DNA from: Paenibacillus daejeonensis DSM 15491
Lineage (GTDB): Bacteria > Bacillota > Bacilli > Paenibacillales > Paenibacillaceae
DNA length: 64,000 bases
NCBI RefSeq assembly: GCF_000378385.1
Contig: NZ_KB899668.1
Location: 174,370-238,369, forward strand
Direction: 5' to 3'
Shown: piece after piece, positions 1 to 64,000 of the stretch
Numbering within the stretch: position 1 is the first letter of the stretch
Layout: every line of letters begins with the position of its first letter
Made by a program: the position numbers and the translations under genes
Notes under the pieces: generated by a model
Database searches by the model: none
Seen by the model: the letters and a program-made list of their open reading frames with translations, nothing else
Told to the model about the DNA's origin: nothing

Positions 1-1047
1 CTGACAATTTCGCTCCAAGTAGGCGAGACTACAGCCACGATTAACGGCACCGAAGTCACACTGCCCATTGCTGCTGCCAGCATGGATAATGTGACCTATG
101 TACCGGTTCGTGCGCTGGGCGAAGCTGCAGGCTACCGTGTACTATGGGACCCTGAGCAACGCGCTATCCAACTCCTGGGCGCAACAGCACCAGCACCTGG
201 CGAAGAGGTAGTAGAGGGTGAAGGCAGCAAAGGCTTCCTGTGGCAAGTAGAAGATGCCAACAGCACAGTCTACCTGCTCGGTTCGATTCATGTAGCGGAT
301 GAGTCGATGTATCCACTACGCACGGAAATTGAAGAGGCGTATGCCGCTTCCGACTACCTTGCGGTCGAGCTGGATATTGCGATGGAAGACGCGACTGAAT
401 TTGAGGAACTGATGTTTGAGCTGGGGATGTATCAAGATGGTACGACACTTAGCGATCACATCCCTGCAGATACTTATGCCGCGCTTGGCGAAGTGTTGGA
501 GGCTGAAGGTCTGGATGCCGATGCCTTTGACATGTTTAAGCCTTGGGTGATTGCAACTACCATTGATTCCTTGCAGATTGGTGAAGCGGGTTATGACGGT
601 GAAATGGGCATCGACATGCATTTCCTGAATCAAGCCAAAGCCAGCAACCTGCCGATTCTCGAGCTCGAGAGTGCAGCGCTGCAACTGAACATGTTCAACG
701 ACTTCTCGGAAGAGCTGCAGCTTGAACTGCTTGAGGGCTCCATTGCCGGTTACCATGCGGGCCCGGACGAGAATGCACAGTACATGATTGACCATATGAT
801 CCAAATGTGGGTCGATGGCGATCAATCCCTGTTGACTGAGATGACGGAGGGCTTCTCCATCAGCGAAGAATACAACAAAGCGATGCTGATTGACCGCAAT
901 ATCGGCATGGTTGACAAGATCAAAGAGTATTTGGAGGATGAAGAAAACAAGACGTACTTTGTTGTCGTTGGTGCGGCCCACATGGTTGGTGCAGACGGCA
1001 TCGTCACGTTGCTGCGTGAGCAAGGTTATACAGTAACTGAGCTGTAA
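1..1047 (+). CDS. TraB/GumN family protein with copper-amine-oxidase-like stalk domain (5' end outside window)
   Basis: The reading frame is open from base 1, so the gene starts upstream of the window; the first in-frame ATG (82) lies inside a conserved domain and is not the start. The visible N-terminal part (to about residue 60) is a copper amine oxidase N-terminal type 'stalk' domain, recognisable by TYVPVRALGEAAGY followed by VLWDPEQRAIQL. The rest is a TraB/GumN domain: it begins FLWQVEDANSTVYLLGSIH, has the GSIHV motif near its start and the matching GAAHMVG motif close to the C-terminus. The family is poorly understood; members resemble metal-dependent peptidases or pheromone-shutdown proteins. 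Stalk domains usually belong to secreted or wall-associated proteins, so an extracytoplasmic place is inferred; the signal peptide would be outside the window. A terminator hairpin follows the stop codon. Confidence 0.85.
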   Translation: MTISLQVGETTATINGTEVTLPIAAASMDNVTYVPVRALGEAAGYRVLWDPEQRAIQLLGATAPAPGEEVVEGEGSKGFLWQVEDANSTVYLLGSIHVADESMYPLRTEIEEAYAASDYLAVELDIAMEDATEFEELMFELGMYQDGTTLSDHIPADTYAALGEVLEAEGLDADAFDMFKPWVIATTIDSLQIGEAGYDGEMGIDMHFLNQAKASNLPILELESAALQLNMFNDFSEELQLELLEGSIAGYHAGPDENAQYMIDHMIQMWVDGDQSLLTEMTEGFSISEEYNKAMLIDRNIGMVDKIKEYLEDEENKTYFVVVGAAHMVGADGIVTLLREQGYTVTEL

Positions 1048-1066
1048 GCTGTAGCGAATAGTAGGG

Positions 1067-1118
1067 AGAGGCGGCCCGTAGTTCTGCTGAGGCAGACTGC
1101 GGCGCGCGCCTCTTTTTC
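1067..1118 (+). terminator. Rho-independent terminator after the TraB/GumN gene
   Basis: Outer arms AGAGGCG (1067-1073) and CGCCTCT (1107-1113) enclose a second hairpin, TCTGC-tgag-GCAGA, and are followed by a run of T. Confidence 0.6.
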
Positions 1119-1163
1119 AAATTCTAGTGTCTGTCGGAGCCGACGGAAGGAGAATCGGGATGG

Positions 1164-2681
1164 ATGGAAACCTATGATGTAATTGTGGCAGGCGCAGGAT
1201 TTGGCGGACTGACTTGCGCATCTCTATTGGCTAGCCAAGGCTATCGGGTGATTCTGTGCGAGGCTTCAGGCGAGCTGGGTGGATCAGCCGGAGGCTTTCA
1301 GAGGGAAGGCTATCAGTTCGCTGCTGGGGCTACAGTGGGAATGGGGTTTGAACCGGGCGGTTATTTTAACCGGCTGTACGGGACGCTAGGACTGGAATCT
1401 CCCAACCTTCATAGTCTGGAACGGATTATGCAGATTGCGATGCCGGAGCAGACGGTGGATTATTGGCGCAACAGAAAGCGTTGGCATGCTGAATGTGAGC
1501 GGCAGTTCCCGGGTGAAGCCAGACAGATAGCCGACTTCTATGATGAGGTGGAAGCAGCAGGTGAATTGCTTCGTTACATGACAGAGCGCAGACCGTTCTT
1601 TCCTCCTGCAGGGCTGCGCGAATGGGCCTCCCTGGTGCCTCATCTCAACCCGCGGATGCTGCGGTGGGCTCCGCTGCTGACCCAGACGGTGGGGGATCGG
1701 CTTCGCAAATATGGGTTGTCGGAGCACTCTCCATTTGGGACGTTTTTGAACGGTCAATTAATGGACAGTGTCCAGACGACCGCATCCCGCTGCCCGGCTT
1801 TGCTGGGATTAATTGCGTTAACTGTTTTTCATCAAGGGGCATTTGCGATCCAGGGTGGTTTGCCAGCCGTTGCTGAGGCACTGGCAGAGACATTCACCGC
1901 AGCAGGCGGCGAGATCAGATACCGTACCCCAATTCGTAGCATCGAGCGACAGAGTGAGGGTTGGCAGGCCGTGACCAAACGAGGCGAGCAGTTGACGGCC
2001 AAGCAGTTGGTCTTGAACACCTCCATGCACAGCTTGGGGGACCTACTTGGCGAGCACGTACCCTCCCGCTTGCATAAGCTGGTCGAGGCGGAACGTCAGC
2101 GGGCCGCTTGGAGTGCTTTTACATTGTACATAGGGTTACAGCCCGATTCGGATATGTGCAAGCTATTCGGACCGTCGGATGCAGAGACTTGGACGCCCTT
2201 CCGACAGGTTATTGGTGCGAGCGGACTTCCGCTTAGCGAGGGTAACCAGTTTCTCGTATCCTGGCTGGATGCCGGCCCAGGCAGTCCGGGACCGACTCTG
2301 ACGCTATCCACGCATACGGTGCCGGAGCCTTGGTGGGATCGGACGGGCTATGAGCAGCGTAAATTAGCGTATCAGGACAAAATGCTTGCCTTGCTCTATG
2401 AACGGTATCCAGCGGTGCGAGAGCATTGCAGCGTGGTGCTGCCCGGCACACCTGTAACCTTCCATCGCTATCTGGGCAGACGTCAAGGTCGGGTAGGCGG
2501 ATACATCCCGCAAGGCGCGCGTTCGTTATTCGATGCATTCAATAGCCGGCTCGGACCAGACGGCTTATGGATGGTCGGCGACACCGTGTTCCCTGGAGCC
2601 GGTACGCTTGGCGCTTCCCTATCCGGCTGGATGGCCGCAGAGCGGATTGCTGGCAAACGGTTTGGTTACTATTCGCGATAA
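1164..2681 (+). CDS. Phytoene desaturase / carotenoid isomerase-like FAD-dependent oxidoreductase
   Basis: A 505-residue flavoprotein of the CrtI/amine oxidase superfamily. The N-terminus carries the dinucleotide-binding fingerprint VAGAGFGGLTCASLLASQG (GxGxxG at residues 11-16) and an acidic residue at the end of the second strand (ILCEA), then GGSAGGF typical of CrtI/CrtISO-like enzymes. The C-terminus has the FAD-closing motif GDTVFPGAGTLGASLSG. Family members desaturate or isomerise carotenoids, but many bacterial relatives act on unknown lipids, and no other carotenoid gene is nearby, so the substrate is open. Start: two ATGs overlap at 1160 and 1164; only 1164 is in the long frame, and the GGAGAA ribosome binding site at 1149-1154 fits it. 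Downstream lies a repeat region rather than an operon partner. Confidence 0.8.
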   Translation: METYDVIVAGAGFGGLTCASLLASQGYRVILCEASGELGGSAGGFQREGYQFAAGATVGMGFEPGGYFNRLYGTLGLESPNLHSLERIMQIAMPEQTVDYWRNRKRWHAECERQFPGEARQIADFYDEVEAAGELLRYMTERRPFFPPAGLREWASLVPHLNPRMLRWAPLLTQTVGDRLRKYGLSEHSPFGTFLNGQLMDSVQTTASRCPALLGLIALTVFHQGAFAIQGGLPAVAEALAETFTAAGGEIRYRTPIRSIERQSEGWQAVTKRGEQLTAKQLVLNTSMHSLGDLLGEHVPSRLHKLVEAERQRAAWSAFTLYIGLQPDSDMCKLFGPSDAETWTPFRQVIGASGLPLSEGNQFLVSWLDAGPGSPGPTLTLSTHTVPEPWWDRTGYEQRKLAYQDKMLALLYERYPAVREHCSVVLPGTPVTFHRYLGRRQGRVGGYIPQGARSLFDAFNSRLGPDGLWMVGDTVFPGAGTLGASLSGWMAAERIAGKRFGYYSR

Positions 2682-2730
2682 GGAGGGGACTACTGACCGC
2701 CCTTATCCGCCTCTTTGGACTTATGGCTAA

Positions 2731-2950
2731 AATTAGCTCCTAAGCTGGTGTCCGCTCCAGATAAATATGAAATTTCGAATATAAGCAGCTCTTGGGCATT
2801 GCCTCCTCCTCATAAGCATGAAATTTCGTATTTAATCAGCTCCTGAGTAGCCGTTTGCACCAGATAAGTATGAAATTTCGAGTATAATTAGCTCACGAGC
2901 CGCTGTCCGCACCAAATAAGCTCGAAATTTCGAACATAATTAGCTCACAC
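2731..2950. repeat. Tandem intergenic array, period 51-52 bp, four copies
   Basis: The 342-base gap between the two oxidoreductase genes holds four diverged copies of one unit. Its core GAAATTTCG starts at 2769, 2820, 2872 and 2924 (steps 51, 52, 52) and is followed by TATAATTAGCTC-like sequence and a GC-rich tail (CCGCTGTCCGCACCA type). The best core, TCGAAATTTCGA, is a perfect palindrome. No open frame spans the array. The two flanking genes point the same way. Confidence 0.85.
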
Positions 2951-3023
2951 TGCCTTTGTGTCAGCTCATGTTCCCAAGGTTAATGAAGAGTAATGACCAA
3001 ACCATGGAAGGAGAGGTTATCGC

Positions 3024-4028
3024 ATGAGTGCAAGTATAAATCGTACCATCGTACTCGCCAGTCGTCCGCAAGGGATGCCTACCGAAGACCAGTTCCGCAT
3101 TCAGGAAGAACCCATTCCTGCACCTGCCGAGGAGGAGGTCGTTGTCCGCAGTTTGTACATTTCGGTAGATCCATACATGCGCAATATGATGAACAACACC
3201 TCGTCTTCACCAATCGATCAAGTCATCAGAGGCGGCGCCGTGGGGCAGGTAATTTCGTCCCGCAGCGGCAAGCTGCGTGAAGGCGACATTGTCAGCGGGA
3301 TGTGGGGCTGGCAGGAATATGCGGCAGTGAAGGCTGATGACTTGCAGCGCATTGATCCCGATCAGGCACCCATCTCGACAGCTTTGGGTGTGCTTGGCAT
3401 GCCCGGGTTGACAGCCTATTTCGGACTATTCGATATTGGTAAGCCTGAGCCTGGGGAAACGGTGGTCGTATCCGGTGCTGCAGGGGCAGTGGGCACGATT
3501 GTTGGCCAGATCGCCAAGCTGAAGGGGTGCCGGGTTGTGGGAATAGCCGGAAGCGAAGAGAAGCTCAACTATTTAAAAGATGACCTTGGCTTCGATGCAG
3601 TGGTCAACTATAAATCGGATGCCTTCGACTCACAGCTGAAGGAAGCATGCCCAGGTGGGGTAGATATTTATTTTGATAATGTGGGCGGGCCGGTTTCCGA
3701 TGCTGTGATCGGACTGATTAATCAGAAAGCACGCATTCCGCTGTGTGGTCAAATCTCAACTTATAACCTGGATAAGGTAGACGTAGGTCCTCGTATCCAA
3801 CCTCAGCTGCTAATGAAACGAGCGATGATTAAGGGCTTCCTCGTCTACGAGTATGAAGAGCAATATCCGGAAGCTATCGTGCAGCTCGCCCGTTGGGTGC
3901 AGGGGGAGAAGATTCAATATACAGAAACCGTGCTGGATGGCTTTGAAAGATTGCCCGAGGCATTCCTTGGTCTCTTCGAAGGAAGCAACACAGGCAAGCT
4001 GCTGGTGAAAGTCGCTGAAGTCGAGTAA
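3024..4028 (+). CDS. NADP-dependent oxidoreductase, medium-chain reductase family (YfmJ/CurA type)
   Basis: A 334-residue zinc-free medium-chain dehydrogenase/reductase of the leukotriene B4 12-hydroxydehydrogenase group (B. subtilis YfmJ, E. coli CurA), which reduce the C=C bond of alpha,beta-unsaturated carbonyls with NADPH. Seen in the sequence: N-terminal LYISVDPYMRNMM (catalytic-domain signature of the group), the Rossmann loop VSGAAGAVGTIVGQIAKLKG, then VGIAGSEEKL and FDNVGG, all characteristic. Length is normal for the family. The start is backed by GGAAGGAGAGG about ten bases upstream. It stands alone. The physiological substrate cannot be read from the sequence; a role in detoxifying reactive aldehydes and ketones is inferred from the family. 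Confidence 0.88.
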   Translation: MSASINRTIVLASRPQGMPTEDQFRIQEEPIPAPAEEEVVVRSLYISVDPYMRNMMNNTSSSPIDQVIRGGAVGQVISSRSGKLREGDIVSGMWGWQEYAAVKADDLQRIDPDQAPISTALGVLGMPGLTAYFGLFDIGKPEPGETVVVSGAAGAVGTIVGQIAKLKGCRVVGIAGSEEKLNYLKDDLGFDAVVNYKSDAFDSQLKEACPGGVDIYFDNVGGPVSDAVIGLINQKARIPLCGQISTYNLDKVDVGPRIQPQLLMKRAMIKGFLVYEYEEQYPEAIVQLARWVQGEKIQYTETVLDGFERLPEAFLGLFEGSNTGKLLVKVAEVE

Positions 4029-4130
4029 CTTGTGCCTTCCAAGTGGATACTCGAAAAAACAGATGAAAAATCTCGCTCTTTCCGTTACACTAGAGGGTAA
4101 CATTGGATGTGACTGGAAGGAGATCGTGCC

Positions 4131-4535
4131 ATGAATTTGGGTAATTGTCCTCGCTGCGGCAAGCTGTATGCCGTTAATTTTCGTGAAGTCTGCCCTGCTT
4201 GCATCAAGGATATCGATAAGGAGTATGAGCGGTGCGCGACCTATCTGAGGGAGAACCGCGGTTGCGGGATTCAGGAGCTCTCAGAAGCGACCGAGGTATC
4301 CTATCGACAGATTACCAAGTTCATTCGTGAAGGCAGGATATCGCTCATTGATGCGCCGCACCTTGCTTATCCGTGCGAGATGTGTGGCTCCTTTATTCGG
4401 GAAGGAAATATGTGTGTCGATTGTCGTTCCAAGCTCATGAAAGATATCGGCGCAGTTAACGAAGCATCTGCTACTTCAGAACAACAGAGGCTTAAATCGG
4501 GGTACAAGATTGGAGATAAGTTCCGCAAGGAATAG
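4131..4535 (+). CDS. yvyF: Flagellar operon zinc-ribbon protein YvyF
   Basis: A 134-residue protein with two cysteine pairs near the N-terminus (CPRCGKLY then CPACIKDID) and two more near the C-terminus (CEMCG and CVDC), which flank a central helix-turn-helix-like stretch (GIQELSEATEVSYRQITKFIREG). This pattern and position, immediately before flgM, match the TIGR03826/YvyF family known from B. subtilis flagellar clusters. Its molecular role is not well established; the zinc ribbons plus HTH suggest nucleic-acid binding. The start has a clear GAAGGAG site. Unlike B. subtilis, no comF genes precede it here. The sigma-D promoter of flgM lies just after its stop. Confidence 0.85.
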   Translation: MNLGNCPRCGKLYAVNFREVCPACIKDIDKEYERCATYLRENRGCGIQELSEATEVSYRQITKFIREGRISLIDAPHLAYPCEMCGSFIREGNMCVDCRSKLMKDIGAVNEASATSEQQRLKSGYKIGDKFRKE

Positions 4536-4554
4536 TCTGCCAGATAGTCAGCTA

Positions 4555-4582
4555 TAAACTTTCTCACAGGGGTTGCCGATAT
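4555..4582 (+). promoter_or_regulatory. Sigma-D promoter for the flgM operon
   Basis: TAAA (4555-4558), a 16-base spacer, and a perfect GCCGATAT (4575-4582) match the B. subtilis sigma-D consensus. It lies 78 bases before the flgM start codon, as expected for the flgM-flgN-flgK-flgL transcription unit. The -10 element doubles as the left arm of a terminator-like hairpin. Confidence 0.8.
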
Positions 4583-4615
4583 TACTAACAAGTAATCATC
4601 GGCCCTTGTTTTTTT
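4575..4615 (+). terminator. Rho-independent terminator after yvyF, overlapping the sigma-D -10 box
   Basis: GCCGATATTACT (4575-4586) pairs with AGTAATcATCGGC (4591-4603, one bulged C), followed by TTTTTTT at 4609-4615. It should end transcription coming from yvyF, while sigma-D initiates within it. Confidence 0.7.
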
Positions 4616-4659
4616 ATACGGGCCAACGGGCCACGTCAACGAAGTAGAGGTGAAGTGCG

Positions 4660-4923
4660 ATGAAAGTAAATGAGCCTAACCGCATTGCAGGGCTTCAACA
4701 ATACAACCAAACCAGGGGACAGCGTACGGAACAGACGGAGGCTGTCAAACGTAAGGATCAAGTCACCATATCTCCGGAGGCGAAGGAGCTGTTGGAATCG
4801 AATCGGATCAACCAGGCAGAGCGGGCTGAGCAACTGAGTCAGTTGAAACAGGCCATATCCTCGGGCACCTACCATGTCGAGGCCGGCAAGATTGCCGAGA
4901 AGCTGCTTCCCTACCTGAAGTAG
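4660..4923 (+). CDS. flgM: Anti-sigma-D factor FlgM
   Basis: An 87-residue protein with the FlgM C-terminal sigma-binding region: DQVTISPEAKELL, then a helix with spaced charges and VEAGKIAEKLLPYLK at the end. FlgM holds sigma-D (FliA) inactive until the hook-basal body is complete; it is then removed and late flagellar genes switch on. Length and position fit the B. subtilis gene. The ribosome binding site AGAGGTGA lies upstream. It is the first gene after the sigma-D promoter and is followed 24 bases later by flgN, so FlgM is part of the regulon it restrains (negative feedback). Confidence 0.92.
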   Translation: MKVNEPNRIAGLQQYNQTRGQRTEQTEAVKRKDQVTISPEAKELLESNRINQAERAEQLSQLKQAISSGTYHVEAGKIAEKLLPYLK

Positions 4924-4947
4924 ACCTCCCAGAGGAGAGAGAACCCA

Positions 4948-5451
4948 ATGAATGAACCGCTCCAAGTCGTCATGGATACGCTTCATCAGTTGACAGACCT
5001 GCATCGCGACCTGTCTGCGCTTGGCCGGACCAAGCGCGAGGCGCTGGGCAGCGGGGACATCGATACGGTGGCCCAGACTGCGAGCCGCGAAAGTAAGATT
5101 TTGCAGAAAATCACGGAGTTGGACAAGCAACGGTTGCTGGCGATTGGCCAATATGTCGCCCGCCGGGGCTTCGCGCCGACCGGGTCGTTCCGGATGGAGC
5201 AGCTGATCCAGATGGTCTTCAAGGCCGAGGAGAAGCAGGCGCTCCGCGACGCATGCGTTCAACTGAATGTAGCGCTCCTGGAGCTGCAGGAAATTAATGA
5301 ATTTAATCAGCAAATGATCAGGCTGAACCTGGAGTACGTCTCGCACTCCATCGATCTAATTGCCGGTCCACCCGAGGAGGACGCAACGTATCATCGTTCC
5401 TTGCAGGCCGAGGGCTTCAAGCGGTTCAGCCAGTTTGACACGAGAGCTTAG
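4948..5451 (+). CDS. flgN: Flagellar export chaperone FlgN
   Basis: A 167-residue, largely helical protein matching the FlgN family by size, heptad-like hydrophobic pattern and location between flgM and flgK (yvyG in B. subtilis). FlgN binds the hook-associated proteins FlgK and FlgL in the cytoplasm and hands them to the flagellar export gate. The sequence itself is weakly conserved, which is normal for this family, so the call leans on gene order. The start follows AGAGGAGAGAG. It is probably co-transcribed with flgM and flgK; only 18 bases separate it from the next start codon. Confidence 0.85.
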   Translation: MNEPLQVVMDTLHQLTDLHRDLSALGRTKREALGSGDIDTVAQTASRESKILQKITELDKQRLLAIGQYVARRGFAPTGSFRMEQLIQMVFKAEEKQALRDACVQLNVALLELQEINEFNQQMIRLNLEYVSHSIDLIAGPPEEDATYHRSLQAEGFKRFSQFDTRA

Positions 5452-5469
5452 AGAAGAGGTGCAGAACAG

Positions 5470-7026
5470 GTGAGATCTACCTTTCACGGACTTGAGGTCG
5501 CCAAGCGGTCGCTGTTCACACAGCAAGCCGCCTTGAACACGACGGGACATAATATCGCAAATGCCAACACACGTGGCTACACTCGTCAGGTGGTGAACAT
5601 GGTCGCGGCCAAGCCCATCGAGGCGTTCGGTCTGAACCGCACGACGATCCCCGGCCAGACAGGGATGGGCGTGGAGTTCAGCTCGATCACCCGAATTCGG
5701 GAGAAATTCCTGGACGACCAATTCCGCAACGAGAACAAATCCTTCGGCAACTATGCCATTCAGCAGGATACGTTGGAGAAGCTGGAGAAGATCGTCAACG
5801 AGCCGTCGGATACCGGTATTCGTACCGTCATTGAAGACTTCTTCAACGCTTGGTCGGATCTCAGCAAGTCGCCTGAGAACGCTGACGGCCGCAAAATCGT
5901 CCGCGAGCAGGCACTCGCCCTGACCGATGCATTCAATCATACCGCTAAGTCGCTGCAAGACCTGAAGGATGACCTGACGGAGAACGTTAATATCAAGTCC
6001 CAGCAGATCAACTCGATTATCCGCAATATTGCGCAGCTCAACGGCGAGATTCAGCGCATTGAAGGCCTTGGCGATAATGCCAACGACCTGCGTGACCAAC
6101 GCGATTTGATCACCGACGAACTCTCCCAGATGATCAACATTCGGGTCACGGAAGGTGCCGGCGGCTATCAAGTTGTAATGGGTGGTGTGGAGCTAGTAAC
6201 GGGGATGGTTCCCCAAGAGCTGGAGCCTGCCGATCTGCAGGCGTACTTTGAATCGGGAGATCTGAACAGCGGCGAAGTGTTCGGCATGATTCATTCGCGC
6301 GACCATTTCGTACAGGGCTATATAGATGACCTGGACAAACTGGTGGACAAGCTCGCTAATGGCGATATGGAAGTCACTTTGCCTGCAGGTTCGGTACTGC
6401 CGGAGGGCAGAACACTCAATGGGGTTCTTTACGCCGGAGCAACACGTACCCTGACTGAGGATACAAAGGTGACGGTGAAGGGCCTGAACGGTCTACATCA
6501 ACTCGGCTACAACTTCTCCTCTGAGCCCGGCGGTCTGCCATTCTTCACCAATGCCGATGGTAGTACGGATAACATTAAAGCAGGCTCAATCACATTGAAC
6601 CGCGAGCTGGCGGACAATCCCACCAAGATCGCGACCTCGATGCGTATGGTCACACAAGATGGCGAAGAAACCGTGGTAAGAGGCAACAACTCCTTGGCCC
6701 TGCTCTTTTCCCAGGTTCGCGACTCTCGCATCAACTTTGGAACAGAGGCGGATCCGGATCTGGCAACTGTCGATTCGTATTTCCGCTCTGTCGTTGGTCA
6801 GTTGGGTATCCAAGCCCAAGAGGCCAATCGCCAGCTGGCCAACTCCAAGACGTTGGTCGACCAGGTCGACTCCCGGAGACAGTCAGTGAGCGGTGTTTCG
6901 CTGGATGAAGAGATGGCCAACTTGATCAAGTTCCAGCATGCGTACAACGCAGCAGCCCGGAACATGACGATGATTGATGAGACCTTAAACAAAGTCATTA
7001 ACGGCATGGGTATTGTAGGTCGTTAA
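5470..7026 (+). CDS. flgK: Flagellar hook-filament junction protein 1 (HAP1)
   Basis: A 518-residue rod/hook-family protein. The N-terminus has the flagellar rod motif QQAALNTTGHNIANANTRGY and the C-terminus the matching helix VSLDEEMANLIKFQHAYNAA ending in a FlgK-like tail. FlgK caps the hook and joins it with FlgL to the filament. Translation starts at GTG 5470, supported by GAAGAGG nine bases upstream and by homology beginning right there (RSTFHGLEVAKRSLF). Its export chaperone FlgN is encoded directly upstream. A 225 bp dispersed repeat lies between it and flgL, so co-transcription across that gap is uncertain. Confidence 0.95.
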   Translation: MRSTFHGLEVAKRSLFTQQAALNTTGHNIANANTRGYTRQVVNMVAAKPIEAFGLNRTTIPGQTGMGVEFSSITRIREKFLDDQFRNENKSFGNYAIQQDTLEKLEKIVNEPSDTGIRTVIEDFFNAWSDLSKSPENADGRKIVREQALALTDAFNHTAKSLQDLKDDLTENVNIKSQQINSIIRNIAQLNGEIQRIEGLGDNANDLRDQRDLITDELSQMINIRVTEGAGGYQVVMGGVELVTGMVPQELEPADLQAYFESGDLNSGEVFGMIHSRDHFVQGYIDDLDKLVDKLANGDMEVTLPAGSVLPEGRTLNGVLYAGATRTLTEDTKVTVKGLNGLHQLGYNFSSEPGGLPFFTNADGSTDNIKAGSITLNRELADNPTKIATSMRMVTQDGEETVVRGNNSLALLFSQVRDSRINFGTEADPDLATVDSYFRSVVGQLGIQAQEANRQLANSKTLVDQVDSRRQSVSGVSLDEEMANLIKFQHAYNAAARNMTMIDETLNKVINGMGIVGR

Positions 7027-7039
7027 GCGTTAGAGGTTG

Positions 7040-7264
7040 TTCAAAACGTCCGCTTTTGATCACGAAGTAGTGCAGAGAAGCGGATTCGACATCGAATCTT
7101 GAAGGCAATCAGACTAAGCGTATGCTTACGAAGCTAGTTTCCTTCGGAAACTCTTAGGTGCTCACGTAGGTATGCTTCCGAGGTCGTTTTCTACGAAAAC
7201 GTGTACCGCTCCTCATTTCTTTTTGCCCGCAACCTTCTCGGTGCTGAAAAGCGACCATTTTGAA
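7040..7264. repeat. Dispersed structured repeat, family R1, copy A
   Basis: Ends are an imperfect inverted repeat: TTCAAAACGTCCGCTTTT (7040-7057) against AAAAGCGACCATTTTGAA (7247-7264), 15 of 18 positions pairing. Inside are GATTCG-acat-CGAATC, TAAGC-gtat-GCTTA and GTTTCC-ttc-GGAAAC hairpins and the conserved tail CAACCTTCTCGGTGCTGAAAA in part. This copy carries extra sequence with a CGTTTT-ctac-GAAAACG hairpin. Similarity to copy C continues left to about 7028 (GCGTTAGAGG). No coding frame is seen. Confidence 0.9.
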
Positions 7265-7290
7265 CTTGCATTTAAAGGAGTGAATAATAC

Positions 7291-8241
7291 ATGTCTTTAC
7301 GCGTGACCCAATCCATGATGAGTAATCAGCTCCTGCGCAACGTATCCAACAACCTCGGCCGTATGAATACCTTGCAGGATCAACTCTCTACGGGCAAGCG
7401 CATCAATGCGCCGTCGGATGACCCGGTAGGGTTAACCTTTGCTATGCGCTATCGTAGTGAGCTAGGAGCCAACGATCAGTATATCCGTAATGTTGATTCG
7501 GCCAAGTCGAGTCTGGACTTTACAGATATGGCGCTTTCCCAGGTCGGAGACGTACTGCATAGAGCAAGAGAGTTGATGGTAAAAGGTGCAGATGGAACTC
7601 AGCCCCAGGCGGGGTATGACGCCATCAAACTGGAGATCGACGAGCTCTTTAACCAACTTGTGGAGATCGGAAACAGTAAATTTAACGGCAAGTATATGTT
7701 CAATGGAGAGCAGACGGAGACACAACCATATCCGACTACAGCACTGAGCAACACGGATCCAGATGATCTCAAGGCTTATCATGTGGCGACCGATACCCAA
7801 CAGATTAAATTTGAACTGGCGCCTGGCATGAAGCTTGCGGTCAACCTCACCGGCAACGATATTTTTGGTATGCCTGTAGACCCGACAGCTGGACCGGACG
7901 CCGACAACGACAATATGTTTGATATTTTCCGCCGCGCATCAGAAGCATTAGCTGAGGGCAATCACGAAGAAGTGTCAAATCTGCTGGGCAATATGGATAG
8001 CCGGATTAACATTCTGCTGGAACAACGTGCGGAAGTGGGCGCCCGGAGCAACCGTATCGATCTTGTCGCGGGACGGCTCGAAGACATCAGCCTAAATCTG
8101 ACCGCCATCAAGTCCAAGACCGAAGATGCCGACTTGGCCTTTGTGATTACTAATCTTAAAATGGAAGAAAACGTGTATCAGGCTTCACTGTCTGCAGGTG
8201 CTAAGCTTATCAGACCCAGCTTAGTGGATTTCCTTCGCTAA
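7291..8241 (+). CDS. flgL: Flagellar hook-filament junction protein 3 (HAP3)
   Basis: A 316-residue flagellin-like protein. The N-terminus (RVTQSMMSNQLLRNVSNN, then LSTGKRINAPSDDPVGL) and C-terminal helix (LAFVITNLKMEENVYQASL) are typical of FlgL; the middle domain is short, as expected. FlgL sits between FlgK and the flagellin filament. The start follows AAAGGAGTGA. In B. subtilis it directly follows flgK; here 264 bases containing a dispersed repeat separate them, which leaves open whether flgL has its own promoter. The next gene (yviE) begins 17 bases after its stop. Confidence 0.93.
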   Translation: MSLRVTQSMMSNQLLRNVSNNLGRMNTLQDQLSTGKRINAPSDDPVGLTFAMRYRSELGANDQYIRNVDSAKSSLDFTDMALSQVGDVLHRARELMVKGADGTQPQAGYDAIKLEIDELFNQLVEIGNSKFNGKYMFNGEQTETQPYPTTALSNTDPDDLKAYHVATDTQQIKFELAPGMKLAVNLTGNDIFGMPVDPTAGPDADNDNMFDIFRRASEALAEGNHEEVSNLLGNMDSRINILLEQRAEVGARSNRIDLVAGRLEDISLNLTAIKSKTEDADLAFVITNLKMEENVYQASLSAGAKLIRPSLVDFLR

Positions 8242-8258
8242 AAAGGGAGCGGAATGAC

Positions 8259-8825
8259 TTGAATATACCTCAGATTCAAATTTCACAGCAGCCTGCCTTG
8301 CTTGGAATTGACGCCGATCTTGGCAAGCAGGATCTGCAGCAACCGAGACCTACGCTTGATCTACGACAAGTCAGGCCAGAGCTTCAGATAAAACAGCCTC
8401 GAGGCAAGCTGGAGATCAATCAGGATCGCGCTTGGGATGCTTTGGGATTGGGCAATAATCTACAAACGATGAGCAAAATTTATTCGGCAGCCAAGGATAT
8501 CGCCTTGCGCGGTCTGGCTAAAATCGTTGAAAACGGAAACCGTATGTCTGCTATTCATGTAGACAGCAATCCGTTTGCGGAACTAGCCAGTGACTGGCGC
8601 AAGACATTCCCGGAATTTGACTTCAGAGGACCTGCTTCCTTTCTCAATGTAGACACTCGATTTACCCCGGGCAGCTTGTCCATACAGGCTACCCCTGGTC
8701 GGGTGGAAGTCAACGCTCAAGTCAATGCTCCCATTCATAACTACACTAGGGGACAGTTAGACATCCATATGCTACAATACCCAAGAGTAGAGATTACACC
8801 GCCAGCGATTGATAAGAGAGTGTAA
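8259..8825 (+). CDS. yviE: YviE-like flagellar cluster protein (DUF6470 family)
   Basis: A 188-residue protein of unknown function. It matches the DUF6470/YviE type by its opening (IPQIQISQQPALLGIDADLG), repeated short beta-like segments with alternating I/L/V and Q/R, and its place between flgL and fliW. No signal peptide or membrane segment is visible. The start is TTG 8259, preceded by GGGAGCGGA; an ATG five bases earlier runs into an immediate stop in its frame. The conserved position suggests a role linked to the flagellum, but no function is known. A hairpin (8849-8889 region) follows. Confidence 0.8.
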   Translation: MNIPQIQISQQPALLGIDADLGKQDLQQPRPTLDLRQVRPELQIKQPRGKLEINQDRAWDALGLGNNLQTMSKIYSAAKDIALRGLAKIVENGNRMSAIHVDSNPFAELASDWRKTFPEFDFRGPASFLNVDTRFTPGSLSIQATPGRVEVNAQVNAPIHNYTRGQLDIHMLQYPRVEITPPAIDKRV

Positions 8826-8847
8826 CCATTATTATGAACAAGCTTAA

Positions 8848-8893
8848 GCTATAGGCCTTCCGGAAGTTGCGGGAATGTGTCTATAGCTTTTAT
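8848..8893 (+). terminator. Weak hairpin between yviE and fliW
   Basis: AAGCTATAG and CTATAGCTT form a 9-bp stem around a GC-rich loop containing CTTCCGGAAG; only a short TTTTA follows. It could be a weak terminator or a processing site within the operon. Confidence 0.4.
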
Positions 8894-8930
8894 ATTATGA
8901 CAAGCACCTTTACCAAGGAGGAAGTTGATA

Positions 8931-9356
8931 ATGATTATTGCAACACGACAGTTAGGAACAGTAGAAGTACAAGAGGATTCAATTGTTGTCTTCAAGCATG
9001 GGGTGCCCGGCTTTGAAACACTGACACGGTTTGTGTTGATTGACTTGGGAGAAGAATTGCCACTGCGACTTTTGCAATCAACAGAGCGTCCTGAGGTTTC
9101 TTTTTTTATTGGCAACCCCTTTCAATTTTATCCGGATTATGAATGGGAGATGCCGGATGAATTGAAGGCAGAATTAGCTATTACCGCATCTACTGACGTC
9201 GAGGTTTGGTCGATTGTAACCTTGGCATCCGATTTATCGCAGTCTACCATCAATTTATTGGCACCTATCGTTCTCAACCGAGTACAGCGCAAAGGGAAGC
9301 AATACATTATCCATGCCAGTTCGTTTGGTCATGCCCACCCAATATTCCAACGTTAA
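8931..9356 (+). CDS. fliW: Flagellar assembly factor FliW
   Basis: A 141-residue protein with FliW features: GVPGFETLTRFVLIDL near the start, then PLRLLQSTERPEVSFFI and, towards the end, TINLLAPIVLNRVQRKG. FliW binds either flagellin or the RNA-binding protein CsrA; free flagellin titrates FliW away so that CsrA represses hag translation. A TTG at 8925 extends the frame by two codons, but the GGAGGA site at 8917-8922 places the start at ATG 8931. fliW, csrA and hag are consecutive here, so the whole regulatory circuit is in one place. Confidence 0.93.
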   Translation: MIIATRQLGTVEVQEDSIVVFKHGVPGFETLTRFVLIDLGEELPLRLLQSTERPEVSFFIGNPFQFYPDYEWEMPDELKAELAITASTDVEVWSIVTLASDLSQSTINLLAPIVLNRVQRKGKQYIIHASSFGHAHPIFQR

Positions 9357-9391
9357 TTCCAAAAATTTGCTTGTAGAGAGGAGAGGTCCTG

Positions 9392-9643
9392 GTGCTGGTA
9401 CTATCAAGGAAACGGGAAGAGTCGATTATCATTGATGGCGAAATCGAAGTGGTGGTTCTTGGCGTAGAAGGAGATGCGGTAAAATTGGGGATCCGAGCCC
9501 CTCGAAATGTAGATATCTATAGAAAAGAAATCTATACCGCCATCCAAGCGGCGAACCGAGATGCAGTAACTGCAAGCATTCCACTGAGCCAACTGACGGA
9601 GTTATTTAAAGGCAAAGAGAAGGGTGAAAGAAAAATGGAATAA
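9392..9643 (+). CDS. csrA: Carbon storage regulator CsrA, translational repressor of flagellin
   Basis: An 83-residue RNA-binding protein opening LVLSRKREESIIIDGEIEV, with VKLGIRAP and VDIYRKEIYTAIQ, all diagnostic of CsrA. CsrA dimers bind GGA motifs in hairpin loops and around ribosome binding sites; in B. subtilis the main target is hag mRNA, and FliW antagonises it. Start is GTG 9392 with GAGAGGAGAGG just upstream. The C-terminal tail (KEKGERKME) is longer than in enteric CsrA, which is usual in Bacillales, where this tail contributes to FliW binding. The next gene, hag, has two candidate CsrA sites in its leader. Confidence 0.95.
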   Translation: MLVLSRKREESIIIDGEIEVVVLGVEGDAVKLGIRAPRNVDIYRKEIYTAIQAANRDAVTASIPLSQLTELFKGKEKGERKME

Positions 9644-9742
9644 AAACTGAAAAAAATCAAAAATACTCTTCATTTCTTCTTTGGGGATTTCGATATATAT
9701 AGTAGCGCGAATGATAGGGCGGCCGACCTATTATTTGTAAGC

Positions 9743-9783
9743 TCCCGCAAGGACGCGGGAATTCGAGCTATTCAAGGAGGAAA
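9743..9783 (+). promoter_or_regulatory. Two candidate CsrA binding sites in the hag leader
   Basis: TCCCGC (9743-9748) and GCGGGA (9755-9760) form a hairpin whose loop AAGGAC presents GGA, the ideal CsrA target. A second GGA lies in the hag ribosome binding site CAAGGAGGAAA (9773-9783). The two sites are 24 bases apart, which suits binding by one CsrA dimer as described for B. subtilis hag. Confidence 0.75.
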
Positions 9784-9790
9784 CTTTACA

Positions 9791-11398
9791 ATGCGTATTA
9801 ATCACAACATTGCTGCACTCAACACTCACCGTCAACTGACAAGCAACACTGCAGGTGCAAGCAAATCTCTGGAAAAACTCTCGTCTGGTTTGCGGATCAA
9901 CCGTGCTGGTGACGACGCTGCTGGTCTGGCAATCTCCGAAAAAATGCGTGCACAGATCCGTGGTCTGGATATGGCTGCAAAAAATGCACAAGATGGCATT
10001 TCCTTGATCCAAACGGCTGAGGGTGCACTGAACGAAACTCACTCCATCCTTCAGCGTATGCGTGAACTGGCCGACCAGTCCGCTAACGGAACGAACACTG
10101 CGGAGGACCGCAAAAACTTGCAAGACGAAGTTGTTCAGCTGAAACAAGAAGTTGACCGTATTGGTAACAACACTGAATTCAACACGCAAAAACTGCTGAA
10201 TGGCAGCTTGAAATCTTCCGGTGCTCTGGTAGGCCAAAATGGTACAACTGGTTCGATCATTGCCAAGCAAACTGCTGGGACTGTTGAGGCAGGTGCTGCA
10301 ATTTCATCTGGGGATATTACCGATGCTATGTTTGTTGAAGAAACGATTACTATTGATGGCACCGAGATTAAAGTCAACTGGGCAAATCTAAGCACAGATG
10401 ACAAAGCATTCTTGAAAGCTGTTGATACAACTGACCTGGGAGCAGCTGCAAAAGCAACTAACATCATTGTTAATGCGATTAACTCGGCCATTGACGCTTC
10501 CGGTAAAAATGTTTCTCATGTAAAAGGATATACGGATAATGCAGGAGTTATCACTCTTCAAAGCGGAAGCAAAGGTGTTGACTCCAAATTCTCTTTAGAT
10601 TCGGGTGCCGCGGGTGTACTGAATCAAATGTATGGCGCAGCAACTCCAGCTGACGGCGAAAGCACATACAATGGAGCTGACACAGCAAATGCTGCTGATC
10701 TTAGAATTGGAAATGTCTTGCTTGAGGTTGATCTGGCGGGTGTTGCTACTTCTGGTGATGATATGTCCGAAGTGGCCGATGCTCTTCAAACTGCCATTAA
10801 TGATGCAATCGCTGCTTACAATGGCATTACTAATAAGGCTGATGGAGAAGAAGGATTTATTAAAGACGTAACTGTAACAGTAACTAATGATGGCAGACTG
10901 TCTATTAATAGTGAATCGGGCCCAGTTACACTGCAAGACCGTTACGGCAATACAGACGTATCTGACCTTGGACTGAGCAATGCCCAAACTGAGGCTGCAG
11001 GCAACGGTGGTATGACTTTCCAAATCGGAGCTAACAGAGGTCAAACCATCACTTTCGGTATTGGCGACATGCGTTCTGCAGCACTGGGTATCGCTGGTGT
11101 TGATATCTCTACTGCAACAAGTGCATCTGCTGCTCTTGATCAGTTGGATAAAGCGATTACTTCGGTTTCGTCCGAGCGTTCCAAAATGGGTGCTGTTCAA
11201 AACCGTCTTGAGCACACCATCAACAACCTGCAAACAGCTTCCGAGAACCTGACAGCTGCTGAGTCCCGTATCCGTGACGTAGATATGGCGAAAGAAATGA
11301 TGGACTTCACGAAGAACAACATCCTTTCCCAAGCTGCACAAGCGATGCTGGCACAAGCGAACCAACAACCACAAGGCGTTCTGCAACTGCTTCGTTAA
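9791..11398 (+). CDS. hag: Flagellin, long form
   Basis: A 535-residue flagellin. Residues 1 to about 150 form the conserved N-terminal D0/D1 region ([18 protein letters not shown], then [20 protein letters not shown]) and the last about 110 the C-terminal D1/D0 region ([19 protein letters not shown], ending QGVLQLLR). The centre, about residues 170-420, is a variable outer domain rich in A, T, D and G; B. subtilis Hag (about 304 residues) lacks most of it. It polymerises into the filament outside the cell. Translation is probably repressed by CsrA at the leader hairpin and ribosome binding site. A strong terminator follows, so it is likely a single-gene transcript. Confidence 0.96.
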
Positions 11399-11412
11399 TT
11401 TATTCTTACACC

Positions 11413-11445
11413 GACCCTGGCATACTGCCGGGGTCTTTTTTTGTT
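11413..11445 (+). terminator. Rho-independent terminator of hag
   Basis: GACCCTGGCA (11413-) pairs with TGCCGGGGTC (11426-11435), then TTTTTTTG and TTTTT follow. Confidence 0.9.
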
Positions 11446-11460
11446 TTTCTGGAAGATCAC

Positions 11461-11488
11461 TAACAGAACGCTTCTGATTTACCGATAA
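11461..11488 (+). promoter_or_regulatory. Possible sigma-D promoter for flaG-fliD-fliS-fliT
   Basis: TAAC (11461-11464), 16 bases, ACCGATAA (11481-11488): 3 of 4 and 6 of 8 matches to the sigma-D consensus with correct spacing, placed between the hag terminator and flaG. The match is imperfect, so the call is tentative. Confidence 0.4.
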
Positions 11489-11525
11489 AAGAAATAGAAA
11501 ATGTTAACGGGTGGAGGTCAATGCC

Positions 11526-11927
11526 ATGAGTTTGAATGTACCAGCCCCTGGTGGAGGCATGCCAGAACGAAGCGAGCCGAATCCTTTAATTAAGGTTGGA
11601 TTGGATACCGCCCTTGCTCAGGCGAATTCTGTGATTTCAGCAACGATTAACAACATGGCGGATTTAAAACGAGCAGCAAGCCGGGGAGAGACCGTAACCA
11701 TTAGTGACGAACAAATCGTTAAAACGATTGAGCGTTCGATTCAAGCCCTGCAGGGAAAAGAAACTTCCTTGCAATTCACGGTTCATGAGAAAACCAAAGC
11801 GATTCTTGTGAAAATTATGGATGTTCGTACTGGAGAAGTCCTGAAGGAAGTCCCTCCAGAGAAAACACAGGATTTTGCAGCAAAGCTTTGGGAGTTAGCC
11901 GGACTGTTTGTTGACGAGAAACGTTAA
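11526..11927 (+). CDS. flaG: FlaG family flagellar protein (YvyC)
   Basis: A 133-residue protein. The C-terminal half is the FlaG domain: LQFTVHEKTKAILVKIMD, then TGEVLKEVPPEKTQDFAAKL, a segment typical of the family. FlaG influences filament length in some bacteria; its mechanism is not settled. A GTG at 11511 lies in frame, but it belongs to the ribosome binding site GGTGGAGG; ATG 11526, eight bases after that site, is the better start. It is the first gene of a flaG-fliD-fliS-fliT cluster. Confidence 0.87.
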   Translation: MSLNVPAPGGGMPERSEPNPLIKVGLDTALAQANSVISATINNMADLKRAASRGETVTISDEQIVKTIERSIQALQGKETSLQFTVHEKTKAILVKIMDVRTGEVLKEVPPEKTQDFAAKLWELAGLFVDEKR

Positions 11928-11947
11928 GGTAGAAAGGTGGTTATGAT

Positions 11948-13822
11948 ATGGGGATGAGAGTCAGCGGTTTGGTCTCGGGTATGAATACGGATGATATTGT
12001 AGCTAAACTTATGAGCGCCAACCGAATACCTTTGCAAAAGATGACACAACAGAAACAAACACTCGAATGGCAGAGAGATGATTATAGATCGCTAAACACC
12101 AAATTGATGGCCTTCCGTGATGCGGCTTTCAATATGAAACTGCAATCCAATTATTTGGCTAAAAAGATCACCTCTACTAATGAAGCAGCTGTCTCTGTAA
12201 CGGGCACCTCCTCGACAAATGAAGGTCGTTACTCTATTGAAATTAATAAACTTGCTAAAGCAGCAAGTGTGACGTCTGGGGCATTGGGAGGCAGTACTGT
12301 TGGGGCTGAAAAGAAACTGAGTGAGCTGAATTTAACACAATCTACAGTCCTCACTATCGGAGGAGATAAAGGTAGTATTGGTATTGAAATTAAGCCTGAG
12401 GATACAATTTCTGACCTCGTGGGTCGTATTAACGGAAAATCCAATATGACAGGTGTTAAGGTGTCTTACGATGCCAATATGGACAAGCTGTTTTTTGTCT
12501 CTTCTAAAACAGGGCAAAGCTCCAATATTACTTTGCATGCACAGAGTACTTCGGAGACAGCGGATGTTCTAAAAGATGTTTTCAAACTTTCTACTACAAC
12601 AGCACCACCTACAGCTGCAACATCAATATCAGGGTCAATTAAATTTGAACAAACGACTTCCGTCATTGATAAAGATTTAACTGAACCCACAGAACTTAGT
12701 GTTACAGTTGGTAATGGTGAAGCGATCAAGGTTGAAATTCATTCAGCAACAACAATTGGCCAAGTGATTGACAAGTTAAACCAGCAACTCAAACAGGATA
12801 ACATTACAGCTTTTTTAAACAATGAGGGTAAGCTTAGCTTATTAAATGGAAGTGGTAGTGAAATTGAGTTTTCCGCAGAGGAAAACTCCAATATATTGGA
12901 CAAGCTTGGATTAGGTGACGACATCGTTAGTAGTCCCGTTACCATAAAATCCTTCTCAACTAATGGTGAAAATGCTGAAGTAAGATTTAATGGTCAATCT
13001 GCAACCTACGAATCCAATACTTTTACCATTGCGGATATGACGTTTACTGCTAAGCAGACCACGACTGCAGCCGTAGATGTTGTGGTTACACAGGACGTCG
13101 ATGCGGCCTTTAACGCAATTAAGAACTTCGTAGACAAATATAATGAGTTGCTCGACTTGGTAAACACCAAAACATCAGAAAAGCGTTACCGTGACTTCCA
13201 ACCACTAACAGAAGAGCAGAAAAAGGAAATGAACGACGATGATATAAAACGTTGGGAAGAAAAAGCTAAGAGTGGTTTGTTGTCCAACGATCAAACACTT
13301 CAAAATGGCATGACTGATCTTCGCCGTCTGTTGAGTGGTCCAGTTTCAGGAATCCCAGATGGTCAATTCCGAAGTCTTGGAGATATCGGTATCTCAAGCA
13401 CCCTAGTTGCGAACGGCATGGTTTCTGGATCTTATCTTGAAAAAGGTAAGTTATACATAGACGAAACCAAGCTCAAGCAGGCCTTGGCTGAAAATCCTGA
13501 TGAAGTTATGAACTTGTTTACCGCTGATGACAGAGATCCTTCTTCTATTAATGGGGACGGATTTGCCACCAGATTGCATACCCAGACTTCGGCTCTAATC
13601 AATAAAATCACATCCAAGGCAGGCGCAACCGGAATGGTTGAGGAGCGCTATACCATGGGCAAAGAAATGAATCGGTTTGATGAACGAATAGATCGTTTAA
13701 CCCGACGTATGGAGGATCTGGAAACCCGCTACTACAAACAATTCTCAGCAATGGAGACCTATTTGAACCGCATGAACGCGCAAAGCGCATGGCTGGCACA
13801 GCAATTTTCAACAGGAGGGTAA
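11948..13822 (+). CDS. fliD: Flagellar filament cap protein (HAP2)
   Basis: A 624-residue cap protein. The N-terminus RVSGLVSGMNTDDIVAKLM and the FliD_N region, and a C-terminal region with a long helix near the end (MNRFDERIDRLTRRMEDLE, then YYKQFSAMETYLNRMNAQS), define FliD. The pentameric cap sits at the filament tip and guides flagellin folding. It is longer than B. subtilis FliD (about 500 residues); the extra length is in the variable middle, in line with the enlarged flagellin of this organism. The start follows GAAAGGTGG. The next gene, fliS, begins six bases after the stop. Confidence 0.94.
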   Translation: MGMRVSGLVSGMNTDDIVAKLMSANRIPLQKMTQQKQTLEWQRDDYRSLNTKLMAFRDAAFNMKLQSNYLAKKITSTNEAAVSVTGTSSTNEGRYSIEINKLAKAASVTSGALGGSTVGAEKKLSELNLTQSTVLTIGGDKGSIGIEIKPEDTISDLVGRINGKSNMTGVKVSYDANMDKLFFVSSKTGQSSNITLHAQSTSETADVLKDVFKLSTTTAPPTAATSISGSIKFEQTTSVIDKDLTEPTELSVTVGNGEAIKVEIHSATTIGQVIDKLNQQLKQDNITAFLNNEGKLSLLNGSGSEIEFSAEENSNILDKLGLGDDIVSSPVTIKSFSTNGENAEVRFNGQSATYESNTFTIADMTFTAKQTTTAAVDVVVTQDVDAAFNAIKNFVDKYNELLDLVNTKTSEKRYRDFQPLTEEQKKEMNDDDIKRWEEKAKSGLLSNDQTLQNGMTDLRRLLSGPVSGIPDGQFRSLGDIGISSTLVANGMVSGSYLEKGKLYIDETKLKQALAENPDEVMNLFTADDRDPSSINGDGFATRLHTQTSALINKITSKAGATGMVEERYTMGKEMNRFDERIDRLTRRMEDLETRYYKQFSAMETYLNRMNAQSAWLAQQFSTGG

Positions 13823-13828
13823 CCAACG

Positions 13829-14266
13829 ATGCAGCTTCAGCAACGGAACAAATACCTGGAGACAACGATTCAGACCGCGAGCCCAGCTCAGCTCTTGATT
13901 ATGCTTTATGACGGTGCGATTCGCGCTTGTCGTGCAGGCATTGCTGCTATTGGCGATAATCAAGTAGCAGAGGCGAACACTCAGATCCAGAAGGCACAAC
14001 AAATCATCAATGAGTTCATCATCACCCTAGACCAATCTTCACCCCTGGCCCCAGGCCTGATGCAGCTCTACGACTACTTCAAGACTCGCCTCACCGAAGC
14101 CAACATGACCAAAACCGCCGCACCGGCGGAAGAGGTGTTGGGTCACTTGATGGAGATGAAGGAAACCTGGATTCAGGCGGCGAAGGCTATCAACCAATCG
14201 CAGGGCGCACCGGCAGGAGGGCAATATGGAAGCTACAATCCTTCTACTCACACAACTGTCGTCTAA
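13829..14266 (+). CDS. fliS: Flagellin export chaperone FliS
   Basis: A 145-residue protein with FliS hallmarks: NKYLETTIQTASPAQLLIMLYDGAIR is the family's defining N-terminal region (positions 6-31), followed by a four-helix pattern including ITLDQSSPLAPGLMQLYDYF. FliS binds the C-terminal disordered tail of flagellin and prevents early polymerisation. The start follows AGGAGGG. Its last 41 bases overlap the fliT start, suggesting coupled translation. The C-terminus is slightly extended (GGQYGSYNPSTHTTVV), and these codons also hold the fliT ribosome binding site. Confidence 0.94.
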   Translation: MQLQQRNKYLETTIQTASPAQLLIMLYDGAIRACRAGIAAIGDNQVAEANTQIQKAQQIINEFIITLDQSSPLAPGLMQLYDYFKTRLTEANMTKTAAPAEEVLGHLMEMKETWIQAAKAINQSQGAPAGGQYGSYNPSTHTTVV

Positions 14267-14567
14267 TCTGGTTAGCCGGCTGGCGTCCGTGGAGCTGGAG
14301 GAAATGGCCGAGTATATGCGGGAGCGGGATGCGATTTTCATTCAGTTGCAGCAAATGCGTCCTACGCCCTCAGAGGCGGCGGAGCTACGTCCGGCCGTTG
14401 ACCGAATTTTGGCCATGGATGCCCTCATTGTTGCGCGGATGAATTTGCTTCGTGGCGAAGCCAAGGCGGAGATGGACAAGCTCGCGAATGGACGAACCGC
14501 CAAAACTACGTATGAAGATGCATATGCAATGGACCAAGAGAGCTATTTTTTCGACACGAAGCGATAA
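14226..14567 (+). CDS. fliT: FliT-like flagellar chaperone
   Basis: A 113-residue helical protein, placed directly after fliS as fliT is in B. subtilis, with similar size and charge pattern (ELEEMAEYMRERDAIFIQL). FliT proteins bind the cap protein FliD before export. The sequence is weakly conserved across species, so gene order carries much of the weight. The start codon is well supported by AGGAGGG just upstream, inside fliS. It ends the flagellar part of the window; a terminator follows ten bases after the stop. Confidence 0.8.
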   Translation: MEATILLLTQLSSNLVSRLASVELEEMAEYMRERDAIFIQLQQMRPTPSEAAELRPAVDRILAMDALIVARMNLLRGEAKAEMDKLANGRTAKTTYEDAYAMDQESYFFDTKR

Positions 14568-14576
14568 GAACCTCCA

Positions 14577-14598
14577 AGAGCGCCCAAGCGCTCTTTTT
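14577..14598 (+). terminator. Terminator closing the flagellar cluster
   Basis: AGAGCGC (14577-14583), loop CCAA, GCGCTCT (14588-14594), then TTTT. Confidence 0.85.
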
Positions 14599-14649
14599 GT
14601 TTTCCTAGATTCCTTACGTAGCATGGCATAAAACGCTTTCAGAAAGGAA

Positions 14650-14678
14650 TTGACAATCCTGTGACGATGCGGTATATT
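14650..14678 (+). promoter_or_regulatory. Sigma-A promoter of the first cold shock gene
   Basis: TTGACA (14650-14655), 17-base spacer, TATATT (14673-14678). About 55 bases of leader precede the start codon. Confidence 0.8.
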
Positions 14679-14740
14679 TTCATTGTGGGCTTCATAAAAT
14701 GAACTCTCACAGCTATTTGAAGACGAAGGGAATGTTCTGA

Positions 14741-14938
14741 ATGCAAGGTAAAGTAAAATGGTTCAACGCAGAAAAAGGCTATGGCTTTATCGAGACTGAA
14801 GAGGGCGGCGACGTATTTGTTCACTTCTCCGCGATCCAATCCGAAGGTTTCAAAACCCTCGAAGAAGGTCAATCCGTAGAATTTGACATCGTCGAAGGCG
14901 CTCGTGGCCCACAAGCTGCTAACGTAGTCAAAGCATAA
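14741..14938 (+). CDS. Cold shock protein (CspA/CspB family)
   Basis: A 65-residue single cold shock domain. The two RNA-binding motifs are intact: KGYGFIE (RNP1) and VFVHFSAI (RNP2), and the chain opens [12 protein letters not shown] as usual. These proteins bind single-stranded RNA and DNA, melt RNA structure and help translation at low temperature. A near-consensus sigma-A promoter lies upstream and a strong terminator downstream, so it is a single-gene unit. A second paralogue with the same fold is at 47560. Confidence 0.95.
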
Positions 14939-15000
14939 TCTTCCGGCTGAGAAGCTGCAAGAATAGCTGGCAATAGCGAGTTCTAATTGCTGGACATGAC

Positions 15001-15028
15001 ACCCTCGGGGGCGACCCCGAGGGTTTTT
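15001..15028 (+). terminator. Terminator of the first cold shock gene
   Basis: ACCCTCGGGG (15001-15010), loop GCGA, CCCCGAGGGT (15015-15024), then TTTT: a perfect 10-bp stem. Confidence 0.95.
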
Positions 15029-15106
15029 CTGTATGCACGCATGCTGGGAGGCGTAGTATAATGAAGCTAAACAGACAAACCTATTTTTGGTGGTGAAGCT
15101 ATAATC

Positions 15107-16069
15107 ATGTCTATTCGTACATATCTGGATAACGTTTATGGGAAAATCTACGCGCGTGGGGAAGATATCTGGCATTCCGATCAGGTATTAAGCTGCCAGT
15201 TGATTGAGCCTGGCTTCTATGCGGCAGAGGTCGAAGGAACGGACCTATACGGTGTCACAATCGAGTTGAGCCCGGATCAGCATGTGCTTTTGACCGATTG
15301 TACGTGTCCTTATGATATGGGACCCGAGTGCAAGCACATCGTAGCCGTATTGCTATTGTTGGAAGATCAATTGAACAACGCGGAAGCTAACACTGCTTCT
15401 AACGAACAGGCATCATTAGCGCAACTCCTTCAATATCAAACCAAGGAAAAACTTATGGAGATTCTGCTATCGCTTGCCAAGGATACACCAGAAGTGAGAA
15501 CCCGTCTTCGTTTTCATCTAAGTCATCATGATAATCAGTTTGACCTGGAAGCCGGTCGTAAGGTGATTCATACGGCAATCCGACAGGCTGGAGGCTATAA
15601 CGGTTATATCGAATGGAGTCAAATCGGTAAGGCCTTGAAAGGACTCTGGCAGGTTCTCGATCAGGCCAATAAGCTAGCAAAGCAACAAGCTTTGCAAGGT
15701 GCCGTGCAATTATATTTTTTGTGTGCGGAAGAGGCTGTTGCGTTGTTGGATGATGTCGATGATGACGAAGGGAATGTATATATGGTGGGATCTGAAGCAA
15801 TCGATAATGTTTTGAGTATCACTGAAGACCTGCAAGGGGAATCAGCCACGAATGCCGCTATTAAAGACATAAGATTGCTGATAGCCAATGAAGTCAAGAA
15901 ACCAATGTACATGGAGTACAGCGACTGGCAATTAGACTTGCTTAATGGCTTGGCGGGCTTGCTTCGTACGTATGCGGACCAAGCGGATTTTGAAGCGCTT
16001 TTGGATGAAATTGAGCGGAAACAAGGGAGCAGACCTACAATTATTCCAAGTGAATTGCACTCAGACTGA
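15107..16069 (+). CDS. SWIM zinc finger protein
   Basis: A 320-residue protein with a SWIM zinc finger at about residues 64-76: CTCPYDMGPECKH gives the CxC...CxH ligand pattern, preceded by ITIEL/LLTD beta strands typical of the fold. The remainder is helical (LLQYQTKEKLMEILLSLAKD and onward), as in bacterial SWIM proteins encoded next to SNF2-type helicases. No helicase is nearby. SWIM domains bind DNA or proteins; the role here is unknown. The start at ATG 15107 lacks a strong GGAGG but has GGTGGTGAA upstream. A terminator follows. Confidence 0.8.
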   Translation: MSIRTYLDNVYGKIYARGEDIWHSDQVLSCQLIEPGFYAAEVEGTDLYGVTIELSPDQHVLLTDCTCPYDMGPECKHIVAVLLLLEDQLNNAEANTASNEQASLAQLLQYQTKEKLMEILLSLAKDTPEVRTRLRFHLSHHDNQFDLEAGRKVIHTAIRQAGGYNGYIEWSQIGKALKGLWQVLDQANKLAKQQALQGAVQLYFLCAEEAVALLDDVDDDEGNVYMVGSEAIDNVLSITEDLQGESATNAAIKDIRLLIANEVKKPMYMEYSDWQLDLLNGLAGLLRTYADQADFEALLDEIERKQGSRPTIIPSELHSD

Positions 16070-16113
16070 TTCCCGGCCCACCTAACAGGTTAATGACAAG
16101 GACACCTACAATC

Positions 16114-16137
16114 GGCTGAGCTTTTGTTCAGCTTTTT
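16114..16137 (+). terminator. Terminator of the SWIM gene
   Basis: GGCTGAGC and GTTCAGC form a short stem followed by TTTTT. Confidence 0.6.
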
Positions 16138-16163
16138 GCCACATCTGCCGGCCCGTTCTTCTT

Positions 16164-16193
16164 TTGAAAGCGTGTGTTGGAATGTGGTATAAT
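16164..16193 (+). promoter_or_regulatory. Sigma-A type promoter of hpf
   Basis: TTGAAA (16164-16169), 18-base spacer, TATAAT (16188-16193), 28 bases before the start codon. In B. subtilis the equivalent gene is also under stress and stationary-phase sigma factors; no such second site was clear here. Confidence 0.7.
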
Positions 16194-16220
16194 TGTAAAG
16201 AGACCAAAGGAGGAGTGCCC

Positions 16221-16775
16221 ATGCAATACAACATTCGTGGCAAAAACATTCAAGTTACTGACGCTATTCGCGACCATGTGGAGAAGAAGCTGGACAGGCT
16301 GGACCGCTACTTCGAGGAACCGCTGAACGCTGAAGCGAACGTGACCCTATCGGTGACGCGCAACCAACAAAGCGTTGAGGTATCGATCCCGCTCACGGGA
16401 CTCATGCTTCGGGCCGAGGACAAGAATGACGATATGTATGCAGCGGTTGACCTTGTCGTGGACAAGTTGGAGCGCCAGATTCGCAAGCACAAGACCAAGC
16501 TGAACCGGAAGTTCCGTCAGGAGGGCAGCATCAAGTCGCTGTTCAAGGACGAAGCCGAGAGTGGTGCGGTCACAGTGGCTCTGGATGAAGACGAAGAGAT
16601 GGAAGTTGTCCGGACCAAGAAATTCACGCTCAAGCCCATGGATGTTGAAGAGGCGATTCTCCAGATGAATCTGGTCGGACACACGTTCTTCATGTTCGCC
16701 AATGTGGACACCCAGGAAGTGAACGTCGTCTATCGACGCAATGACGGCAAATACGGCTTAATCGAACAGAGCTAA
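16221..16775 (+). CDS. hpf: Long-form ribosome hibernation promoting factor
   Basis: A 184-residue protein of the long HPF type (YvyD in B. subtilis). Residues 1-100 are the S30AE ribosome-binding domain (YNIRGKNIQVTDAIRDHVEK opens it); residues about 122-184 are the C-terminal dimerisation domain (FTLKPMDVEEAILQMNLVGH, then VVYRRNDGKYGLIE). It binds the 30S subunit in stationary phase and pairs 70S ribosomes into inactive 100S dimers. The frame is open further upstream, but the AAAGGAGGA site and the promoter TATAAT just before it fix the start at ATG 16221. It sits upstream of secA as in B. subtilis. Confidence 0.95.
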   Translation: MQYNIRGKNIQVTDAIRDHVEKKLDRLDRYFEEPLNAEANVTLSVTRNQQSVEVSIPLTGLMLRAEDKNDDMYAAVDLVVDKLERQIRKHKTKLNRKFRQEGSIKSLFKDEAESGAVTVALDEDEEMEVVRTKKFTLKPMDVEEAILQMNLVGHTFFMFANVDTQEVNVVYRRNDGKYGLIEQS

Positions 16776-16802
16776 TTCCCTGCAGGGGATGGCCTTTCCT
16801 GA

Positions 16803-16827
16803 ACCGGACCTTTAGAGGTCCGGTTTT
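16803..16827 (+). terminator. Terminator of hpf
   Basis: ACCGGACC (16803-16810), loop TTTAGA, GGTCCGGT (16817-16824), then TTT. Confidence 0.85.
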
Positions 16828-16937
16828 CTATATAGATGTAGCGGTCCGCAAAACGCGAATTTTCAGCTTCGACCTCCCCGGCCGCAACAGTTGGGCCTTC
16901 CCATACGTATATATTGTTGGAAATCCCTATCCATCGA

Positions 16938-16966
16938 TTGCGGGAGTCTGGACAAACTGTTACAAT
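16938..16966 (+). promoter_or_regulatory. Probable promoter of secA-prfB
   Basis: TTGCGG (16938-16943), 17-base spacer, TACAAT (16961-16966), 41 bases before the secA start. The -35 match is modest. Confidence 0.5.
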
Positions 16967-17007
16967 TTAGGGATACAGTGAAAAGCGAAAGGGGCTTAAC
17001 ATAGACG

Positions 17008-19512
17008 ATGCTCGGACTGGTTAAGAAATTATTCGGCGACGCGAATGACCGCGAGATTAAGCGGCTCACGCGTACGGTAGAACAGATCAATAATCTGGAA
17101 TCCCAATTCACCGGTCTTTCGGATGAGCAACTGCGCGCCAAGACCGAAGAATTTAAGGCACGATTAGAAAAGGGCGAGGCCATCGAGAAGATCCTCCCCG
17201 AAGCCTTTGCCACCGCACGTGAGGCGTCCAAGCGGACCCTGGGCATGCGGCATTTTGACGTTCAGTTAATGGGCGGTATGGTCCTGCATGAGGGCAAGAT
17301 TGCGGAGATGAAGACGGGTGAAGGTAAGACGCTGGTCGCGACGCTGGCGGTCTACCTCAATGCCTTGTTGGGCAAAGGCGTCCACGTCATCACCGTCAAT
17401 GATTATCTCGCGCAACGGGATAGTCAGTTGATGGCTCAGCTCTACGAATTCCTTGGACTTACGGTCGGCTGTAACTTGCACGGCCTGAGCCACGAGCAAA
17501 AGCAGCAAGCGTATGCTTGTGATATTACCTACGGAACGAACAATGAATTCGGCTTTGACTATCTGCGTGATAATATGGTGCTGTACAAGGAACAGATGGT
17601 TCAGCGCCCGCTTTATTTTGCCATTATTGACGAAGTGGACTCCATCCTCATCGATGAAGCGCGGACCCCGCTCATTATCTCGGGACAAGCGGCTAAATCG
17701 ACTGAAATGTACCATTCCGCCGATCGCTTCTTGGCCAAGCTGAATGGCGAAGAGGATTACACGGTGGATGTGAAGCTGCGGACGGTTGCTCTGACGGAGA
17801 GCGGTGTGGAGAAGGCGGAAAAAGCCTTCGGCATCGAGAATTTGTTCGACCATGCTAACGTACTGCTGAACCATCATATCCAGCAAGCGCTGAAGGCGCA
17901 TGTCATTATGAAACGTGACGTCGACTACGTCGTTCAGGACGACGAGGTTGTTATTGTCGATGAGTTCACCGGCCGTCTGATGTCTGGCCGCCGCTACAGC
18001 GACGGGTTGCATCAGGCAATTGAAGCGAAGGAACAGATCAAGGTTCAGAATGAGAGTATGACGCTGGCTACGATTACGTTCCAGAACTACTTCCGGATGT
18101 ACCGCAAGCTTGCTGGCATGACCGGTACGGCGAAGACGGAGCAGGAAGAGTTCAGCAAAATCTACGGACTCGATGTTATCCAGGTGCCTACGAACCGGAC
18201 GATGATTCGTAATGATATTGCCGATGTCGTCTACAAGACCGAGAACAGCAAGTTCAAAGCGGTCGTTGAGGAAATTGTGAGCAAGCATAAGAACAGCCAG
18301 CCGGTCCTCGTCGGTACGGTATCGATCGAGAACTCAGAGCGGCTCTCGGAACTGCTCAAGAAAAAAGGCGTCGCGCACAAGGTCCTCAATGCGAAATACC
18401 ATGCAGAGGAAGCTGAGATTATCTCCCGCGCGGGTCAGAGCGGATCGGTAACGATCGCGACGAACATGGCTGGCCGTGGTACGGATATCTTGCTGGGCGA
18501 CGGTGTTGCGGACTTGGGCGGTCTGCACATTATCGGTACGGAACGGCATGAGAGCCGCCGGATCGACAACCAGCTGCGCGGTCGTGCCGGTCGCCAAGGC
18601 GACCCGGGTTCCTCGCAGTTCTACCTCTCTCTGGAGGATGAGCTGATGCGCCGCTTTGGTGCTGAGAACATTATGGGTATGATGGAGCGGATCGGCTTTG
18701 AGGAAGACCAGCCGATTGAGAGCCGTCTGATCAGCCGCGCGATTGAGTCTGCACAGAAGCGCGTTGAGGGCAATAACTTTGACCTGCGTAAAGTCGTTCT
18801 CCAGTATGACGATGTGATGAACCAGCAGCGCGAAGTCATCTACAAGCAGCGCCGCGAAGTGTTGCAGGCCGAGAATATTCATCAGATCGTGCAGGAGATG
18901 ATCCAGCCGGTCATCGAGCGGATTGTCGCTGCGCACTGTCCGGACGAAGAGGTTCCGGAGGATTGGGATCTGCAAGCGGTGGTCGACTATGCTCATACGA
19001 CCTTGCTGCCTGAGGGCTCGCTGACCAAAGACGATCTGTGGGGCAAAGAGAAAGAAGAGATGCAGTCCTTTATCCTGGATAAGGTGAATGCTTATTATAG
19101 CCAGCGTGAAGAAGAGATGGGCGCCGAGACGATGCGCGAATTCGAGAAGGTTGTCGTGCTGCGTGCGGTCGACAGCAAATGGATGGACCACATCGATGCC
19201 ATGGATCAGCTCCGTCAAGGGATCCATCTGCGGGCTTACGGTGGTACCGATCCACTGCGTGAGTACCAATTCGAAGGCTTCGAGATGTTCAAGGAAATGA
19301 TCGACAACATCCAGGAAGAAGTCACCAAGTATATTATGAAGGCGCATGTCGAAAGTAAAGTGGAGCGTAAAGCAGTAGCCGAAGGCCAAGCGGTCGACAA
19401 CAAGGCTGAACCGGCTGCGAAGCGTCCAATGAAACGCGAAGAGCGTGTCGGACGCAACGATCCATGTCCTTGCGGCAGCGGCAAGAAATATAAGCAATGC
19501 CATGGTGCATAA
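17008..19512 (+). CDS. secA: Preprotein translocase ATPase SecA
   Basis: An 834-residue SecA. Motor motifs: Walker A MKTGEGKT at about 101-108, [16 protein letters not shown] starting at residue 208, the preprotein-crosslinking region around 220-370, helicase motif region [10 protein letters not shown], and [20 protein letters not shown]. The C-terminus ends with the zinc-binding linker [17 protein letters not shown], which contacts SecB-like partners, ribosomes or lipids. SecA drives unfolded secretory proteins through SecYEG by ATP hydrolysis. Length equals that of B. subtilis SecA (841). The start has AAAGGGG 12 bases upstream. prfB follows after 23 bases, the usual arrangement in Bacillales. 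Confidence 0.98.
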
Positions 19513-19535
19513 CTAGGACGAAGTGAGGGTTTCCA

Positions 19536-20646
19536 ATGATTGATGTATCCGTAAAGCAGGACCTTCGCGAGATGGCGAAGAAACTTCAGAACCTTAGGGG
19601 GTCTCTTTGACTTAGATCTCAAGCGCGAGCAGATTGAGAACTACGAAGAGAAGATGACCGCGCCCGACTTCTGGGATGATAATGAGAAGGCGCAAGCGCT
19701 GATCGCTGAGCTGAACGGCGTCAAATCCGTCGTTGAGAAATACGAGAAGCTGCAAGCCGATCATGATGATCTGCAGATGATGCTGGAGCTGGTCGAGGCC
19801 GAAGGCGATGACGAGATGGGTGCTGAGCTCACTGGCAGCACGGCCGAGTTGGTTAAGGCCGTTGAGGACTTCGAACTGCAGCTGCTGCTGAACCAGCCGT
19901 ACGACCGTCTGAATGCCATCGTTGAGCTGCATCCCGGCGCCGGCGGTACGGAGTCCCAAGACTGGGGCGAGATGCTGTACCGGATGTACACGCGCTGGGC
20001 AGAGAAGCGTGGCTTCAAGATCGATCTGCTGGATTATCTGGATGGTGATGAAGCGGGCATTAAGAGCGTGACGATGCTGATCAAAGGCTACAACGCCTAT
20101 GGGTACCTCAAGGCTGAGAAAGGCGTACACCGGCTGGTTCGGATCTCGCCTTTTGATGCTTCGGGCCGTCGCCATACCTCGTTTGCTTCTTGCGATGTCA
20201 TGCCGGAGATCGACGATGACATCGAAATTGAGATCCGCTCGGAGGACCTGAAGGTCGATACGTACCGCGCCAGCGGCGCCGGCGGTCAGCATATCAACAA
20301 GACGGAGTCGGCGATCCGGATTACGCATGTGCCATCTGGCATCGTAGTTTCTTGTCAGACGCAGCGTTCGCAGATCAAGAACCGTGAGCAGGCCATGAAG
20401 ATGCTCCGTTCCAAGCTCTATGAGCGCAAGATCGAGGAGCAGCAGAAGGAGCTGGCCGAGATTCGCGGCGAGGTCGCAGACAACGCATGGGGCAGCCAGA
20501 TCCGTTCGTATGTGTTCCATCCGTACAGCATGGTCAAGGATCATCGGACACAAGTGGAGACGGGCAACGTCGGTGCAGTCATGGACGGTGACCTCGATGC
20601 TTTCATCGATGGCTACCTGCGCAGTCAGATCCAGCAGGACAGCTAA
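19536..20646 (+). CDS. prfB: Peptide chain release factor 2, expressed by programmed +1 frameshift
   Basis: Translation starts at ATG 19536 and reaches an in-frame TGA at 19608-19610. The sequence before it is the canonical RF2 slip site: AGGGGG (19596-19601), TCT, CTT-TGA. Slipping +1 at CTT continues at GAC 19609 in the frame ending at 20646, giving about 369 residues. RF2 marks: SPF (about 204-206) for UGA/UAA recognition and GGQ (about 249-251) for peptide release. The slip is an autoregulatory sensor: when RF2 is scarce the ribosome pauses at UGA and shifts. The gene should be annotated as a joined reading frame, not as a pseudogene or a late-start ORF. It probably shares a transcript with secA; a terminator follows. 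Confidence 0.97.
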
Positions 20647-20684
20647 CTCGTTGTACACCTGTTTTGAACCTAATGAAATGAACC

Positions 20685-20717
20685 CAAGCCTCCCATAAGT
20701 CGGGGGCTTGTTTTTTT
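20685..20717 (+). terminator. Terminator of secA-prfB
   Basis: CAAGCCTCCC (20685-20694) pairs with GGGGGCTTG (20702-20710), followed by TTTTTTT. Confidence 0.9.
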
Positions 20718-20858
20718 GCATTGCTGCAGCGGTAATCACTCCTTAATCTCTTGTCTTGTCTTCGGTTCATCCTGGTGTAAGTGAGATTGTCACCTGTATG
20801 CCTGTGGCAGAATATGCTCATACTGGGGAGGACTCTAATCGGTGAGGCAGGGGTGCAG

Positions 20859-21806
20859 ATGAAGGCTGGAGGCGACGCACGCGAGCGCAAAAGGTTCCGA
20901 CTACCAAAGATTGCGGACACAGAGCCGGTACGTCTACCTGTCCGCAGACGACATAGAACCCGAACCGCAGGGGAAGCGGGACAGAGCCTGTATGTGCAAA
21001 TGGTCTTGCTCTTGCTTGGGGCCTTCACGGTGGCGGTTAGCTTTAATCTGTTCCTGCTGCCCAATGGCATTGCTTCCGGCGGTGTGACGGGTGCCTCCAT
21101 CCTGGTTGAACGGCTGCTCGGCTTCACGCCGGCCTTGACCCAGTGGGCGCTCAATATTCCTCTGTTCCTGCTGGGATTGTGGCTGCTGGGCCGGCGCTTT
21201 GCGGTCAAGACAATTCTCGGATCATTGGTGCTGCCGCTCTTCGTCCTGCTGACAGCGCAATGGCCGTCGCCCACTCAGAATCCGCTGCTCGCAGCGATCT
21301 ATGGCGGAATCGGGGTCGGTATCGGCCTGGGTCTGGTGTTTCGTGCTCGCAGTTCCACCGGCGGATTGGATCTGGCCGCGCAGCTGGTGCATCGATATAC
21401 CGGTTTGCCGCTCGGTCTGGCCGTTGCGTGCCTCGATGGCCTGGTCATTGCAGCCGCTGGCTTCATCATTTCTCCGGAAAATGCACTTTATGCGCTGATC
21501 GGCCTATTCGTTACGAGCAAGACGATCGATATCGTACAAACGGGACTGCTGGTCTCCAAAGTGGCATTTATCATCTCGGGCAAAACAGAGGCAATCAGCG
21601 AGGCCATCTTGCATGAGCTGGACCGGGGACTGACGAAGCTGACTGCACTTGGCGGGTATACTGGAGAGTCCCGGACCGTGCTGATGGTCGTCGTGGGACA
21701 GAATGAGGTGACGCGTCTGAAGCTGCTGGTTCAGTCGGTGGACGCCAGTGCTTTTGTCATTATCAGCGATACGGCTGAGGTATTAGGGGAAGGCTTTAAG
21801 CGCTAA
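20859..21806 (+). CDS. YitT family membrane protein
   Basis: A membrane protein of about 315 residues. After a basic cytoplasmic N-terminus come about six hydrophobic segments (MVLLLLGAFTVAVSFNLFLL, IPLFLLGLWLLG, ILGSLVLPLFVLLTA and so on) with the YitT motif FLLPNGIASGGVTGASILV and SSTGGLDLAAQLVHRYTG. The last about 80 residues form the soluble DUF2179 domain (GYTGESRTVLMVVVGQNEV). Function of the family is unknown. Start choice is uncertain: the frame opens at GTG 20781; a good GGGGAGGA site at 20825 has no in-frame start at the right distance, and ATG 20859 (or GTG 20853) follows a weaker GAGGCAGGGG. A terminator follows. Confidence 0.85.
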   Translation: MKAGGDARERKRFRLPKIADTEPVRLPVRRRHRTRTAGEAGQSLYVQMVLLLLGAFTVAVSFNLFLLPNGIASGGVTGASILVERLLGFTPALTQWALNIPLFLLGLWLLGRRFAVKTILGSLVLPLFVLLTAQWPSPTQNPLLAAIYGGIGVGIGLGLVFRARSSTGGLDLAAQLVHRYTGLPLGLAVACLDGLVIAAAGFIISPENALYALIGLFVTSKTIDIVQTGLLVSKVAFIISGKTEAISEAILHELDRGLTKLTALGGYTGESRTVLMVVVGQNEVTRLKLLVQSVDASAFVIISDTAEVLGEGFKR

Positions 21807-21817
21807 GCTAAAGGTAG

Positions 21818-21846
21818 AAGCTTCGGTTTGGACCGGGGCTTTTTTT
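21818..21846 (+). terminator. Terminator after the YitT gene
   Basis: AAGCttCGGT and ACCGggGCTT pair across a short loop, then TTTTTT. Confidence 0.75.
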
Positions 21847-21905
21847 GTTATGTGCAGAAGTCTAGAGCCTAAGTGGAACTGCTTGAAAATGTCATGAAAA
21901 TGGGA

Positions 21906-21942
21906 TTGTATTTATATTAATGAGATTGTATAATAATACAAT
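21906..21942 (+). promoter_or_regulatory. argC promoter with overlapping ArgR/AhrC-type operator
   Basis: TTGTAT (21906-21911), 17-base spacer, TATAAT (21929-21934). The 18-bp near-palindrome ATTGTATAATAATACAAT (21925-21942) covers the -10 box and resembles an arginine box (TGAAT-like arms spaced by an AT core). A further palindrome CACTAGA-caa-TCTAGTG follows at about 21976-21992. Binding there would block the polymerase, the usual mode of arginine repression. Confidence 0.6.
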
Positions 21943-22041
21943 GTTGTTTAAAGGCACGTTGAATAGCTTGGCTTTCACTAGACAATCTAGTGTACAATGA
22001 TAGGAGCAAATTGAAGAGAATTTTAGATAGGAGTGGAGCAC

Positions 22042-23091
22042 ATGACGGATAAGGTACGGGCGGCGATCGTCGGATCGACGGGCTATGGCGGGGTGGAACT
22101 GATTCGGTTGCTGGCGGCGCATCCCCGGGTGGATGTAACCTCAGTAATCTCGTCCTCCAGCGCAGGGACGCCGATTGCGGAGGGCTATCCGCATTTGACT
22201 GAGATTCGCACAGAGCTGCTGGATGGCATAGATGCAGTGGAAATTCGGAGCAAGGCAGAGGTTGTCTTCCTAGCAACGCCACCGGGTATCGCGTCCAAGC
22301 TGACGCCAGAGCTGTTGGAGCAGGGCTTGCGCGTTATCGATATCTCGGGTGACCACCGGCTGAAGTCGGGGGCGCTCTATGAGCAGTGGTACAAAAAGCC
22401 GGCTGCCGGGGACGCTTATCTGGAGCAAGCCGTCTATGGCCTGTGCGAAGTGTTCGGCGATCAGGTGAAGGACGTGGAGCTGCTATCCAATCCGGGCTGT
22501 TATCCGACGGCAACGCTGCTGGGCTTGATTCCGGCGGTAGCTGAGGGCTGGATCGATCCGGATACGATTATTATTGATGCCAAAAGCGGAGTCTCCGGCG
22601 CAGGGCGCGGCGCAAGTCTGGGCACGCACTATTCGGAGCTTAATGAGAATTTCAAAGCTTACAAAATCAATCAGCATCAGCATATTCCGGAGATTGAGCA
22701 GGTGCTTTCTCAGGTTGCGGGCCGCCCTGTAGTGACGACGTTCACGACGCATCTGGTGCCAATGACTCGCGGCATAATGAGCACGATGTATGCCAAGCTG
22801 GAAGGCCAGCGCAGCCAACAGGAATTTATCGATTTATATACACGTTATTATGAAGGCAGACCTTTCGTGCGTGTGCGTCCTTCTGGCAACTGGCCGGCAA
22901 CCAAGGAAGTGTACGGGTCAAATTATTGTGATATCGGATTTGCCGTGGATGAGCGTACAGGCCGGGTGACGATCGTATCAGTGATCGACAATCTGGTGAA
23001 GGGCGCCGCCGGGCAGGCGATCCAGAACTTGAATCTGATGATGGGCTGGGAAGAGGACCTGGGACTGCAATTCGTTCCGGTCTATCCGTAA
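22042..23091 (+). CDS. argC: N-acetyl-gamma-glutamyl-phosphate reductase
   Basis: A 349-residue enzyme for the third step of arginine synthesis: NADPH-dependent reduction of N-acetylglutamyl phosphate to the semialdehyde. Seen: Rossmann motif VGSTGYGGVELIRLL near the start, catalytic cysteine C153 in SNPGCYPTATLLGL, and the family stretch KSGVSGAGRG. The frame opens at GTG 22033, but ATG 22042 fits the TAGGAGTGGAG site and the domain start. It heads argC-argJ-argB-argD-argF, in the order known from B. subtilis but without the carAB genes between argD and argF. Confidence 0.96.
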   Translation: MTDKVRAAIVGSTGYGGVELIRLLAAHPRVDVTSVISSSSAGTPIAEGYPHLTEIRTELLDGIDAVEIRSKAEVVFLATPPGIASKLTPELLEQGLRVIDISGDHRLKSGALYEQWYKKPAAGDAYLEQAVYGLCEVFGDQVKDVELLSNPGCYPTATLLGLIPAVAEGWIDPDTIIIDAKSGVSGAGRGASLGTHYSELNENFKAYKINQHQHIPEIEQVLSQVAGRPVVTTFTTHLVPMTRGIMSTMYAKLEGQRSQQEFIDLYTRYYEGRPFVRVRPSGNWPATKEVYGSNYCDIGFAVDERTGRVTIVSVIDNLVKGAAGQAIQNLNLMMGWEEDLGLQFVPVYP

Positions 23092-23123
23092 GCCTAGTCG
23101 TGGGCGAAGGAGACGAGTACGAG

Positions 23124-24362
23124 ATGGGACTGGAGACAAAAGCAACCTATCGGATCGAGCCGAAAGGCTCCATCACCACTCCCAAGGGCTTCACTGCGGG
23201 AGGCCTGCATTGCGGGCTGAAGAAGACGACCCGTCACGATCTGGGTGCGATCGTCTGTGAGGTGCCGGCGGCAGCGGCGGGCGTGTATACGACCAATGTG
23301 TTCCAAGCTGCACCGCTCAAAGTAACACGGGAGAGTCTGGCGGCTAACGGGACGCTGCGCGCGGTTCTTGTGAACAGTGGCAATGCCAATGCATGCACGG
23401 GACAGCAGGGCGAAGACGATGCCTATGCGATGCGTGATGAATTTGCAGATGCGATTGGTGTAGAGAAGGAAGCGGTAGCGGTCGCCTCCACAGGCGTCAT
23501 TGGCGAATTGCTCAAGATGGACCGGGTCCGTCAAGGGATCGGCGAGCTGCCTTCGCGCTTGACGCCTACGGATCAAGGGGCGGAAGACTTCTGCCAGGCG
23601 ATTCTGACCACCGATTTAGTGCAAAAGATGGTCTGTGTGTCGCTGGAAATCGACGGGCGCACGGTCCATGTGGCTGGATCAGCCAAGGGCTCGGGCATGA
23701 TTCATCCCAATATGGCGACGATGCTTGGCTTCGTGACTACCGATGCGGCAGTGGATAGTGAGACGCTGCAGCTGGCGCTGCGTGAGGTGACGGATCTGAC
23801 CTTTAATATGATTACGGTGGACGGCGATACGAGCACCAATGATATGCTGGTTGCAATGGCAAGCGGGCTGGCAGGCAATGAGCGATTGACCCGTCAGCAT
23901 CCTGATTATGCAGCATTCGTTGAAGCCTTGCGCTATGTATGCGAAGTGCTCGCCAAAGCGATTTCTCGGGATGGCGAAGGCGCGACCAAGCTGGTCGAGG
24001 TTCAGGTGCGTGGAGCTATCAGCGATGAATCAGCGCGAAAAATCGTCAAAACGGTCATTGGCTCATCGCTCGTTAAGTCGGCGGTGTTTGGCGCAGATGC
24101 CAACTGGGGGCGGATCATAGCAGCCGTTGGTCGTGCGGGAGAGCCGGTCAATCCGGAGACGGTCGATATCCGCATCGGCGATATCGTCACGCTGGAGCAA
24201 TCACGGCCGCTCCTCTTCGATGAGGATGCGGCGCTGGAATATCTGAAGGGTGACACGATTGTTATTCACATTGATCTGCATCACGGCTCGGGCGAGGCAG
24301 TCGGTTGGGGCTGCGACCTCACCTATGACTACGTACGGATCAATGCAGCATATCGGACGTAA
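23124..24362 (+). CDS. argJ: Bifunctional ornithine acetyltransferase / N-acetylglutamate synthase
   Basis: A 412-residue ArgJ. It recycles the acetyl group from N-acetylornithine to glutamate, so ornithine is made without a separate deacetylase. The precursor cleaves itself at the conserved threonine in MATMLGF (preceded by SGMIHPN), giving alpha and beta chains; the motif is intact. Also visible: LVNSGNANACTG and DGDTSTNDM near the active site, and GADANWGR. The frame opens at GTG 23100, but AAGGAG and the homologous opening (KGSITTPKGFTAGG shortly after) favour ATG 23124. It follows argC by 32 bases. Confidence 0.95.
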   Translation: MGLETKATYRIEPKGSITTPKGFTAGGLHCGLKKTTRHDLGAIVCEVPAAAAGVYTTNVFQAAPLKVTRESLAANGTLRAVLVNSGNANACTGQQGEDDAYAMRDEFADAIGVEKEAVAVASTGVIGELLKMDRVRQGIGELPSRLTPTDQGAEDFCQAILTTDLVQKMVCVSLEIDGRTVHVAGSAKGSGMIHPNMATMLGFVTTDAAVDSETLQLALREVTDLTFNMITVDGDTSTNDMLVAMASGLAGNERLTRQHPDYAAFVEALRYVCEVLAKAISRDGEGATKLVEVQVRGAISDESARKIVKTVIGSSLVKSAVFGADANWGRIIAAVGRAGEPVNPETVDIRIGDIVTLEQSRPLLFDEDAALEYLKGDTIVIHIDLHHGSGEAVGWGCDLTYDYVRINAAYRT

Positions 24363-24410
24363 ACATAGATCTGTGTTCAAAAGGTAGGTTTTACTAAAGG
24401 AGCGATTGTA

Positions 24411-25205
24411 ATGGAGCAGGACCAACGGTTCGTGATGAAATGCGGCGGTAGTACGCTGGCGGCTTTGCCTGAGGCGTTCTTCGCTGACCTGCAGGCTTTG
24501 CAGGAGGAGGGCGTGCGTCCGGTCATCGTTCATGGCGGCGGCCCTGCTATATCTGAAACGCTGGGCAAGCTGGGCATTGAGTCGTCGTTTGTGTCGGGCC
24601 TGCGGGTAACGACCGAGGCTGTGCTCGATGTGGTCGAGATGGTGCTGGCCGGGCGGATTAACAAGGAGATTGTCCGGAAGATCGGCGCCAGCGGGGCCAA
24701 AGCACTGGGTGTCTCCGGCGTGGACGGACAGCTGCTGACGGCTCAGCCGGTAGCCAACAGCGATGAGATCGGGTTCGTGGGCGAGGTTACGGATGTTCGG
24801 GCCGAGATTATCGAGGGCATCATGGCCATGGGGTATATTCCGGTCATTGCACCGATTGGTATCGACGCGGAAGCGCAGCGTTACAACATTAACGCCGACA
24901 CCGCAGCAGGCGCTGTGGCCTCCTATCTTGGAGTCGAGCGCATGATCGTCGTCACCGATGTGCCGGGCATTATGCGCACGGTGGATGGAGAGAAGCGAGT
25001 TCTGTCGTCTGTGACGGTGGCTGAGATCGATGAGATGATTGCCAGCGGTGAGATCTATGGCGGCATGATTCCAAAAGTAAAAGCAGCCGTACAGTGCATC
25101 CAGGGTCGGGTGCGCGAGGTTGTCATTGTCAGCGGCGAAGAGCCGCAAGTCTTGAGTCGGGTCGTCAAGGAAGGCGGCATCGGTACGCGTATTATTCAAT
25201 CTTAA
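24411..25205 (+). CDS. argB: Acetylglutamate kinase
   Basis: A 264-residue amino acid kinase that phosphorylates N-acetylglutamate, step two of the pathway. The N-terminal MKCGGSTL (phosphate-binding), VIVHGGGPAISE and the substrate loop SGLRVTTEAVLDVV are all typical; the C-terminal GGMIPKVKAA closes the ATP site. The short N-terminus lacks the extra helix found in arginine-inhibited hexameric kinases, which suggests, but does not prove, that it is not the feedback point. Start follows AAAGGAGCGA. Part of the argCJBDF cluster. Confidence 0.95.
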   Translation: MEQDQRFVMKCGGSTLAALPEAFFADLQALQEEGVRPVIVHGGGPAISETLGKLGIESSFVSGLRVTTEAVLDVVEMVLAGRINKEIVRKIGASGAKALGVSGVDGQLLTAQPVANSDEIGFVGEVTDVRAEIIEGIMAMGYIPVIAPIGIDAEAQRYNINADTAAGAVASYLGVERMIVVTDVPGIMRTVDGEKRVLSSVTVAEIDEMIASGEIYGGMIPKVKAAVQCIQGRVREVVIVSGEEPQVLSRVVKEGGIGTRIIQS

Positions 25206-25226
25206 ACATAGAGAGGCGGCGGAGAT

Positions 25227-26435
25227 ATGAATGAACATGGCACAGCAGCGAGCTCACTGTTTCCTACGTATGCTAGATTCCCAGTGACACTGGTCAAAGG
25301 CGAAGGCAGTTGGTTGTGGGACGATCAGGGGAACAAATATCTGGATTTTATGTGCGGGCTGGCCGTGACCAACCTTGGTCATGCGCCAGAGCAAGTGAAG
25401 CAGGCGCTCGTGCGACAGCTGGATGAGCTGTGGCATGTGTCCAACCTGTTTCACATTCCCAATCAGGAAGTGGCAGCCCGTTTGCTGACGGAGCATAGCT
25501 GCGCCGATGCCGTGTTCTTCTGCAATTCCGGCGCTGAGGCCAATGAGGCTGCGATCAAGCTGGCTCGCCGTTATCATCAGCAGGTGTTGAAGAACGGCCG
25601 TCATGAGATCATCACCTTCAGTCAGTCTTTCCATGGACGCACGCTGGCCACGCTGACCGCAACCGGTCAGGACAAAGTGAAAGAAGGCTTTCAGCCGCTG
25701 CCACCGGGCTTCAAGACGGTACCGTTACATGATGAGGCCGCATTAGAGGCGGCCATCAGCGAGCATACGGCTGCGATCCTAATTGAGACCGTGCAGGCGG
25801 AGGGTGGCGTAAATCTCGTGGAGCCGGCCTTCATGCACCGCGTCGCCAAGCTGTGCAAGGAGCACGGCCTGCTGCTTATCGTGGATGAGATTCAGACTGG
25901 CATGGGACGGACCGGCAAGCTGTTTTCATATGAGCATTACGGGATTGAGCCCGATATCTTTACACTGGCAAAAGGACTGGGGAGCGGCTTCCCGGTAGGC
26001 GCCATGCTGGCCAAAGCACCGCTGCGCGAAGCTTTTGGCCCGGGGAGTCATGGCTCGACCTTCGGCGGCACACCGCTGGCGACTGCGGTCGTCAAGGCGA
26101 CCATTGAGACGATGATCTCAGAGGCGGTTGTGGACCAGGCTGCGGATGCGGGACAATATTTGCTGGCAAGGCTGCGTGACCAATTGGCAGACAATCCGTT
26201 TGTAAAGGAAATTAGAGGCCTTGGCTTGATAGTTGGCATTGCGTGCGACGGCGCGGTAGGTGATCTGGTCACGGCGGCAAGAGACCGCGGATTGCTCGTG
26301 GTGACGGCGGGGCCGCAGGTGATTCGACTGTTGCCGAATCTGCTGGTCAGTCGCAGCGAGATCGATCAGGCCGTGGACATTCTGGTTGGCCTGCTGGCCG
26401 AACAGACGGTAACGACAAGGGGGAGCAACGCGTGA
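25227..26435 (+). CDS. argD: Acetylornithine aminotransferase
   Basis: A 402-residue class III PLP aminotransferase that converts N-acetylglutamate semialdehyde to N-acetylornithine. Seen: FCNSGAEANEAAIKLAR (PLP phosphate loop), VDEIQTGMGRTGKLF, and the PLP lysine in TLAKGLGSGFPVGAML (K249). The protein length and the HGSTFGGTPLATA motif fit ArgD; confusion with ornithine aminotransferase is excluded mostly by context. Ribosome binding site GAGAGGCGG. Its stop overlaps the argF start by four bases. Confidence 0.95.
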   Translation: MNEHGTAASSLFPTYARFPVTLVKGEGSWLWDDQGNKYLDFMCGLAVTNLGHAPEQVKQALVRQLDELWHVSNLFHIPNQEVAARLLTEHSCADAVFFCNSGAEANEAAIKLARRYHQQVLKNGRHEIITFSQSFHGRTLATLTATGQDKVKEGFQPLPPGFKTVPLHDEAALEAAISEHTAAILIETVQAEGGVNLVEPAFMHRVAKLCKEHGLLLIVDEIQTGMGRTGKLFSYEHYGIEPDIFTLAKGLGSGFPVGAMLAKAPLREAFGPGSHGSTFGGTPLATAVVKATIETMISEAVVDQAADAGQYLLARLRDQLADNPFVKEIRGLGLIVGIACDGAVGDLVTAARDRGLLVVTAGPQVIRLLPNLLVSRSEIDQAVDILVGLLAEQTVTTRGSNA

Positions 26436-27391
26436 CACAATCGGTAGTAAATGAAGAGATGGCATTAAGCCTAAAAGGCAGGGACTTCCTGGCGCTGGTG
26501 GACTATACCCCGCAAGAGGTCCGGTATTTGATCGATCTGGCGATCGAGCTGAAAGCGAAGCAGAAAGCCGGTGAGGTGTATCAGCCGCTGAAGGGCAAAA
26601 CACTGGGCATGATTTTTGAGAAGTCCTCTACCCGCACACGTGTGTCATTCGAGGTGGGGATGTATCAACTGGGCGGTCATGCGCTGTTCCTCAGCCGCAA
26701 CGATCTGCAAATCGGCCGTGGCGAGACGGTATGGGATACCGCGCAGGTCATGTCGCGTTACCTGGATGGCATTATGATCCGCACGTACGCGCACCGGACG
26801 GTCGTTGAGTTGGCGCGTGGTGCAACGATTCCGGTCATCAACGGACTGACGGATCTGTCGCATCCCTGTCAGGCGCTGGCGGACTACCAGACGATCCTGG
26901 AGCACAAAGGCCGGCTGGAAGGACTAAAGATTGCCTATGTCGGCGACGGCAACAACATGGTGCACTCCCTGATGATGGGGGCAGCCAAAGTAGGCATGCA
27001 TATGTCGGTCGCTTCTCCTGAAGGCTATGAGCCGGACGAAGACGTCATCCGTCAGACCAAGGAGCACGCTGCAGAGACCGGTTCGCAGCTGCACATTTGC
27101 CGCGATCCGCGTGAGGCGGTAGAGAATGCGGACATTATCTATACCGATGTATGGGCGAGCATGGGCTTTGAGGCGGAGCAGAAGGACCGGGAGCGGGCGT
27201 TTGCCGACTATCAGGTGGATGAGAATTTGGTTGCGCACGCCAAGAAGGACTATCTGTTCCTGCACTGTCTGCCGGCTCACCGCGGCGAAGAAGTGAGCGA
27301 AGGCGTCATCGACGGCAAGAATTCGATTGTCTTTGACCAGGCAGAGAATCGGCTGCACGCCCAAAAAGCCATCATGGCAGCAATAATGTAA
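26432..27391 (+). CDS. argF: Ornithine carbamoyltransferase
   Basis: A 319-residue transcarbamylase making citrulline from ornithine and carbamoyl phosphate. The carbamoyl-phosphate motif KSSTRTRVSFEVGM, the HPCQALADYQT loop, and the ornithine motif HCLPAHRGEEV are present. The start GTG 26432 overlaps the argD stop (GTGA), so translation is probably coupled; GGGGAG lies upstream. No carbamoyl phosphate synthetase gene is in the window, unlike B. subtilis where carAB sits in this operon. A dispersed repeat begins at the stop codon itself. Confidence 0.95.
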   Translation: MTQSVVNEEMALSLKGRDFLALVDYTPQEVRYLIDLAIELKAKQKAGEVYQPLKGKTLGMIFEKSSTRTRVSFEVGMYQLGGHALFLSRNDLQIGRGETVWDTAQVMSRYLDGIMIRTYAHRTVVELARGATIPVINGLTDLSHPCQALADYQTILEHKGRLEGLKIAYVGDGNNMVHSLMMGAAKVGMHMSVASPEGYEPDEDVIRQTKEHAAETGSQLHICRDPREAVENADIIYTDVWASMGFEAEQKDRERAFADYQVDENLVAHAKKDYLFLHCLPAHRGEEVSEGVIDGKNSIVFDQAENRLHAQKAIMAAIM

Positions 27392-27590
27392 GGGTCGATT
27401 TTGATCACGAAGTATCTCGGAGAAGTTGATTCGGCGTCGAATCTTGAGCTCAGATGCAACTAAGCGTATGCTTACGAAGCTAGTTTCCTTCGGAAACTCT
27501 TAGGTGCTCACGTAGGTTTGCCTACGCTCCGCTCCTCAGTTGCCTCTTCACTCAACCTTCTCGGTGCTGAAAATCGACTTTTTGGAATTT
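27391..27590. repeat. Dispersed structured repeat, family R1, copy B
   Basis: Inner ends pair perfectly: GTCGATTTT (27394-27402) with AAAATCGAC (27570-27578). Hairpins: GATTCG-gcgt-CGAATC, TAAGC-gtat-GCTTA, GTTTCC-ttc-GGAAAC and CGTAGG-tttg-CCTACG. The conserved ATCACGAAGTA and CAACCTTCTCGGTGCTGAAA blocks are present. The left outer end is shorter than in copies A and C and meets the argF stop. Confidence 0.9.
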
Positions 27591-27618
27591 GAAGTAAGTA
27601 ATTAAGACTCAAAATCAG

Positions 27619-27786
27619 ACTGCCCTCAAAACGGCCGGAGAGGCACGGAATCGAATCTGGAGAAGCGAAGCGTTCGCCTTTGTCCCCGGATTTCAACCGC
27701 TAAAGCGGTTAATAAATCAAGAAATCCGGGGACAACAGCGATCGTAAGATCGATCCGTGACTGTAGGCCTTCTTTTTGAGGGCAGT
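27619..27786. repeat. Structured 168 bp element before argG (family R2)
   Basis: Perfect terminal inverted repeat ACTGCCCTCAAAA (27619-27631) / TTTTGAGGGCAGT (27774-27786), then GGCC / GGCC. Inside: GCGAA-gcg-TTCGC, a perfect 14-bp stem TGTCCCCGGATTTC (27681-27694) / GAAATCCGGGGACA (27721-27734) enclosing AACCGC-taaa-GCGGTT, and CGATC-gtaa-GATCG. It ends 20 bases before argG, so it would form most of the argG leader. It may be a mobile repeat or a structured RNA; it does not match a riboswitch I know. Confidence 0.85.
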
Positions 27787-27806
27787 AAAGGAGCGAATGG
27801 ATACGC

Positions 27807-29042
27807 ATGGCTAAGCAGAAAATTGTTCTCGCCTATTCGGGCGGGCTGGATACCTCCGTTATTTTGAAATGGCTCAAGGAAACGTACGACGCAGAAATCA
27901 TCGCCTTCACCGCCGATATCGGCCAGAAGGAAGAGCTCGATGGTCTGGAGGAAAAAGCACTCGCAACTGGTGCCTCCAAGGTGTACATCGACGACCTGCG
28001 CGATGAATTCGCCAAGGACTTCATCTATCCAATGTTCCAGGCGGGTGCACTCTATGAAGGCCAATACCTGCTGGGCACCTCGATCGCCCGGCCACTGATC
28101 GCCAAGCGAATGGTGGATATCGCCCGCGCTGAAGGTGCGACGGCGATTGCACACGGCGCGACTGGCAAGGGCAATGACCAAATCCGCTTCGAGCTGACCG
28201 CTGCGGCGCTGGCTCCGGATCTGGGCTGTATCGCTCCATGGCGTTTGGAGAGCTTCCGTGAGCAGTTCCCAGGTCGTGCCGAGATGATTGCCTACGCTGA
28301 GCAGCATGGCATTCCGGTTCAGGCTTCGGCATCGAAGCCGTATTCCATGGACCGCAACCTGCTGCACATCAGCTTCGAGAGCGGCATGCTGGAAGATCCT
28401 TGGTTCGATCCAAGTGCTCCGGAGAACAAGGACATGTATGTCCTCAGTGTCTCTCCAGAGGAAGCACCGGACGAGGCTGAGTTGGTTGAACTGACGTTCC
28501 AGGCGGGCAATTGCGTCGCCGTGAACGGCGAGCAACTGAGCCCGCTGGGCGTTATGGATAAGCTCAATGAGCTGGGTGGCAAGCACGGGATCGGCCGTGT
28601 CGATATGGTGGAGAATCGGTTTGTCGGCATGAAGAGCCGTGGCGTCTACGAGACACCGGGCGGCACGATTCTTTTCACAGCGCATCGCAAGATTGAGTCG
28701 CTTACGATGGACCGTGAAGTGATGCATCTGCGTGACTCGCTGATCGCCAAGTACAGCACAACCGTTTATAACGGCTTCTGGTTCGCGCCTGAGCGTCTGG
28801 CGATGCAAGCCCTCGTGACGGAAAGCCAAAAAAACGTGGACGGCGTGGTCCGACTGCGTTTGTACAAAGGCAATGTTATCGGTGCGGGCGTTCAAAGCCC
28901 GGTCAGTCTGTATAACCCGGACATTGCAACGATGGAAGCTGATCCATCCCAAGCCTACGATCAGGGCGATGCCACCGGCTTTATCCGGCTGCAGGCACTG
29001 CGCCTGAAGGTTTCCTCTGGCGTGGAGCAGAACAAGAAGTAG
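27807..29042 (+). CDS. argG: Argininosuccinate synthase
   Basis: A 411-residue ATP-dependent ligase joining citrulline and aspartate. The PP-loop [17 protein letters not shown] opens the protein, followed by the family segments [13 protein letters not shown] and [14 protein letters not shown]. Start ATG 27807 follows AAAGGAGCG by 12 bases. It is separated from argF by about 415 bases holding two structured repeats, so it may be transcribed on its own; no clear sigma-A promoter was found in that gap. A terminator follows, dividing it from argH. Confidence 0.96.
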
Positions 29043-29047
29043 AAGCA

Positions 29048-29073
29048 ACGGGCGCCTGAGCGCCCGTTTTTTT
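29048..29073 (+). terminator. Terminator of argG
   Basis: ACGGGCGC (29048-29055), loop CTGA, GCGCCCGT (29060-29067), then TTTTTT. Confidence 0.93.
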
Positions 29074-29166
29074 CCGAGGTCAAGGACCGATTGTATGATA
29101 AAATCGTAACTAAGCAATCCAGTGGCGGTTGGGCTGGGTTTGATTCGATTAAGGGAGTGAAGAAAC

Positions 29167-30582
29167 GTGAGCAAATTGTGGGGCGGCCGCTTTACAAAGC
29201 AGACGGACAAGCTGGTGGAGGAGTATACAGCTTCGATTACCTTCGACAAGGAGCTGGCCGAGGAGGACATCCAGGGCAGTCTGGCGCATGTGACGATGCT
29301 GGGTAAGCAAGGCATCCTGCCGGATGAAGACGTGGAGACAATCAAGGATGGGCTGCACCGCGTGCTGCAGCGCTTGAAGCGCAATGATATTGAGTTCTCA
29401 GTTAGCGACGAGGACATCCATATGAATATTGAGAAAACACTGATCGACGATATTGGCCGCGTCGGCGGCAAGCTGCACACCGGACGCAGCCGTAATGACC
29501 AGGTCGCCACGGATATGCATTTGTACTTGCGCAAGCGGGTCGTTGAATTCGTTGATCTGCTGCACAAGCTGCAAGTCGCGCTGACGGATCAAGCCAAAGC
29601 CAACCTGGATACGATTGTACCGGGCTATACACATCTCCAACGGGCACAGCCGATTCTGTTCGCCCATCATCTGATGGCGTATGTGTCGATGTTTGGCCGG
29701 GATATTGAGCGGCTCCAGGACAGCTACAAGCGGATCAATACGTTGCCGCTGGGAGCTGGTGCGCTGGCGGGTACGACGTTCCCGATTGATCGGCATTTTG
29801 TGGCGTCGCAGCTCAACTTCGAGCGTCTTTACGAGAACAGCTTGGATGCTGTCAGCGACCGTGACTTCATCCTGGAATTCCTCGCTGACGCGTCAATCAT
29901 CATGATGCATCTGTCGCGCCTCAGCGAAGAGCTGGTCATGTGGTCGAGCACCGAGTTCCGCTTCGTCGAGCTGGACGATGCGTTCTGCACAGGCAGCAGT
30001 ATCATGCCGCAGAAGAAGAACCCCGATGTACCCGAGCTGGTACGGGGCAAAACCGGCCGCGTGTACGGCAACCTGATGGGTCTGCTGACGGTACTGAAAT
30101 CGTTGCCGCTAGCCTATAACAAGGACATGCAGGAAGACAAGGAAGGCATGTTCGACACGGTACGGACAATGCAGGGGGCGTTGCAGCTGTTTGCGCCGAT
30201 GGTCGCGACCATGAAGGTGAACAAGGAGCGGATGCGCCAAGCGGTGAACCAGGACTTCTCCAACGCGACGGACATCGCCGACTTCCTCGTGGGCAAAGGC
30301 CTGCCGTTCCGCCAGGCTCATGAGGTCATTGGTAAGACCGTACTGTACTGCATCGAGCAGAACAAGTATTTACTGGATCTGACACTGGAGGAATTCAAGC
30401 AATTCTCCGACCTGTTCGATGACCGGATCTTTGCGATCCTGCAGCCAGAGGCTGTAGTCGACGCCCGCAACGTCTACGGCGGTACCGCTCGTGGCCAAGT
30501 GAGCGAAGCGATCGGCCGCGCCGAGCAGCAGCAAGGCCTCACCGCCAGCTGGGTCTCGGAGTACGCAGAGAAAAGTAAATAA
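29167..30582 (+). CDS. argH: Argininosuccinate lyase
   Basis: A 471-residue fumarase/aspartase-superfamily enzyme that splits argininosuccinate into arginine and fumarate, the last step of the pathway. The superfamily signature [20 protein letters not shown] is intact with its catalytic serine; [14 protein letters not shown] and [14 protein letters not shown] are also present. Start is GTG 29167 after AGGGAGTGAA. The argG terminator and an AT-rich stretch containing TTGTATGATAAAAT (about 29091-29104) suggest its own promoter, possibly with an arginine-box-like site, though the match is weak. Confidence 0.96.
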
Positions 30583-30603
30583 GGTTTGGTTGTATGCACA
30601 TAC

Positions 30604-30652
30604 ACGCGCTTGCAGTTGGAGGGGAAGTCCCTTTGCTGCAGGCGCGTTTTTT
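30604..30652 (+). terminator. Terminator of argH
   Basis: ACGCGCttGCAG and CTGCaggCGCGT type arms pair around a 20-base loop and are followed by TTTTTT. Confidence 0.8.
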
Positions 30653-30787
30653 GATATGGGCAGCGAGGTGGCGCGAGCGGGTTAGTCGGGCGAATAGAGG
30701 AAGAAAGGTGTGTTGTAGTAGGTGAGAGTGAGTCTGCCGTGTAGAGGAATACATAGAGTGGGGTTGCGCACAGCAGCGGGCAGTTGC

Positions 30788-31090
30788 AATTAAAGTTTTT
30801 GTACTTAGAGCAGGGTTTCACGCCGCAGTGGGCTCCTCCAAGTAAAGTTTTTATACTTAGAGCGAGGTTTCGCGCCGCAGTGAGCTTCTGCAAGTAAAGT
30901 TTCTATACTTAGAGCGGAGTTACGCGCCGCAGTGAGCTTCTGCAAGTAAAGTTTCTATACTTAGAGCGGAGTTACGCGCCACAGTGGGCTGCTGCAAGTA
31001 AAGTTTCTATGCTTAGAGCGGAGTTACGCGCCACAGTGGGCTGCTGCAAGTAAAGTTTCTATACTTAGAGCGAGTCCGCGCCGTGGTAGG
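30788..31090. repeat. Tandem intergenic array, exact 52 bp period, six copies
   Basis: Units begin AAGTAAAGTTTCTATACTTA at 30788 (diverged), 30840, 30892, 30944, 30996 and 31048, always 52 bases apart; each continues GAGCGGAGTTACGCGCC and a GC-rich tail. The third to fifth units are almost identical. The array fills the gap between argH (plus) and the convergent hydrolase gene (minus). The stretch 30653-30787 before it holds no gene. Confidence 0.92.
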
Positions 31091-31116
31091 CCAGCTAAAT
31101 AAAACGGGACAATAGC

Positions 31117-31158
31117 AAAGCAGCGGCTATGCCCAACAAGAGGGCATAGCCGCTGCTT
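31117..31158 (-). terminator. Strong hairpin between convergent argH and hydrolase genes
   Basis: AAAGCAGCGGCTATGCCC (31116-31133) pairs with GGGCATAGCCGCTGCTT (31142-31158), a perfect 17-bp stem 20 bases beyond the stop of the minus-strand gene. The T tract on the minus side is poor (CTTTGCTATT), so efficiency is uncertain. Confidence 0.65.
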
Positions 31159-31177
31159 CTATTTAATCCCGTTGATA

Positions 31178-32869
31178 TTACTCCAGGTTAAGAATCCATT
31201 CCGCAATGTCATTCAACACAGTCGGAGACACGTTGCCAGGCTGTTTGTATTCATCAACCGTGCCTTTGGCTGGTCCTTCGTAGGCGATGAACAAGTGGTT
31301 GAGCCCCGGATATAGCTTGAATGTCGCGTTGGCCTTGCCGTCGAACAACGTCTTCCAGGCGGCATAGTCCGTCTCAGACTTCACTTGGAAGTCATCCTCA
31401 CCCTGTAGGACCAATATCGGCTTGGTCGCTTCATCTGCATATTGGCTCAGATTGAACTGGTCCATTTCCTTGAAATAGTGAGCGGACATTCCGAACACCG
31501 TCGTCGCCTGTGCTTCCTCCATCGACATTTCTGCAATCGATTGGGCTCTCAGCAGCTCAGCTTCCAGCCAGGCTTCATTGGCTGCCTTGGCCGGGTCACT
31601 GTCGCTCATTGAGGCGATGAAGTCCGCATTCTGATCATAAATAATCTCCCATAGTGGTCTTGGGGATCCGGCGAGCAGGATCAGGCCAGCAAAATCGCCA
31701 CCATCGGCATCAATCCGGGGGGCCAGCATGCCGCCCAGGCTGTGGCCGATGACATACACCTGCGCTGCGTCAATCCGTGGGTCTTGTTTGAGCAGCTCGG
31801 CTGCTGTGATCGCATCGTCCACCGTCTCTTCCTTCACGGTCAGCAGAGCCGCTTCTTCCGGCGTATAACTCCGGCCATGGGTGTAGGTACGCTTGTCGTA
31901 GCGCAGAACAGCGATGCCTTGTTCCGCAAGTCCATACGCCAGATCACGGAATGGGGCATTGGCACCAATGGCTGAATTCCGGTCGTTTGGTCCGGAGCCA
32001 TGTACGAGTACCACAGCAGGGAGCGGGCCTTCCGCATTTTCAGGTAAAGTGAGCAGACCTTCCAGCGGGTAATTCGTGCCCGCTCCGACCGTAATCTTCT
32101 CTTCCACCAAGCCCTCCGGGGTCTCGATGTCGGCGATCACAGGCTGGAAAGAGATACCGGTGATTTGGTGGTTCGTATTGAACTGAAGAGACAGCTTCAT
32201 TTCGGCAAGCTCAAACGCAAGGATGACCGCAACGGAGGTGGAGTCACCTGTCTGCTGGGCATCAATCGAACGAATGGCAGTGTAGGCACCACTGGCGGTC
32301 TCCAACTGCTCCCAGACTGTACCAAGAGCAGCAAGCGGGATCCCCTGCTGGACCTGCGGGTCAAAATAATCCTGCCATAGTTGCTCATGGTCACCAGAGC
32401 TCAGGAGGTAGACGACGTGCTCAGCCAGCATTTCCGGTGCCAGCTGCCGCGAGGCAAGCGACACGGTTCCTGCTGCACGATCGTACTCAGCGGCTACACG
32501 CAATACTTGGGTGAAGTAGGACAAGGGAACATACACACGGTCATTACGCAGGACAGAAGCGTGGCCAAAGCTCATTTCCTGTTCCCCCATAACAGCTGTA
32601 TGCCCCCCGACTTTGAAGCTTGTTGAGAGTAATGGTGCGGTCAGAGATACAGTACGAGTGGCTTGCTCATAGGCTACCTTAATTCCCAATTCAACGGCGA
32701 TACTACGCAGGGGCAGCATCACGTCATTACCGCTGGTGTAGGCGTGGCCGCCTTGTGTCGTCACGGTCTGACCGTCAATGTTCACCTTGATGCTGCTATC
32801 GGCTGCGAACGCAGGGAGAGCGGTCAGGAGCATGACAAGGACCAGGGTGGATGCAGTAAGTCTTTTCAT
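31178..32869 (-). CDS. Secreted alpha/beta hydrolase with stalk domain
   Basis: A 563-residue exported protein. Signal peptide: KRLTASTLVLVMLLTALPAFAA. Then a copper-amine-oxidase-like stalk domain (IKVNIDGQTVTTQGG to about residue 130, with MLPLRSIAVELGI), a DUF3887-like segment, and from about residue 260 an alpha/beta hydrolase with the oxyanion loop VVLVHGSGPNDRNS and nucleophile elbow VIGHSLGGM; a late FIAYEG/LNHLFIAY supplies the likely catalytic histidine. Family members are esterases or peptidases (dienelactone hydrolase / prolyl oligopeptidase side). The reading frame begins 21 bases earlier, but AAGGAGGAG lies between that ATG and the one at 32869, making 32869 the start. Confidence 0.85.
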   Translation of the reverse strand: MKRLTASTLVLVMLLTALPAFAADSSIKVNIDGQTVTTQGGHAYTSGNDVMLPLRSIAVELGIKVAYEQATRTVSLTAPLLSTSFKVGGHTAVMGEQEMSFGHASVLRNDRVYVPLSYFTQVLRVAAEYDRAAGTVSLASRQLAPEMLAEHVVYLLSSGDHEQLWQDYFDPQVQQGIPLAALGTVWEQLETASGAYTAIRSIDAQQTGDSTSVAVILAFELAEMKLSLQFNTNHQITGISFQPVIADIETPEGLVEEKITVGAGTNYPLEGLLTLPENAEGPLPAVVLVHGSGPNDRNSAIGANAPFRDLAYGLAEQGIAVLRYDKRTYTHGRSYTPEEAALLTVKEETVDDAITAAELLKQDPRIDAAQVYVIGHSLGGMLAPRIDADGGDFAGLILLAGSPRPLWEIIYDQNADFIASMSDSDPAKAANEAWLEAELLRAQSIAEMSMEEAQATTVFGMSAHYFKEMDQFNLSQYADEATKPILVLQGEDDFQVKSETDYAAWKTLFDGKANATFKLYPGLNHLFIAYEGPAKGTVDEYKQPGNVSPTVLNDIAEWILNLE

Positions 32870-33000
32870 GGATAAGTACTCCTCCTTCATATTCTAACTG
32901 TTCTATTAGTAGCATAACAGATGTCACAAAGATTAAGCAAGTACAAATATAACACGCCTGCTCAACTGGCACAGGCGGCAACCGGGAGCACAACACAAAA

Positions 33001-33031
33001 AAAGCCTGCAAGCACAATGCTTGCAGGCTCT
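33001..33031 (-). terminator. Terminator of the Gfo/Idh/MocA gene
   Basis: AGCCTGCAAGC / GCTTGCAGGCT with a 5-base loop; on the minus strand it is followed by eight T. Confidence 0.9.
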
Positions 33032-33040
33032 CATTTTATA

Positions 33041-34129
33041 TTAGCTGTTCAGGTAAACCGTCTTGCCTGTGCGTGCAGACTCGTAGATCGCCTCGAGGAT
33101 CTCAGTCACGACCAGCGCTTGCTCAGGCAATACAACAGGGTCGGTATCGTTCAGAACCGAGTTGATCCATGCTGCTGCTTCGACATCGATGTCTTTGTCG
33201 CCGCCGCTGCCTTCGTAGAAGGCTACGCCGCCGCCTTTGAGGTCGATTTCTTTCACGAACAGACGGCTCTTTTCTTCACCGTTGATGCGAAGACCGCCTT
33301 TCATGTCCGCGCCGCCTTCTGTACCGGAGAGCGTACATTTCGCCTCGTCCACTTCAAGGGTGTTCAGCGCCCAGCTTGCTTCAAGCGTAATGGTTGCGCC
33401 GTTCTCCATTTTGATGAAGCCTACCGCCGAATCCTCAACGGTGAACTTGGCTGGGTCCCACGGGCCCCAAGCGTTGGCTGCATTTTCTTTTTGTCCGAGC
33501 TTGTGGAACACGGAGCCAGTAACGGAGACAGGCTTGTAGTTGTCCATCATCCACAGCGTCAAGTCAAGCGCATGCGTTCCGATATCGATGAGCGGGCCGC
33601 CGCCTTGCTTCTCCTCGTCGAGGAATACACCCCAAGTAGGTACAGCACGTCTGCGAACGGCATGAGCACGTGCATAGTAGATCTCGCCCAGTTCGCCTTC
33701 TTCGCACACTTTTTTCAGGTATTGGCTGTCCGGACGGAAACGGTTGTTGTAGCCGATCGACAGTTTTTTGCCGGTACGCTTCGCAACAGCTACCATTTCG
33801 CGTGCTTCAGCAGCCGTCTTAGCCATAGGCTTCTCACACATAACGTGCTTGTCCGCTTCCATAGCAGCAATTGAGATCTCAGCATGCGAGTCGTTTGGCG
33901 TCAACACATGAACCACGTCGATCTCTTGATCCTTCAACAGCTCACGGAAGTCGGTATACGTTTTTGCGCCGGGTACGCCATATTTCTCAGCAGCCTGAAC
34001 AGCTCTGTCTTCTACAATATCGCAAAAGGCCACCAGAACGACATTTTGGTTGCGGCTCAGGGCGGGCAGATGCTTGCCGTTGGCGATGCCGCCACAGCCG
34101 ATCAGGGCTACCTTCAATACTTGACTCAT
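33041..34129 (-). CDS. Gfo/Idh/MocA family oxidoreductase
   Basis: A 362-residue NAD(P)-dependent sugar dehydrogenase-like protein. N-terminal Rossmann motif VALIGCGGIANGKHLPAL, then the family hallmark CEKPMAKTAAEA (EKP) and, in the C-terminal domain, GGGPLIDIGTHALDLTLW with the catalytic-type D/H pair. These enzymes oxidise or epimerise sugars and inositols. The start follows AGGAGG. It stands alone between a terminator and a 336-base gap; a LacI/CcpA-type operator candidate lies just upstream. The substrate cannot be read from the sequence. Confidence 0.92.
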   Translation of the reverse strand: MSQVLKVALIGCGGIANGKHLPALSRNQNVVLVAFCDIVEDRAVQAAEKYGVPGAKTYTDFRELLKDQEIDVVHVLTPNDSHAEISIAAMEADKHVMCEKPMAKTAAEAREMVAVAKRTGKKLSIGYNNRFRPDSQYLKKVCEEGELGEIYYARAHAVRRRAVPTWGVFLDEEKQGGGPLIDIGTHALDLTLWMMDNYKPVSVTGSVFHKLGQKENAANAWGPWDPAKFTVEDSAVGFIKMENGATITLEASWALNTLEVDEAKCTLSGTEGGADMKGGLRINGEEKSRLFVKEIDLKGGGVAFYEGSGGDKDIDVEAAAWINSVLNDTDPVVLPEQALVVTEILEAIYESARTGKTVYLNS

Positions 34130-34157
34130 AGAAATAATACCTCCTGAAATAATAGGT

Positions 34158-34172
34158 TTGAACGCGTTTACA
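34158..34172 (-). promoter_or_regulatory. Candidate cre or LacI-family operator upstream of the Gfo/Idh/MocA gene
   Basis: TTGAACGCGTTTACA differs at one constrained position from the Bacillus catabolite-responsive element pattern and lies 29-43 bases before the start codon, where binding would block transcription. Confidence 0.45.
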
Positions 34173-34465
34173 GCTTGCTACCCACATGCTAATCGTATGC
34201 CAGCCGTGTGTCAAGCAAAGGCGATGTCCAAATACAAGAAAGTAGCTTCTCAACTCCACTACTTGGCTTGTATTTCTCCGGATTGAAACGCGCTGCACCA
34301 CCCCATGATGGCGACAGCCGTTTCACCTTGGGCGACAGGAAAAGATTCGTTGACCTTTTCCTGCCCCAGCTATCCATGGGGGTTCCCACAGCGGGCATGT
34401 CCTTCTCAATGTACCATATTGACGCGCAGGAGAACATCCGACATTGTGCACATATTACTTCGAAA
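34173..34465. other. Gene-free stretch between the oxidoreductase and MMPL genes
   Basis: No convincing coding frame on either strand. It holds an imperfect long hairpin: AAATACAAGAAAGTAG (34230-34245) against CTACTTGGCTTGTATTT (34259-34275), without a T tract. The open frame on the plus strand across 34208-34705 runs opposite to the MMPL gene and is taken as its shadow. Confidence 0.5.
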
Positions 34466-36676
34466 TTACGACACGTCCGCCTTGTCCCGACGACTCCGAA
34501 GCATACGGGGGGCCCACCAGTTCCAGCGGCCCATCAGCTTCATCATGGAAGGGACGAGAATCATCCGGACGATCGTGGCATCAATGAAGATCGCCAGCGC
34601 AATCCCCACGCCGAGCTGCTTGACCGGCATGACGCCGGTGAAGGCAAAAGCGCCTGTGATGACAATCATGATTGCCGCTGCCGAGGTGATAATTTTACTG
34701 GTTAATGCCAGTCCTTGCAGGGTCGCTTCATTATTGTTGCCGGTCTCCCGGTAGATCTCCTGAATCCGCGAGATCAGGAACACCTCATAGTCTGTGCTCA
34801 GTCCGAACACGATACTGAATATGAAGATCGGAATAAATAGTGCGATATCGGTCGCGGTAAGTCCGAACATGCCGTTCTGGAAAATCCACACGATGATGCC
34901 GAAGGTTGCGCACAGACTCAGGGCATTCATCAGAATGGCCTTGAGCGGAATCAGCACTGAGCGGAAGGCGAGGAACAGGATGATATAGGTCGCGCCAAGA
35001 ATGAATAAGAGCGTATAAACAATTTTCTGCGAAATCTCGTCGAAAATCTCTTGATTGAACTTGGCGTAACCGCCCACCAGCAGTGAGACGCCTTCATCGA
35101 CCCGGTCCCAATCGCGCACCCAATCCTGGGTGGCCTGAGCGTAAGGCTCACTGTTCAGCTCCACCTGCAGCAGCGTCCGATTGCCTGCAGTCAGTTGTTC
35201 AAAGAGCGGCGCCAGCTGGGCCCCCGTCTCCGGACTCGCCAGCATGGCAGTGACCTGGTCTGCGTCGAGCCCACCAGCGAGGGAGAACGGAGACTCCACC
35301 TCATTGACCAGCGGATCAGCAGCCAATCGCTCAGTCAGCGCGTACAGCTCTTGCAGCGACTCGGGATCAGTGGCCTCGCCTTCGGTCTCGGCCAGAACCA
35401 CAATTTCAGAGACTTGGCTGTTGCGGAAGGTGTCCTCATATAGATCGTACGCCACCTTGGACTCATAGCCATCCGGAAGCGCATCGGCAGCTGGGACCCT
35501 CAGAACCATGTCCTTGATTGGAATCGAGCTCGCCAGCAGAATCAGAAACGCCGCTAGCGCCATAATGACCGGTCTGCGCATAACAAAGGAGGCGAAGCTC
35601 AGCCAAGCGCTTCGTTTCTCAGGGCGTTCCTTGAGAATCATTAGTCGGTTCACGCGCGGGCCCAGCAGCGAGAGCAGAGCGGGCAGTAGCGTGAGGGCCG
35701 AGAGAATCGAGAAGAACACGACCGTCATGCCGCCGAGTGCGATGATTTTGAACAGGTCAATCTGAATGAACAGCATACCGGCCAGACCGATAAATACACA
35801 CAATCCGGAGAAGATAATCGATTCCCCGGCTGTACGCACCGAGATGCGGACGGATTCCTGAACCGAGTGCTGCTTGAGCTCCTGCCGGAAGCGATTGACG
35901 AACAATAAGGCAAAGTCGATGCCCAGCGCCAGGCCGAGCATGACCACCACATTGAGCAGGAAGATGGACAACTCCATCTGCAGGCCAAAGAAGTACAGCA
36001 CGCCCAGTGTACTGACGACACTGATCAAGCCAATAATCAGCGGCAGCGACGCAGCTACGAGGCCGCCAAAGGCAAACAACAAAACAAGCATGGCTACAGG
36101 GAGGCCGATCATCTCGGCCCTCGTCAGATCCTCCTGACTGGCGGTGTTCAGATCTTCTTCAATAATTGGGGCGCCAGTTAAACCGACAGGTACAGGGCCA
36201 TCCTGTAGCTCCGCAACTGCTTCGCGGACGAGCGCAATATTATCTGCCATGTCCACCGTAAGCATATCAAAGCTCAGCGAAGCATAGGCCACACCGTCCT
36301 GAAGCATCTCCGGATCTACTCGGACACCTTCTCCTGGGAAAGGGGAGGCTGTATCGGCCAGCTCCTCCAGCGACAGCGCCTGCAGATGTTCGACCGCGGC
36401 GGTTACCGCTTCTCCAAACTGCTCGTCCGACAAGCTGTCCGGCTGTTCAAAGACAAATAGCAGGGTAGACTCATAGATGCCGAAGTCCTCCCGCAGAATG
36501 GCGTTGGCATCGGCAAACGATCCCTCCATCACAAACCCGCTGCCTTTTAATATAGAAGGAAGCTGGTAAGCGAAGAAGGAGAGACCGACGACAACAATAA
36601 TCCAGACGGCCAGGACGATCTTGCGCAGTCGATAACACAGATCACCCAGCATGGTTAGCATGGTATTCAAAAACAA
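34466..36676 (-). CDS. MMPL/RND family transporter
   Basis: A 736-residue membrane protein with two repeats of one transmembrane helix, a large outer domain and five further helices each. The MMPL signature occurs twice: LALGIDFALLFVNRFRQEL in the first half and FGLSTDYEVFLISRIQEIY in the second. Relatives (YdfJ, actinobacterial MmpL) export lipids, siderophores or toxic compounds using the proton gradient. Start is unsure: the frame opens at TTG 36676 with only GAGAGTGAG upstream; ATG 36661 is an alternative. It lies 62 bases after the adenosine deaminase gene on the same strand and may be co-transcribed, though no functional link is known. Confidence 0.88.
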   Translation of the reverse strand: MFLNTMLTMLGDLCYRLRKIVLAVWIIVVVGLSFFAYQLPSILKGSGFVMEGSFADANAILREDFGIYESTLLFVFEQPDSLSDEQFGEAVTAAVEHLQALSLEELADTASPFPGEGVRVDPEMLQDGVAYASLSFDMLTVDMADNIALVREAVAELQDGPVPVGLTGAPIIEEDLNTASQEDLTRAEMIGLPVAMLVLLFAFGGLVAASLPLIIGLISVVSTLGVLYFFGLQMELSIFLLNVVVMLGLALGIDFALLFVNRFRQELKQHSVQESVRISVRTAGESIIFSGLCVFIGLAGMLFIQIDLFKIIALGGMTVVFFSILSALTLLPALLSLLGPRVNRLMILKERPEKRSAWLSFASFVMRRPVIMALAAFLILLASSIPIKDMVLRVPAADALPDGYESKVAYDLYEDTFRNSQVSEIVVLAETEGEATDPESLQELYALTERLAADPLVNEVESPFSLAGGLDADQVTAMLASPETGAQLAPLFEQLTAGNRTLLQVELNSEPYAQATQDWVRDWDRVDEGVSLLVGGYAKFNQEIFDEISQKIVYTLLFILGATYIILFLAFRSVLIPLKAILMNALSLCATFGIIVWIFQNGMFGLTATDIALFIPIFIFSIVFGLSTDYEVFLISRIQEIYRETGNNNEATLQGLALTSKIITSAAAIMIVITGAFAFTGVMPVKQLGVGIALAIFIDATIVRMILVPSMMKLMGRWNWWAPRMLRSRRDKADVS

Positions 36677-36738
36677 TCACTCACTCTCATCATTCAATTC
36701 CGTGCCTCTCCGGCATTTCTTCAACAGCCTGACTTTCA

Positions 36739-37818
36739 CTATTCATCGTGAGCATGCCCATGCAACTGGATACCCTGCGACGCGCAGCTGCTTAGCAGAC
36801 GCTGCCGCAGCGCATCCTTGGCGGGAGCATCCAGCCAGGCCGCTTCGATGCTATTCAGAATCAGCGTAGCAATCTCAGCCGGGCGGAAACCAAAACGTGC
36901 AGCCAGCTCACTATACTCGCGCGTCATCGTGGTGCCGGAGACCGTCGGGTTGTCGGTATTAACAGTAACGAACAGCCCCTGTTCGAGGTAATCCCGAATC
37001 GGGTAGTCGGACCAGTCTGTGACGGCTCTGGTCTGAATGTTACTGACAGGGCACATTTCGAGTGGCACCTGCAGCGATCGCACCTCCGCCAGCAGGGCAG
37101 GGTCTTCGCGAAGCCGCACCCCGTGGCCAATCCGCACGGCCCCCAGTCCATGAATCGCTTCACGGATGTTGGCGGGCCCCCCAGCTTCGCCTGCATGAAT
37201 CGTAGCCGGCAGCCCATGCTGCGCCGCTAGGGCAAAGACGCTGCGGAACAGCTCAGGCGGGAATCCCGCTTCATCCCCGGCCAGATCGACTGCTGCTAGT
37301 CCCCGGCCCAGATACTGTGCAGCCGCCTCGATGACTTCCCGGTTGAGTGCCTCGTTGTGATGCCGCATGCAGATCGCAATGACCTGCGCGCGCACCCCAT
37401 ATTGCCGCTCCCCGCGCTGCAAGCCTTCAATAACATGGCCGATGGCGGCAGCTGCGGTTAGCCCGCGCGCGGTATGAAGCTGCGGCGCAAAGCGAACTTC
37501 AATATACATCCCGTTATCGGCAGCGCTTTGTTGCACGGCCTCATATGCGGTTCTCTCCAGCGCTTCCCCTGTCTGGAGCATGGGCAGCACCAGATCGAAC
37601 CGTTCGAGATACTGCTTCAAATTGTCGCACTGACCCTCTACCTGCATGTAAGGGAGCAGCGTTTGGGGTTCATCTGCCGGCAGCGGCTGCTGCTGCTCGC
37701 GGGCGAGCTCCAGCAAGGTGCTTGGCAGAATGCAGCCATCCAGGTGCAGATGAAGATCAACCTTGGGCAGGGCTTTAATTATCTCTAGGACAGCAGGGTC
37801 CACATGCGGGTGCGTCAT
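36739..37818 (-). CDS. add: Adenosine deaminase
   Basis: A 359-residue amidohydrolase. Metal and catalytic motifs: VDLHLHLDGCI (HxH), TIHAGEAGGP, RIGHGVRL and VTVNTDNPTVSGT, in the order known for adenosine deaminases. It deaminates adenosine to inosine in the cytoplasm (purine salvage). Adenine deaminase-type relatives share these motifs, so the base versus nucleoside preference is probable rather than certain. The start ATG follows TGGAGG by ten bases. It is transcribed away from the ABC exporter genes at 38 kb. Confidence 0.87.
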   Translation of the reverse strand: MTHPHVDPAVLEIIKALPKVDLHLHLDGCILPSTLLELAREQQQPLPADEPQTLLPYMQVEGQCDNLKQYLERFDLVLPMLQTGEALERTAYEAVQQSAADNGMYIEVRFAPQLHTARGLTAAAAIGHVIEGLQRGERQYGVRAQVIAICMRHHNEALNREVIEAAAQYLGRGLAAVDLAGDEAGFPPELFRSVFALAAQHGLPATIHAGEAGGPANIREAIHGLGAVRIGHGVRLREDPALLAEVRSLQVPLEMCPVSNIQTRAVTDWSDYPIRDYLEQGLFVTVNTDNPTVSGTTMTREYSELAARFGFRPAEIATLILNSIEAAWLDAPAKDALRQRLLSSCASQGIQLHGHAHDE

Positions 37819-38035
37819 ACAGCAAAAACCTCCATTTCACATCAGGCGGCGACAAATGCACGGCCGTCCTCAGAATCGTTACTGCAAACATACCGCGACC
37901 CTGACGCGGTGTCAAATCGGCCCAGAGCATCCAGTCACAAGCAAGGCGAATTCCCCATAAAAGAAAGGGTATTCAACATTACCGACAGACGGTACAATGG
38001 GAAAATACGGGTTTTTGATAGGAGGGTTCGGAAGC

Positions 38036-39802
38036 ATGCAATTCGTTAGCCAGCTAAGCTGGTTCTTTAAGAAAAGGTGGCTGTTCTATGTTCTGACTGT
38101 GCTGCTGATGGCTTGCACGAGTTATCTGAACAGTGTCGCCCCCCGGCTGGTTGGCACGACAGTGGACCAGATCCGCGATCATTCGCTCACCTGGCAATCG
38201 CTGCAGCAGACCGTCTGGCTGCTGCTTGGCATTGCGGTGACGATGTATATCTTCATCTACATATGGAACAACCTTCTCTTCGGCAGCTCCGTGCTGCTGG
38301 ATAAGCTGTTGCGTGAACGGCTGTTTCGCCACTGGACACGGATGTCGCCATCGTTCTTTCAGCGCAACCGCTCGGGTGAACTGATGGCGCTGGCCTCCAA
38401 CGACATTCAGGCGGTGAGCAACACGGCGGGCTTTGGCGTGCTGACCTTGGTCAATACGATCGTTGTGACGACCGTCGTTGTCATCTCGATGATTGTGTTC
38501 GTCAGCTTCAAGCTGATGGTCGCCGCTCTGCTGCCGATGCCATTTCTGGCGCTGGCCATCAACCGGCTGGGCAAGGCCATGCGGAGCCGGTTTGTCGATG
38601 CTCAGCAGTCCTTCGGCCATATGAATGACCATGTGCTGGAGTCGATCTCGGGCATGCGCGTGCTTCGCTCCTATGTCCAGGAGGAGCAGGATGTGGCTGC
38701 TTTCGAGCGGGTCACGTCAGATGTCATGGAGAAAAATATCCGCGTCGCTTTCATTAATGCGCTGTTCCAGCCAGCCGTCTCGCTTATCGTTGGCGTCAGC
38801 TTCGCGATTGGCATCGGATACGGCGCATACCTCGTCTTCCAGAACGAGATTACACTGGGCGAACTGGTTACCTTCAACATCTATCTTGGCTTGCTCATTT
38901 GGCCAATGATTGCGTTTGGCGAGTTCATCAATATTTTGCAGCGCGGCAATGCCTCCGTTAACCGGATCCAGGACAATCTGGACCAACAGCCGGAGGTGAC
39001 AGAGCCTCTGCGTCCTGCTCAGGTGAAGGTGCCTGCCCCGATCAGCTTCCAAGGCTTGACGTTCCGTTATCCGGGGGCAGAGAGTGATAGTCTGCACGAG
39101 ATCCGCCTGGAGGTCGAGCGGGGAGAAACGATCGGTATTGTCGGACGGACGGGCAGTGGCAAGAGTACATTGCTGAAGCAACTGCTACGTCAGTACCCCA
39201 TCGAGGCGGGACGACTCTACGTAGGCGGTGCGCCGATTGAAACCATTGCGCTAGGGGAGCTAAAGGCCTGGATCGGTTACGTACCGCAGGAGCATTTGCT
39301 GCTCTCCAAGACCTTGCGGGACAACATTGCATTAGGCAAGCCGGATGCGACAGATGAGGAGATCGAGCAGGCTCTGACCATGGCTTCCCTAGCCCGGGAC
39401 ATCGCGAATATGCCCGAAGGCCTGCAGACGCTGGTTGGCGAGAACGGGGTCATGCTGTCCGGTGGGCAAAAGCAGCGGGTGGGCATTGCCCGGGCGCTGC
39501 TGCTGGACCCTGAGATTCTCATTCTCGATGATGCACTCTCCGCAGTCGATGCGCGTACCGAACACGCCATTCTGGACAACATCCGCCGCTACCGCCAGGG
39601 CCGGACGACCTTTATTGCGACCCATCGCCTGACCGCGGTCACTCATGCGGGGCAAATTATTGTCATGGCGCATGGCGAGATTGTGGAGCAGGGGGCCCAC
39701 GATGAACTGATGGAGGCGAACGGCTGGTACCGTCAGCAATACGATCGGCAGAAGCTCGAGCAGAGCTTGTTGGCCGAAGACAAGGAGGGACGAGAGTCAT
39801 GA
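38036..39802 (+). CDS. ABC exporter half-transporter with degenerate ATP site (BmrC/YheI-like)
   Basis: A 588-residue type IV ABC exporter half: six transmembrane helices (about 1-310) then the ATPase domain. Walker A GRTGSGKST near residue 370, signature LSGGQKQR, H-loop ATHR. The residue after Walker B, normally the catalytic glutamate, is aspartate (LILDDALS, D499), as in B. subtilis BmrC. Size also matches BmrC (585). It should pair with the next gene product to form a heterodimeric drug-type exporter. The frame opens at 37997, but TAGGAGGG places the start at ATG 38036. No BmrB-like leader peptide was found upstream. Overlaps the next gene by four bases. Confidence 0.9.
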   Translation: MQFVSQLSWFFKKRWLFYVLTVLLMACTSYLNSVAPRLVGTTVDQIRDHSLTWQSLQQTVWLLLGIAVTMYIFIYIWNNLLFGSSVLLDKLLRERLFRHWTRMSPSFFQRNRSGELMALASNDIQAVSNTAGFGVLTLVNTIVVTTVVVISMIVFVSFKLMVAALLPMPFLALAINRLGKAMRSRFVDAQQSFGHMNDHVLESISGMRVLRSYVQEEQDVAAFERVTSDVMEKNIRVAFINALFQPAVSLIVGVSFAIGIGYGAYLVFQNEITLGELVTFNIYLGLLIWPMIAFGEFINILQRGNASVNRIQDNLDQQPEVTEPLRPAQVKVPAPISFQGLTFRYPGAESDSLHEIRLEVERGETIGIVGRTGSGKSTLLKQLLRQYPIEAGRLYVGGAPIETIALGELKAWIGYVPQEHLLLSKTLRDNIALGKPDATDEEIEQALTMASLARDIANMPEGLQTLVGENGVMLSGGQKQRVGIARALLLDPEILILDDALSAVDARTEHAILDNIRRYRQGRTTFIATHRLTAVTHAGQIIVMAHGEIVEQGAHDELMEANGWYRQQYDRQKLEQSLLAEDKEGRES

Positions 39803-41817
39803 CCCGATCTTCAGAGGAGCATCGGTCGCAGACAGATCAGCCAGCTGGCGGAGGGACGGCGCGGCGGTTGTTCCGGTATGTGTTGCTGTTCAAGCGCAAG
39901 GTAGCGATCGCCATCGTCATCCTCGTCGTTGCCTTGGCGGCTCAGTTGGCCGGTCCGCTGCTGGCCAAGCAAATAATAGATGAGCATATCCAGGCGATCA
40001 CCTGGGACTGGGCGGAACTTCCGCAGACAGCCGTACCAGAAGGGATCCGTTCGGTAGCCTACCGCGACATGGCCTATGTGCGCAGCGACTGGGCCGCCCC
40101 TGACGATCTGCCGGCTGGAGAAGGCACGGCTACGATTCGTCAGGACGGGCTGACCATGATTTTAAAAAGTCCGACCTATGGCGAGACTACTCTGCGCGCC
40201 AGTGAGGTGACGTCCTTTTACCAGCATGACACACAGCCGGTCCTATGGCTGGTAGGCGCGATTATCCTGCTAGGGGTGGTAGCCAGCGTCCTCAACTTTA
40301 TCCAGAGTCTGATGCTGCAGACCGTGGCCCAGCGGATCGTCCAACGCATCCGAATGGATGTGTTCCGCAACATGCACCGCATCCCGATCCGGTACTTCGA
40401 CAACACGCCGGTGGGCCAGATTGTCTCGCGGATCGCCAATGACACGGAGAACATCAAGGAGCTCTACATGAGCTTTATGGCGACCTTTGTGGTCAGCGGA
40501 TTGAATATCCTGGGTGTGTTTACTGCGTTACTGTTTCTGGATTGGCGAATGGCGCTGGTGTGCGCGATTCTGCTGCCCATCTATACGCTAATCATTATCC
40601 TGCACCTGAAATTTTCACGCCGCTATGTGGCCGCAATCCGCGCACGACTTGCGGAGATGAATGCCACGCTCAATGAGACGATCCATACGATGCCAATTCT
40701 GCAGGCGTTTCGCCGGGAAGCGCGGACACGTGAGGAGTTCGAGGTGCTGAACGAAGACCGGTACCGCAATCAACGGATGCAATTCCGCATCTTTGCCTTC
40801 TCCGGGCGCAATGCCGTTTATTTTGTTGGCCGGATCTTTACCGCGATGATCATTTGGTATTTTGGCAGCCAGTCGCTCACTGGAGCGATTTCCTTTGGGG
40901 TGTTCTATCTGTTCATTGACTATCTGGGACGAATATTCGAGCCGATTATCGGCATCTTCGATCAGATGATGAATGCCCAGCGAGCCGTCGTCTCAGCGGA
41001 GCGGGTGTTCGAGCTTATGGACAAGGAGGGACAGGAGGTCGATCCTTCGCCTTCAGCCGCCAGACCGCAGGGGCATGTCGAATTCGATGGGGTGAGTTTT
41101 GGCTACCAGCCGGACAGTTATGTATTGAAGAATATTAGCTTCAGTGCTACAAGAGGAGAGACAGTGGCGCTTGTGGGTCACACGGGGTCGGGCAAAAGCT
41201 CCATCATGAACCTGCTGCTTGGCTTCTATGAACCAGCGGCCGGTGAGATCCGAATCGACGGACGGGAGGTCCGGACGTTCTCCAAGCAAGCGCTGCGCAA
41301 ACATATGGGCATCGTACTGCAGGATCCGTACCTCTTCACTGGCGACATCCGGTCCAATGTGGCATTGCATCATCCGGAACTGACCGATGAACAGGTATGG
41401 AGGGCGCTGCAGGAAGTAGGCGCGGACCGTTTCGTAAGTCGGCTTCCGCGCGGCATGCAGGAACCGGTAGTCGAGCGGGGCAGTACATTGTCGGCGGGGG
41501 AGCGCCAGTTGATCTCGTTTGCCCGCGCGCTCGTGTATGATCCCGCGATTCTGATTCTGGATGAAGCGACGGCCAGCATTGACAGTGAAACCGAGGCGCT
41601 CATCCAGCGGGCGCTTGATGTTGTTCGTGAGGGTCGCACAACCTTCATCATCGCGCACCGGCTATCTACCATTAAGGAGGCTGACACCATCCTCGTTCTG
41701 CACCGCGGCGAGATCGTAGAGCGCGGCACGCATGACGAGCTGATGGCGCGCGAGGGTCGTTACTACCGGATGTATCAGCTGCAAAGCAATGAGCCGAGTG
41801 GGTCCGAGAGCGCTTAG
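39799..41817 (+). CDS. ABC exporter half-transporter with catalytic site (BmrD/YheH-like)
   Basis: A 672-residue partner of the preceding protein. Between the first two helices (about residues 60-140) is an extracellular insertion typical of BmrD/YheH (673 residues in B. subtilis). ATPase domain: Walker A GHTGSGKSS near 460, catalytic E589 in LILDEATAS, but the signature is LSAGERQ instead of LSGGQ. Together the two proteins therefore form one working ATP site (its E589 with the partner's LSGGQ) and one degenerate site. The ATGA overlap implies coupled translation in equal amounts. Substrate is not readable; multidrug export is inferred from the family. Confidence 0.9.
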   Translation: MTRSSEEHRSQTDQPAGGGTARRLFRYVLLFKRKVAIAIVILVVALAAQLAGPLLAKQIIDEHIQAITWDWAELPQTAVPEGIRSVAYRDMAYVRSDWAAPDDLPAGEGTATIRQDGLTMILKSPTYGETTLRASEVTSFYQHDTQPVLWLVGAIILLGVVASVLNFIQSLMLQTVAQRIVQRIRMDVFRNMHRIPIRYFDNTPVGQIVSRIANDTENIKELYMSFMATFVVSGLNILGVFTALLFLDWRMALVCAILLPIYTLIIILHLKFSRRYVAAIRARLAEMNATLNETIHTMPILQAFRREARTREEFEVLNEDRYRNQRMQFRIFAFSGRNAVYFVGRIFTAMIIWYFGSQSLTGAISFGVFYLFIDYLGRIFEPIIGIFDQMMNAQRAVVSAERVFELMDKEGQEVDPSPSAARPQGHVEFDGVSFGYQPDSYVLKNISFSATRGETVALVGHTGSGKSSIMNLLLGFYEPAAGEIRIDGREVRTFSKQALRKHMGIVLQDPYLFTGDIRSNVALHHPELTDEQVWRALQEVGADRFVSRLPRGMQEPVVERGSTLSAGERQLISFARALVYDPAILILDEATASIDSETEALIQRALDVVREGRTTFIIAHRLSTIKEADTILVLHRGEIVERGTHDELMAREGRYYRMYQLQSNEPSGSESA

Positions 41818-41980
41818 TATTTTCTGAGCATTGGAAGTAGGCGTGTAAGCATGATTACTGCTTGCTTACCTTGATGAGTCGAGTCGACCCGCATTGCATA
41901 GTAACTGGACGCAAGAGTCCCTTAGTGGGGCGTTGTTTTGAGAGGGCATTGATGTATGGAGCGACCCGCAATTTCATGAC

Positions 41981-42023
41981 AAAAAAGAGCGATCCGGGGC
42001 AGGTGCCAGGATCGCTCTTTTTT
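41981..42023. terminator. Bidirectional terminator between convergent genes
   Basis: AAAAAAGAGCGATCC (41981-41995) and GGATCGCTCTTTTTT (42009-42023) form a perfect 15-bp stem, with T tracts in both directions. Confidence 0.93.
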
Positions 42024-42060
42024 GTCCACTGAGTGGAGTGCCAACGCGCGCTATTGTGCG

Positions 42061-42245
42061 CTAACGGCCACAGGTGCGCTTATTTTGGCTTTTTTGTGGA
42101 GCTTGGAAATCTAACGGCCACAGGTGCGCTTATTATCACGAATTTACCAAGAAAGAGGCATCTTTACGTACAATAGCTGCTTATATGGCCGTTACAATCT
42201 CAACGCACCATTTTAGAGCGAAATAGCTGCTGTGGTGGCCGTTAG
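42061..42245. repeat. Intergenic repeat array, 50 bp spacing, two direct plus two inverted copies
   Basis: CTAACGGCCACAGGTGCGCT occurs at 42061 and 42111; its diverged reverse complement (AATAGCTGCT...GGCCGTTA) ends at 42195 and 42245. Spacing within each pair is exactly 50 bases, and the two pairs face each other around an AT-rich centre. It sits between the ABC exporter genes and the convergent stalk-domain gene. Confidence 0.85.
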
Positions 42246-42296
42246 AGCCGATAAGTCCAACATAAAGTCCTATTTCAGACTGTTGAGCGTTGCCTA

Positions 42297-42367
42297 AGAG
42301 GCACGGAATCCAATCTGGTCTTGTCTAGCAGAAAGTGATTTCGGGAGCATACGTTGCGAAGCGTTCG
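42297..42367. repeat. Degenerate partial copy of the R2 element
   Basis: AGAGGCACGGAATC (42297-42310), continuing with AATCTGG, and GCGAAGCGTTCG (42356-42367) match blocks of the element before argG in the same order; the terminal repeats and the 14-bp stem are lost. Confidence 0.6.
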
Positions 42368-42380
42368 TCTAAACGCTTTT

Positions 42381-43394
42381 CTAGGTCGTCCACTCGTCGT
42401 TAATAATGGCGGTCAGACGCCAATCGCCAGCATACGGCTGGAAGACAAGGCGCAGGCTGCGCCAATCAATGCCAGCGTATTGCTCCTCGATTCCGTCGAA
42501 GTGATACTCGACAATGATAGAGCCGTGGTAGACCGTTGGAGCGTTGTTGATCATGTTGCCGCTGAATAACTGTTCATTGTAACTCACCTCGGGGGCTTCC
42601 CGGAAATCATGAGCGAACACAAACCGGTCCCAATAATCCTTAAAATCCAGCAGGATGGTCTCCCCACTGCCATCGTAGAAGCCCCATTCTCTCAGTTCGG
42701 GGTTGTTCAGATTGGATGCCAGCTCAAAGGCTTCGAGAACGACTTCATCGCGAACATCTACATAAGAGTAGGGGGAAAACCGCAAGCCGCGATCCGGATG
42801 CACATGCTCCGCTAATCCATCCAGATCCTGCTCCGCGATGAGCTGCAGCACCTCTTCAGCTCGCTCGGCGATGATGGCTTGCGCTTCGCCCGGACTAGGC
42901 GATGGATCATCGGTGCTCAGATGTACAATACGGCTCCACTCATCCCAACTGACGGTGACGCCAAGCCCTTCAGCGATAAAGCGGGCCGGTATGAAGACCC
43001 GACCGTCGCGGATAGCGATTGTCGTGTCGATGGACCGACGCTCACCGTTCACGAGTAGGTAGGATTGACCCTGCGTCAGCTGCAGCTCCCGGCCTTCATG
43101 GGTAATGGTCGCTGTCTTGGAGCCATTATCCCACTTGATTCCGCTGGCTGGTACACCGAGCGCCGTTGCAAAAAATGAAATCGGCACCATCGTCCGCCCG
43201 TCTTCATTAAGATAAGGGACAGGCTCACCGCTAGGGTTGCTGTACATTCCGCCATTTACGGCAAACTCGGTTGGCCGCGGCTCGGACGCAGCACTTTGTG
43301 CGCTTGCAGCTAGCGGCATTACAAGCATGGAAACGATAACAATAAGAATTAGACCAAGCCGGCCCGATCTGTGATTTCGATACTCATTGTGCAT
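42381..43394 (-). CDS. Secreted stalk-domain protein of unknown function
   Basis: A 337-residue exported protein. After a basic start comes a signal peptide (GLILIVIVSMLVMPLAASAQS), then a copper-amine-oxidase-like stalk domain to about residue 155 with both repeat marks (TMVPISFFATALGV and VFIPARFIAEGLGV). The C-terminal 170 residues have no family I recognise; they contain EQDLDGLAEHVHPDRGLRFSPY, a segment reminiscent of NTF2-like or DUF4309-type folds. The start follows GGGGAGG. It is transcribed towards the preceding exporter pair and away from the following one. Confidence 0.82.
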   Translation of the reverse strand: MHNEYRNHRSGRLGLILIVIVSMLVMPLAASAQSAASEPRPTEFAVNGGMYSNPSGEPVPYLNEDGRTMVPISFFATALGVPASGIKWDNGSKTATITHEGRELQLTQGQSYLLVNGERRSIDTTIAIRDGRVFIPARFIAEGLGVTVSWDEWSRIVHLSTDDPSPSPGEAQAIIAERAEEVLQLIAEQDLDGLAEHVHPDRGLRFSPYSYVDVRDEVVLEAFELASNLNNPELREWGFYDGSGETILLDFKDYWDRFVFAHDFREAPEVSYNEQLFSGNMINNAPTVYHGSIIVEYHFDGIEEQYAGIDWRSLRLVFQPYAGDWRLTAIINDEWTT

Positions 43395-43494
43395 AGAATA
43401 ACCTCCCCAAAAAGATTGGCATATGACCTCTTATTACCCTTTGGCAGGCATACTCGAAACCCGTTTTGACATAAATATAACCGGGGCAATGCCC

Positions 43495-43523
43495 TTGAAA
43501 CTTCCAGACAATTGGATTAACAT
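43495..43523 (+). promoter_or_regulatory. Possible promoter of the second ABC exporter pair
   Basis: TTGAAA (43495-43500), 17-base spacer, TAACAT (43518-43523). It would start RNA near 43530, just before the ribosome binding site of the short leader ORF. Confidence 0.45.
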
Positions 43524-43546
43524 ACTAAAGGAACGAGATTTCTGCC

Positions 43547-43570
43547 ATGCCAATACAAAACGCGGGGTGA
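43547..43570 (+). CDS. Possible seven-codon leader ORF coupled to the exporter start
   Basis: ATG 43547 to TGA 43570 encodes MPIQNAG. AGGAACGAG lies upstream, and the stop overlaps the GTG start of the exporter gene (GTGA). Such an overlap permits coupled reinitiation. It is too short to judge by composition, so it is only a candidate. Confidence 0.35.
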   Translation: MPIQNAG

Positions 43571-45324
43571 GAAGGCTCTTGGACGGACGACGATTACTGT
43601 TGACGCATTTCAAGAAGTACGGATGGATTTATGGAGGCGCTTTTATTTTATTGGCTTCCGCTAACGTGATCTTCGCTTTTTTCCCAAGTGTCCTGCAGCG
43701 GTTTGCGGACGCTTATGAAGCGAAGGAGCTAACCAGGCAGGCGATTGTGGACTACAGCTTGTTGTTACTTGGGATCGGCATAGCCTATGGCGTGTTGTTC
43801 GGCTTTGGGCAATATTTGAACCATCGGATGGGCCGGATTTTTGAGTACAATACCAGACAGCGGCTGTTCCGGCACTTTACCCGGCTGAGCGAGCAGTACT
43901 ATTCCAAAAACGGCACGGGTAAATTACTTAGTTATGTGATGAATGATGTGACGAGCGTGAGAGAATCAATTGCTAACGGCGTTAACCAATTGACCAATGC
44001 TTCGGTGCTGCTGGTCTCGGTTGTCGTAATGATGTCGCTGAGCGAACTGCCGCTTCAGCTTGTTTTTGTGTGCGTACTGCCGCTGTTGACCATTCCTTTT
44101 CTGGTCGTGTACTTCGGCCCGCGCATCCGCGACCGCTCCAGACAGGTGCAGGAGTCGCTTGCAGAGATGACGGAGTCAGCGGAGGAGCAATTCGGCGGAA
44201 TCCGGGTGACGAAGACGTTTGCTGTAGAGGACATTGCCGAGCAGCGGTTTGGCGGCACGGTGGAGCACATCAAGGATAATCAGCTCAAATTGGTCAAAAT
44301 GACGTCTGCTTTCCAGGCACTGATTCCTTTCGCCGGAGCCCTCTCATTGGTGGTAGCCATTACCTATGGCGGGTACATGACGATTCAAGGTCAATTGTCG
44401 ATTGGTCACTTTGTCGCCTTAACCTTCTATCTGCGGATGATTATGAATCCATTGCAGCAGATCGGCAATGTGATTAACACCATGCAGCGTGCACGGGCGT
44501 CCCTGGAGCGGTTGAACAATCTGCTTGGGATCAAGCCGGACATTCAGGACCATGAACAAGCGGCGGAGCTGCCGCCGGGGGCCGGCGACGTTAGGATTCA
44601 TAATCTTTCCTTTGCCTATCCGGATTCATGGCAGCCATCGCTGAGCGGGATTGATCTTCAGGTAGCTCAAGGCCACACACTGGGGATTATCGGCAAGACA
44701 GGCAGTGGCAAGACAACCCTGGTCAAGCTGCTGCTGCGAGTATATGACCCACCAGAGGGAAGCGTATTCATCGGTGGCGAAGATATCACCCGACTATCTC
44801 TCGAGAGCCTGCGGACCCAGATTGCCTATGTGCCACAGGATGGTTTCCTGTTCAGTACGACGATTCGCGACAACATCGCTTTCTTCAAGCGTGATATCGC
44901 AGATGACAATGTGGAGCATGCCGCCAAGCTGGCTGAAGTATATGACAATGTCATCGGGTTTGACAAGCGCTTTGAGACGCAGCTGGGCGAGCGGGGGCTG
45001 ACCCTCTCCGGGGGCCAGCGGCAGCGTACCAGCTTGGCGCGTGGCTTAATCAAGGATGCACCGATCCTGATTCTCGACGACAGCGTCAGTGCTGTCGATG
45101 CGATGACGGAGACGAGTATTCTGGGCAATCTCCGGTCGGCCCGCAAGGACAAAACGACCATCATCATTGCTCACCGGATCAGTGCCGTCAAGCATGCTGA
45201 CGAGATTGTTGTCATGGATGAGGGACGCATTATTGAAAGGGGAACGCATCAGGAGCTGATTCGCCAAAGAGGGCATTACGCAGCGCTGTTTGCGATTCAG
45301 GAAGAAGGTGTGTCCCATGGCTAA
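43567..45324 (+). CDS. ABC exporter half-transporter with degenerate ATP site (YfiB-like)
   Basis: About 585 residues from GTG 43567. Six-helix domain beginning near YGWIYGGAFILLASANV, then the ATPase: Walker A GKTGSGKTT near 376, signature LSGGQRQR, and LILDDSVSAVDA with aspartate (D505) in the catalytic glutamate position. The frame is open back to ATG 43423, but that start has no ribosome binding site, precedes the likely promoter and adds 48 residues foreign to the family. GTG 43567 overlaps the stop of a short leader ORF. It should pair with the next protein. It resembles B. subtilis YfiB, but the match to a specific gene is not certain. Confidence 0.85.
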   Translation: MRRLLDGRRLLLTHFKKYGWIYGGAFILLASANVIFAFFPSVLQRFADAYEAKELTRQAIVDYSLLLLGIGIAYGVLFGFGQYLNHRMGRIFEYNTRQRLFRHFTRLSEQYYSKNGTGKLLSYVMNDVTSVRESIANGVNQLTNASVLLVSVVVMMSLSELPLQLVFVCVLPLLTIPFLVVYFGPRIRDRSRQVQESLAEMTESAEEQFGGIRVTKTFAVEDIAEQRFGGTVEHIKDNQLKLVKMTSAFQALIPFAGALSLVVAITYGGYMTIQGQLSIGHFVALTFYLRMIMNPLQQIGNVINTMQRARASLERLNNLLGIKPDIQDHEQAAELPPGAGDVRIHNLSFAYPDSWQPSLSGIDLQVAQGHTLGIIGKTGSGKTTLVKLLLRVYDPPEGSVFIGGEDITRLSLESLRTQIAYVPQDGFLFSTTIRDNIAFFKRDIADDNVEHAAKLAEVYDNVIGFDKRFETQLGERGLTLSGGQRQRTSLARGLIKDAPILILDDSVSAVDAMTETSILGNLRSARKDKTTIIIAHRISAVKHADEIVVMDEGRIIERGTHQELIRQRGHYAALFAIQEEGVSHG

Positions 45325-47140
45325 ACCCGGAGACAATAGACAGGAAGAAGAGATCAACCCGAACTACCAGGTCGACAGTGCAACCCGGCGCAAGGCCTTC
45401 CGGGCCATGCTGGGCTACGCCAAGCCGCAGCGATTGGTTTTCCTGGGCGTCTTCTTCTGTGCGATTCTGGCGATTTCGGCAGATTTACTTCAGCCTTACC
45501 TGGTGAAGGTCGTAATCGATGACAATATGTTAGGGGATCAAGGCGCCGGACGTGTAATCGGATTAGGCTTGATCTATCTTCTACTTGCAGTTATTAGCAT
45601 GATCTTCACCTACCTGCAGGCGAATCTGCTCCAAAGGGCCGGGCAGAGCATTGTAGCCGCGTTGCGCAAAGACTTGTTCAGCCATATTGCCAAGCAGTCG
45701 ATGTCTTTTTTTGACCGCCATGCCATCGGCTCGCTTGTCACGAATGAATCCAGCGATACCGAGACCATCAACCAGTTTTTCACGCAGGTTCTGCTTAGTA
45801 TCGTTCGGGACGGCTTGTCCCTGATTATGATTATCGGTTTCATGTTCCTGCTCGACGTGCAGCTGGCGCTCTATTGTTTGGTGTTGCTGCCGCTCATTGC
45901 CATCATTGCTGTAGCGTTCCGCAAAATGCTGCGCAATTCGTATCAGCGGGCCAGAACGCAGCTGTCACGGACAATTGCCTTTTTGGCAGAAAACCTATCA
46001 GGCATGAGCCTGATCCAGAGCTTTCATCAGGAGAAGGAGCAGGTATCCCGCTTCTCGCAGCGCAACCGCAAGTATTTGAAGGAAAGTCTGCGGGAAGTCA
46101 GAGCGACAGTTATATTCAACCGGTCATTTGATATTCTCGGCAATCTGTCGGTGGCGTTTGTCGTCTACCTGGGCGGCATGGCGGTATTTAATAGTGCGCT
46201 GGAATTTGGTGTTCTCTATGCATTCATCAGCTATATCCGGCAGTTCTTCCAACCAATCAATCAGATCACGCAGCAATGGAATACGCTCCAGTCTACGCTT
46301 GTCTCCGTAGAGCGGCTGTGGCGGATTTTCTCGGTGGAGCCCGAGGTTCGCAATCCGAAGCCGGAACAAGCCAAGGAGCTGGGACTAGAGCGGGTGCGCG
46401 GCCAAGTGGATTTCAACCATATCCGCTTCGCCTACTCGGACGACCGTGATGTATTGCGCGATTTGGAGCTGCATATCAAGCCAGGCGAATTCGTCGGCAT
46501 CGTCGGGACGACCGGAGCAGGCAAGAGCTCGCTGGTCAATCTGCTGGCGCGGTTCTATGATGTCAGGAAGGGCAGCATTCAAATCGACGGGATTGATATC
46601 CGGCAGCTCAAGCTGGAGTCGTTGCACCGGATCGTCGGTTTGGTCCAGCAGGAGCCTTACCTGTATTCGGGTTCCATTATCGATAACGTCCGGCTGTTCG
46701 ACGAGAGCATTGATCGGGATACCGTCATCGAGGCCTGCCGGATGGTCGGAGCAGAGCAGATGATCAAACGGCTCAAGAAAGGGTATGATACCTTGTTGAC
46801 TGAACGGGGCAGCGGTTTGTCGGCAGGCGAGCGGCAGCTGATCTCTTTTGCCCGAATTCTTGTGTACCAGCCACGGATTCTGATACTCGATGAAGCGACA
46901 GCCAACCTCGATTCCCATACCGAACGGTTGATTCAACAGGCGCTCAATGTCGTCTCCGTCGGTCGGACTACACTGGTCATCGCCCATCGACTCTCTACAG
47001 TCCAGCAGGCGGACCGCATCATCGTTATGCGTAGTGGAGGCATCATCGAGCAGGGCTCGCACAAGGAGCTGCTGCAGCAGAACGGTTATTATGCGGACCT
47101 GTATCACCATGCGACACGGGGGACGGCCGCAGGTCAATAA
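45317..47140 (+). CDS. ABC exporter half-transporter with catalytic site (YfiC-like)
   Basis: 607 residues from ATG 45317; the frame opens 27 bases earlier inside the previous gene, but AGAAGGTG fixes this start, which overlaps the previous stop by eight bases. Six helices, then an ATPase domain with Walker A GTTGAGKSS, signature LSAGERQ, catalytic E526 in LILDEATAN and H-loop IAHRLST. With the preceding protein it forms a heterodimeric exporter with one working and one degenerate ATP site, the same asymmetry as the pair at 38-42 kb. Substrate unknown; drug or peptide export is inferred. GGGGCG-ttttga-CGCCCC after the stop may terminate it weakly. Confidence 0.9.
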   Translation: MAKPGDNRQEEEINPNYQVDSATRRKAFRAMLGYAKPQRLVFLGVFFCAILAISADLLQPYLVKVVIDDNMLGDQGAGRVIGLGLIYLLLAVISMIFTYLQANLLQRAGQSIVAALRKDLFSHIAKQSMSFFDRHAIGSLVTNESSDTETINQFFTQVLLSIVRDGLSLIMIIGFMFLLDVQLALYCLVLLPLIAIIAVAFRKMLRNSYQRARTQLSRTIAFLAENLSGMSLIQSFHQEKEQVSRFSQRNRKYLKESLREVRATVIFNRSFDILGNLSVAFVVYLGGMAVFNSALEFGVLYAFISYIRQFFQPINQITQQWNTLQSTLVSVERLWRIFSVEPEVRNPKPEQAKELGLERVRGQVDFNHIRFAYSDDRDVLRDLELHIKPGEFVGIVGTTGAGKSSLVNLLARFYDVRKGSIQIDGIDIRQLKLESLHRIVGLVQQEPYLYSGSIIDNVRLFDESIDRDTVIEACRMVGAEQMIKRLKKGYDTLLTERGSGLSAGERQLISFARILVYQPRILILDEATANLDSHTERLIQQALNVVSVGRTTLVIAHRLSTVQQADRIIVMRSGGIIEQGSHKELLQQNGYYADLYHHATRGTAAGQ

Positions 47141-47390
47141 GGCTAGGAGAGCTTACGAATTCGGCACGGACAGGGGCGTTTTGACGCCCCGCCATCCGGC
47201 TGAAACCGAGGTGGAAAATTTTTTTTGGAAAAGGTGATTAGATCTGTTTAGAGTGGTTAATATAGAGTAGTGAGTTTAACACTTCCTTGGGAAGATGGTG
47301 GTGAACAGAGGAGCTTGCATTGGTCCTCCAGAGAATTATAAGAGGGGAACATATTGTCTTATAATTTGAAAAAACTTCAAAAAACCATGT

Positions 47391-47419
47391 TTGCAATTCG
47401 GATTGGAATATGGTAACAT
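47391..47419 (+). promoter_or_regulatory. Possible promoter of the second cold shock gene
   Basis: TTGCAA (47391-47396), 17-base spacer, TAACAT (47414-47419), giving a leader of about 135 bases, a length typical of cold shock mRNAs. The region 47141-47390 holds nothing I can name. Confidence 0.45.
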
Positions 47420-47452
47420 AGGATCAGTTGATAAAAGTGTAACACCGATTCG

Positions 47453-47499
47453 CATATTGAAAAGGGTTAACATTTTACGATGATACCTTTTTCAATATG
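47453..47499 (+). promoter_or_regulatory. Long hairpin in the cold shock mRNA leader
   Basis: CATATTGAAAAGGG (47453-47466) pairs with CCTTTTTCAATATG (47486-47499) almost completely around a 19-base AT-rich loop. It lies between the likely promoter and the ribosome binding site, where temperature-dependent folding could matter. Confidence 0.6.
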
Positions 47500-47559
47500 T
47501 GAATTTTTGTTGTATCGGCAAAAAATGAACATGTTAATAAACATTTGGAGGTAATAACT

Positions 47560-47760
47560 ATGCAACAAGGTACAGTTAAATGGTTCAACGCAGAGAAAGG
47601 CTTCGGTTTCATCGAAGTTGAAGGCGGAAGCGACGTATTCGTACACTTCTCCGCAATCACTGGCGAAGGTTTCAAAACCCTCGACGAAGGCCAACGCGTT
47701 GAGTTCAACGTAGTTCAAGGCAACCGTGGTCCACAAGCTGAGAACGTTGTAAAACTGTAA
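47560..47760 (+). CDS. Cold shock protein (CspA/CspB family), second copy
   Basis: A 66-residue cold shock domain, [20 protein letters not shown] at the start, with RNP1 KGFGFIE and RNP2 VFVHFSAI intact. It differs from the copy at 14741 at many positions but has the same length and fold. The frame reaches back to TTG 47545, yet the GGAGG at 47547-47551 shows that ATG 47560 is the start. Long structured leader upstream, terminator downstream. It acts as an RNA chaperone in the cytoplasm. Confidence 0.95.
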
Positions 47761-47774
47761 TAATTGCTCAGACA

Positions 47775-47805
47775 AAGCTCCTGACCCTTTGGGTTAGGGG
47801 CTTTT
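47775..47805 (+). terminator. Terminator of the second cold shock gene
   Basis: AAGCTCCTGACCC and GGGTTAGGGGCTT pair across TTT, then TTTC. The following 47806-47960 has no recognisable feature. Confidence 0.8.
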
Positions 47806-47960
47806 CTTTGCGTTCAGAGGATTTCTTCATCCAATTAACCGGATTGAACTGCGCGCGATCAGGGTAGAGTTTAATACAAACCGGATGAGGGACATTTCCG
47901 TCCTACAGGAAGGGGCACCAATATTATGTCCGGTGTCCAGCATTAGGTGTCAAGCGGTCA

Positions 47961-48008
47961 TTGCCAGCCGTTTCTAAACATTGTATAATACTATGGGAAC
48001 ACATATTC
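47961..48008 (+). promoter_or_regulatory. uvrB promoter with LexA-type SOS box
   Basis: TTGCCA (47961-47966), 17-base spacer, TATAAT (47984-47989). GAACACATATTC (47997-48008) follows, one base off the GAAC-N4-GTTC core of the B. subtilis LexA (DinR) box, and covers the likely transcription start. Confidence 0.65.
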
Positions 48009-48102
48009 TTATGAAATTTGCTTTCGTCTACCCATGATAGAATGGGGTAACAATAGATAATAGAAGAGACAGGTCAGGGCAGACCCCGGAAAGGAGAGCG
48101 CT

Positions 48103-50100
48103 ATGAGTCAATTGGAGATTAAGGCCAAGCCGTTCGAGCTCATATCCGACTATAAGCCGCAGGGGGATCAGCCGGAGGCGATTCGCCAGCTGGTGGAGGG
48201 CCTGGAGGCAGGCAAGCGGCATCAGACCTTGCTGGGAGCAACAGGTACTGGCAAGACGTACACGATCGCCAATACGATTGCCAAGGTGAACCGGCCCACG
48301 CTGGTCATCGCCCACAACAAGACGCTGGCAGCTCAGCTGTGCAGCGAATTCCAGCAATTTTTCCCCAACAATGCGGTTTCCTACTTTGTCAGCTACTACG
48401 ATTACTACCAGCCGGAAGCGTACATTCCATCCTCGGACACCTACATCGAGAAAGACTCCAGCATCAACGACGAAATCGACAAGCTCCGCCACTCGGCGAC
48501 GAGCTCTTTGTTCGAGCGCCGCGATGTCATCATCGTCGCGAGTGTATCGTGTATCTACGGTCTCGGTTCGCCGATGGAGTACAAGAATCTGGTTCTCTCG
48601 CTGCGGGTAGGGATGGAGCGTTCGCGCAACGAAATTCTGCATAAGCTGGTCGATATTCAGTATCAGCGCAACGATATCAACTTCGTGCGCGGTACGTTCC
48701 GCGTACGCGGCGATGTCATCGAGATCTTCCCGGTTGCCAACAATGAGCGGGCCATCCGTGTCGAGCTGTTCGGCGATGAGATTGAACGGATTACCGAGAT
48801 TGACGTACTGACCGGTGAGATTATCGGGACTCGCGACCATGTTGCGATCTTCCCGGCTTCTCACTTCGTAACCCATGAGGACACGATGAAGCGGGCAATC
48901 GTCAATATTGAGCGGGAGCTGGAGGAACGACTGGAGGAGCTGCGGAGCGAGAACAAGCTGCTCGAAGCCCAGCGGCTGGAGCAGCGAACTCGCTACGACA
49001 TCGAGATGATGCAAGAGATGGGCTTCTGCTCGGGAATTGAGAATTATTCGGGCCCACTGACATTCAGGGAGCGCGGGGCGACCCCATACACGCTAATGGA
49101 TTTCTTCCCTGAAGATATGCTGATTGTAGTGGATGAGTCGCATGTGACGCTTCCGCAGATCCGCGCGATGTATAACGGTGACAGGGCCCGCAAGGAAGTG
49201 CTGGTTAACCATGGCTTCCGTTTGCCGTCGGCGATGGACAACCGGCCGCTGCGCTTTGAAGAGTTCGAGCAGAAGAGCACGCAGCTGGTCTATGTCTCGG
49301 CGACACCGGGACCTTACGAGCTGGAGCATAGCCCCGAAATGGTGCAGCAGATCATCCGTCCGACAGGGCTGCTGGATCCCATTATCGAGCTGCGTCCAAC
49401 AAAGGGGCAGATTGATGATCTGCTCGGCGAGATCCGGGATCGCATCGCCAAGGACGAGCGGGTGCTCGTGACGACGCTCACCAAGAAGATGGCGGAGGAT
49501 CTGACGGATTATTTGAAGGAAGTTGGAATCAAGGTCCGCTATCTCCACTCGGACATCAAGACGCTGGAGCGGATGGCGATCCTGAGGGACCTGCGCCTCG
49601 GTACGTTCCATGTACTGGTCGGCATTAACTTGCTGCGGGAAGGTCTTGATCTGCCGGAAGTCTCGCTGGTTGCGATTCTTGACGCTGATAAGGAAGGCTT
49701 CCTGCGCTCGGAACGGTCACTGATTCAGACGATCGGCCGGGCAGCGCGTAACAGCGAAGGCCGGGTTATCCTGTATGGTGACAAGGTCACAGATTCAATG
49801 GATAAGGCCATCTCCGAGACGGAACGCCGCCGTGCGATTCAGATTGCCTATAATGAGAAGCATGGCGTCACGCCTACTACGATTCGCAAGCGGGTTGCCG
49901 AGGTGATTGAGGCGACCAAGGCTGCCGAACAGAAGGCAGAGTACCTGACAGGCGACAAGGTAGGCAAGCTGTCCAAGCGCGACCGTCAGGCAGTGATTCA
50001 GCGCCTGGAGGACGAGATGAAAACCGCCGCGAAGAATTTGCAGTTCGAGCGGGCGGCCGAGCTGCGTGATGCATTGCTGGAGCTCAAGGCCGAAGGATAA
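48103..50100 (+). CDS. uvrB: Excinuclease ABC subunit B
   Basis: A 665-residue helicase-like DNA damage verifier. Walker [14 protein letters not shown] (about 46-58), the beta-hairpin with [20 protein letters not shown] that inserts between DNA strands, helicase motifs including DESHVTLPQ and IGRAARN, and a C-terminal UVR motif ([19 protein letters not shown]) that binds UvrC. UvrA loads UvrB at lesions; UvrC then cuts both sides. Start follows GAAAGGAGAG. Probably SOS-induced through the upstream LexA-type box and co-transcribed with uvrA, which starts 37 bases later. Confidence 0.98.
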
Positions 50101-50136
50101 TGTACAGGGCTGGACAGGAACAGGGAGGGAATACGT

Positions 50137-53025
50137 GTGGCTATCGACCGTATAGAAATCAAGGGCGCCCGCGCCCATAATCTTAAAAATGTAGATGTCG
50201 TCATCCCCCGGGACAAGTTCGTCGTCCTGACGGGGCTGAGCGGCTCCGGCAAATCATCGCTGGCCTTCGATACGATCTATGCAGAGGGTCAACGCCGCTA
50301 TGTCGAATCGCTGTCAGCTTACGCACGCCAGTTTCTCGGTCAGATGGAGAAACCGGACGTAGACTCTATTGAAGGATTGTCTCCGGCGATATCCATTGAC
50401 CAGAAGACAACCAGCCGTAACCCGCGTTCAACGGTGGGTACAGTAACGGAGATCTATGACTATCTGCGCTTGCTGTACGCACGGATCGGCAAGCCGCATT
50501 GTCCGACCCATGGTACGCCGATCAGCTCTCAGACGGTTGAACAGATGGTGGACCGGATTATGGAATACCCCGAGCGCACGCGTCTGCAGATTCTGGCGCC
50601 GCTCGTGACAGGACGCAAGGGCGAGCACAGCAAGCTGCTGGCCGATGTACAAAAGCAAGGCTTCGTCCGGGTCCGCGTGGATGGCGAACTGCGTGATTTA
50701 AGCGAAGAAATCACGCTGGAGAAGAATAAGAAGCATACGATCGAACTGGTCGTTGACCGGATCGTCGTCAAGGATGATGTGCAGACGCGGCTCGCGGATT
50801 CACTAGAGACGGCGTTGAAGATTGCCGAGGGCAAAGTTCTGGTGGACGTGATGGGGCAGGAAGAGCTGCTCTTCAGCTCCAGTCTGGCCTGTCCGGAGTG
50901 CGGATTCAGTATTGATGAGCTGTCACCGCGGATGTTCTCCTTCAATAGTCCATTCGGAGCTTGTCCGGATTGCGACGGCTTGGGGTCCAAGATGATTGTT
51001 GACCCCGATCTGCTCGTGCCGAATCCGGACAAGTCGATTGAAGAGGGAGCTTTTGAGGCCTGGGCCGGCAGTACCTCCAACTATTATCCGCAATTCCTGA
51101 AGTCGGTGTGCAAGCATTATGGGATTCCTCTCGACAAGCCGGTCAGTGAGCTGCCACCCGAGATGTTGAAGAAGTTGCTCTACGGCACTGGTGGCGAGCG
51201 GGTCAAATTCCGCTACCAGAATGATTTTGGCCATTCCAAAGAGGCATACGTGCCCTTCGAGGGCATCGTGCACAATCTGGAGCGCCGTTATCGCGACACC
51301 GCATCGGATGGCATTCGTGAGTATATTGAAGGGTATATGAGCGCCAAGCCTTGTGGAACCTGCAAAGGCGATCGTCTGCGCAAGGAAACGCTGGCTGTAA
51401 CTGTCGGAAGTCGCAACATTGCCTACGTGACGTCTCTATCGATTGGTGATGCGCAGCGCTTCTTCCAGGGACTTGAGCTCAGTGAGAAAGACCAGACGAT
51501 TGCCAACCTGATCTTCAAGGAAATTAACAGCCGTCTCGGCTTTCTCGTCAATGTTGGCCTGGAGTATCTGACCATGAGCCGGGCAGCTGGTACGCTCTCG
51601 GGCGGCGAGGCGCAGCGGATTCGGTTGGCTACCCAGATCGGCTCCAGTCTGATGGGCGTCCTCTATATTCTGGATGAGCCTAGTATCGGCTTGCACCAGC
51701 GGGATAATGATCGTCTGATCCGGACGCTGGAGCATATGCGTAATCTCGGCAATACCTTGATTGTCGTCGAGCATGATGAAGATACGATGATGGCATGCGA
51801 TTATATCATCGATATCGGACCTGGGGCGGGTATTCATGGCGGTCAGGTAGTCGCTGAAGGAACGCCGCAGGAGATAATGGAGAATGAGAAGTCACTGACC
51901 GGACAGTATCTGAGCGGACGCAAGTTCATTCCGGTGCCGCTGCAACGCCGCCCCACCGATGAGCGGTGGCTGGAGATTCGGGGAGCCAAGGAGAACAACC
52001 TCCGCAACCTGAATGCGAAGATTCCGCTCGGCGTGTTCACGGCGGTGACCGGGGTCTCGGGTTCTGGTAAGTCGACATTGATCAACGAAATTCTCTACAA
52101 GACACTGGCTCGTGACCTGAACAAAGCCAAGGCAAGACCGGGCGAGCACAAGGAGCTCCGCGGACTGGAGCACCTGGATAAGGTCATCGATATCGACCAA
52201 TCGCCAATCGGCCGCACGCCGCGCTCCAATCCGGCCACGTATACCGGCGTTTTCGATGATATTCGTGATGTCTATGCCGCCACTAATGAATCCAAGGTTC
52301 GCGGCTACAAGAAAGGGCGCTTCAGCTTTAATGTCAAGGGCGGACGTTGTGAAGCCTGCCGGGGAGACGGCATCATCAAGATTGAGATGCACTTCCTGCC
52401 AGATGTCTACGTGCCCTGCGAGGTTTGCAAAGGCAAGCGGTACAATCGGGAAACGCTGGAGATCAAATATAAAAGCCTCAGTATTGCCGATGTGCTGGAG
52501 CTGACGATCGAGGATGCGGTTGAGTTCTTCAAGAACATTCCGCGCATTCATCGCAAGATGCTCTCGCTCTTCGATGTCGGGTTGGGCTACATGAAGCTGG
52601 GTCAGCCTGCAACAACACTGTCGGGCGGCGAGGCGCAGCGGGTCAAGCTGGCATCCGAGCTATATCGCCGCAGCACGGGCAAGACGCTGTACATTCTGGA
52701 TGAGCCAACGACCGGCCTGCATGTCGATGATATCGACCGGTTGTTGATCGTGCTCCATCGCCTGGTCGATGCCGGCGAATCAGTGCTCGTCATCGAGCAT
52801 AATCTGGATGTTATCAAAACAGCCGATTATCTGGTCGATTTGGGGCCGGAGGGCGGCAGTGGCGGCGGTACTATCGTGGCCACCGGAACGCCAGAGAGCG
52901 TTGTGAATGTTGAAGCTTCTTATACCGGCCGATACCTCAAGCCGGTACTGGAGCGGGATCGTAAACGAACAGAAGAACGGATGGAGTTGGCCGATGGCGT
53001 AGCTGCCGGACTAGCATCCGAATAA
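50137..53025 (+). CDS. uvrA: Excinuclease ABC subunit A
   Basis: A 962-residue damage-sensing ATPase with two ABC modules. First Walker [14 protein letters not shown] near residue 32, second [13 protein letters not shown] near 640; both signature motifs LSGGEAQR are present. Zinc modules: CPECG...CPDC around 253-283 and the damage-contacting CEACRGDG...CEVCKGKRY around 738-770. Complete in length. Start is GTG 50137 after GGGAGGGAA. UvrA scans DNA as a dimer and loads UvrB. A strong stem follows the stop. Nothing unusual in the gene itself. Confidence 0.98.
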
Positions 53026-53033
53026 CTATCATC

Positions 53034-53081
53034 ATCTCCCCCTGCCCGCGCGAGAAACGGAGTGCGGCTGGGGGAGATCTT
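53034..53081 (+). terminator. Hairpin after uvrA
   Basis: ATCTCCCCCTGCC pairs with GGCTGGGGGAGAT across a 20-base loop; only CTTGTG follows, so termination strength is uncertain. The gap 53082-53286 shows no further feature except the next ribosome binding site. Confidence 0.6.
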
Positions 53082-53286
53082 GTGTGAACTTCATAATGCG
53101 GCATCCGGATGGAAATGCTAATTTTGGAGACAGGCGTTCAGATCCGGCAGGTCCAGTTCAAGCTGGCTAGGATATGGACAAATGGTGACAATGTTGTTAC
53201 ACCTGCCATTTCATACTTGCAAGTGGCGATGGGAACAGCTAACATAGATTAATATAGGTTACGTGCGATAAAAAGGAGGGCCCCTC

Positions 53287-53502
53287 ATGTTTTTGGCTGC
53301 AGAGGAAACTACAACGGTAACAACTTCCGGCTTTGATCCATTTGACGTCTTTATGCTCGCATTCACGGTGCTTATCTTTATTGGCTTCGTTCGGTTGTTG
53401 ATGCATCGTCCCCGGAAGAACTGGTTCGCTATCGGGTTTGCCGGCGTATCATTGCTGCTGTTCCTGGTGATCGACGCCATTATGATCTTCAAGATTTGGT
53501 AA
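53287..53502 (+). CDS. Small two-helix membrane protein
   Basis: 71 residues with two hydrophobic helices (about 22-38 VFMLAFTVLIFIGFVRLL and 47-69 FAIGFAGVSLLLFLVIDAIM) joined by a basic loop (MHRPRKNW). The start has AAAGGAGGG nine bases upstream, so it is likely expressed. It resembles small DUF2759-type proteins of Bacillales in size and layout, but that link is tentative. Function unknown. It stands between uvrA and the transposon; a GGACGG-caga-CCGTCC hairpin follows at about 53549-53564. Confidence 0.7.
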   Translation: MFLAAEETTTVTTSGFDPFDVFMLAFTVLIFIGFVRLLMHRPRKNWFAIGFAGVSLLLFLVIDAIMIFKIW

Positions 53503-53658
53503 TTGGCTTAAGTTAGTTCGTCATCGATACATCTCTGCGGCGGCAAGGACGGCAGACCGTCCGGCATCAGGGGTGTATTTTTTTATCAGTAATGCCGAGA
53601 ATACTCCCGTCTTCTAAAAAGCGGGGGATGAATCGGTGCTTTTTGTTGTGTTCGATCA

Positions 53659-53677
53659 CGAACATATGTGCTATAAT
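53659..53677 (+). promoter_or_regulatory. tnpB promoter with overlapping SOS box
   Basis: CGAACATATGTGCT (53659-53672) matches the B. subtilis LexA consensus CGAACATATGTTCG at 12 of 14 positions and runs into an extended -10 (TGC-TATAAT, 53669-53677). The start codon is 40 bases on. Confidence 0.6.
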
Positions 53678-53716
53678 TGAGGCATTGACCTTGTGGTAGA
53701 GGTGGGATGTCCGACT

Positions 53717-54805
53717 ATGCTAAGACATAAAGCATTTAAGTTTCGGCTGTACCCAACTTCTGAGCAAGAAACTCAGATGCGGAGAACGTTGGGATGCGTC
53801 CGGTTTGTGTTTAATCATTTCCTTGCCGCGTGGAAGGAAAGGTATGAAACGACGGGCAAGGGGTTGTCCTACAACGCTTGTGCTACTCAGCTTCCAGGGC
53901 TTAAGCAAGCCCTCCCCTGGCTCAAAGAAGTGGACAGCATCGCCTTACAATCTTCCGTTCGCCACGTGGCAGACGGCTTTCAGCGTTTCTTCAAGAAGCA
54001 GAATCAGGCCCCACGCTTCAAGAGTCGGAAGCATCCGGTTCAAAGCTACACCACAAGATATACGAACGGGAATATCGCGCTCAAAGCAAACACGATTCAA
54101 CTTCCCAAGCTGGGTGCGGTCCGATTTGCCAAGTCGCGCGAGGTGGAGGGCCGTCTGCTCTCCGCCAAGGTGCGTCTTGCCCCCAGCGGCAAATGGTTCG
54201 TCTCGCTCGTAAGTGAAGTCGACATCCAGCCGCTACCGGTCTGTGAGCAAGCGGTGGGAATCGATGTCGGCATCAAGCATTTGGCTGTTACCTCGGATAA
54301 CCTAGTGATTGATAACCCTCGGCATACGCGCCGCTATGAAAAGCAATTGGCGACATGGCAACGCCGGATGGCCCGCCGCACAAGAGGCGGTAGCAACTGG
54401 AACCTTGCGAAGCGCAAGGTGGCCCGAATTCATGAGAAGATACGGAACAGTCGTCATGATGCGCTGCACAAGCATACGACGAAGTGGATACGTGAAAACC
54501 AAACCATCTGCCTCGAAGACTTGCGCATTGTGAATATGATGAAGAACCGGAAACTGGCGAGGCATATCGCAGACGCAGCATGGGGTGAGATGAGTCGGCA
54601 GTTGCATTACAAGGCCGAGTGGTATGGGCGCACCATTAAGGAAGTGCCAGCCTTCGCTCCATCGAGCCAAACGTGTCATGTGTGCGGCGCCGTGAATACG
54701 GCCGTGCGAAACCTGAGGCTCCGTGAATGGGAATGCGTCGTGTGCAAGACCTGGCACGACCGGGACGGCAATGCCGCGCAGAACATTAAAGTGATGGCCG
54801 TCTAA
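53717..54805 (+). CDS. tnpB: TnpB, RNA-guided nuclease of an IS605-family element
   Basis: A 362-residue TnpB (OrfB). It opens with the typical HKAFKFRLYPTSEQETQM and has a split RuvC nuclease: D183 in GIDVGIKHLAVTSD, E267 in CLEDLRIVN, and the DRDGNAAQN motif at 348-356, so all catalytic residues are kept. A zinc finger (CHVCG ... CVVC) sits between the last two. TnpB uses an RNA from the element's right end to cut DNA at the donor site and keep the transposon. The frame opens at 53693, but AGAGGTGGG and family similarity give ATG 53717. It is intact, unlike nuclease-dead TnpB-derived repressors. Confidence 0.93.
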   Translation: MLRHKAFKFRLYPTSEQETQMRRTLGCVRFVFNHFLAAWKERYETTGKGLSYNACATQLPGLKQALPWLKEVDSIALQSSVRHVADGFQRFFKKQNQAPRFKSRKHPVQSYTTRYTNGNIALKANTIQLPKLGAVRFAKSREVEGRLLSAKVRLAPSGKWFVSLVSEVDIQPLPVCEQAVGIDVGIKHLAVTSDNLVIDNPRHTRRYEKQLATWQRRMARRTRGGSNWNLAKRKVARIHEKIRNSRHDALHKHTTKWIRENQTICLEDLRIVNMMKNRKLARHIADAAWGEMSRQLHYKAEWYGRTIKEVPAFAPSSQTCHVCGAVNTAVRNLRLREWECVVCKTWHDRDGNAAQNIKVMAV

Positions 54806-54926
54806 TCTAGACCTCGGAATAGAACTGTGGGGACCACAGGGATCGCTTGGTCATCTTTGCTCCAGAGGGGGCAACAACCCAAGAATCCCCCACCTCAGCC
54901 GTCAGGCAGGTGGCGGGAGTGTTCAA
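54700..54926 (+). ncRNA. Probable omega (right-end) RNA of the tnpB element
   Basis: In this family the guide RNA comes from the tnpB 3' end and the right end, with the guide taken from the flank. The terminal hairpin (54887-54919) would be the last scaffold stem, and the guide would begin near 54927. The 5' boundary is a guess; position is inferred from known systems. Confidence 0.5.
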
Positions 54927-54952
54927 GACTTGAAGAGAAGGGGAGGTTCAAC

Positions 54953-55516
54953 ATGACAGAGCAATCGGACAAGGGTGAAACGACCACAATCACAATGACC
55001 GTCACGTCCATCGAACCGATTGGTGAAGGGCTCCGGGTCTGTCTCGATCTGGTCGATTACCTCGAAGGAGACGAAGGCGTGCTCGTCGGCAGTACAGGTC
55101 ATGGCTACGCTTTGACGCTGGCCGAGACTAGAGAGACGGCGGCATACCCGCCCCGGCCATTTCGAGTCAATTGCGGAGCGGTGCATCAATATGTGCGGCA
55201 AGGCGACCGTACGCTGTATCTGTCGGAGATTAAGCCAGGGATGCCTCTCATCGTCAGCAGTCCCCGTGGTGAACGGACGGTAGCGGTAGGACGGGTCAAA
55301 ATGGAGCGACGTCCGCTGCTGCGCATCGTGGCGGAGCATGAGGGAACGGCGATCTCTATTGTGCTGCAAGCCTCGGAGAGCGTCCATGTGTGGAGCGGCT
55401 CATCCTGGGCCAAGCCCGTTCTTGAGCTGGCCGCAGGCGATGAGTTGCTGTGCTGGCTGGACGAGCCGGGCCGACATTTGGGTGCACGAACAGAAGGCAC
55501 AATCGTGGAATTATAG
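54953..55516 (+). CDS. Isolated C-terminal domain of archaeal-type 3-dehydroquinate synthase (DHQS II)
   Basis: 188 residues that align along their whole length with the C-terminal half of the archaeal DHQS II family (PF01959, MJ1249 type). Matching blocks: GEGLRVCLDLVDYLEGDEG, LVGSTGHGYAL, RPFRVNCGAVHQYVR, LYLSEIKPGMPL, GRVKMERRPLLRIVAE, SIVLQASESVHV and the final LDEPGRHLGART. The N-terminal half, which carries the NAD-dependent catalytic region in the full enzyme, is missing and is not found upstream. Start ATG 54953 has a strong GGGGAGG. The IS605-family right end lies only about 27 bases before it. Either a genuine single-domain protein or a remnant; activity as a synthase is unlikely. 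A terminator follows. Confidence 0.75.
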   Translation: MTEQSDKGETTTITMTVTSIEPIGEGLRVCLDLVDYLEGDEGVLVGSTGHGYALTLAETRETAAYPPRPFRVNCGAVHQYVRQGDRTLYLSEIKPGMPLIVSSPRGERTVAVGRVKMERRPLLRIVAEHEGTAISIVLQASESVHVWSGSSWAKPVLELAAGDELLCWLDEPGRHLGARTEGTIVEL

Positions 55517-55582
55517 GGAGTTGTACTGGAGCGAAGTCATCCTGTAGATGCTGAAAAGATAAGCTGAACTAATATGCTACCA

Positions 55583-55610
55583 GCCGGCTGCAACATGTGG
55601 CCGGTTTTTT
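55583..55610 (+). terminator. Terminator of the DHQS-like gene
   Basis: CCGGCTGC and GTGGCCGG pair across a short loop and TTTTTT follows. Confidence 0.85.
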
Positions 55611-55673
55611 CTTAATGTTCAGGAAAATATGAAATTTATAGGCTGTCGTTAAGATGTGTTCGCCAACAGTCTG

Positions 55674-55936
55674 CTGTAACACACCTTTGTTCCTCTATTT
55701 GCTCGGCATCCCGCAAGTTGTCCGCTGTAACGCACCTTTGTTCCTCTATTTGCCCGGCATCCCGCAAGTTGTCCCCTGTAACGCACCTTTGTTCCTCTAT
55801 TTGCACGGCATCCCGCAAGTTGTTCGCTGTAACACACCTTTGTTCCTCTATTTGCTCGGCATCCCGCAAGTTGTCCACTGTAACGCACCTTTGTTCCTCT
55901 ATTTGCTCGGCAATCCCGCCATCGGCCCGCTGTAAC
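55674..55936. repeat. Tandem intergenic array, 51 bp period, about five and a half copies
   Basis: CTGTAAC starts at 55674, 55725, 55776, 55827, 55878 and 55930 (steps 51, 51, 51, 51, 52). Each unit continues GCACCTTTGTTCCTCTATTT and GCATCCCGCAAGTTGTCC. Copies are nearly identical. Because 51 is a multiple of three, several frames stay open through it, but they only repeat the same 17 residues. It sits between the convergent DHQS-like and sugar isomerase genes. Confidence 0.95.
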
Positions 55937-55967
55937 GCCACAAAAATCGGGCTCTCTGGACAATGAA

Positions 55968-55993
55968 GAAGCAGCAGCCCCAGGGGCTGCTGC
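55968..55993 (-). terminator. Probable terminator of the sugar isomerase gene
   Basis: AGCAGCAGCCCC and GGGGCTGCTGCT form a 12-bp stem with almost no loop; on the minus strand it is followed by CTTCTTC. Confidence 0.5.
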
Positions 55994-56026
55994 TCATTAA
56001 CTGCTATTATGTTGCCAGATGGCGTA

Positions 56027-56995
56027 TTATACCCACCACATCTCGCCAACAGGCTCGCGGATCAGGACAGATTTGAGGTTTTCGACGGCTTTGGTGAAGC
56101 CCTCGTCAACTGACATCAGACCATCCTCATGCTCAATGCTGACGACATAGTCATAGCCAACCAGACGCAATGCGCTGATGATGTCGGCCCAGGTTTTGTT
56201 GTCGTGACCGTAGCCAACCGAGCGGAACTGCCAAGCGCGGTCCAACATTTGTGTGTAGGACTGCATGTCCGTCACGCCATGTTTGTTGACGTTTACCGGA
56301 TCAATGACGGTATCCTTGGCATGGAAGTGATGGATTGCGTTCTCTTTGCCGAGGATGCGAATCGCTTGTACCGGATCAATACCCTGCCACCACAGATGAC
56401 TTGGATCGAGGTTGGCGCCGATGGCTTCGCCAGCCGCTTCGCGCAGGCGAAGCAAGGTAGCTGGGGTATGCACCGAGAAACCGCCATGGAGCTCAAGGCC
56501 GATTTTTACATTGTGCTCTGTAGCCAGTTTGCCGATTTCTGTCCAGTAAGGGATAACTTTGTTCTCCCACTGCCAGTCCAGGATTTCCTGGAAGTCATTC
56601 GGCCAAGGCGCAACCGGCCAGTTCGGATACTTGGCATCCTCATGGTCACCAGGACAGCCGGAGAACGTGTTCACGATAGGTACACCAAGCTTGCCAGCCA
56701 GCTCAATGGTTTGGCGAATGACAGTGTCGTGCTCGTTAGCAATCGCCTTCTGCGGGTGCAGCGGGTTACCGTGGCAGCTAAGCGCACTGATGATGAGGCC
56801 GCGGGATTCGACCGCTTCCTTGAATGCGTTCAGCTTGCTCTCGTCCGCCAGCAGCTCGGCCGGGTTGCAATGGGTATTGCCAGGATAGCCGCCGGTACCG
56901 ATCTCAACCGCGTCCAATCCTTTGGCTTTAATGTAGTCCAGAGACTCTTCCAATGTCTTTTGAGCGAATAATACCGAGAATACACCTAATTTCAT
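56027..56995 (-). CDS. Sugar phosphate isomerase/epimerase (xylose isomerase-like TIM barrel)
   Basis: A 322-residue AP endonuclease 2 / xylose isomerase-like TIM barrel. Start KLGVFSVLFAQKTLEESLDY, then GLDAVEIGTGGYPGNTHCNP, GLELHGGFSVHTPATLL, GANLDPSHLWWQGIDP and a late VSIEHEDGLMS, which supply the usual E/D/H metal ligands. These proteins isomerise or epimerise sugars and inositol derivatives, often together with Gfo/Idh/MocA oxidoreductases. Such an oxidoreductase lies at 33 kb and shares a similar upstream operator motif. Start is backed by AGGAGGT. The substrate is unknown. Confidence 0.9.
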   Translation of the reverse strand: MKLGVFSVLFAQKTLEESLDYIKAKGLDAVEIGTGGYPGNTHCNPAELLADESKLNAFKEAVESRGLIISALSCHGNPLHPQKAIANEHDTVIRQTIELAGKLGVPIVNTFSGCPGDHEDAKYPNWPVAPWPNDFQEILDWQWENKVIPYWTEIGKLATEHNVKIGLELHGGFSVHTPATLLRLREAAGEAIGANLDPSHLWWQGIDPVQAIRILGKENAIHHFHAKDTVIDPVNVNKHGVTDMQSYTQMLDRAWQFRSVGYGHDNKTWADIISALRLVGYDYVVSIEHEDGLMSVDEGFTKAVENLKSVLIREPVGEMWWV

Positions 56996-57028
56996 GGAAT
57001 GATATACCTCCTGTTTTGGATGGTTATG

Positions 57029-57051
57029 GGAGCGTGTTCAACCGTATTATA
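57029..57051 (-). promoter_or_regulatory. Promoter and possible operator of the sugar isomerase gene
   Basis: On the minus strand TATAAT (57046-57051) is followed by TTGAACACGCTCCCA, a one-mismatch relative of the cre pattern and similar to the site before the Gfo/Idh/MocA gene. Confidence 0.4.
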
Positions 57052-57089
57052 ACATGTCCCGCCGCGGGATTGAAATGCGTTAGAGGAAA

Positions 57090-57294
57090 TTCAAAAAGCC
57101 CGCTTTTAATCACGAAGTAGCTCGGAGAATTGATTTCGACATCGAATCTTGAATGCAGTCGTAACTCTAAGCCTATGCTTACGAAGCCAGTTTCCACCGG
57201 AAACTCTTAGGTGCTCACGTAGCTTAGGCTACGCTCCGCTCCTCAGTTCCTCCTGCCTCCAACCTTCTCGGTGCTGAAAACCGACCTTTTTGAA
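57090..57294. repeat. Dispersed structured repeat, family R1, copy C
   Basis: Ends TTCAAAAAGCCCGCTTTT (57090-57107) and AAAACCGACCTTTTTGAA (57277-57294) pair at 15 of 18 positions. Internal hairpins: TAAGC-ctat-GCTTA, GTTTCC-acc-GGAAAC and CGTAGC-ttag-GCTACG, the last with both arms changed relative to copy B. It lies between the divergent isomerase and U32 genes. Confidence 0.92.
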
Positions 57295-57405
57295 TAAACA
57301 CATTTTATAATGACTCCTATCATCTGCTTGTAGATAACCGAACGCAGGTTTGTTAAAATGAAAGGAAGATTACAGGTCAATACATTGGCCTGTCTGGAGG
57401 TAAAA

Positions 57406-59919
57406 ATGAAAAGCTTAACAAGGCAAGATATCGAGCTGCTGGCTCCTGCAGGGGATTGGGATTGTATGCGGGCTGCTGTAGCGAATGGTGCGGATGCCGT
57501 ATTTTTTGGTGTAGAAAAGTTCAATGCCCGAGCGCGAGCCAATAATTTCCGCAGCGACGAACTGGCGGAGATTATGGCGTTCCTGCACAGCTATGGCGTG
57601 AAGGGCTTTTTGACATTTAATATATTGGTATTTGAAGATGAGCTGGAGGATGCCAAACGGCTGGTCGCCTCGTGCATTGATGCGGGTGTCGATGCCGTCA
57701 TTGTACAGGATCTTGGACTGGTACGGATGATTCGCGAGATGTCGCCGGACTTCCCGATTCATGGCTCGACCCAGATGACGATCACCTCGCCGGAGGCGGT
57801 GGAGTTTACCAAGCCGTTCGACATGGAGCGCGTCGTGTTGGGCCGGGAGAACAATCTGAAGCAAATTAAGAAAATCGGCGAACAGGCCAAGCTGCCAATG
57901 GAAGTGTTCGTACATGGGGCGCTCTGTGTCTCGTATTCGGGTCAATGTCTGACCTCCGAGATGTGGGGTGGACGCTCCGCGAATCGCGGCGAGTGTGCCC
58001 AAGCTTGCCGGCTACCTTACGATTTGATGGTAGACGGGGAACAGAAGCCGATGGGGGACGTCGCTTACCTGCTCTCACCCAAGGATCTGGCTGCGATAGA
58101 CATTGTGCCGGAGCTGATCGAAGCGGGAGTAACCTCCTTCAAAATCGAAGGCCGGTTGAAGACACCGGAATACGTAGCCAATGTCGTCAGCAAGTATCGG
58201 GCGGCGATTGACCGTTACTTCGCGGGAGACCGCTCGAAGCCTTCGGAGGAGGATGTGCGGGAGCTGCAGCAGAGCTTCTCGCGCGGGTTCACGCATGGCT
58301 TCCTCGATGGAACGAATAACAAGCTGCTTGTGGACGGCACCTTCCCGAAGAGCCGCGGCGTTTATATGGGCCGTGTGGAGCGGGTACTGCGTGACGCCGT
58401 CGTCTGCCGCATTGAAGCGCCGCTCAAGCGTGGCGACGGGATCGTCTTCGACGCCGGAGATCCCACCAAGAAGGAAGAAGGCGGCCGCGTCTATGATCTG
58501 CGTCGCCAAGGCGTGAAGCTGGAGGGCGAAGCCCAGGAGGGCACGGTGCTGGAGCTGGTGCCGGGACGACAGGACATCGACCTGCGTCGTGTGAAGCCAG
58601 GCGACCGAATCTGGAAGACGAATGATCCGGCATTGGACAAGCGTCTGCGCCAGTCGTTCGAGACAGACAAGCCTTATCGCGTGTTCCCGCTCCATGTCCG
58701 TGTGAGTGGTGCGGAAGGACAGCCACTGCGCAGCTGGTGGACCGATGTCGAGAAAGGCACGACGGTTGAGGTGGCCAGTGAGCTGGAGTTGGAGGTGGCT
58801 CGGAAGCGCCCCATGGACCAAGAGCTGCTCGAGGAGCAGTTGGGCCGCCTGGGCGGTACGCTGTATCAGCTGGAGAAGCTGGAGGTTCATCTGAACGGAG
58901 ACCTCATTCTACCGATTCGGGAATTGAACCGTCTGCGCCGGGAAGCTGTGGATCAGTTGTCTGGCGAGCGACCCAAGCCGCCGGTTTATATCAAGTATCC
59001 GATGGCAAAGGTACACCAGCCACCACAGCGTTCATTGGCAGATACCTCTGTGCGGCCCCAGCTGACGGCACTCTGCCGCAGTCTGGCGCAAGTCGAAGCG
59101 GCTGCAGCAGCTGGCATCGACTTAATCTATGCTGACTTTGAATTTATTAAGCAGTTCCCTGCTGCCATTGCAGCGGCACGTCATGCCGGCCGTCAAATTG
59201 CATTGGTCACGCCGCGTATTCATATGCCGGGGGAGAACGGCTATCACAACAATATATTGAAGCTGGAGCCTGACGCGATTCTGGTGCGCAACACGGGAGC
59301 ATTGTATTTCTATATGCGGGCCAAGGCCGAGGCTGAGCGGGAAGGCCGCAAATTTCCGCGGTTGATCGGAGATTTTTCGCTTAACATCGCCAACCACAAA
59401 ACAGCGGATCTGTTCCTGGATGCGGGTTGCGAGCGGATCACGCCTTCTTACGACCTGAACATTCAGCAGATGGTAGACATGCTGGGCCATGCCGATACGG
59501 CGCGGATGGAGGTTGTTCTGCATCAGCATCTCCCGATGTTCCATACGGAGCACTGTGTGTATTGTACGTTCCTCAGTGAAGGGACAGACTTTACGAATTG
59601 CGGCCGGCCCTGTGAGGATCACGATGTCTCGCTGCAGGACCGGATCGGCATGTCCCATCCCGTTCGGGTTGACGAAGGTTGCCGGAATACGGTATACAAT
59701 GCGGTGGAGCAGTCCGGAGCGGAGTACCTGCAGCATTTCCTGGAGTTGGGCGTCCGCTCATTCCGTATCGAGTTTTTGGAAGAATCCGCGGAGAAGGTTG
59801 CCGAGGTCATCCGTCTGTATGATGATGCTCTACATGGCAAGATCAGCGGAACGCAAGTCTGGCGCAAACTGAAGGCGACGAACCAGCTGGGGGTTACGCG
59901 TGGTCAGCTTGTCAAATAA
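57406..59919 (+). CDS. U32 family peptidase-like protein with DUF3656 domain
   Basis: 837 residues from ATG 57406, which has TGGAGGT upstream; the frame opens 48 bases earlier without a site. N-terminal U32 domain: ELLAPAGDWDCMRAAVANGA, then VFVHGALCVSYSGQCLTSEM and GECAQACRLPY, the family signature with clustered cysteines. The middle holds a DUF3656 insertion, and the C-terminus has CVYCTFLSEG...CGRPCEDH, likely iron-sulfur ligands. Members with this architecture (E. coli RlhA) and shorter relatives (TrhP) make hydroxylated pyrimidines in rRNA or tRNA, so RNA modification is more likely than proteolysis. A palindrome (about 57373-57392) lies in the leader. Confidence 0.88.
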   Translation: MKSLTRQDIELLAPAGDWDCMRAAVANGADAVFFGVEKFNARARANNFRSDELAEIMAFLHSYGVKGFLTFNILVFEDELEDAKRLVASCIDAGVDAVIVQDLGLVRMIREMSPDFPIHGSTQMTITSPEAVEFTKPFDMERVVLGRENNLKQIKKIGEQAKLPMEVFVHGALCVSYSGQCLTSEMWGGRSANRGECAQACRLPYDLMVDGEQKPMGDVAYLLSPKDLAAIDIVPELIEAGVTSFKIEGRLKTPEYVANVVSKYRAAIDRYFAGDRSKPSEEDVRELQQSFSRGFTHGFLDGTNNKLLVDGTFPKSRGVYMGRVERVLRDAVVCRIEAPLKRGDGIVFDAGDPTKKEEGGRVYDLRRQGVKLEGEAQEGTVLELVPGRQDIDLRRVKPGDRIWKTNDPALDKRLRQSFETDKPYRVFPLHVRVSGAEGQPLRSWWTDVEKGTTVEVASELELEVARKRPMDQELLEEQLGRLGGTLYQLEKLEVHLNGDLILPIRELNRLRREAVDQLSGERPKPPVYIKYPMAKVHQPPQRSLADTSVRPQLTALCRSLAQVEAAAAAGIDLIYADFEFIKQFPAAIAAARHAGRQIALVTPRIHMPGENGYHNNILKLEPDAILVRNTGALYFYMRAKAEAEREGRKFPRLIGDFSLNIANHKTADLFLDAGCERITPSYDLNIQQMVDMLGHADTARMEVVLHQHLPMFHTEHCVYCTFLSEGTDFTNCGRPCEDHDVSLQDRIGMSHPVRVDEGCRNTVYNAVEQSGAEYLQHFLELGVRSFRIEFLEESAEKVAEVIRLYDDALHGKISGTQVWRKLKATNQLGVTRGQLVK

Positions 59920-59925
59920 TAAAAA

Positions 59926-59963
59926 GTCTGAACCGTTTGCCTCTTGGAGACAGACGGTTTTTT
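59926..59963 (+). terminator. Terminator of the U32 gene
   Basis: AACCGT (59931-59936) pairs with ACGGTT (59954-59959), extended by GTCTG/CAGAC, then TTTTTT. Confidence 0.7.
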
Positions 59964-60057
59964 CTTTGAAATAATAGGCTGTTTCATGCGATTACGGGTT
60001 CGGGTAAATGGGGATGGCACACAGATACGCGACGCTGCTTATGAAGGAGAATGTACG

Positions 60058-61548
60058 ATGGATATCTCATTAAAGAAACCACCCAGGCGGCGCAGGAAAC
60101 GCGCAATTTTTGTCATCCTTTTGATGATGGCACTGGTGCTGACGAGCATCGGATGGTATCACACGAACAAGCAACTGCCAGAAGGCTTGACGTACGAGAG
60201 TGCCTGGCATCCTGCGACGGACGTGGAGTTTTTATACAATTTGTCTTATCCGGCTCAGGAGGAACAAGGTTTTGAGGAGCAAATCTATGAGAGCTGGTAT
60301 GAAGTCATCGCAGAAGCTGAGCAGTGGATTGTGCTGGATATGTTCCTGTACAACGGCTATGTGAATGAAGAGGGGGGGTTCCCCAGCTTGAGCCGAGATC
60401 TTACAGACCGGATTATTAGCCAGATGGACCGTCATCCGGAGCTGAAGGTGATCATCATATCCGATGAGATCAACTCGACGTACGGCTCGCATGAAGCAGA
60501 AGAGCTGGAGAGACTCAGAGCGCGCGGGGCCCAGGTCGTGATCTCGGATACGGATGCATTGCGGGATTCCAATCCCATCTATAGTTCTTTTTGGCGTGCA
60601 GGGATACAGTGGTTCGGGCAATCAGGAAAGGGCTGGCTTCCCAATGCGCTAGCGGATACGGCGCCCAAGGTAACGGCTCGCTCCTACTTGAAGCTGTTGA
60701 ATGTCAAAGCCAACCACCGCAAAGTGCTGCTTACCGAAAATACAGGCATCGTCACGTCTGCCAATGCCCATGATGCAAGCTATTATAATAGTAATATTGC
60801 CATACGCTTCAGTGGTGATGTATTAGCGGATGCGCTGGAGGCCGAGCTCGCTGTCATTCGTTATTCGGGTGGGCCTGAGCCCCATCTCCCTCTCTCCTCT
60901 GAGCCTCAGCCAGCCCAGACGAGCGATGATGCAGACGCCCAGCCGCCAGAGGGGGAAACGTCCCTGCGCTGGCTGACGGAAGGGGCCATCCTGCAGCGGA
61001 CGCTGGATATGATAGAAGAGGCGGCTTCCGGGGAGCAGCTCTGGATGGGCATGTTCTATCTGGCGGATCGCGAGATCATTCAAGCTGTGTTAGACGCCGC
61101 GGACCGCGGTGTCGATGTCCGACTGATCCTCGATCCGAACGAGAATGCCTTCGGTCAGCAAAAGATTGGCTTGCCCAATCGTCCAGTTGCCGCCGAGCTG
61201 CTAAGCCGGTCGGAAGAAGCGATTCAACTGCGATGGTATAACACCGTGGAGGAGCAGTTCCACACCAAACTGTTGCTGGTTGTTGGGCAGGAGCATAGCG
61301 AGCTGATCGCGGGATCCGCGAATTTTACCCGCAGGAATCTGGACGACCTGAATCTGGAGGCGAATATCCAGGTTCACGCTCCCACCGCATCTCCGGTCAT
61401 GCAATCGGCGGTGACATACTTCGAGCGACTCTGGATGAATCAGGACGCGGAGTTCACGCTCCCTTACTCGGCCTATGCGGATGAGCTGCCATGGATCAAG
61501 CAGACGATGTACGGCATCCAAAAGCTTCTCCGGTTTACAACGTATTGA
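60058..61548 (+). CDS. Membrane-anchored phospholipase D-like protein
   Basis: 496 residues from ATG 60058 (AAGGAG upstream; the frame opens at 59944 inside the terminator). A basic start and one helix (AIFVILLMMALVLTSIGW) anchor it, leaving the rest outside. Two PLD half-sites are visible: ANHRKVLLTE (H220, K222) and FHTKLLLV (H402, K404), each followed by an asparagine-containing GSAN/SAN motif (TSANAHDAS, AGSANFTRR). The aspartate of the HxKxxxxD motif is replaced (E227; V409). Family members are phosphatidyltransferases or phospholipases; cardiolipin synthase-like activity is possible but the missing aspartates make it unsure. Confidence 0.82.
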   Translation: MDISLKKPPRRRRKRAIFVILLMMALVLTSIGWYHTNKQLPEGLTYESAWHPATDVEFLYNLSYPAQEEQGFEEQIYESWYEVIAEAEQWIVLDMFLYNGYVNEEGGFPSLSRDLTDRIISQMDRHPELKVIIISDEINSTYGSHEAEELERLRARGAQVVISDTDALRDSNPIYSSFWRAGIQWFGQSGKGWLPNALADTAPKVTARSYLKLLNVKANHRKVLLTENTGIVTSANAHDASYYNSNIAIRFSGDVLADALEAELAVIRYSGGPEPHLPLSSEPQPAQTSDDADAQPPEGETSLRWLTEGAILQRTLDMIEEAASGEQLWMGMFYLADREIIQAVLDAADRGVDVRLILDPNENAFGQQKIGLPNRPVAAELLSRSEEAIQLRWYNTVEEQFHTKLLLVVGQEHSELIAGSANFTRRNLDDLNLEANIQVHAPTASPVMQSAVTYFERLWMNQDAEFTLPYSAYADELPWIKQTMYGIQKLLRFTTY

Positions 61549-61628
61549 ACCATAACTATGCTCAAATAAAACTTTAGAAATATTTTATATAGCCAATAAT
61601 TGTTTTTGAATATGTTGATTTTTACTCG

Positions 61629-61656
61629 CCGACACGGTTACGGGTCGGTTTTTTTA
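61629..61656 (+). terminator. Terminator of the phospholipase D-like gene
   Basis: CCGACaCGG and CGGGTCGG form a hairpin followed by TTTTTTT. The rest of the gap, 61657-61834, is AT-rich and holds only the next ribosome binding site. Confidence 0.8.
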
Positions 61657-61834
61657 TGATTTTTTATGCTTTTTGACGATTTTCTACTTTGTTTGCATCC
61701 GTATGATTGGGAAAAGCAGGAATCGACAAGAGTAAACGAGAAGGATATACATACCGATAAAGAGAGTAATAAAACTAAAGGGCGGGACGGCTTCATCGAC
61801 CGGATGAAAATAAACGAGCAAGAGGTAACTTCCA

Positions 61835-63604
61835 ATGAGCAAACAAAACGAATCAGCACCTTCTACCAATTGGAGCCACCTTGTATTGGAGCTGGAACAA
61901 CAATATTTTGATGGCAAGCTGCCGGAGCGGCAGGCTTATGCCGAACTGCCGGCCAATGTACGCCTCGCTTCACCGCTGCTCTTGCGCGTGGAATGCGTAA
62001 GATTGCTGGCAGAAGGCAAGGCTCGAGAGGCTGCAGAGCAGCTGTCACTGTCTGTAAAAGCCTATGCGGCTCAGGCCAACGAACACGAAATGTTATCCAT
62101 GATGGGGCTGCTTGCCTTATTGTATACCCAGATTGGCGGTACGCCGGAATCCCGAACGATTCTGGACTTCCTGCAGGAGGAATACGAACGGACACCGGGA
62201 CAATGCAGCGGATTTGTCCTGTGGGCGCTGGCCCGGCGTGGCGGCGTGCCCGATCACAGCAGCCGACAGGAGCATTGGACACAGGCGGAGCGCTACTATT
62301 TGGAGGCGGCTGCCCGTTTTATGGAGCGCGGAGAGCATATCTGGTTTGCCGGTCTGCTGCTGGACCGCTGGGTGTTTGATGCTGACAGCTTCCGGAGCAA
62401 GCCCGAATGGGAGCGTTGGATGGAGCTCCTACGCCAATGGGCCGCGCTATACCCTATATGCAGCCAGGCGTACCGTCTGCTGACGCCTGAGGCGGACGAT
62501 GCGCTCAGAGACACGGGGCTTCCCATCCGTTTTTGGATTTTGACGCAGGCGATCAAGGAACCTGCCCGTCGGGTCAAGGAAGCGAAGCCGTTCCGCCATG
62601 ACGCGGAGGTTCAACTGTTCACGATGCCGAGCGAACTGGATGACATCTTGGCAAAAGAGGATATGGAGACGGCAGCCGCTTGGCTGCGCCGAGCTGTGAT
62701 GCTGGCCCGTTCTATTGGTTCTCCTGCTGCCCTGCGGCTCTCTGATCAGCTCGGCCGAACACTACAGGATCTTCGGCCGGCATGGAATTTGCTTGAACAG
62801 GGACAGAGGGTACCATCATCAGACACCAAGCCGGCGTCGTTTGCTGCGGAAGAGCGGCATCCGGAACGGGCAATACATGTACAGCTGTTATCCGGGCTAC
62901 GCCTTTCCACTGGAGACGGGCAAGAGATTGAGCTCAAGTGGAAACGCCGCAAAGCGCGCGAGCTGCTGGTCTACTTGCTCTTGCAGCCCAATTACCGAGC
63001 CATGCGCGAGGTCATTCTGGAGCAGGTGTTCGGGGATGGCGAAGCATCCAAGCTGGCAAACCACCTGTATGTATCTCTGCATGAACTCCGACATGTGCTC
63101 AAGACATGTGGCTGGGAAGGCGCCGTCTACGCCCGCAGTGGGGTCATCGGCATCGAAGAGGCGTGTATCGGCGTTGTCGATGTGGAGCAATATACAACGT
63201 TGTGCCGGGTCGGGGACCAGCTGTGGGCGGATGATCGTGAAGCTGCGTTGAAACTGTATCTGGATGCTGTGCAGCTGTATGGGCAGCTGGGAGCAGATAT
63301 GCCTTATGCGGAATGGCTGGAGCGGTGGCGGTCCCAATTAATGGATCGACAGACGCTGATGCTGCGACGGCTCATCGACTACTACACGGATGCAGAGGAC
63401 AAGACACGAACCGAGCACTGGTTGAACCAATGGATTCTGCTACGGCCCGATCATGAAGAGGCTTATCAGGCGATGATTCGATTCTGGAAGGCCTCCGGTC
63501 ATGAAGCAGAAGCTATCAGTTGGTACCGGCGGCTGGAACGTGTATGTGAGGAGGAGCTGGGAACTAAACCGCTTCGCGAGACCCACAGACTTTTATGGCC
63601 GTAA
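61835..63604 (+). CDS. Transcriptional regulator with C-terminal winged helix and BTAD domain
   Basis: 589 residues. The C-terminal third is a SARP-like unit: from about residue 350 a winged-helix (VQLLSGLRLSTGDGQEIELK, then KARELLVYLLLQPN and HLYVSLHELRHVLK) followed by a bacterial transcriptional activator domain of TPR-like helices ending in YRRLERVCEEELGTKP. The N-terminal 300 residues are helical and TPR-like, without Walker motifs, so the central ATPase of AfsR/MalT-type regulators is absent. It probably senses a ligand or partner through the helical part. Start ATG 61835 follows AGAGGTAAC. It may govern the membrane protein gene that follows at once. Confidence 0.8.
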   Translation: MSKQNESAPSTNWSHLVLELEQQYFDGKLPERQAYAELPANVRLASPLLLRVECVRLLAEGKAREAAEQLSLSVKAYAAQANEHEMLSMMGLLALLYTQIGGTPESRTILDFLQEEYERTPGQCSGFVLWALARRGGVPDHSSRQEHWTQAERYYLEAAARFMERGEHIWFAGLLLDRWVFDADSFRSKPEWERWMELLRQWAALYPICSQAYRLLTPEADDALRDTGLPIRFWILTQAIKEPARRVKEAKPFRHDAEVQLFTMPSELDDILAKEDMETAAAWLRRAVMLARSIGSPAALRLSDQLGRTLQDLRPAWNLLEQGQRVPSSDTKPASFAAEERHPERAIHVQLLSGLRLSTGDGQEIELKWKRRKARELLVYLLLQPNYRAMREVILEQVFGDGEASKLANHLYVSLHELRHVLKTCGWEGAVYARSGVIGIEEACIGVVDVEQYTTLCRVGDQLWADDREAALKLYLDAVQLYGQLGADMPYAEWLERWRSQLMDRQTLMLRRLIDYYTDAEDKTRTEHWLNQWILLRPDHEEAYQAMIRFWKASGHEAEAISWYRRLERVCEEELGTKPLRETHRLLWP

Positions 63605-63612
63605 AGCCCGAG

Positions 63613-64000
63613 ATGTGCGCCGCCATTACAAGAAGATTAATGTTCGTTTACGCGGCTACGCTGTTGTTTGCAGGGGGATTGCATTATCTGGAGGTGCGAT
63701 GGCTTCGGCACGAGGCGCTGGTTGGCCAGTTCCCATTTGGCTTCAAGATGGCAGGCATCATGATCGCGATGTGGATGCTGCTGATTGCTTATACCGCCTG
63801 GCGAATCGTGCCGGTCGTGAGACAATGGTGCAATCAGCCTACTGAACCACGCAGGGAAAAGGCGATCGGACGTTTGCTGGCGCTTCCCTATGAAATTCTG
63901 ATTGGCGTCGTGCTGCTGACGACCGTCCCCTCTGTCATACTGCGTGTGGCACAATTGGTGCATACGCATGACAGCTGGAGCAACTGGGCGCAGGGGCAAT
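63613..64000 (+). CDS. Membrane protein, 3' end outside window
   Basis: An open frame from ATG 63613 (or ATG 63640) runs without stop to the window end, at least 129 codons. It has three hydrophobic helices: LMFVYAATLLFAGGLHYL, MAGIMIAMWMLLIAYTAW and ILIGVVLLTTVPSVILRVA, with basic loops between (VRQWCNQPTEPRREK). It begins nine bases after the regulator's stop, so the two are probably co-transcribed. No family is recognisable from this part; the remaining sequence could carry a kinase or other output domain. Confidence 0.65.
   Translation, partial: MCAAITRRLMFVYAATLLFAGGLHYLEVRWLRHEALVGQFPFGFKMAGIMIAMWMLLIAYTAWRIVPVVRQWCNQPTEPRREKAIGRLLALPYEILIGVVLLTTVPSVILRVAQLVHTHDSWSNWAQGQ

Follow-up and report, generated by a model that had tools for sequence, protein, structure and literature searches.

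A widespread MITE-like repeat family with a conserved RNA-like core in Paenibacillus daejeonensis and its relatives

The window, i.e. the whole stretch of 64,000 nucleotides of Paenibacillus daejeonensis DSM 15491 analyzed here, carries three intergenic copies of a repeated element, designated A, B and C. All three had been proposed in the initial annotation and were recovered upon reading and aligning the sequence. The initial annotation saw no ORF in them, and none of at least 100 amino acids is located within the three copies. According to Pfam, copy A is flanked by flgK and a flagellin-type gene, copy B by the genes for ornithine carbamoyltransferase (argF) and argininosuccinate synthase (argG), and copy C by a xylose-isomerase-like TIM-barrel gene and a U32 peptidase gene. 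The limits previously given for copies A and C (7040-7264 and 57090-57294) were slightly short and are extended below. Copy B has no left outer repeat, its core beginning at 27393, two bases past the argF stop codon. The features are:

57083..57302, RNA strand minus: copy C, complete element, its outer repeats degenerate (from sequence, BLAST, covariance model and fold)
57083..57098, plus strand: copy C, left outer repeat (family consensus GAGGTTGTTCAAAAAG)
57098..57287, minus strand: copy C, structured core (model R1, 138 bits; contig positions 231467-231656)
57132..57148, minus strand: copy C, side hairpin P3
57167..57210, minus strand: copy C, optional double-hairpin module, missing in compact copies
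57218..57233, minus strand: copy C, apical hairpin P6 (CGTAGC/GCTACG), co-varying across the family
57288..57302, plus strand: copy C, right outer repeat (family consensus CTTTTTGAACACGCA)
27393..27580, minus strand: copy B, structured core (model R1, 150 bits); right outer repeat degenerate
7033..7270, minus strand: copy A, whole element, between flgK and the flagellin-type (FlgL-like) gene
7048..7257, minus strand: copy A, structured core with two additional hairpin modules (model R1, 114 bits)

The blocks ATCACGAAGTA, CTCTTAGGTGCTCACGTAG and CAACCTTCTCGGTGCTGAAA are shared by all three copies. A fourth block described as common to all, CTCCGCTCCTCA, is present in B and C only; copy A shows GTACCGCTCCTCA at this position since it bears an additional hairpin. 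The paired differences had been read correctly: CGTAGG/CCTACG in copy B corresponds to CGTAGC/GCTACG in copy C, and the inner terminal repeat is GTCGATTTT/AAAATCGAC in copy B and CGCTTTT/AAAAGCG in copy A. A second structured intergenic repeat (GGCACGGAATCGAATCTGGAGAAGCGAAGCG..GGGGACAACAGCGATCGGAAGATCGATCCGTG) is located at 27617-27788 between copy B and argG. It recurs in at least six others of the genome's 49 20-kb stretches, an eighth match looking spurious, and its GAGAAGCGAAGCG is similar to the core motif GAGGAGCGGAGCG of the element. Rfam furthermore assigns positions 47424-47806 of the window to the cspA thermoregulator RNA (86.5 bits).

Three copies is the correct number for the window but not for the genome (7.46 Mb, 36 contigs), where BLAST with copy C pointed to dozens of places. 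A covariance model of 150 positions and 48 pairs (R1), built from 47 copies of this genome, gave 56 matches at E ≤ 0.001 when 150 of 1741 first-look candidates were scored; seven of the 56 are weak or partial (<80 bits). Compact copies have a core of about 150 nt, while other copies carry one or two additional hairpin modules of about 23-24 nt and 37-40 nt, one of which is found in both orientations (L032 and L038 versus the remaining copies). Read on the reverse strand, the outer repeat TGCGTGTTCAAAAAG is followed by the closing stem P1. Next comes CAGCACCGAGAAG, whose pairing with CUUCGUGAUC spans a bulge of 3 nt and an invariant mismatch loop; stem P2 has internal loops. Stem P4 is long and irregular (16 positions) and the apical arm P6 reads GAGGAGCGGAGCGUAG..CUACGUGAGCACC (also written GAGGAGCGGAGCGUAG..CUACGUGAGCACCGG). 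The side hairpin P3, GAUUCGAUGUCGAAUC, is followed by the outer repeat CTTTTTGAACAACCTC.

The outer repeats are terminal inverted repeats with GAGGTTGTTCAAAAAG at left ends and CTTTTTGAACACGCA at right ends. Among the 47 own copies 18 had both repeats in register, 10 had one and 19 had none; the test was strict and allowed no gaps, so that some copies shifted by one base are misclassified. Insertion is accompanied by a target duplication of 5-6 bp at AT-rich sites with the consensus CTNNNA. When the flanking 6-mers of 191 copies were compared, 573 of 1146 letters matched where 472 were expected (z 7.6, 500 permutations); the 6-mers were identical in 23 copies and differed by at most one mismatch in 42. 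This signal is partly inflated by tandem arrays, and is also present in single copies (e.g. L002, L045, L047, L070, L080, L095). In Paenibacillus montaniterrae (L134, L135, L151, L163, L174) two to five copies of the element follow one another in tandem arrays. Genome G637 contains fold-back forms of 37-41 bp consisting of the ends only, where they make up 11 of 20 stretches picked partly for short spacing, and similar forms are present in the P. daejeonensis genome (L043, L045). In a group of copies from G637 and G857 (L278, L282, L283, L285-L293) unrelated long hairpins, e.g. CCCGGCACTTAA..TTAAGTGCCGGG, replace apical or inner parts, the fold-back form always being retained. A screen for empty sites listed 205 pairs, mostly internal gaps between copies, and among those listed left one diverged candidate (L138 filled, own-genome L346 empty). 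At locus L197 (1319-1496) of a metagenome-assembled genome (MAG) the element interrupts an HNH-domain gene which is uninterrupted at that spot in L235. With its terminal repeats, target duplications and dozens of copies dispersed over intergenic regions, the element is a non-autonomous miniature mobile DNA element of the MITE-like kind.

An autonomous element with the same ends was not found in the P. daejeonensis genome. By eye, the ORFs adjoining three truncated left ends were ordinary genes, and the end-pattern matches listed for nine genomes had short spacings only. Three loose end pairs in the fetched loci enclosed no ORF or transporter genes and no transposase, and all 46 transposase loci (PF01609/PF13751) of 8 genomes had other ends. 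Among ORF clusters near the copies in Bacillota, no nuclease or transposase gene was seen to recur. Of the ORFs close to copies, ten recurrent or syntenic ones, including eight that represent clusters, were scanned and turned out to be transporters, regulators, an oxidoreductase, kinases, one ORF without match and the HNH-domain gene of MAG locus L235. The cluster of the latter is mostly read-through of the element, since the MAG element is open for about 45 codons in one frame. No transposase with these ends was found in these searches. The element is probably moved in trans; the presumed parent element may have been lost or may belong to a different family.

We searched for the element in other genomes using the covariance model. 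Within the family Paenibacillaceae 175 of 394 genomes from 12 of 19 genera matched, and within the order 161 of 392 sampled genomes from 20 of 49 genera and three families, two of which lie beyond Paenibacillaceae. Since six candidates per genome were scored in the family and order searches and two in the phylum search, copy numbers per genome are floors. In the genus of the source genome presence is patchy: match counts were 56, 18 and 1 in three genomes and zero in the other four. A pattern search for relatives yielded at least 114 stretches, of which 61 were taken forward, and 43 loci were taken from the genus and family searches. Named carriers are Paenibacillus, Cohnella, Brevibacillus fortis, Terrihalobacillus insolitus (Bacillaceae) and the MAGs JALHDH01 and JAAZKF01, the latter labeled Burkholderiales. 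The core motif was present in 9 of 14 phylum loci; seven of these come from five genomes, each of a different further family of the phylum, in which a related core sits inside similar outer repeats. In the MAG labeled Burkholderiales, a label taken from the database record and possibly mistaken, the same core motif lies between different ends (CCTGAATCCGCCGCCTGGCGTG), so core and ends are separable. We rejected cargo of phages or plasmids as the identity of the element. It was absent from phage records, and the three plasmid records containing it are from Paenibacillus, with none for the Bacillaceae and MAG versions. No IMG/VR contig had the exact core pattern; one of 21 contigs with the end motif (2848043816) holds a composite copy of 323 bp that contains another insertion (L301, 2296-2619), and viral contigs are therefore not free of the element.

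Paired changes like those noticed between the window copies occur across the family. In the 47 own copies 88.7% of cells pair, compared to 34.9-49.3% with the 3' partners slid by 1-3 columns, and both sides have changed in 22 of 48 pairs. Double-change cells numbered 147 versus 52 (sd 5) with shuffled partners, a value reached in none of 500 shuffles. As part of this covariation is common to one subfamily, a second analysis used a 109-sequence tree covering many genomes (177 sequences at the start, 117 after length filtering and removal of named divergent loci, 109 without near-identical sequences). Branches on which both partners switch between Watson-Crick pairs were counted as the mean of 10 reconstructions: we obtained 91.7 double changes for the structure, compared to 0-6.2 when partners were slid and 2-9 when they were re-dealt, and 29 of 46 pairs showed at least one. 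In this larger alignment covariation thus goes beyond phylogenetic expectation. An all-pairs test patterned on R-scape, though not R-scape itself, used 100 alignments simulated on the tree as null; among all column pairs only two reached E ≤ 0.05, both within the structure. Deep clades raise the null scores in this test.

Compensation could be mimicked by mutation specific to palindromes or by recombination between copies. Own copies that lack outer repeats (n = 19) keep their pairs about as well as those with both (n = 18), with 8.79 versus 8.33 of 10 pairs in P1 (p 0.065) and 44.1 versus 43.3 of 48 pairs in total (p 0.067). At the phosphoglucose-isomerase locus of two species and at purH (four loci, two of them seemingly identical), differences between copies largely preserve the stems as judged by eye among the alignments listed. 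Both observations favor selection on resident copies, although recombination between copies could imitate this as well.

The initial annotation had read the copies on the forward strand; the better fold is on the reverse strand. Folding z-scores of the reverse strand were -2.64, -5.54 and -3.05 for A, B and C, while the forward strand gave -1.05 for C and -1.61 for the compact copy L018, and the reverse strand yielded the more stable fold in 44 of 47 own copies. An RNA under selection tolerates G-U pairs on its own strand but not A-C. The structure derived from the forward strand contained 100 A-C versus 35 G-U cells in the 47 own copies, the opposite of what is expected for a forward-strand RNA. 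On the 109-sequence tree, reverse-strand changes to G-U (74.9) outnumbered those to A-C (41.6) with no steady excess in controls; this excess, like that in the two other lineages below, is partly built in because structures were predicted on the reverse strand. Alignment folding energies were -83.5 (reverse) versus -68.9 (forward) for the 109-sequence set. Relatives from other families, a set of 15 clostridial-type rows including two from Paenibacillaceae (L251, L260) and chimeric ones (e.g. L275, L277, L291), gave -68.6 versus -62.9 with 35 G-U and 11 A-C. The MAG set reached -171.8 versus -139.6 with 61 G-U and 2 A-C cells, which are mostly fixed as its eight rows hardly vary (one pair with double changes).

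The family matches no RNA family in Rfam, and the initial annotation had likewise known no fitting class. Rfam gave no match on the copies when the whole window was searched at gathering scores and none on the element when five loci of the same genome were searched with E values up to 5; four sub-threshold matches in five loci of relatives did not overlap an element. A known RNA family was therefore rejected as identity, and no known IS fragment was recognized. Topic and sequence-block searches of the open-licence literature returned no description of the element, which may be in print elsewhere. The element represents a widely distributed MITE-like family whose conserved core resembles an RNA and which is not described in the literature reached by these searches. 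Bacterial MITEs are short, carry terminal repeats and direct repeats at the target, lie in intergenic regions and give foldable transcripts (PMC10969869), all of which applies here. Different from them are a core fold conserved with compensation across the order, a core motif also found with other ends and the lack of a parent IS among our findings. The mobile/repeat sequence candidates (MRSC) likewise combine a structured motif with many copies per genome, inconsistent gene orientation and strong covariation (PMC11109978). Their featured example and the sole motif compared, MRSC-65-2, forms one long stem containing UYCCGG repeats, unlike our element, and the name Paenibacillus is absent from the main text (PMC11109978). 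Structured RNAs borne by transposons include the omega RNAs of IscB/TnpB and the group I introns of IStrons (PMC4227781). The element resembles these in holding a structured RNA inside a DNA transposon and differs in having no Rfam match, no nuclease or transposase gene seen to recur among the ORF clusters next to the Bacillota copies, and terminal repeats with target duplication. The bcr1 repeat of the Bacillus cereus group measures 147-167 bp (PMC2267715). Likened by description and not by sequence, bcr1 and the element are both mobile, foldable intergenic repeats of about 150 bp. The target duplication of bcr1 is TTTAT.

The initial annotation had offered two alternatives, selection on an RNA fold and a hairpin-ended mobile repeat; the ends and target duplications on one side and the covariation on the 109-sequence tree on the other indicate that both hold together. 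A role for the host was assessed from the orientation of 49 copies. Relative to the flanking genes, which vary between copies, it was same/same in 14, opposite/opposite in 19 and mixed in 16 cases (simple ORF caller), and a cis role is thus unsupported by gene orientation. With regard to replication, whose direction was judged for 20-kb stretches from GC skew and the coding majority, 22 versus 27 copies were counted, and 19 versus 26 where both indicators agree; no strand bias was seen in this test of limited power. This balance counts against a role in cis on mRNAs as well as against single-stranded DNA transposition. We consider it improbable that the copies are a host-adopted terminator, stability or processing element of the mRNAs containing them. 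Such a role would account for the 12 of 49 copies beginning within three bases from the stop codon of a gene reading into their left side, for the copies that separate argF from argG and flgK from its neighbor, and for persistence at the orthologous phosphoglucose-isomerase and purH loci, whereas balanced orientation, differing flanking genes and patchy presence contradict it. By eye, a copy lies close to an ileS-like gene in four genomes (L054, L072, L107, L211). Elements derived from REP or IS200-IS605 show no target duplication and prefer one replication strand. An element of this kind, whose folded strand would be the substrate of an HUH transposase, would fit the better fold on one strand and the predominance of hairpins; with target duplications present and no strand preference in a test of limited power, we regard this origin as very improbable.

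The remaining readings differ in what they make of the core. It could belong to a pure DNA parasite, hairpins of a MITE being kept complementary by cruciform-related template switching or gene conversion and the RNA being functionless. The fold-back forms of 37-41 bp keeping the two ends only, the hairpins grafted onto arm tips, the patchy presence in the genus (3 of 7 genomes) and the lack of orientation bias to genes would all agree with this, yet a symmetric DNA process would not predict strand asymmetry, and unpaired core motifs are conserved across distant lineages; we therefore think it rather unlikely. Our favored reading, which we hold to be probable, is a MITE-like family, likely mobilized in trans, that carries a selected structured RNA. 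The outer repeats, as double-stranded DNA, would be the target of a transposase supplied in trans, and the core would be kept by selection on a folded reverse-strand transcript, including that of resident copies. The weakest step is that the RNA might serve the element itself, in its movement or by rendering insertions tolerable, given the balanced orientation to host genes and the occurrence of the core motif within unrelated ends as well. Counting against the favored reading, the outer repeat would be too short to accommodate the element's own promoter. A more far-reaching version, which is possible though doubtful, sees an unclassified RNA class inside miniature DNA transposons, with the core GAGGAGCGGAGCGUA..UACGUGAGCACC and a branched fold being kept or captured by elements with unrelated ends in Paenibacillaceae, Bacillaceae, other Bacillota and the bin labeled Burkholderiales. 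Its RNA would act for the element, as guide or co-factor of a transposase or by self-processing that hides insertions, like omega RNAs without the neighboring gene.

Small mobile repeats are commonly regarded as remnants of decaying transposons. In this family the central part of the element keeps a specific fold throughout an order and, judged by the core motif, beyond it. If the RNA works, it becomes possible to ask what purpose an RNA has for an element without genes, and hundreds of natural variants are available for testing. If it does nothing, the family shows how covariation of the RNA type can be mimicked by palindromic DNA, a point that would be relevant to every covariation-based search for new RNAs.
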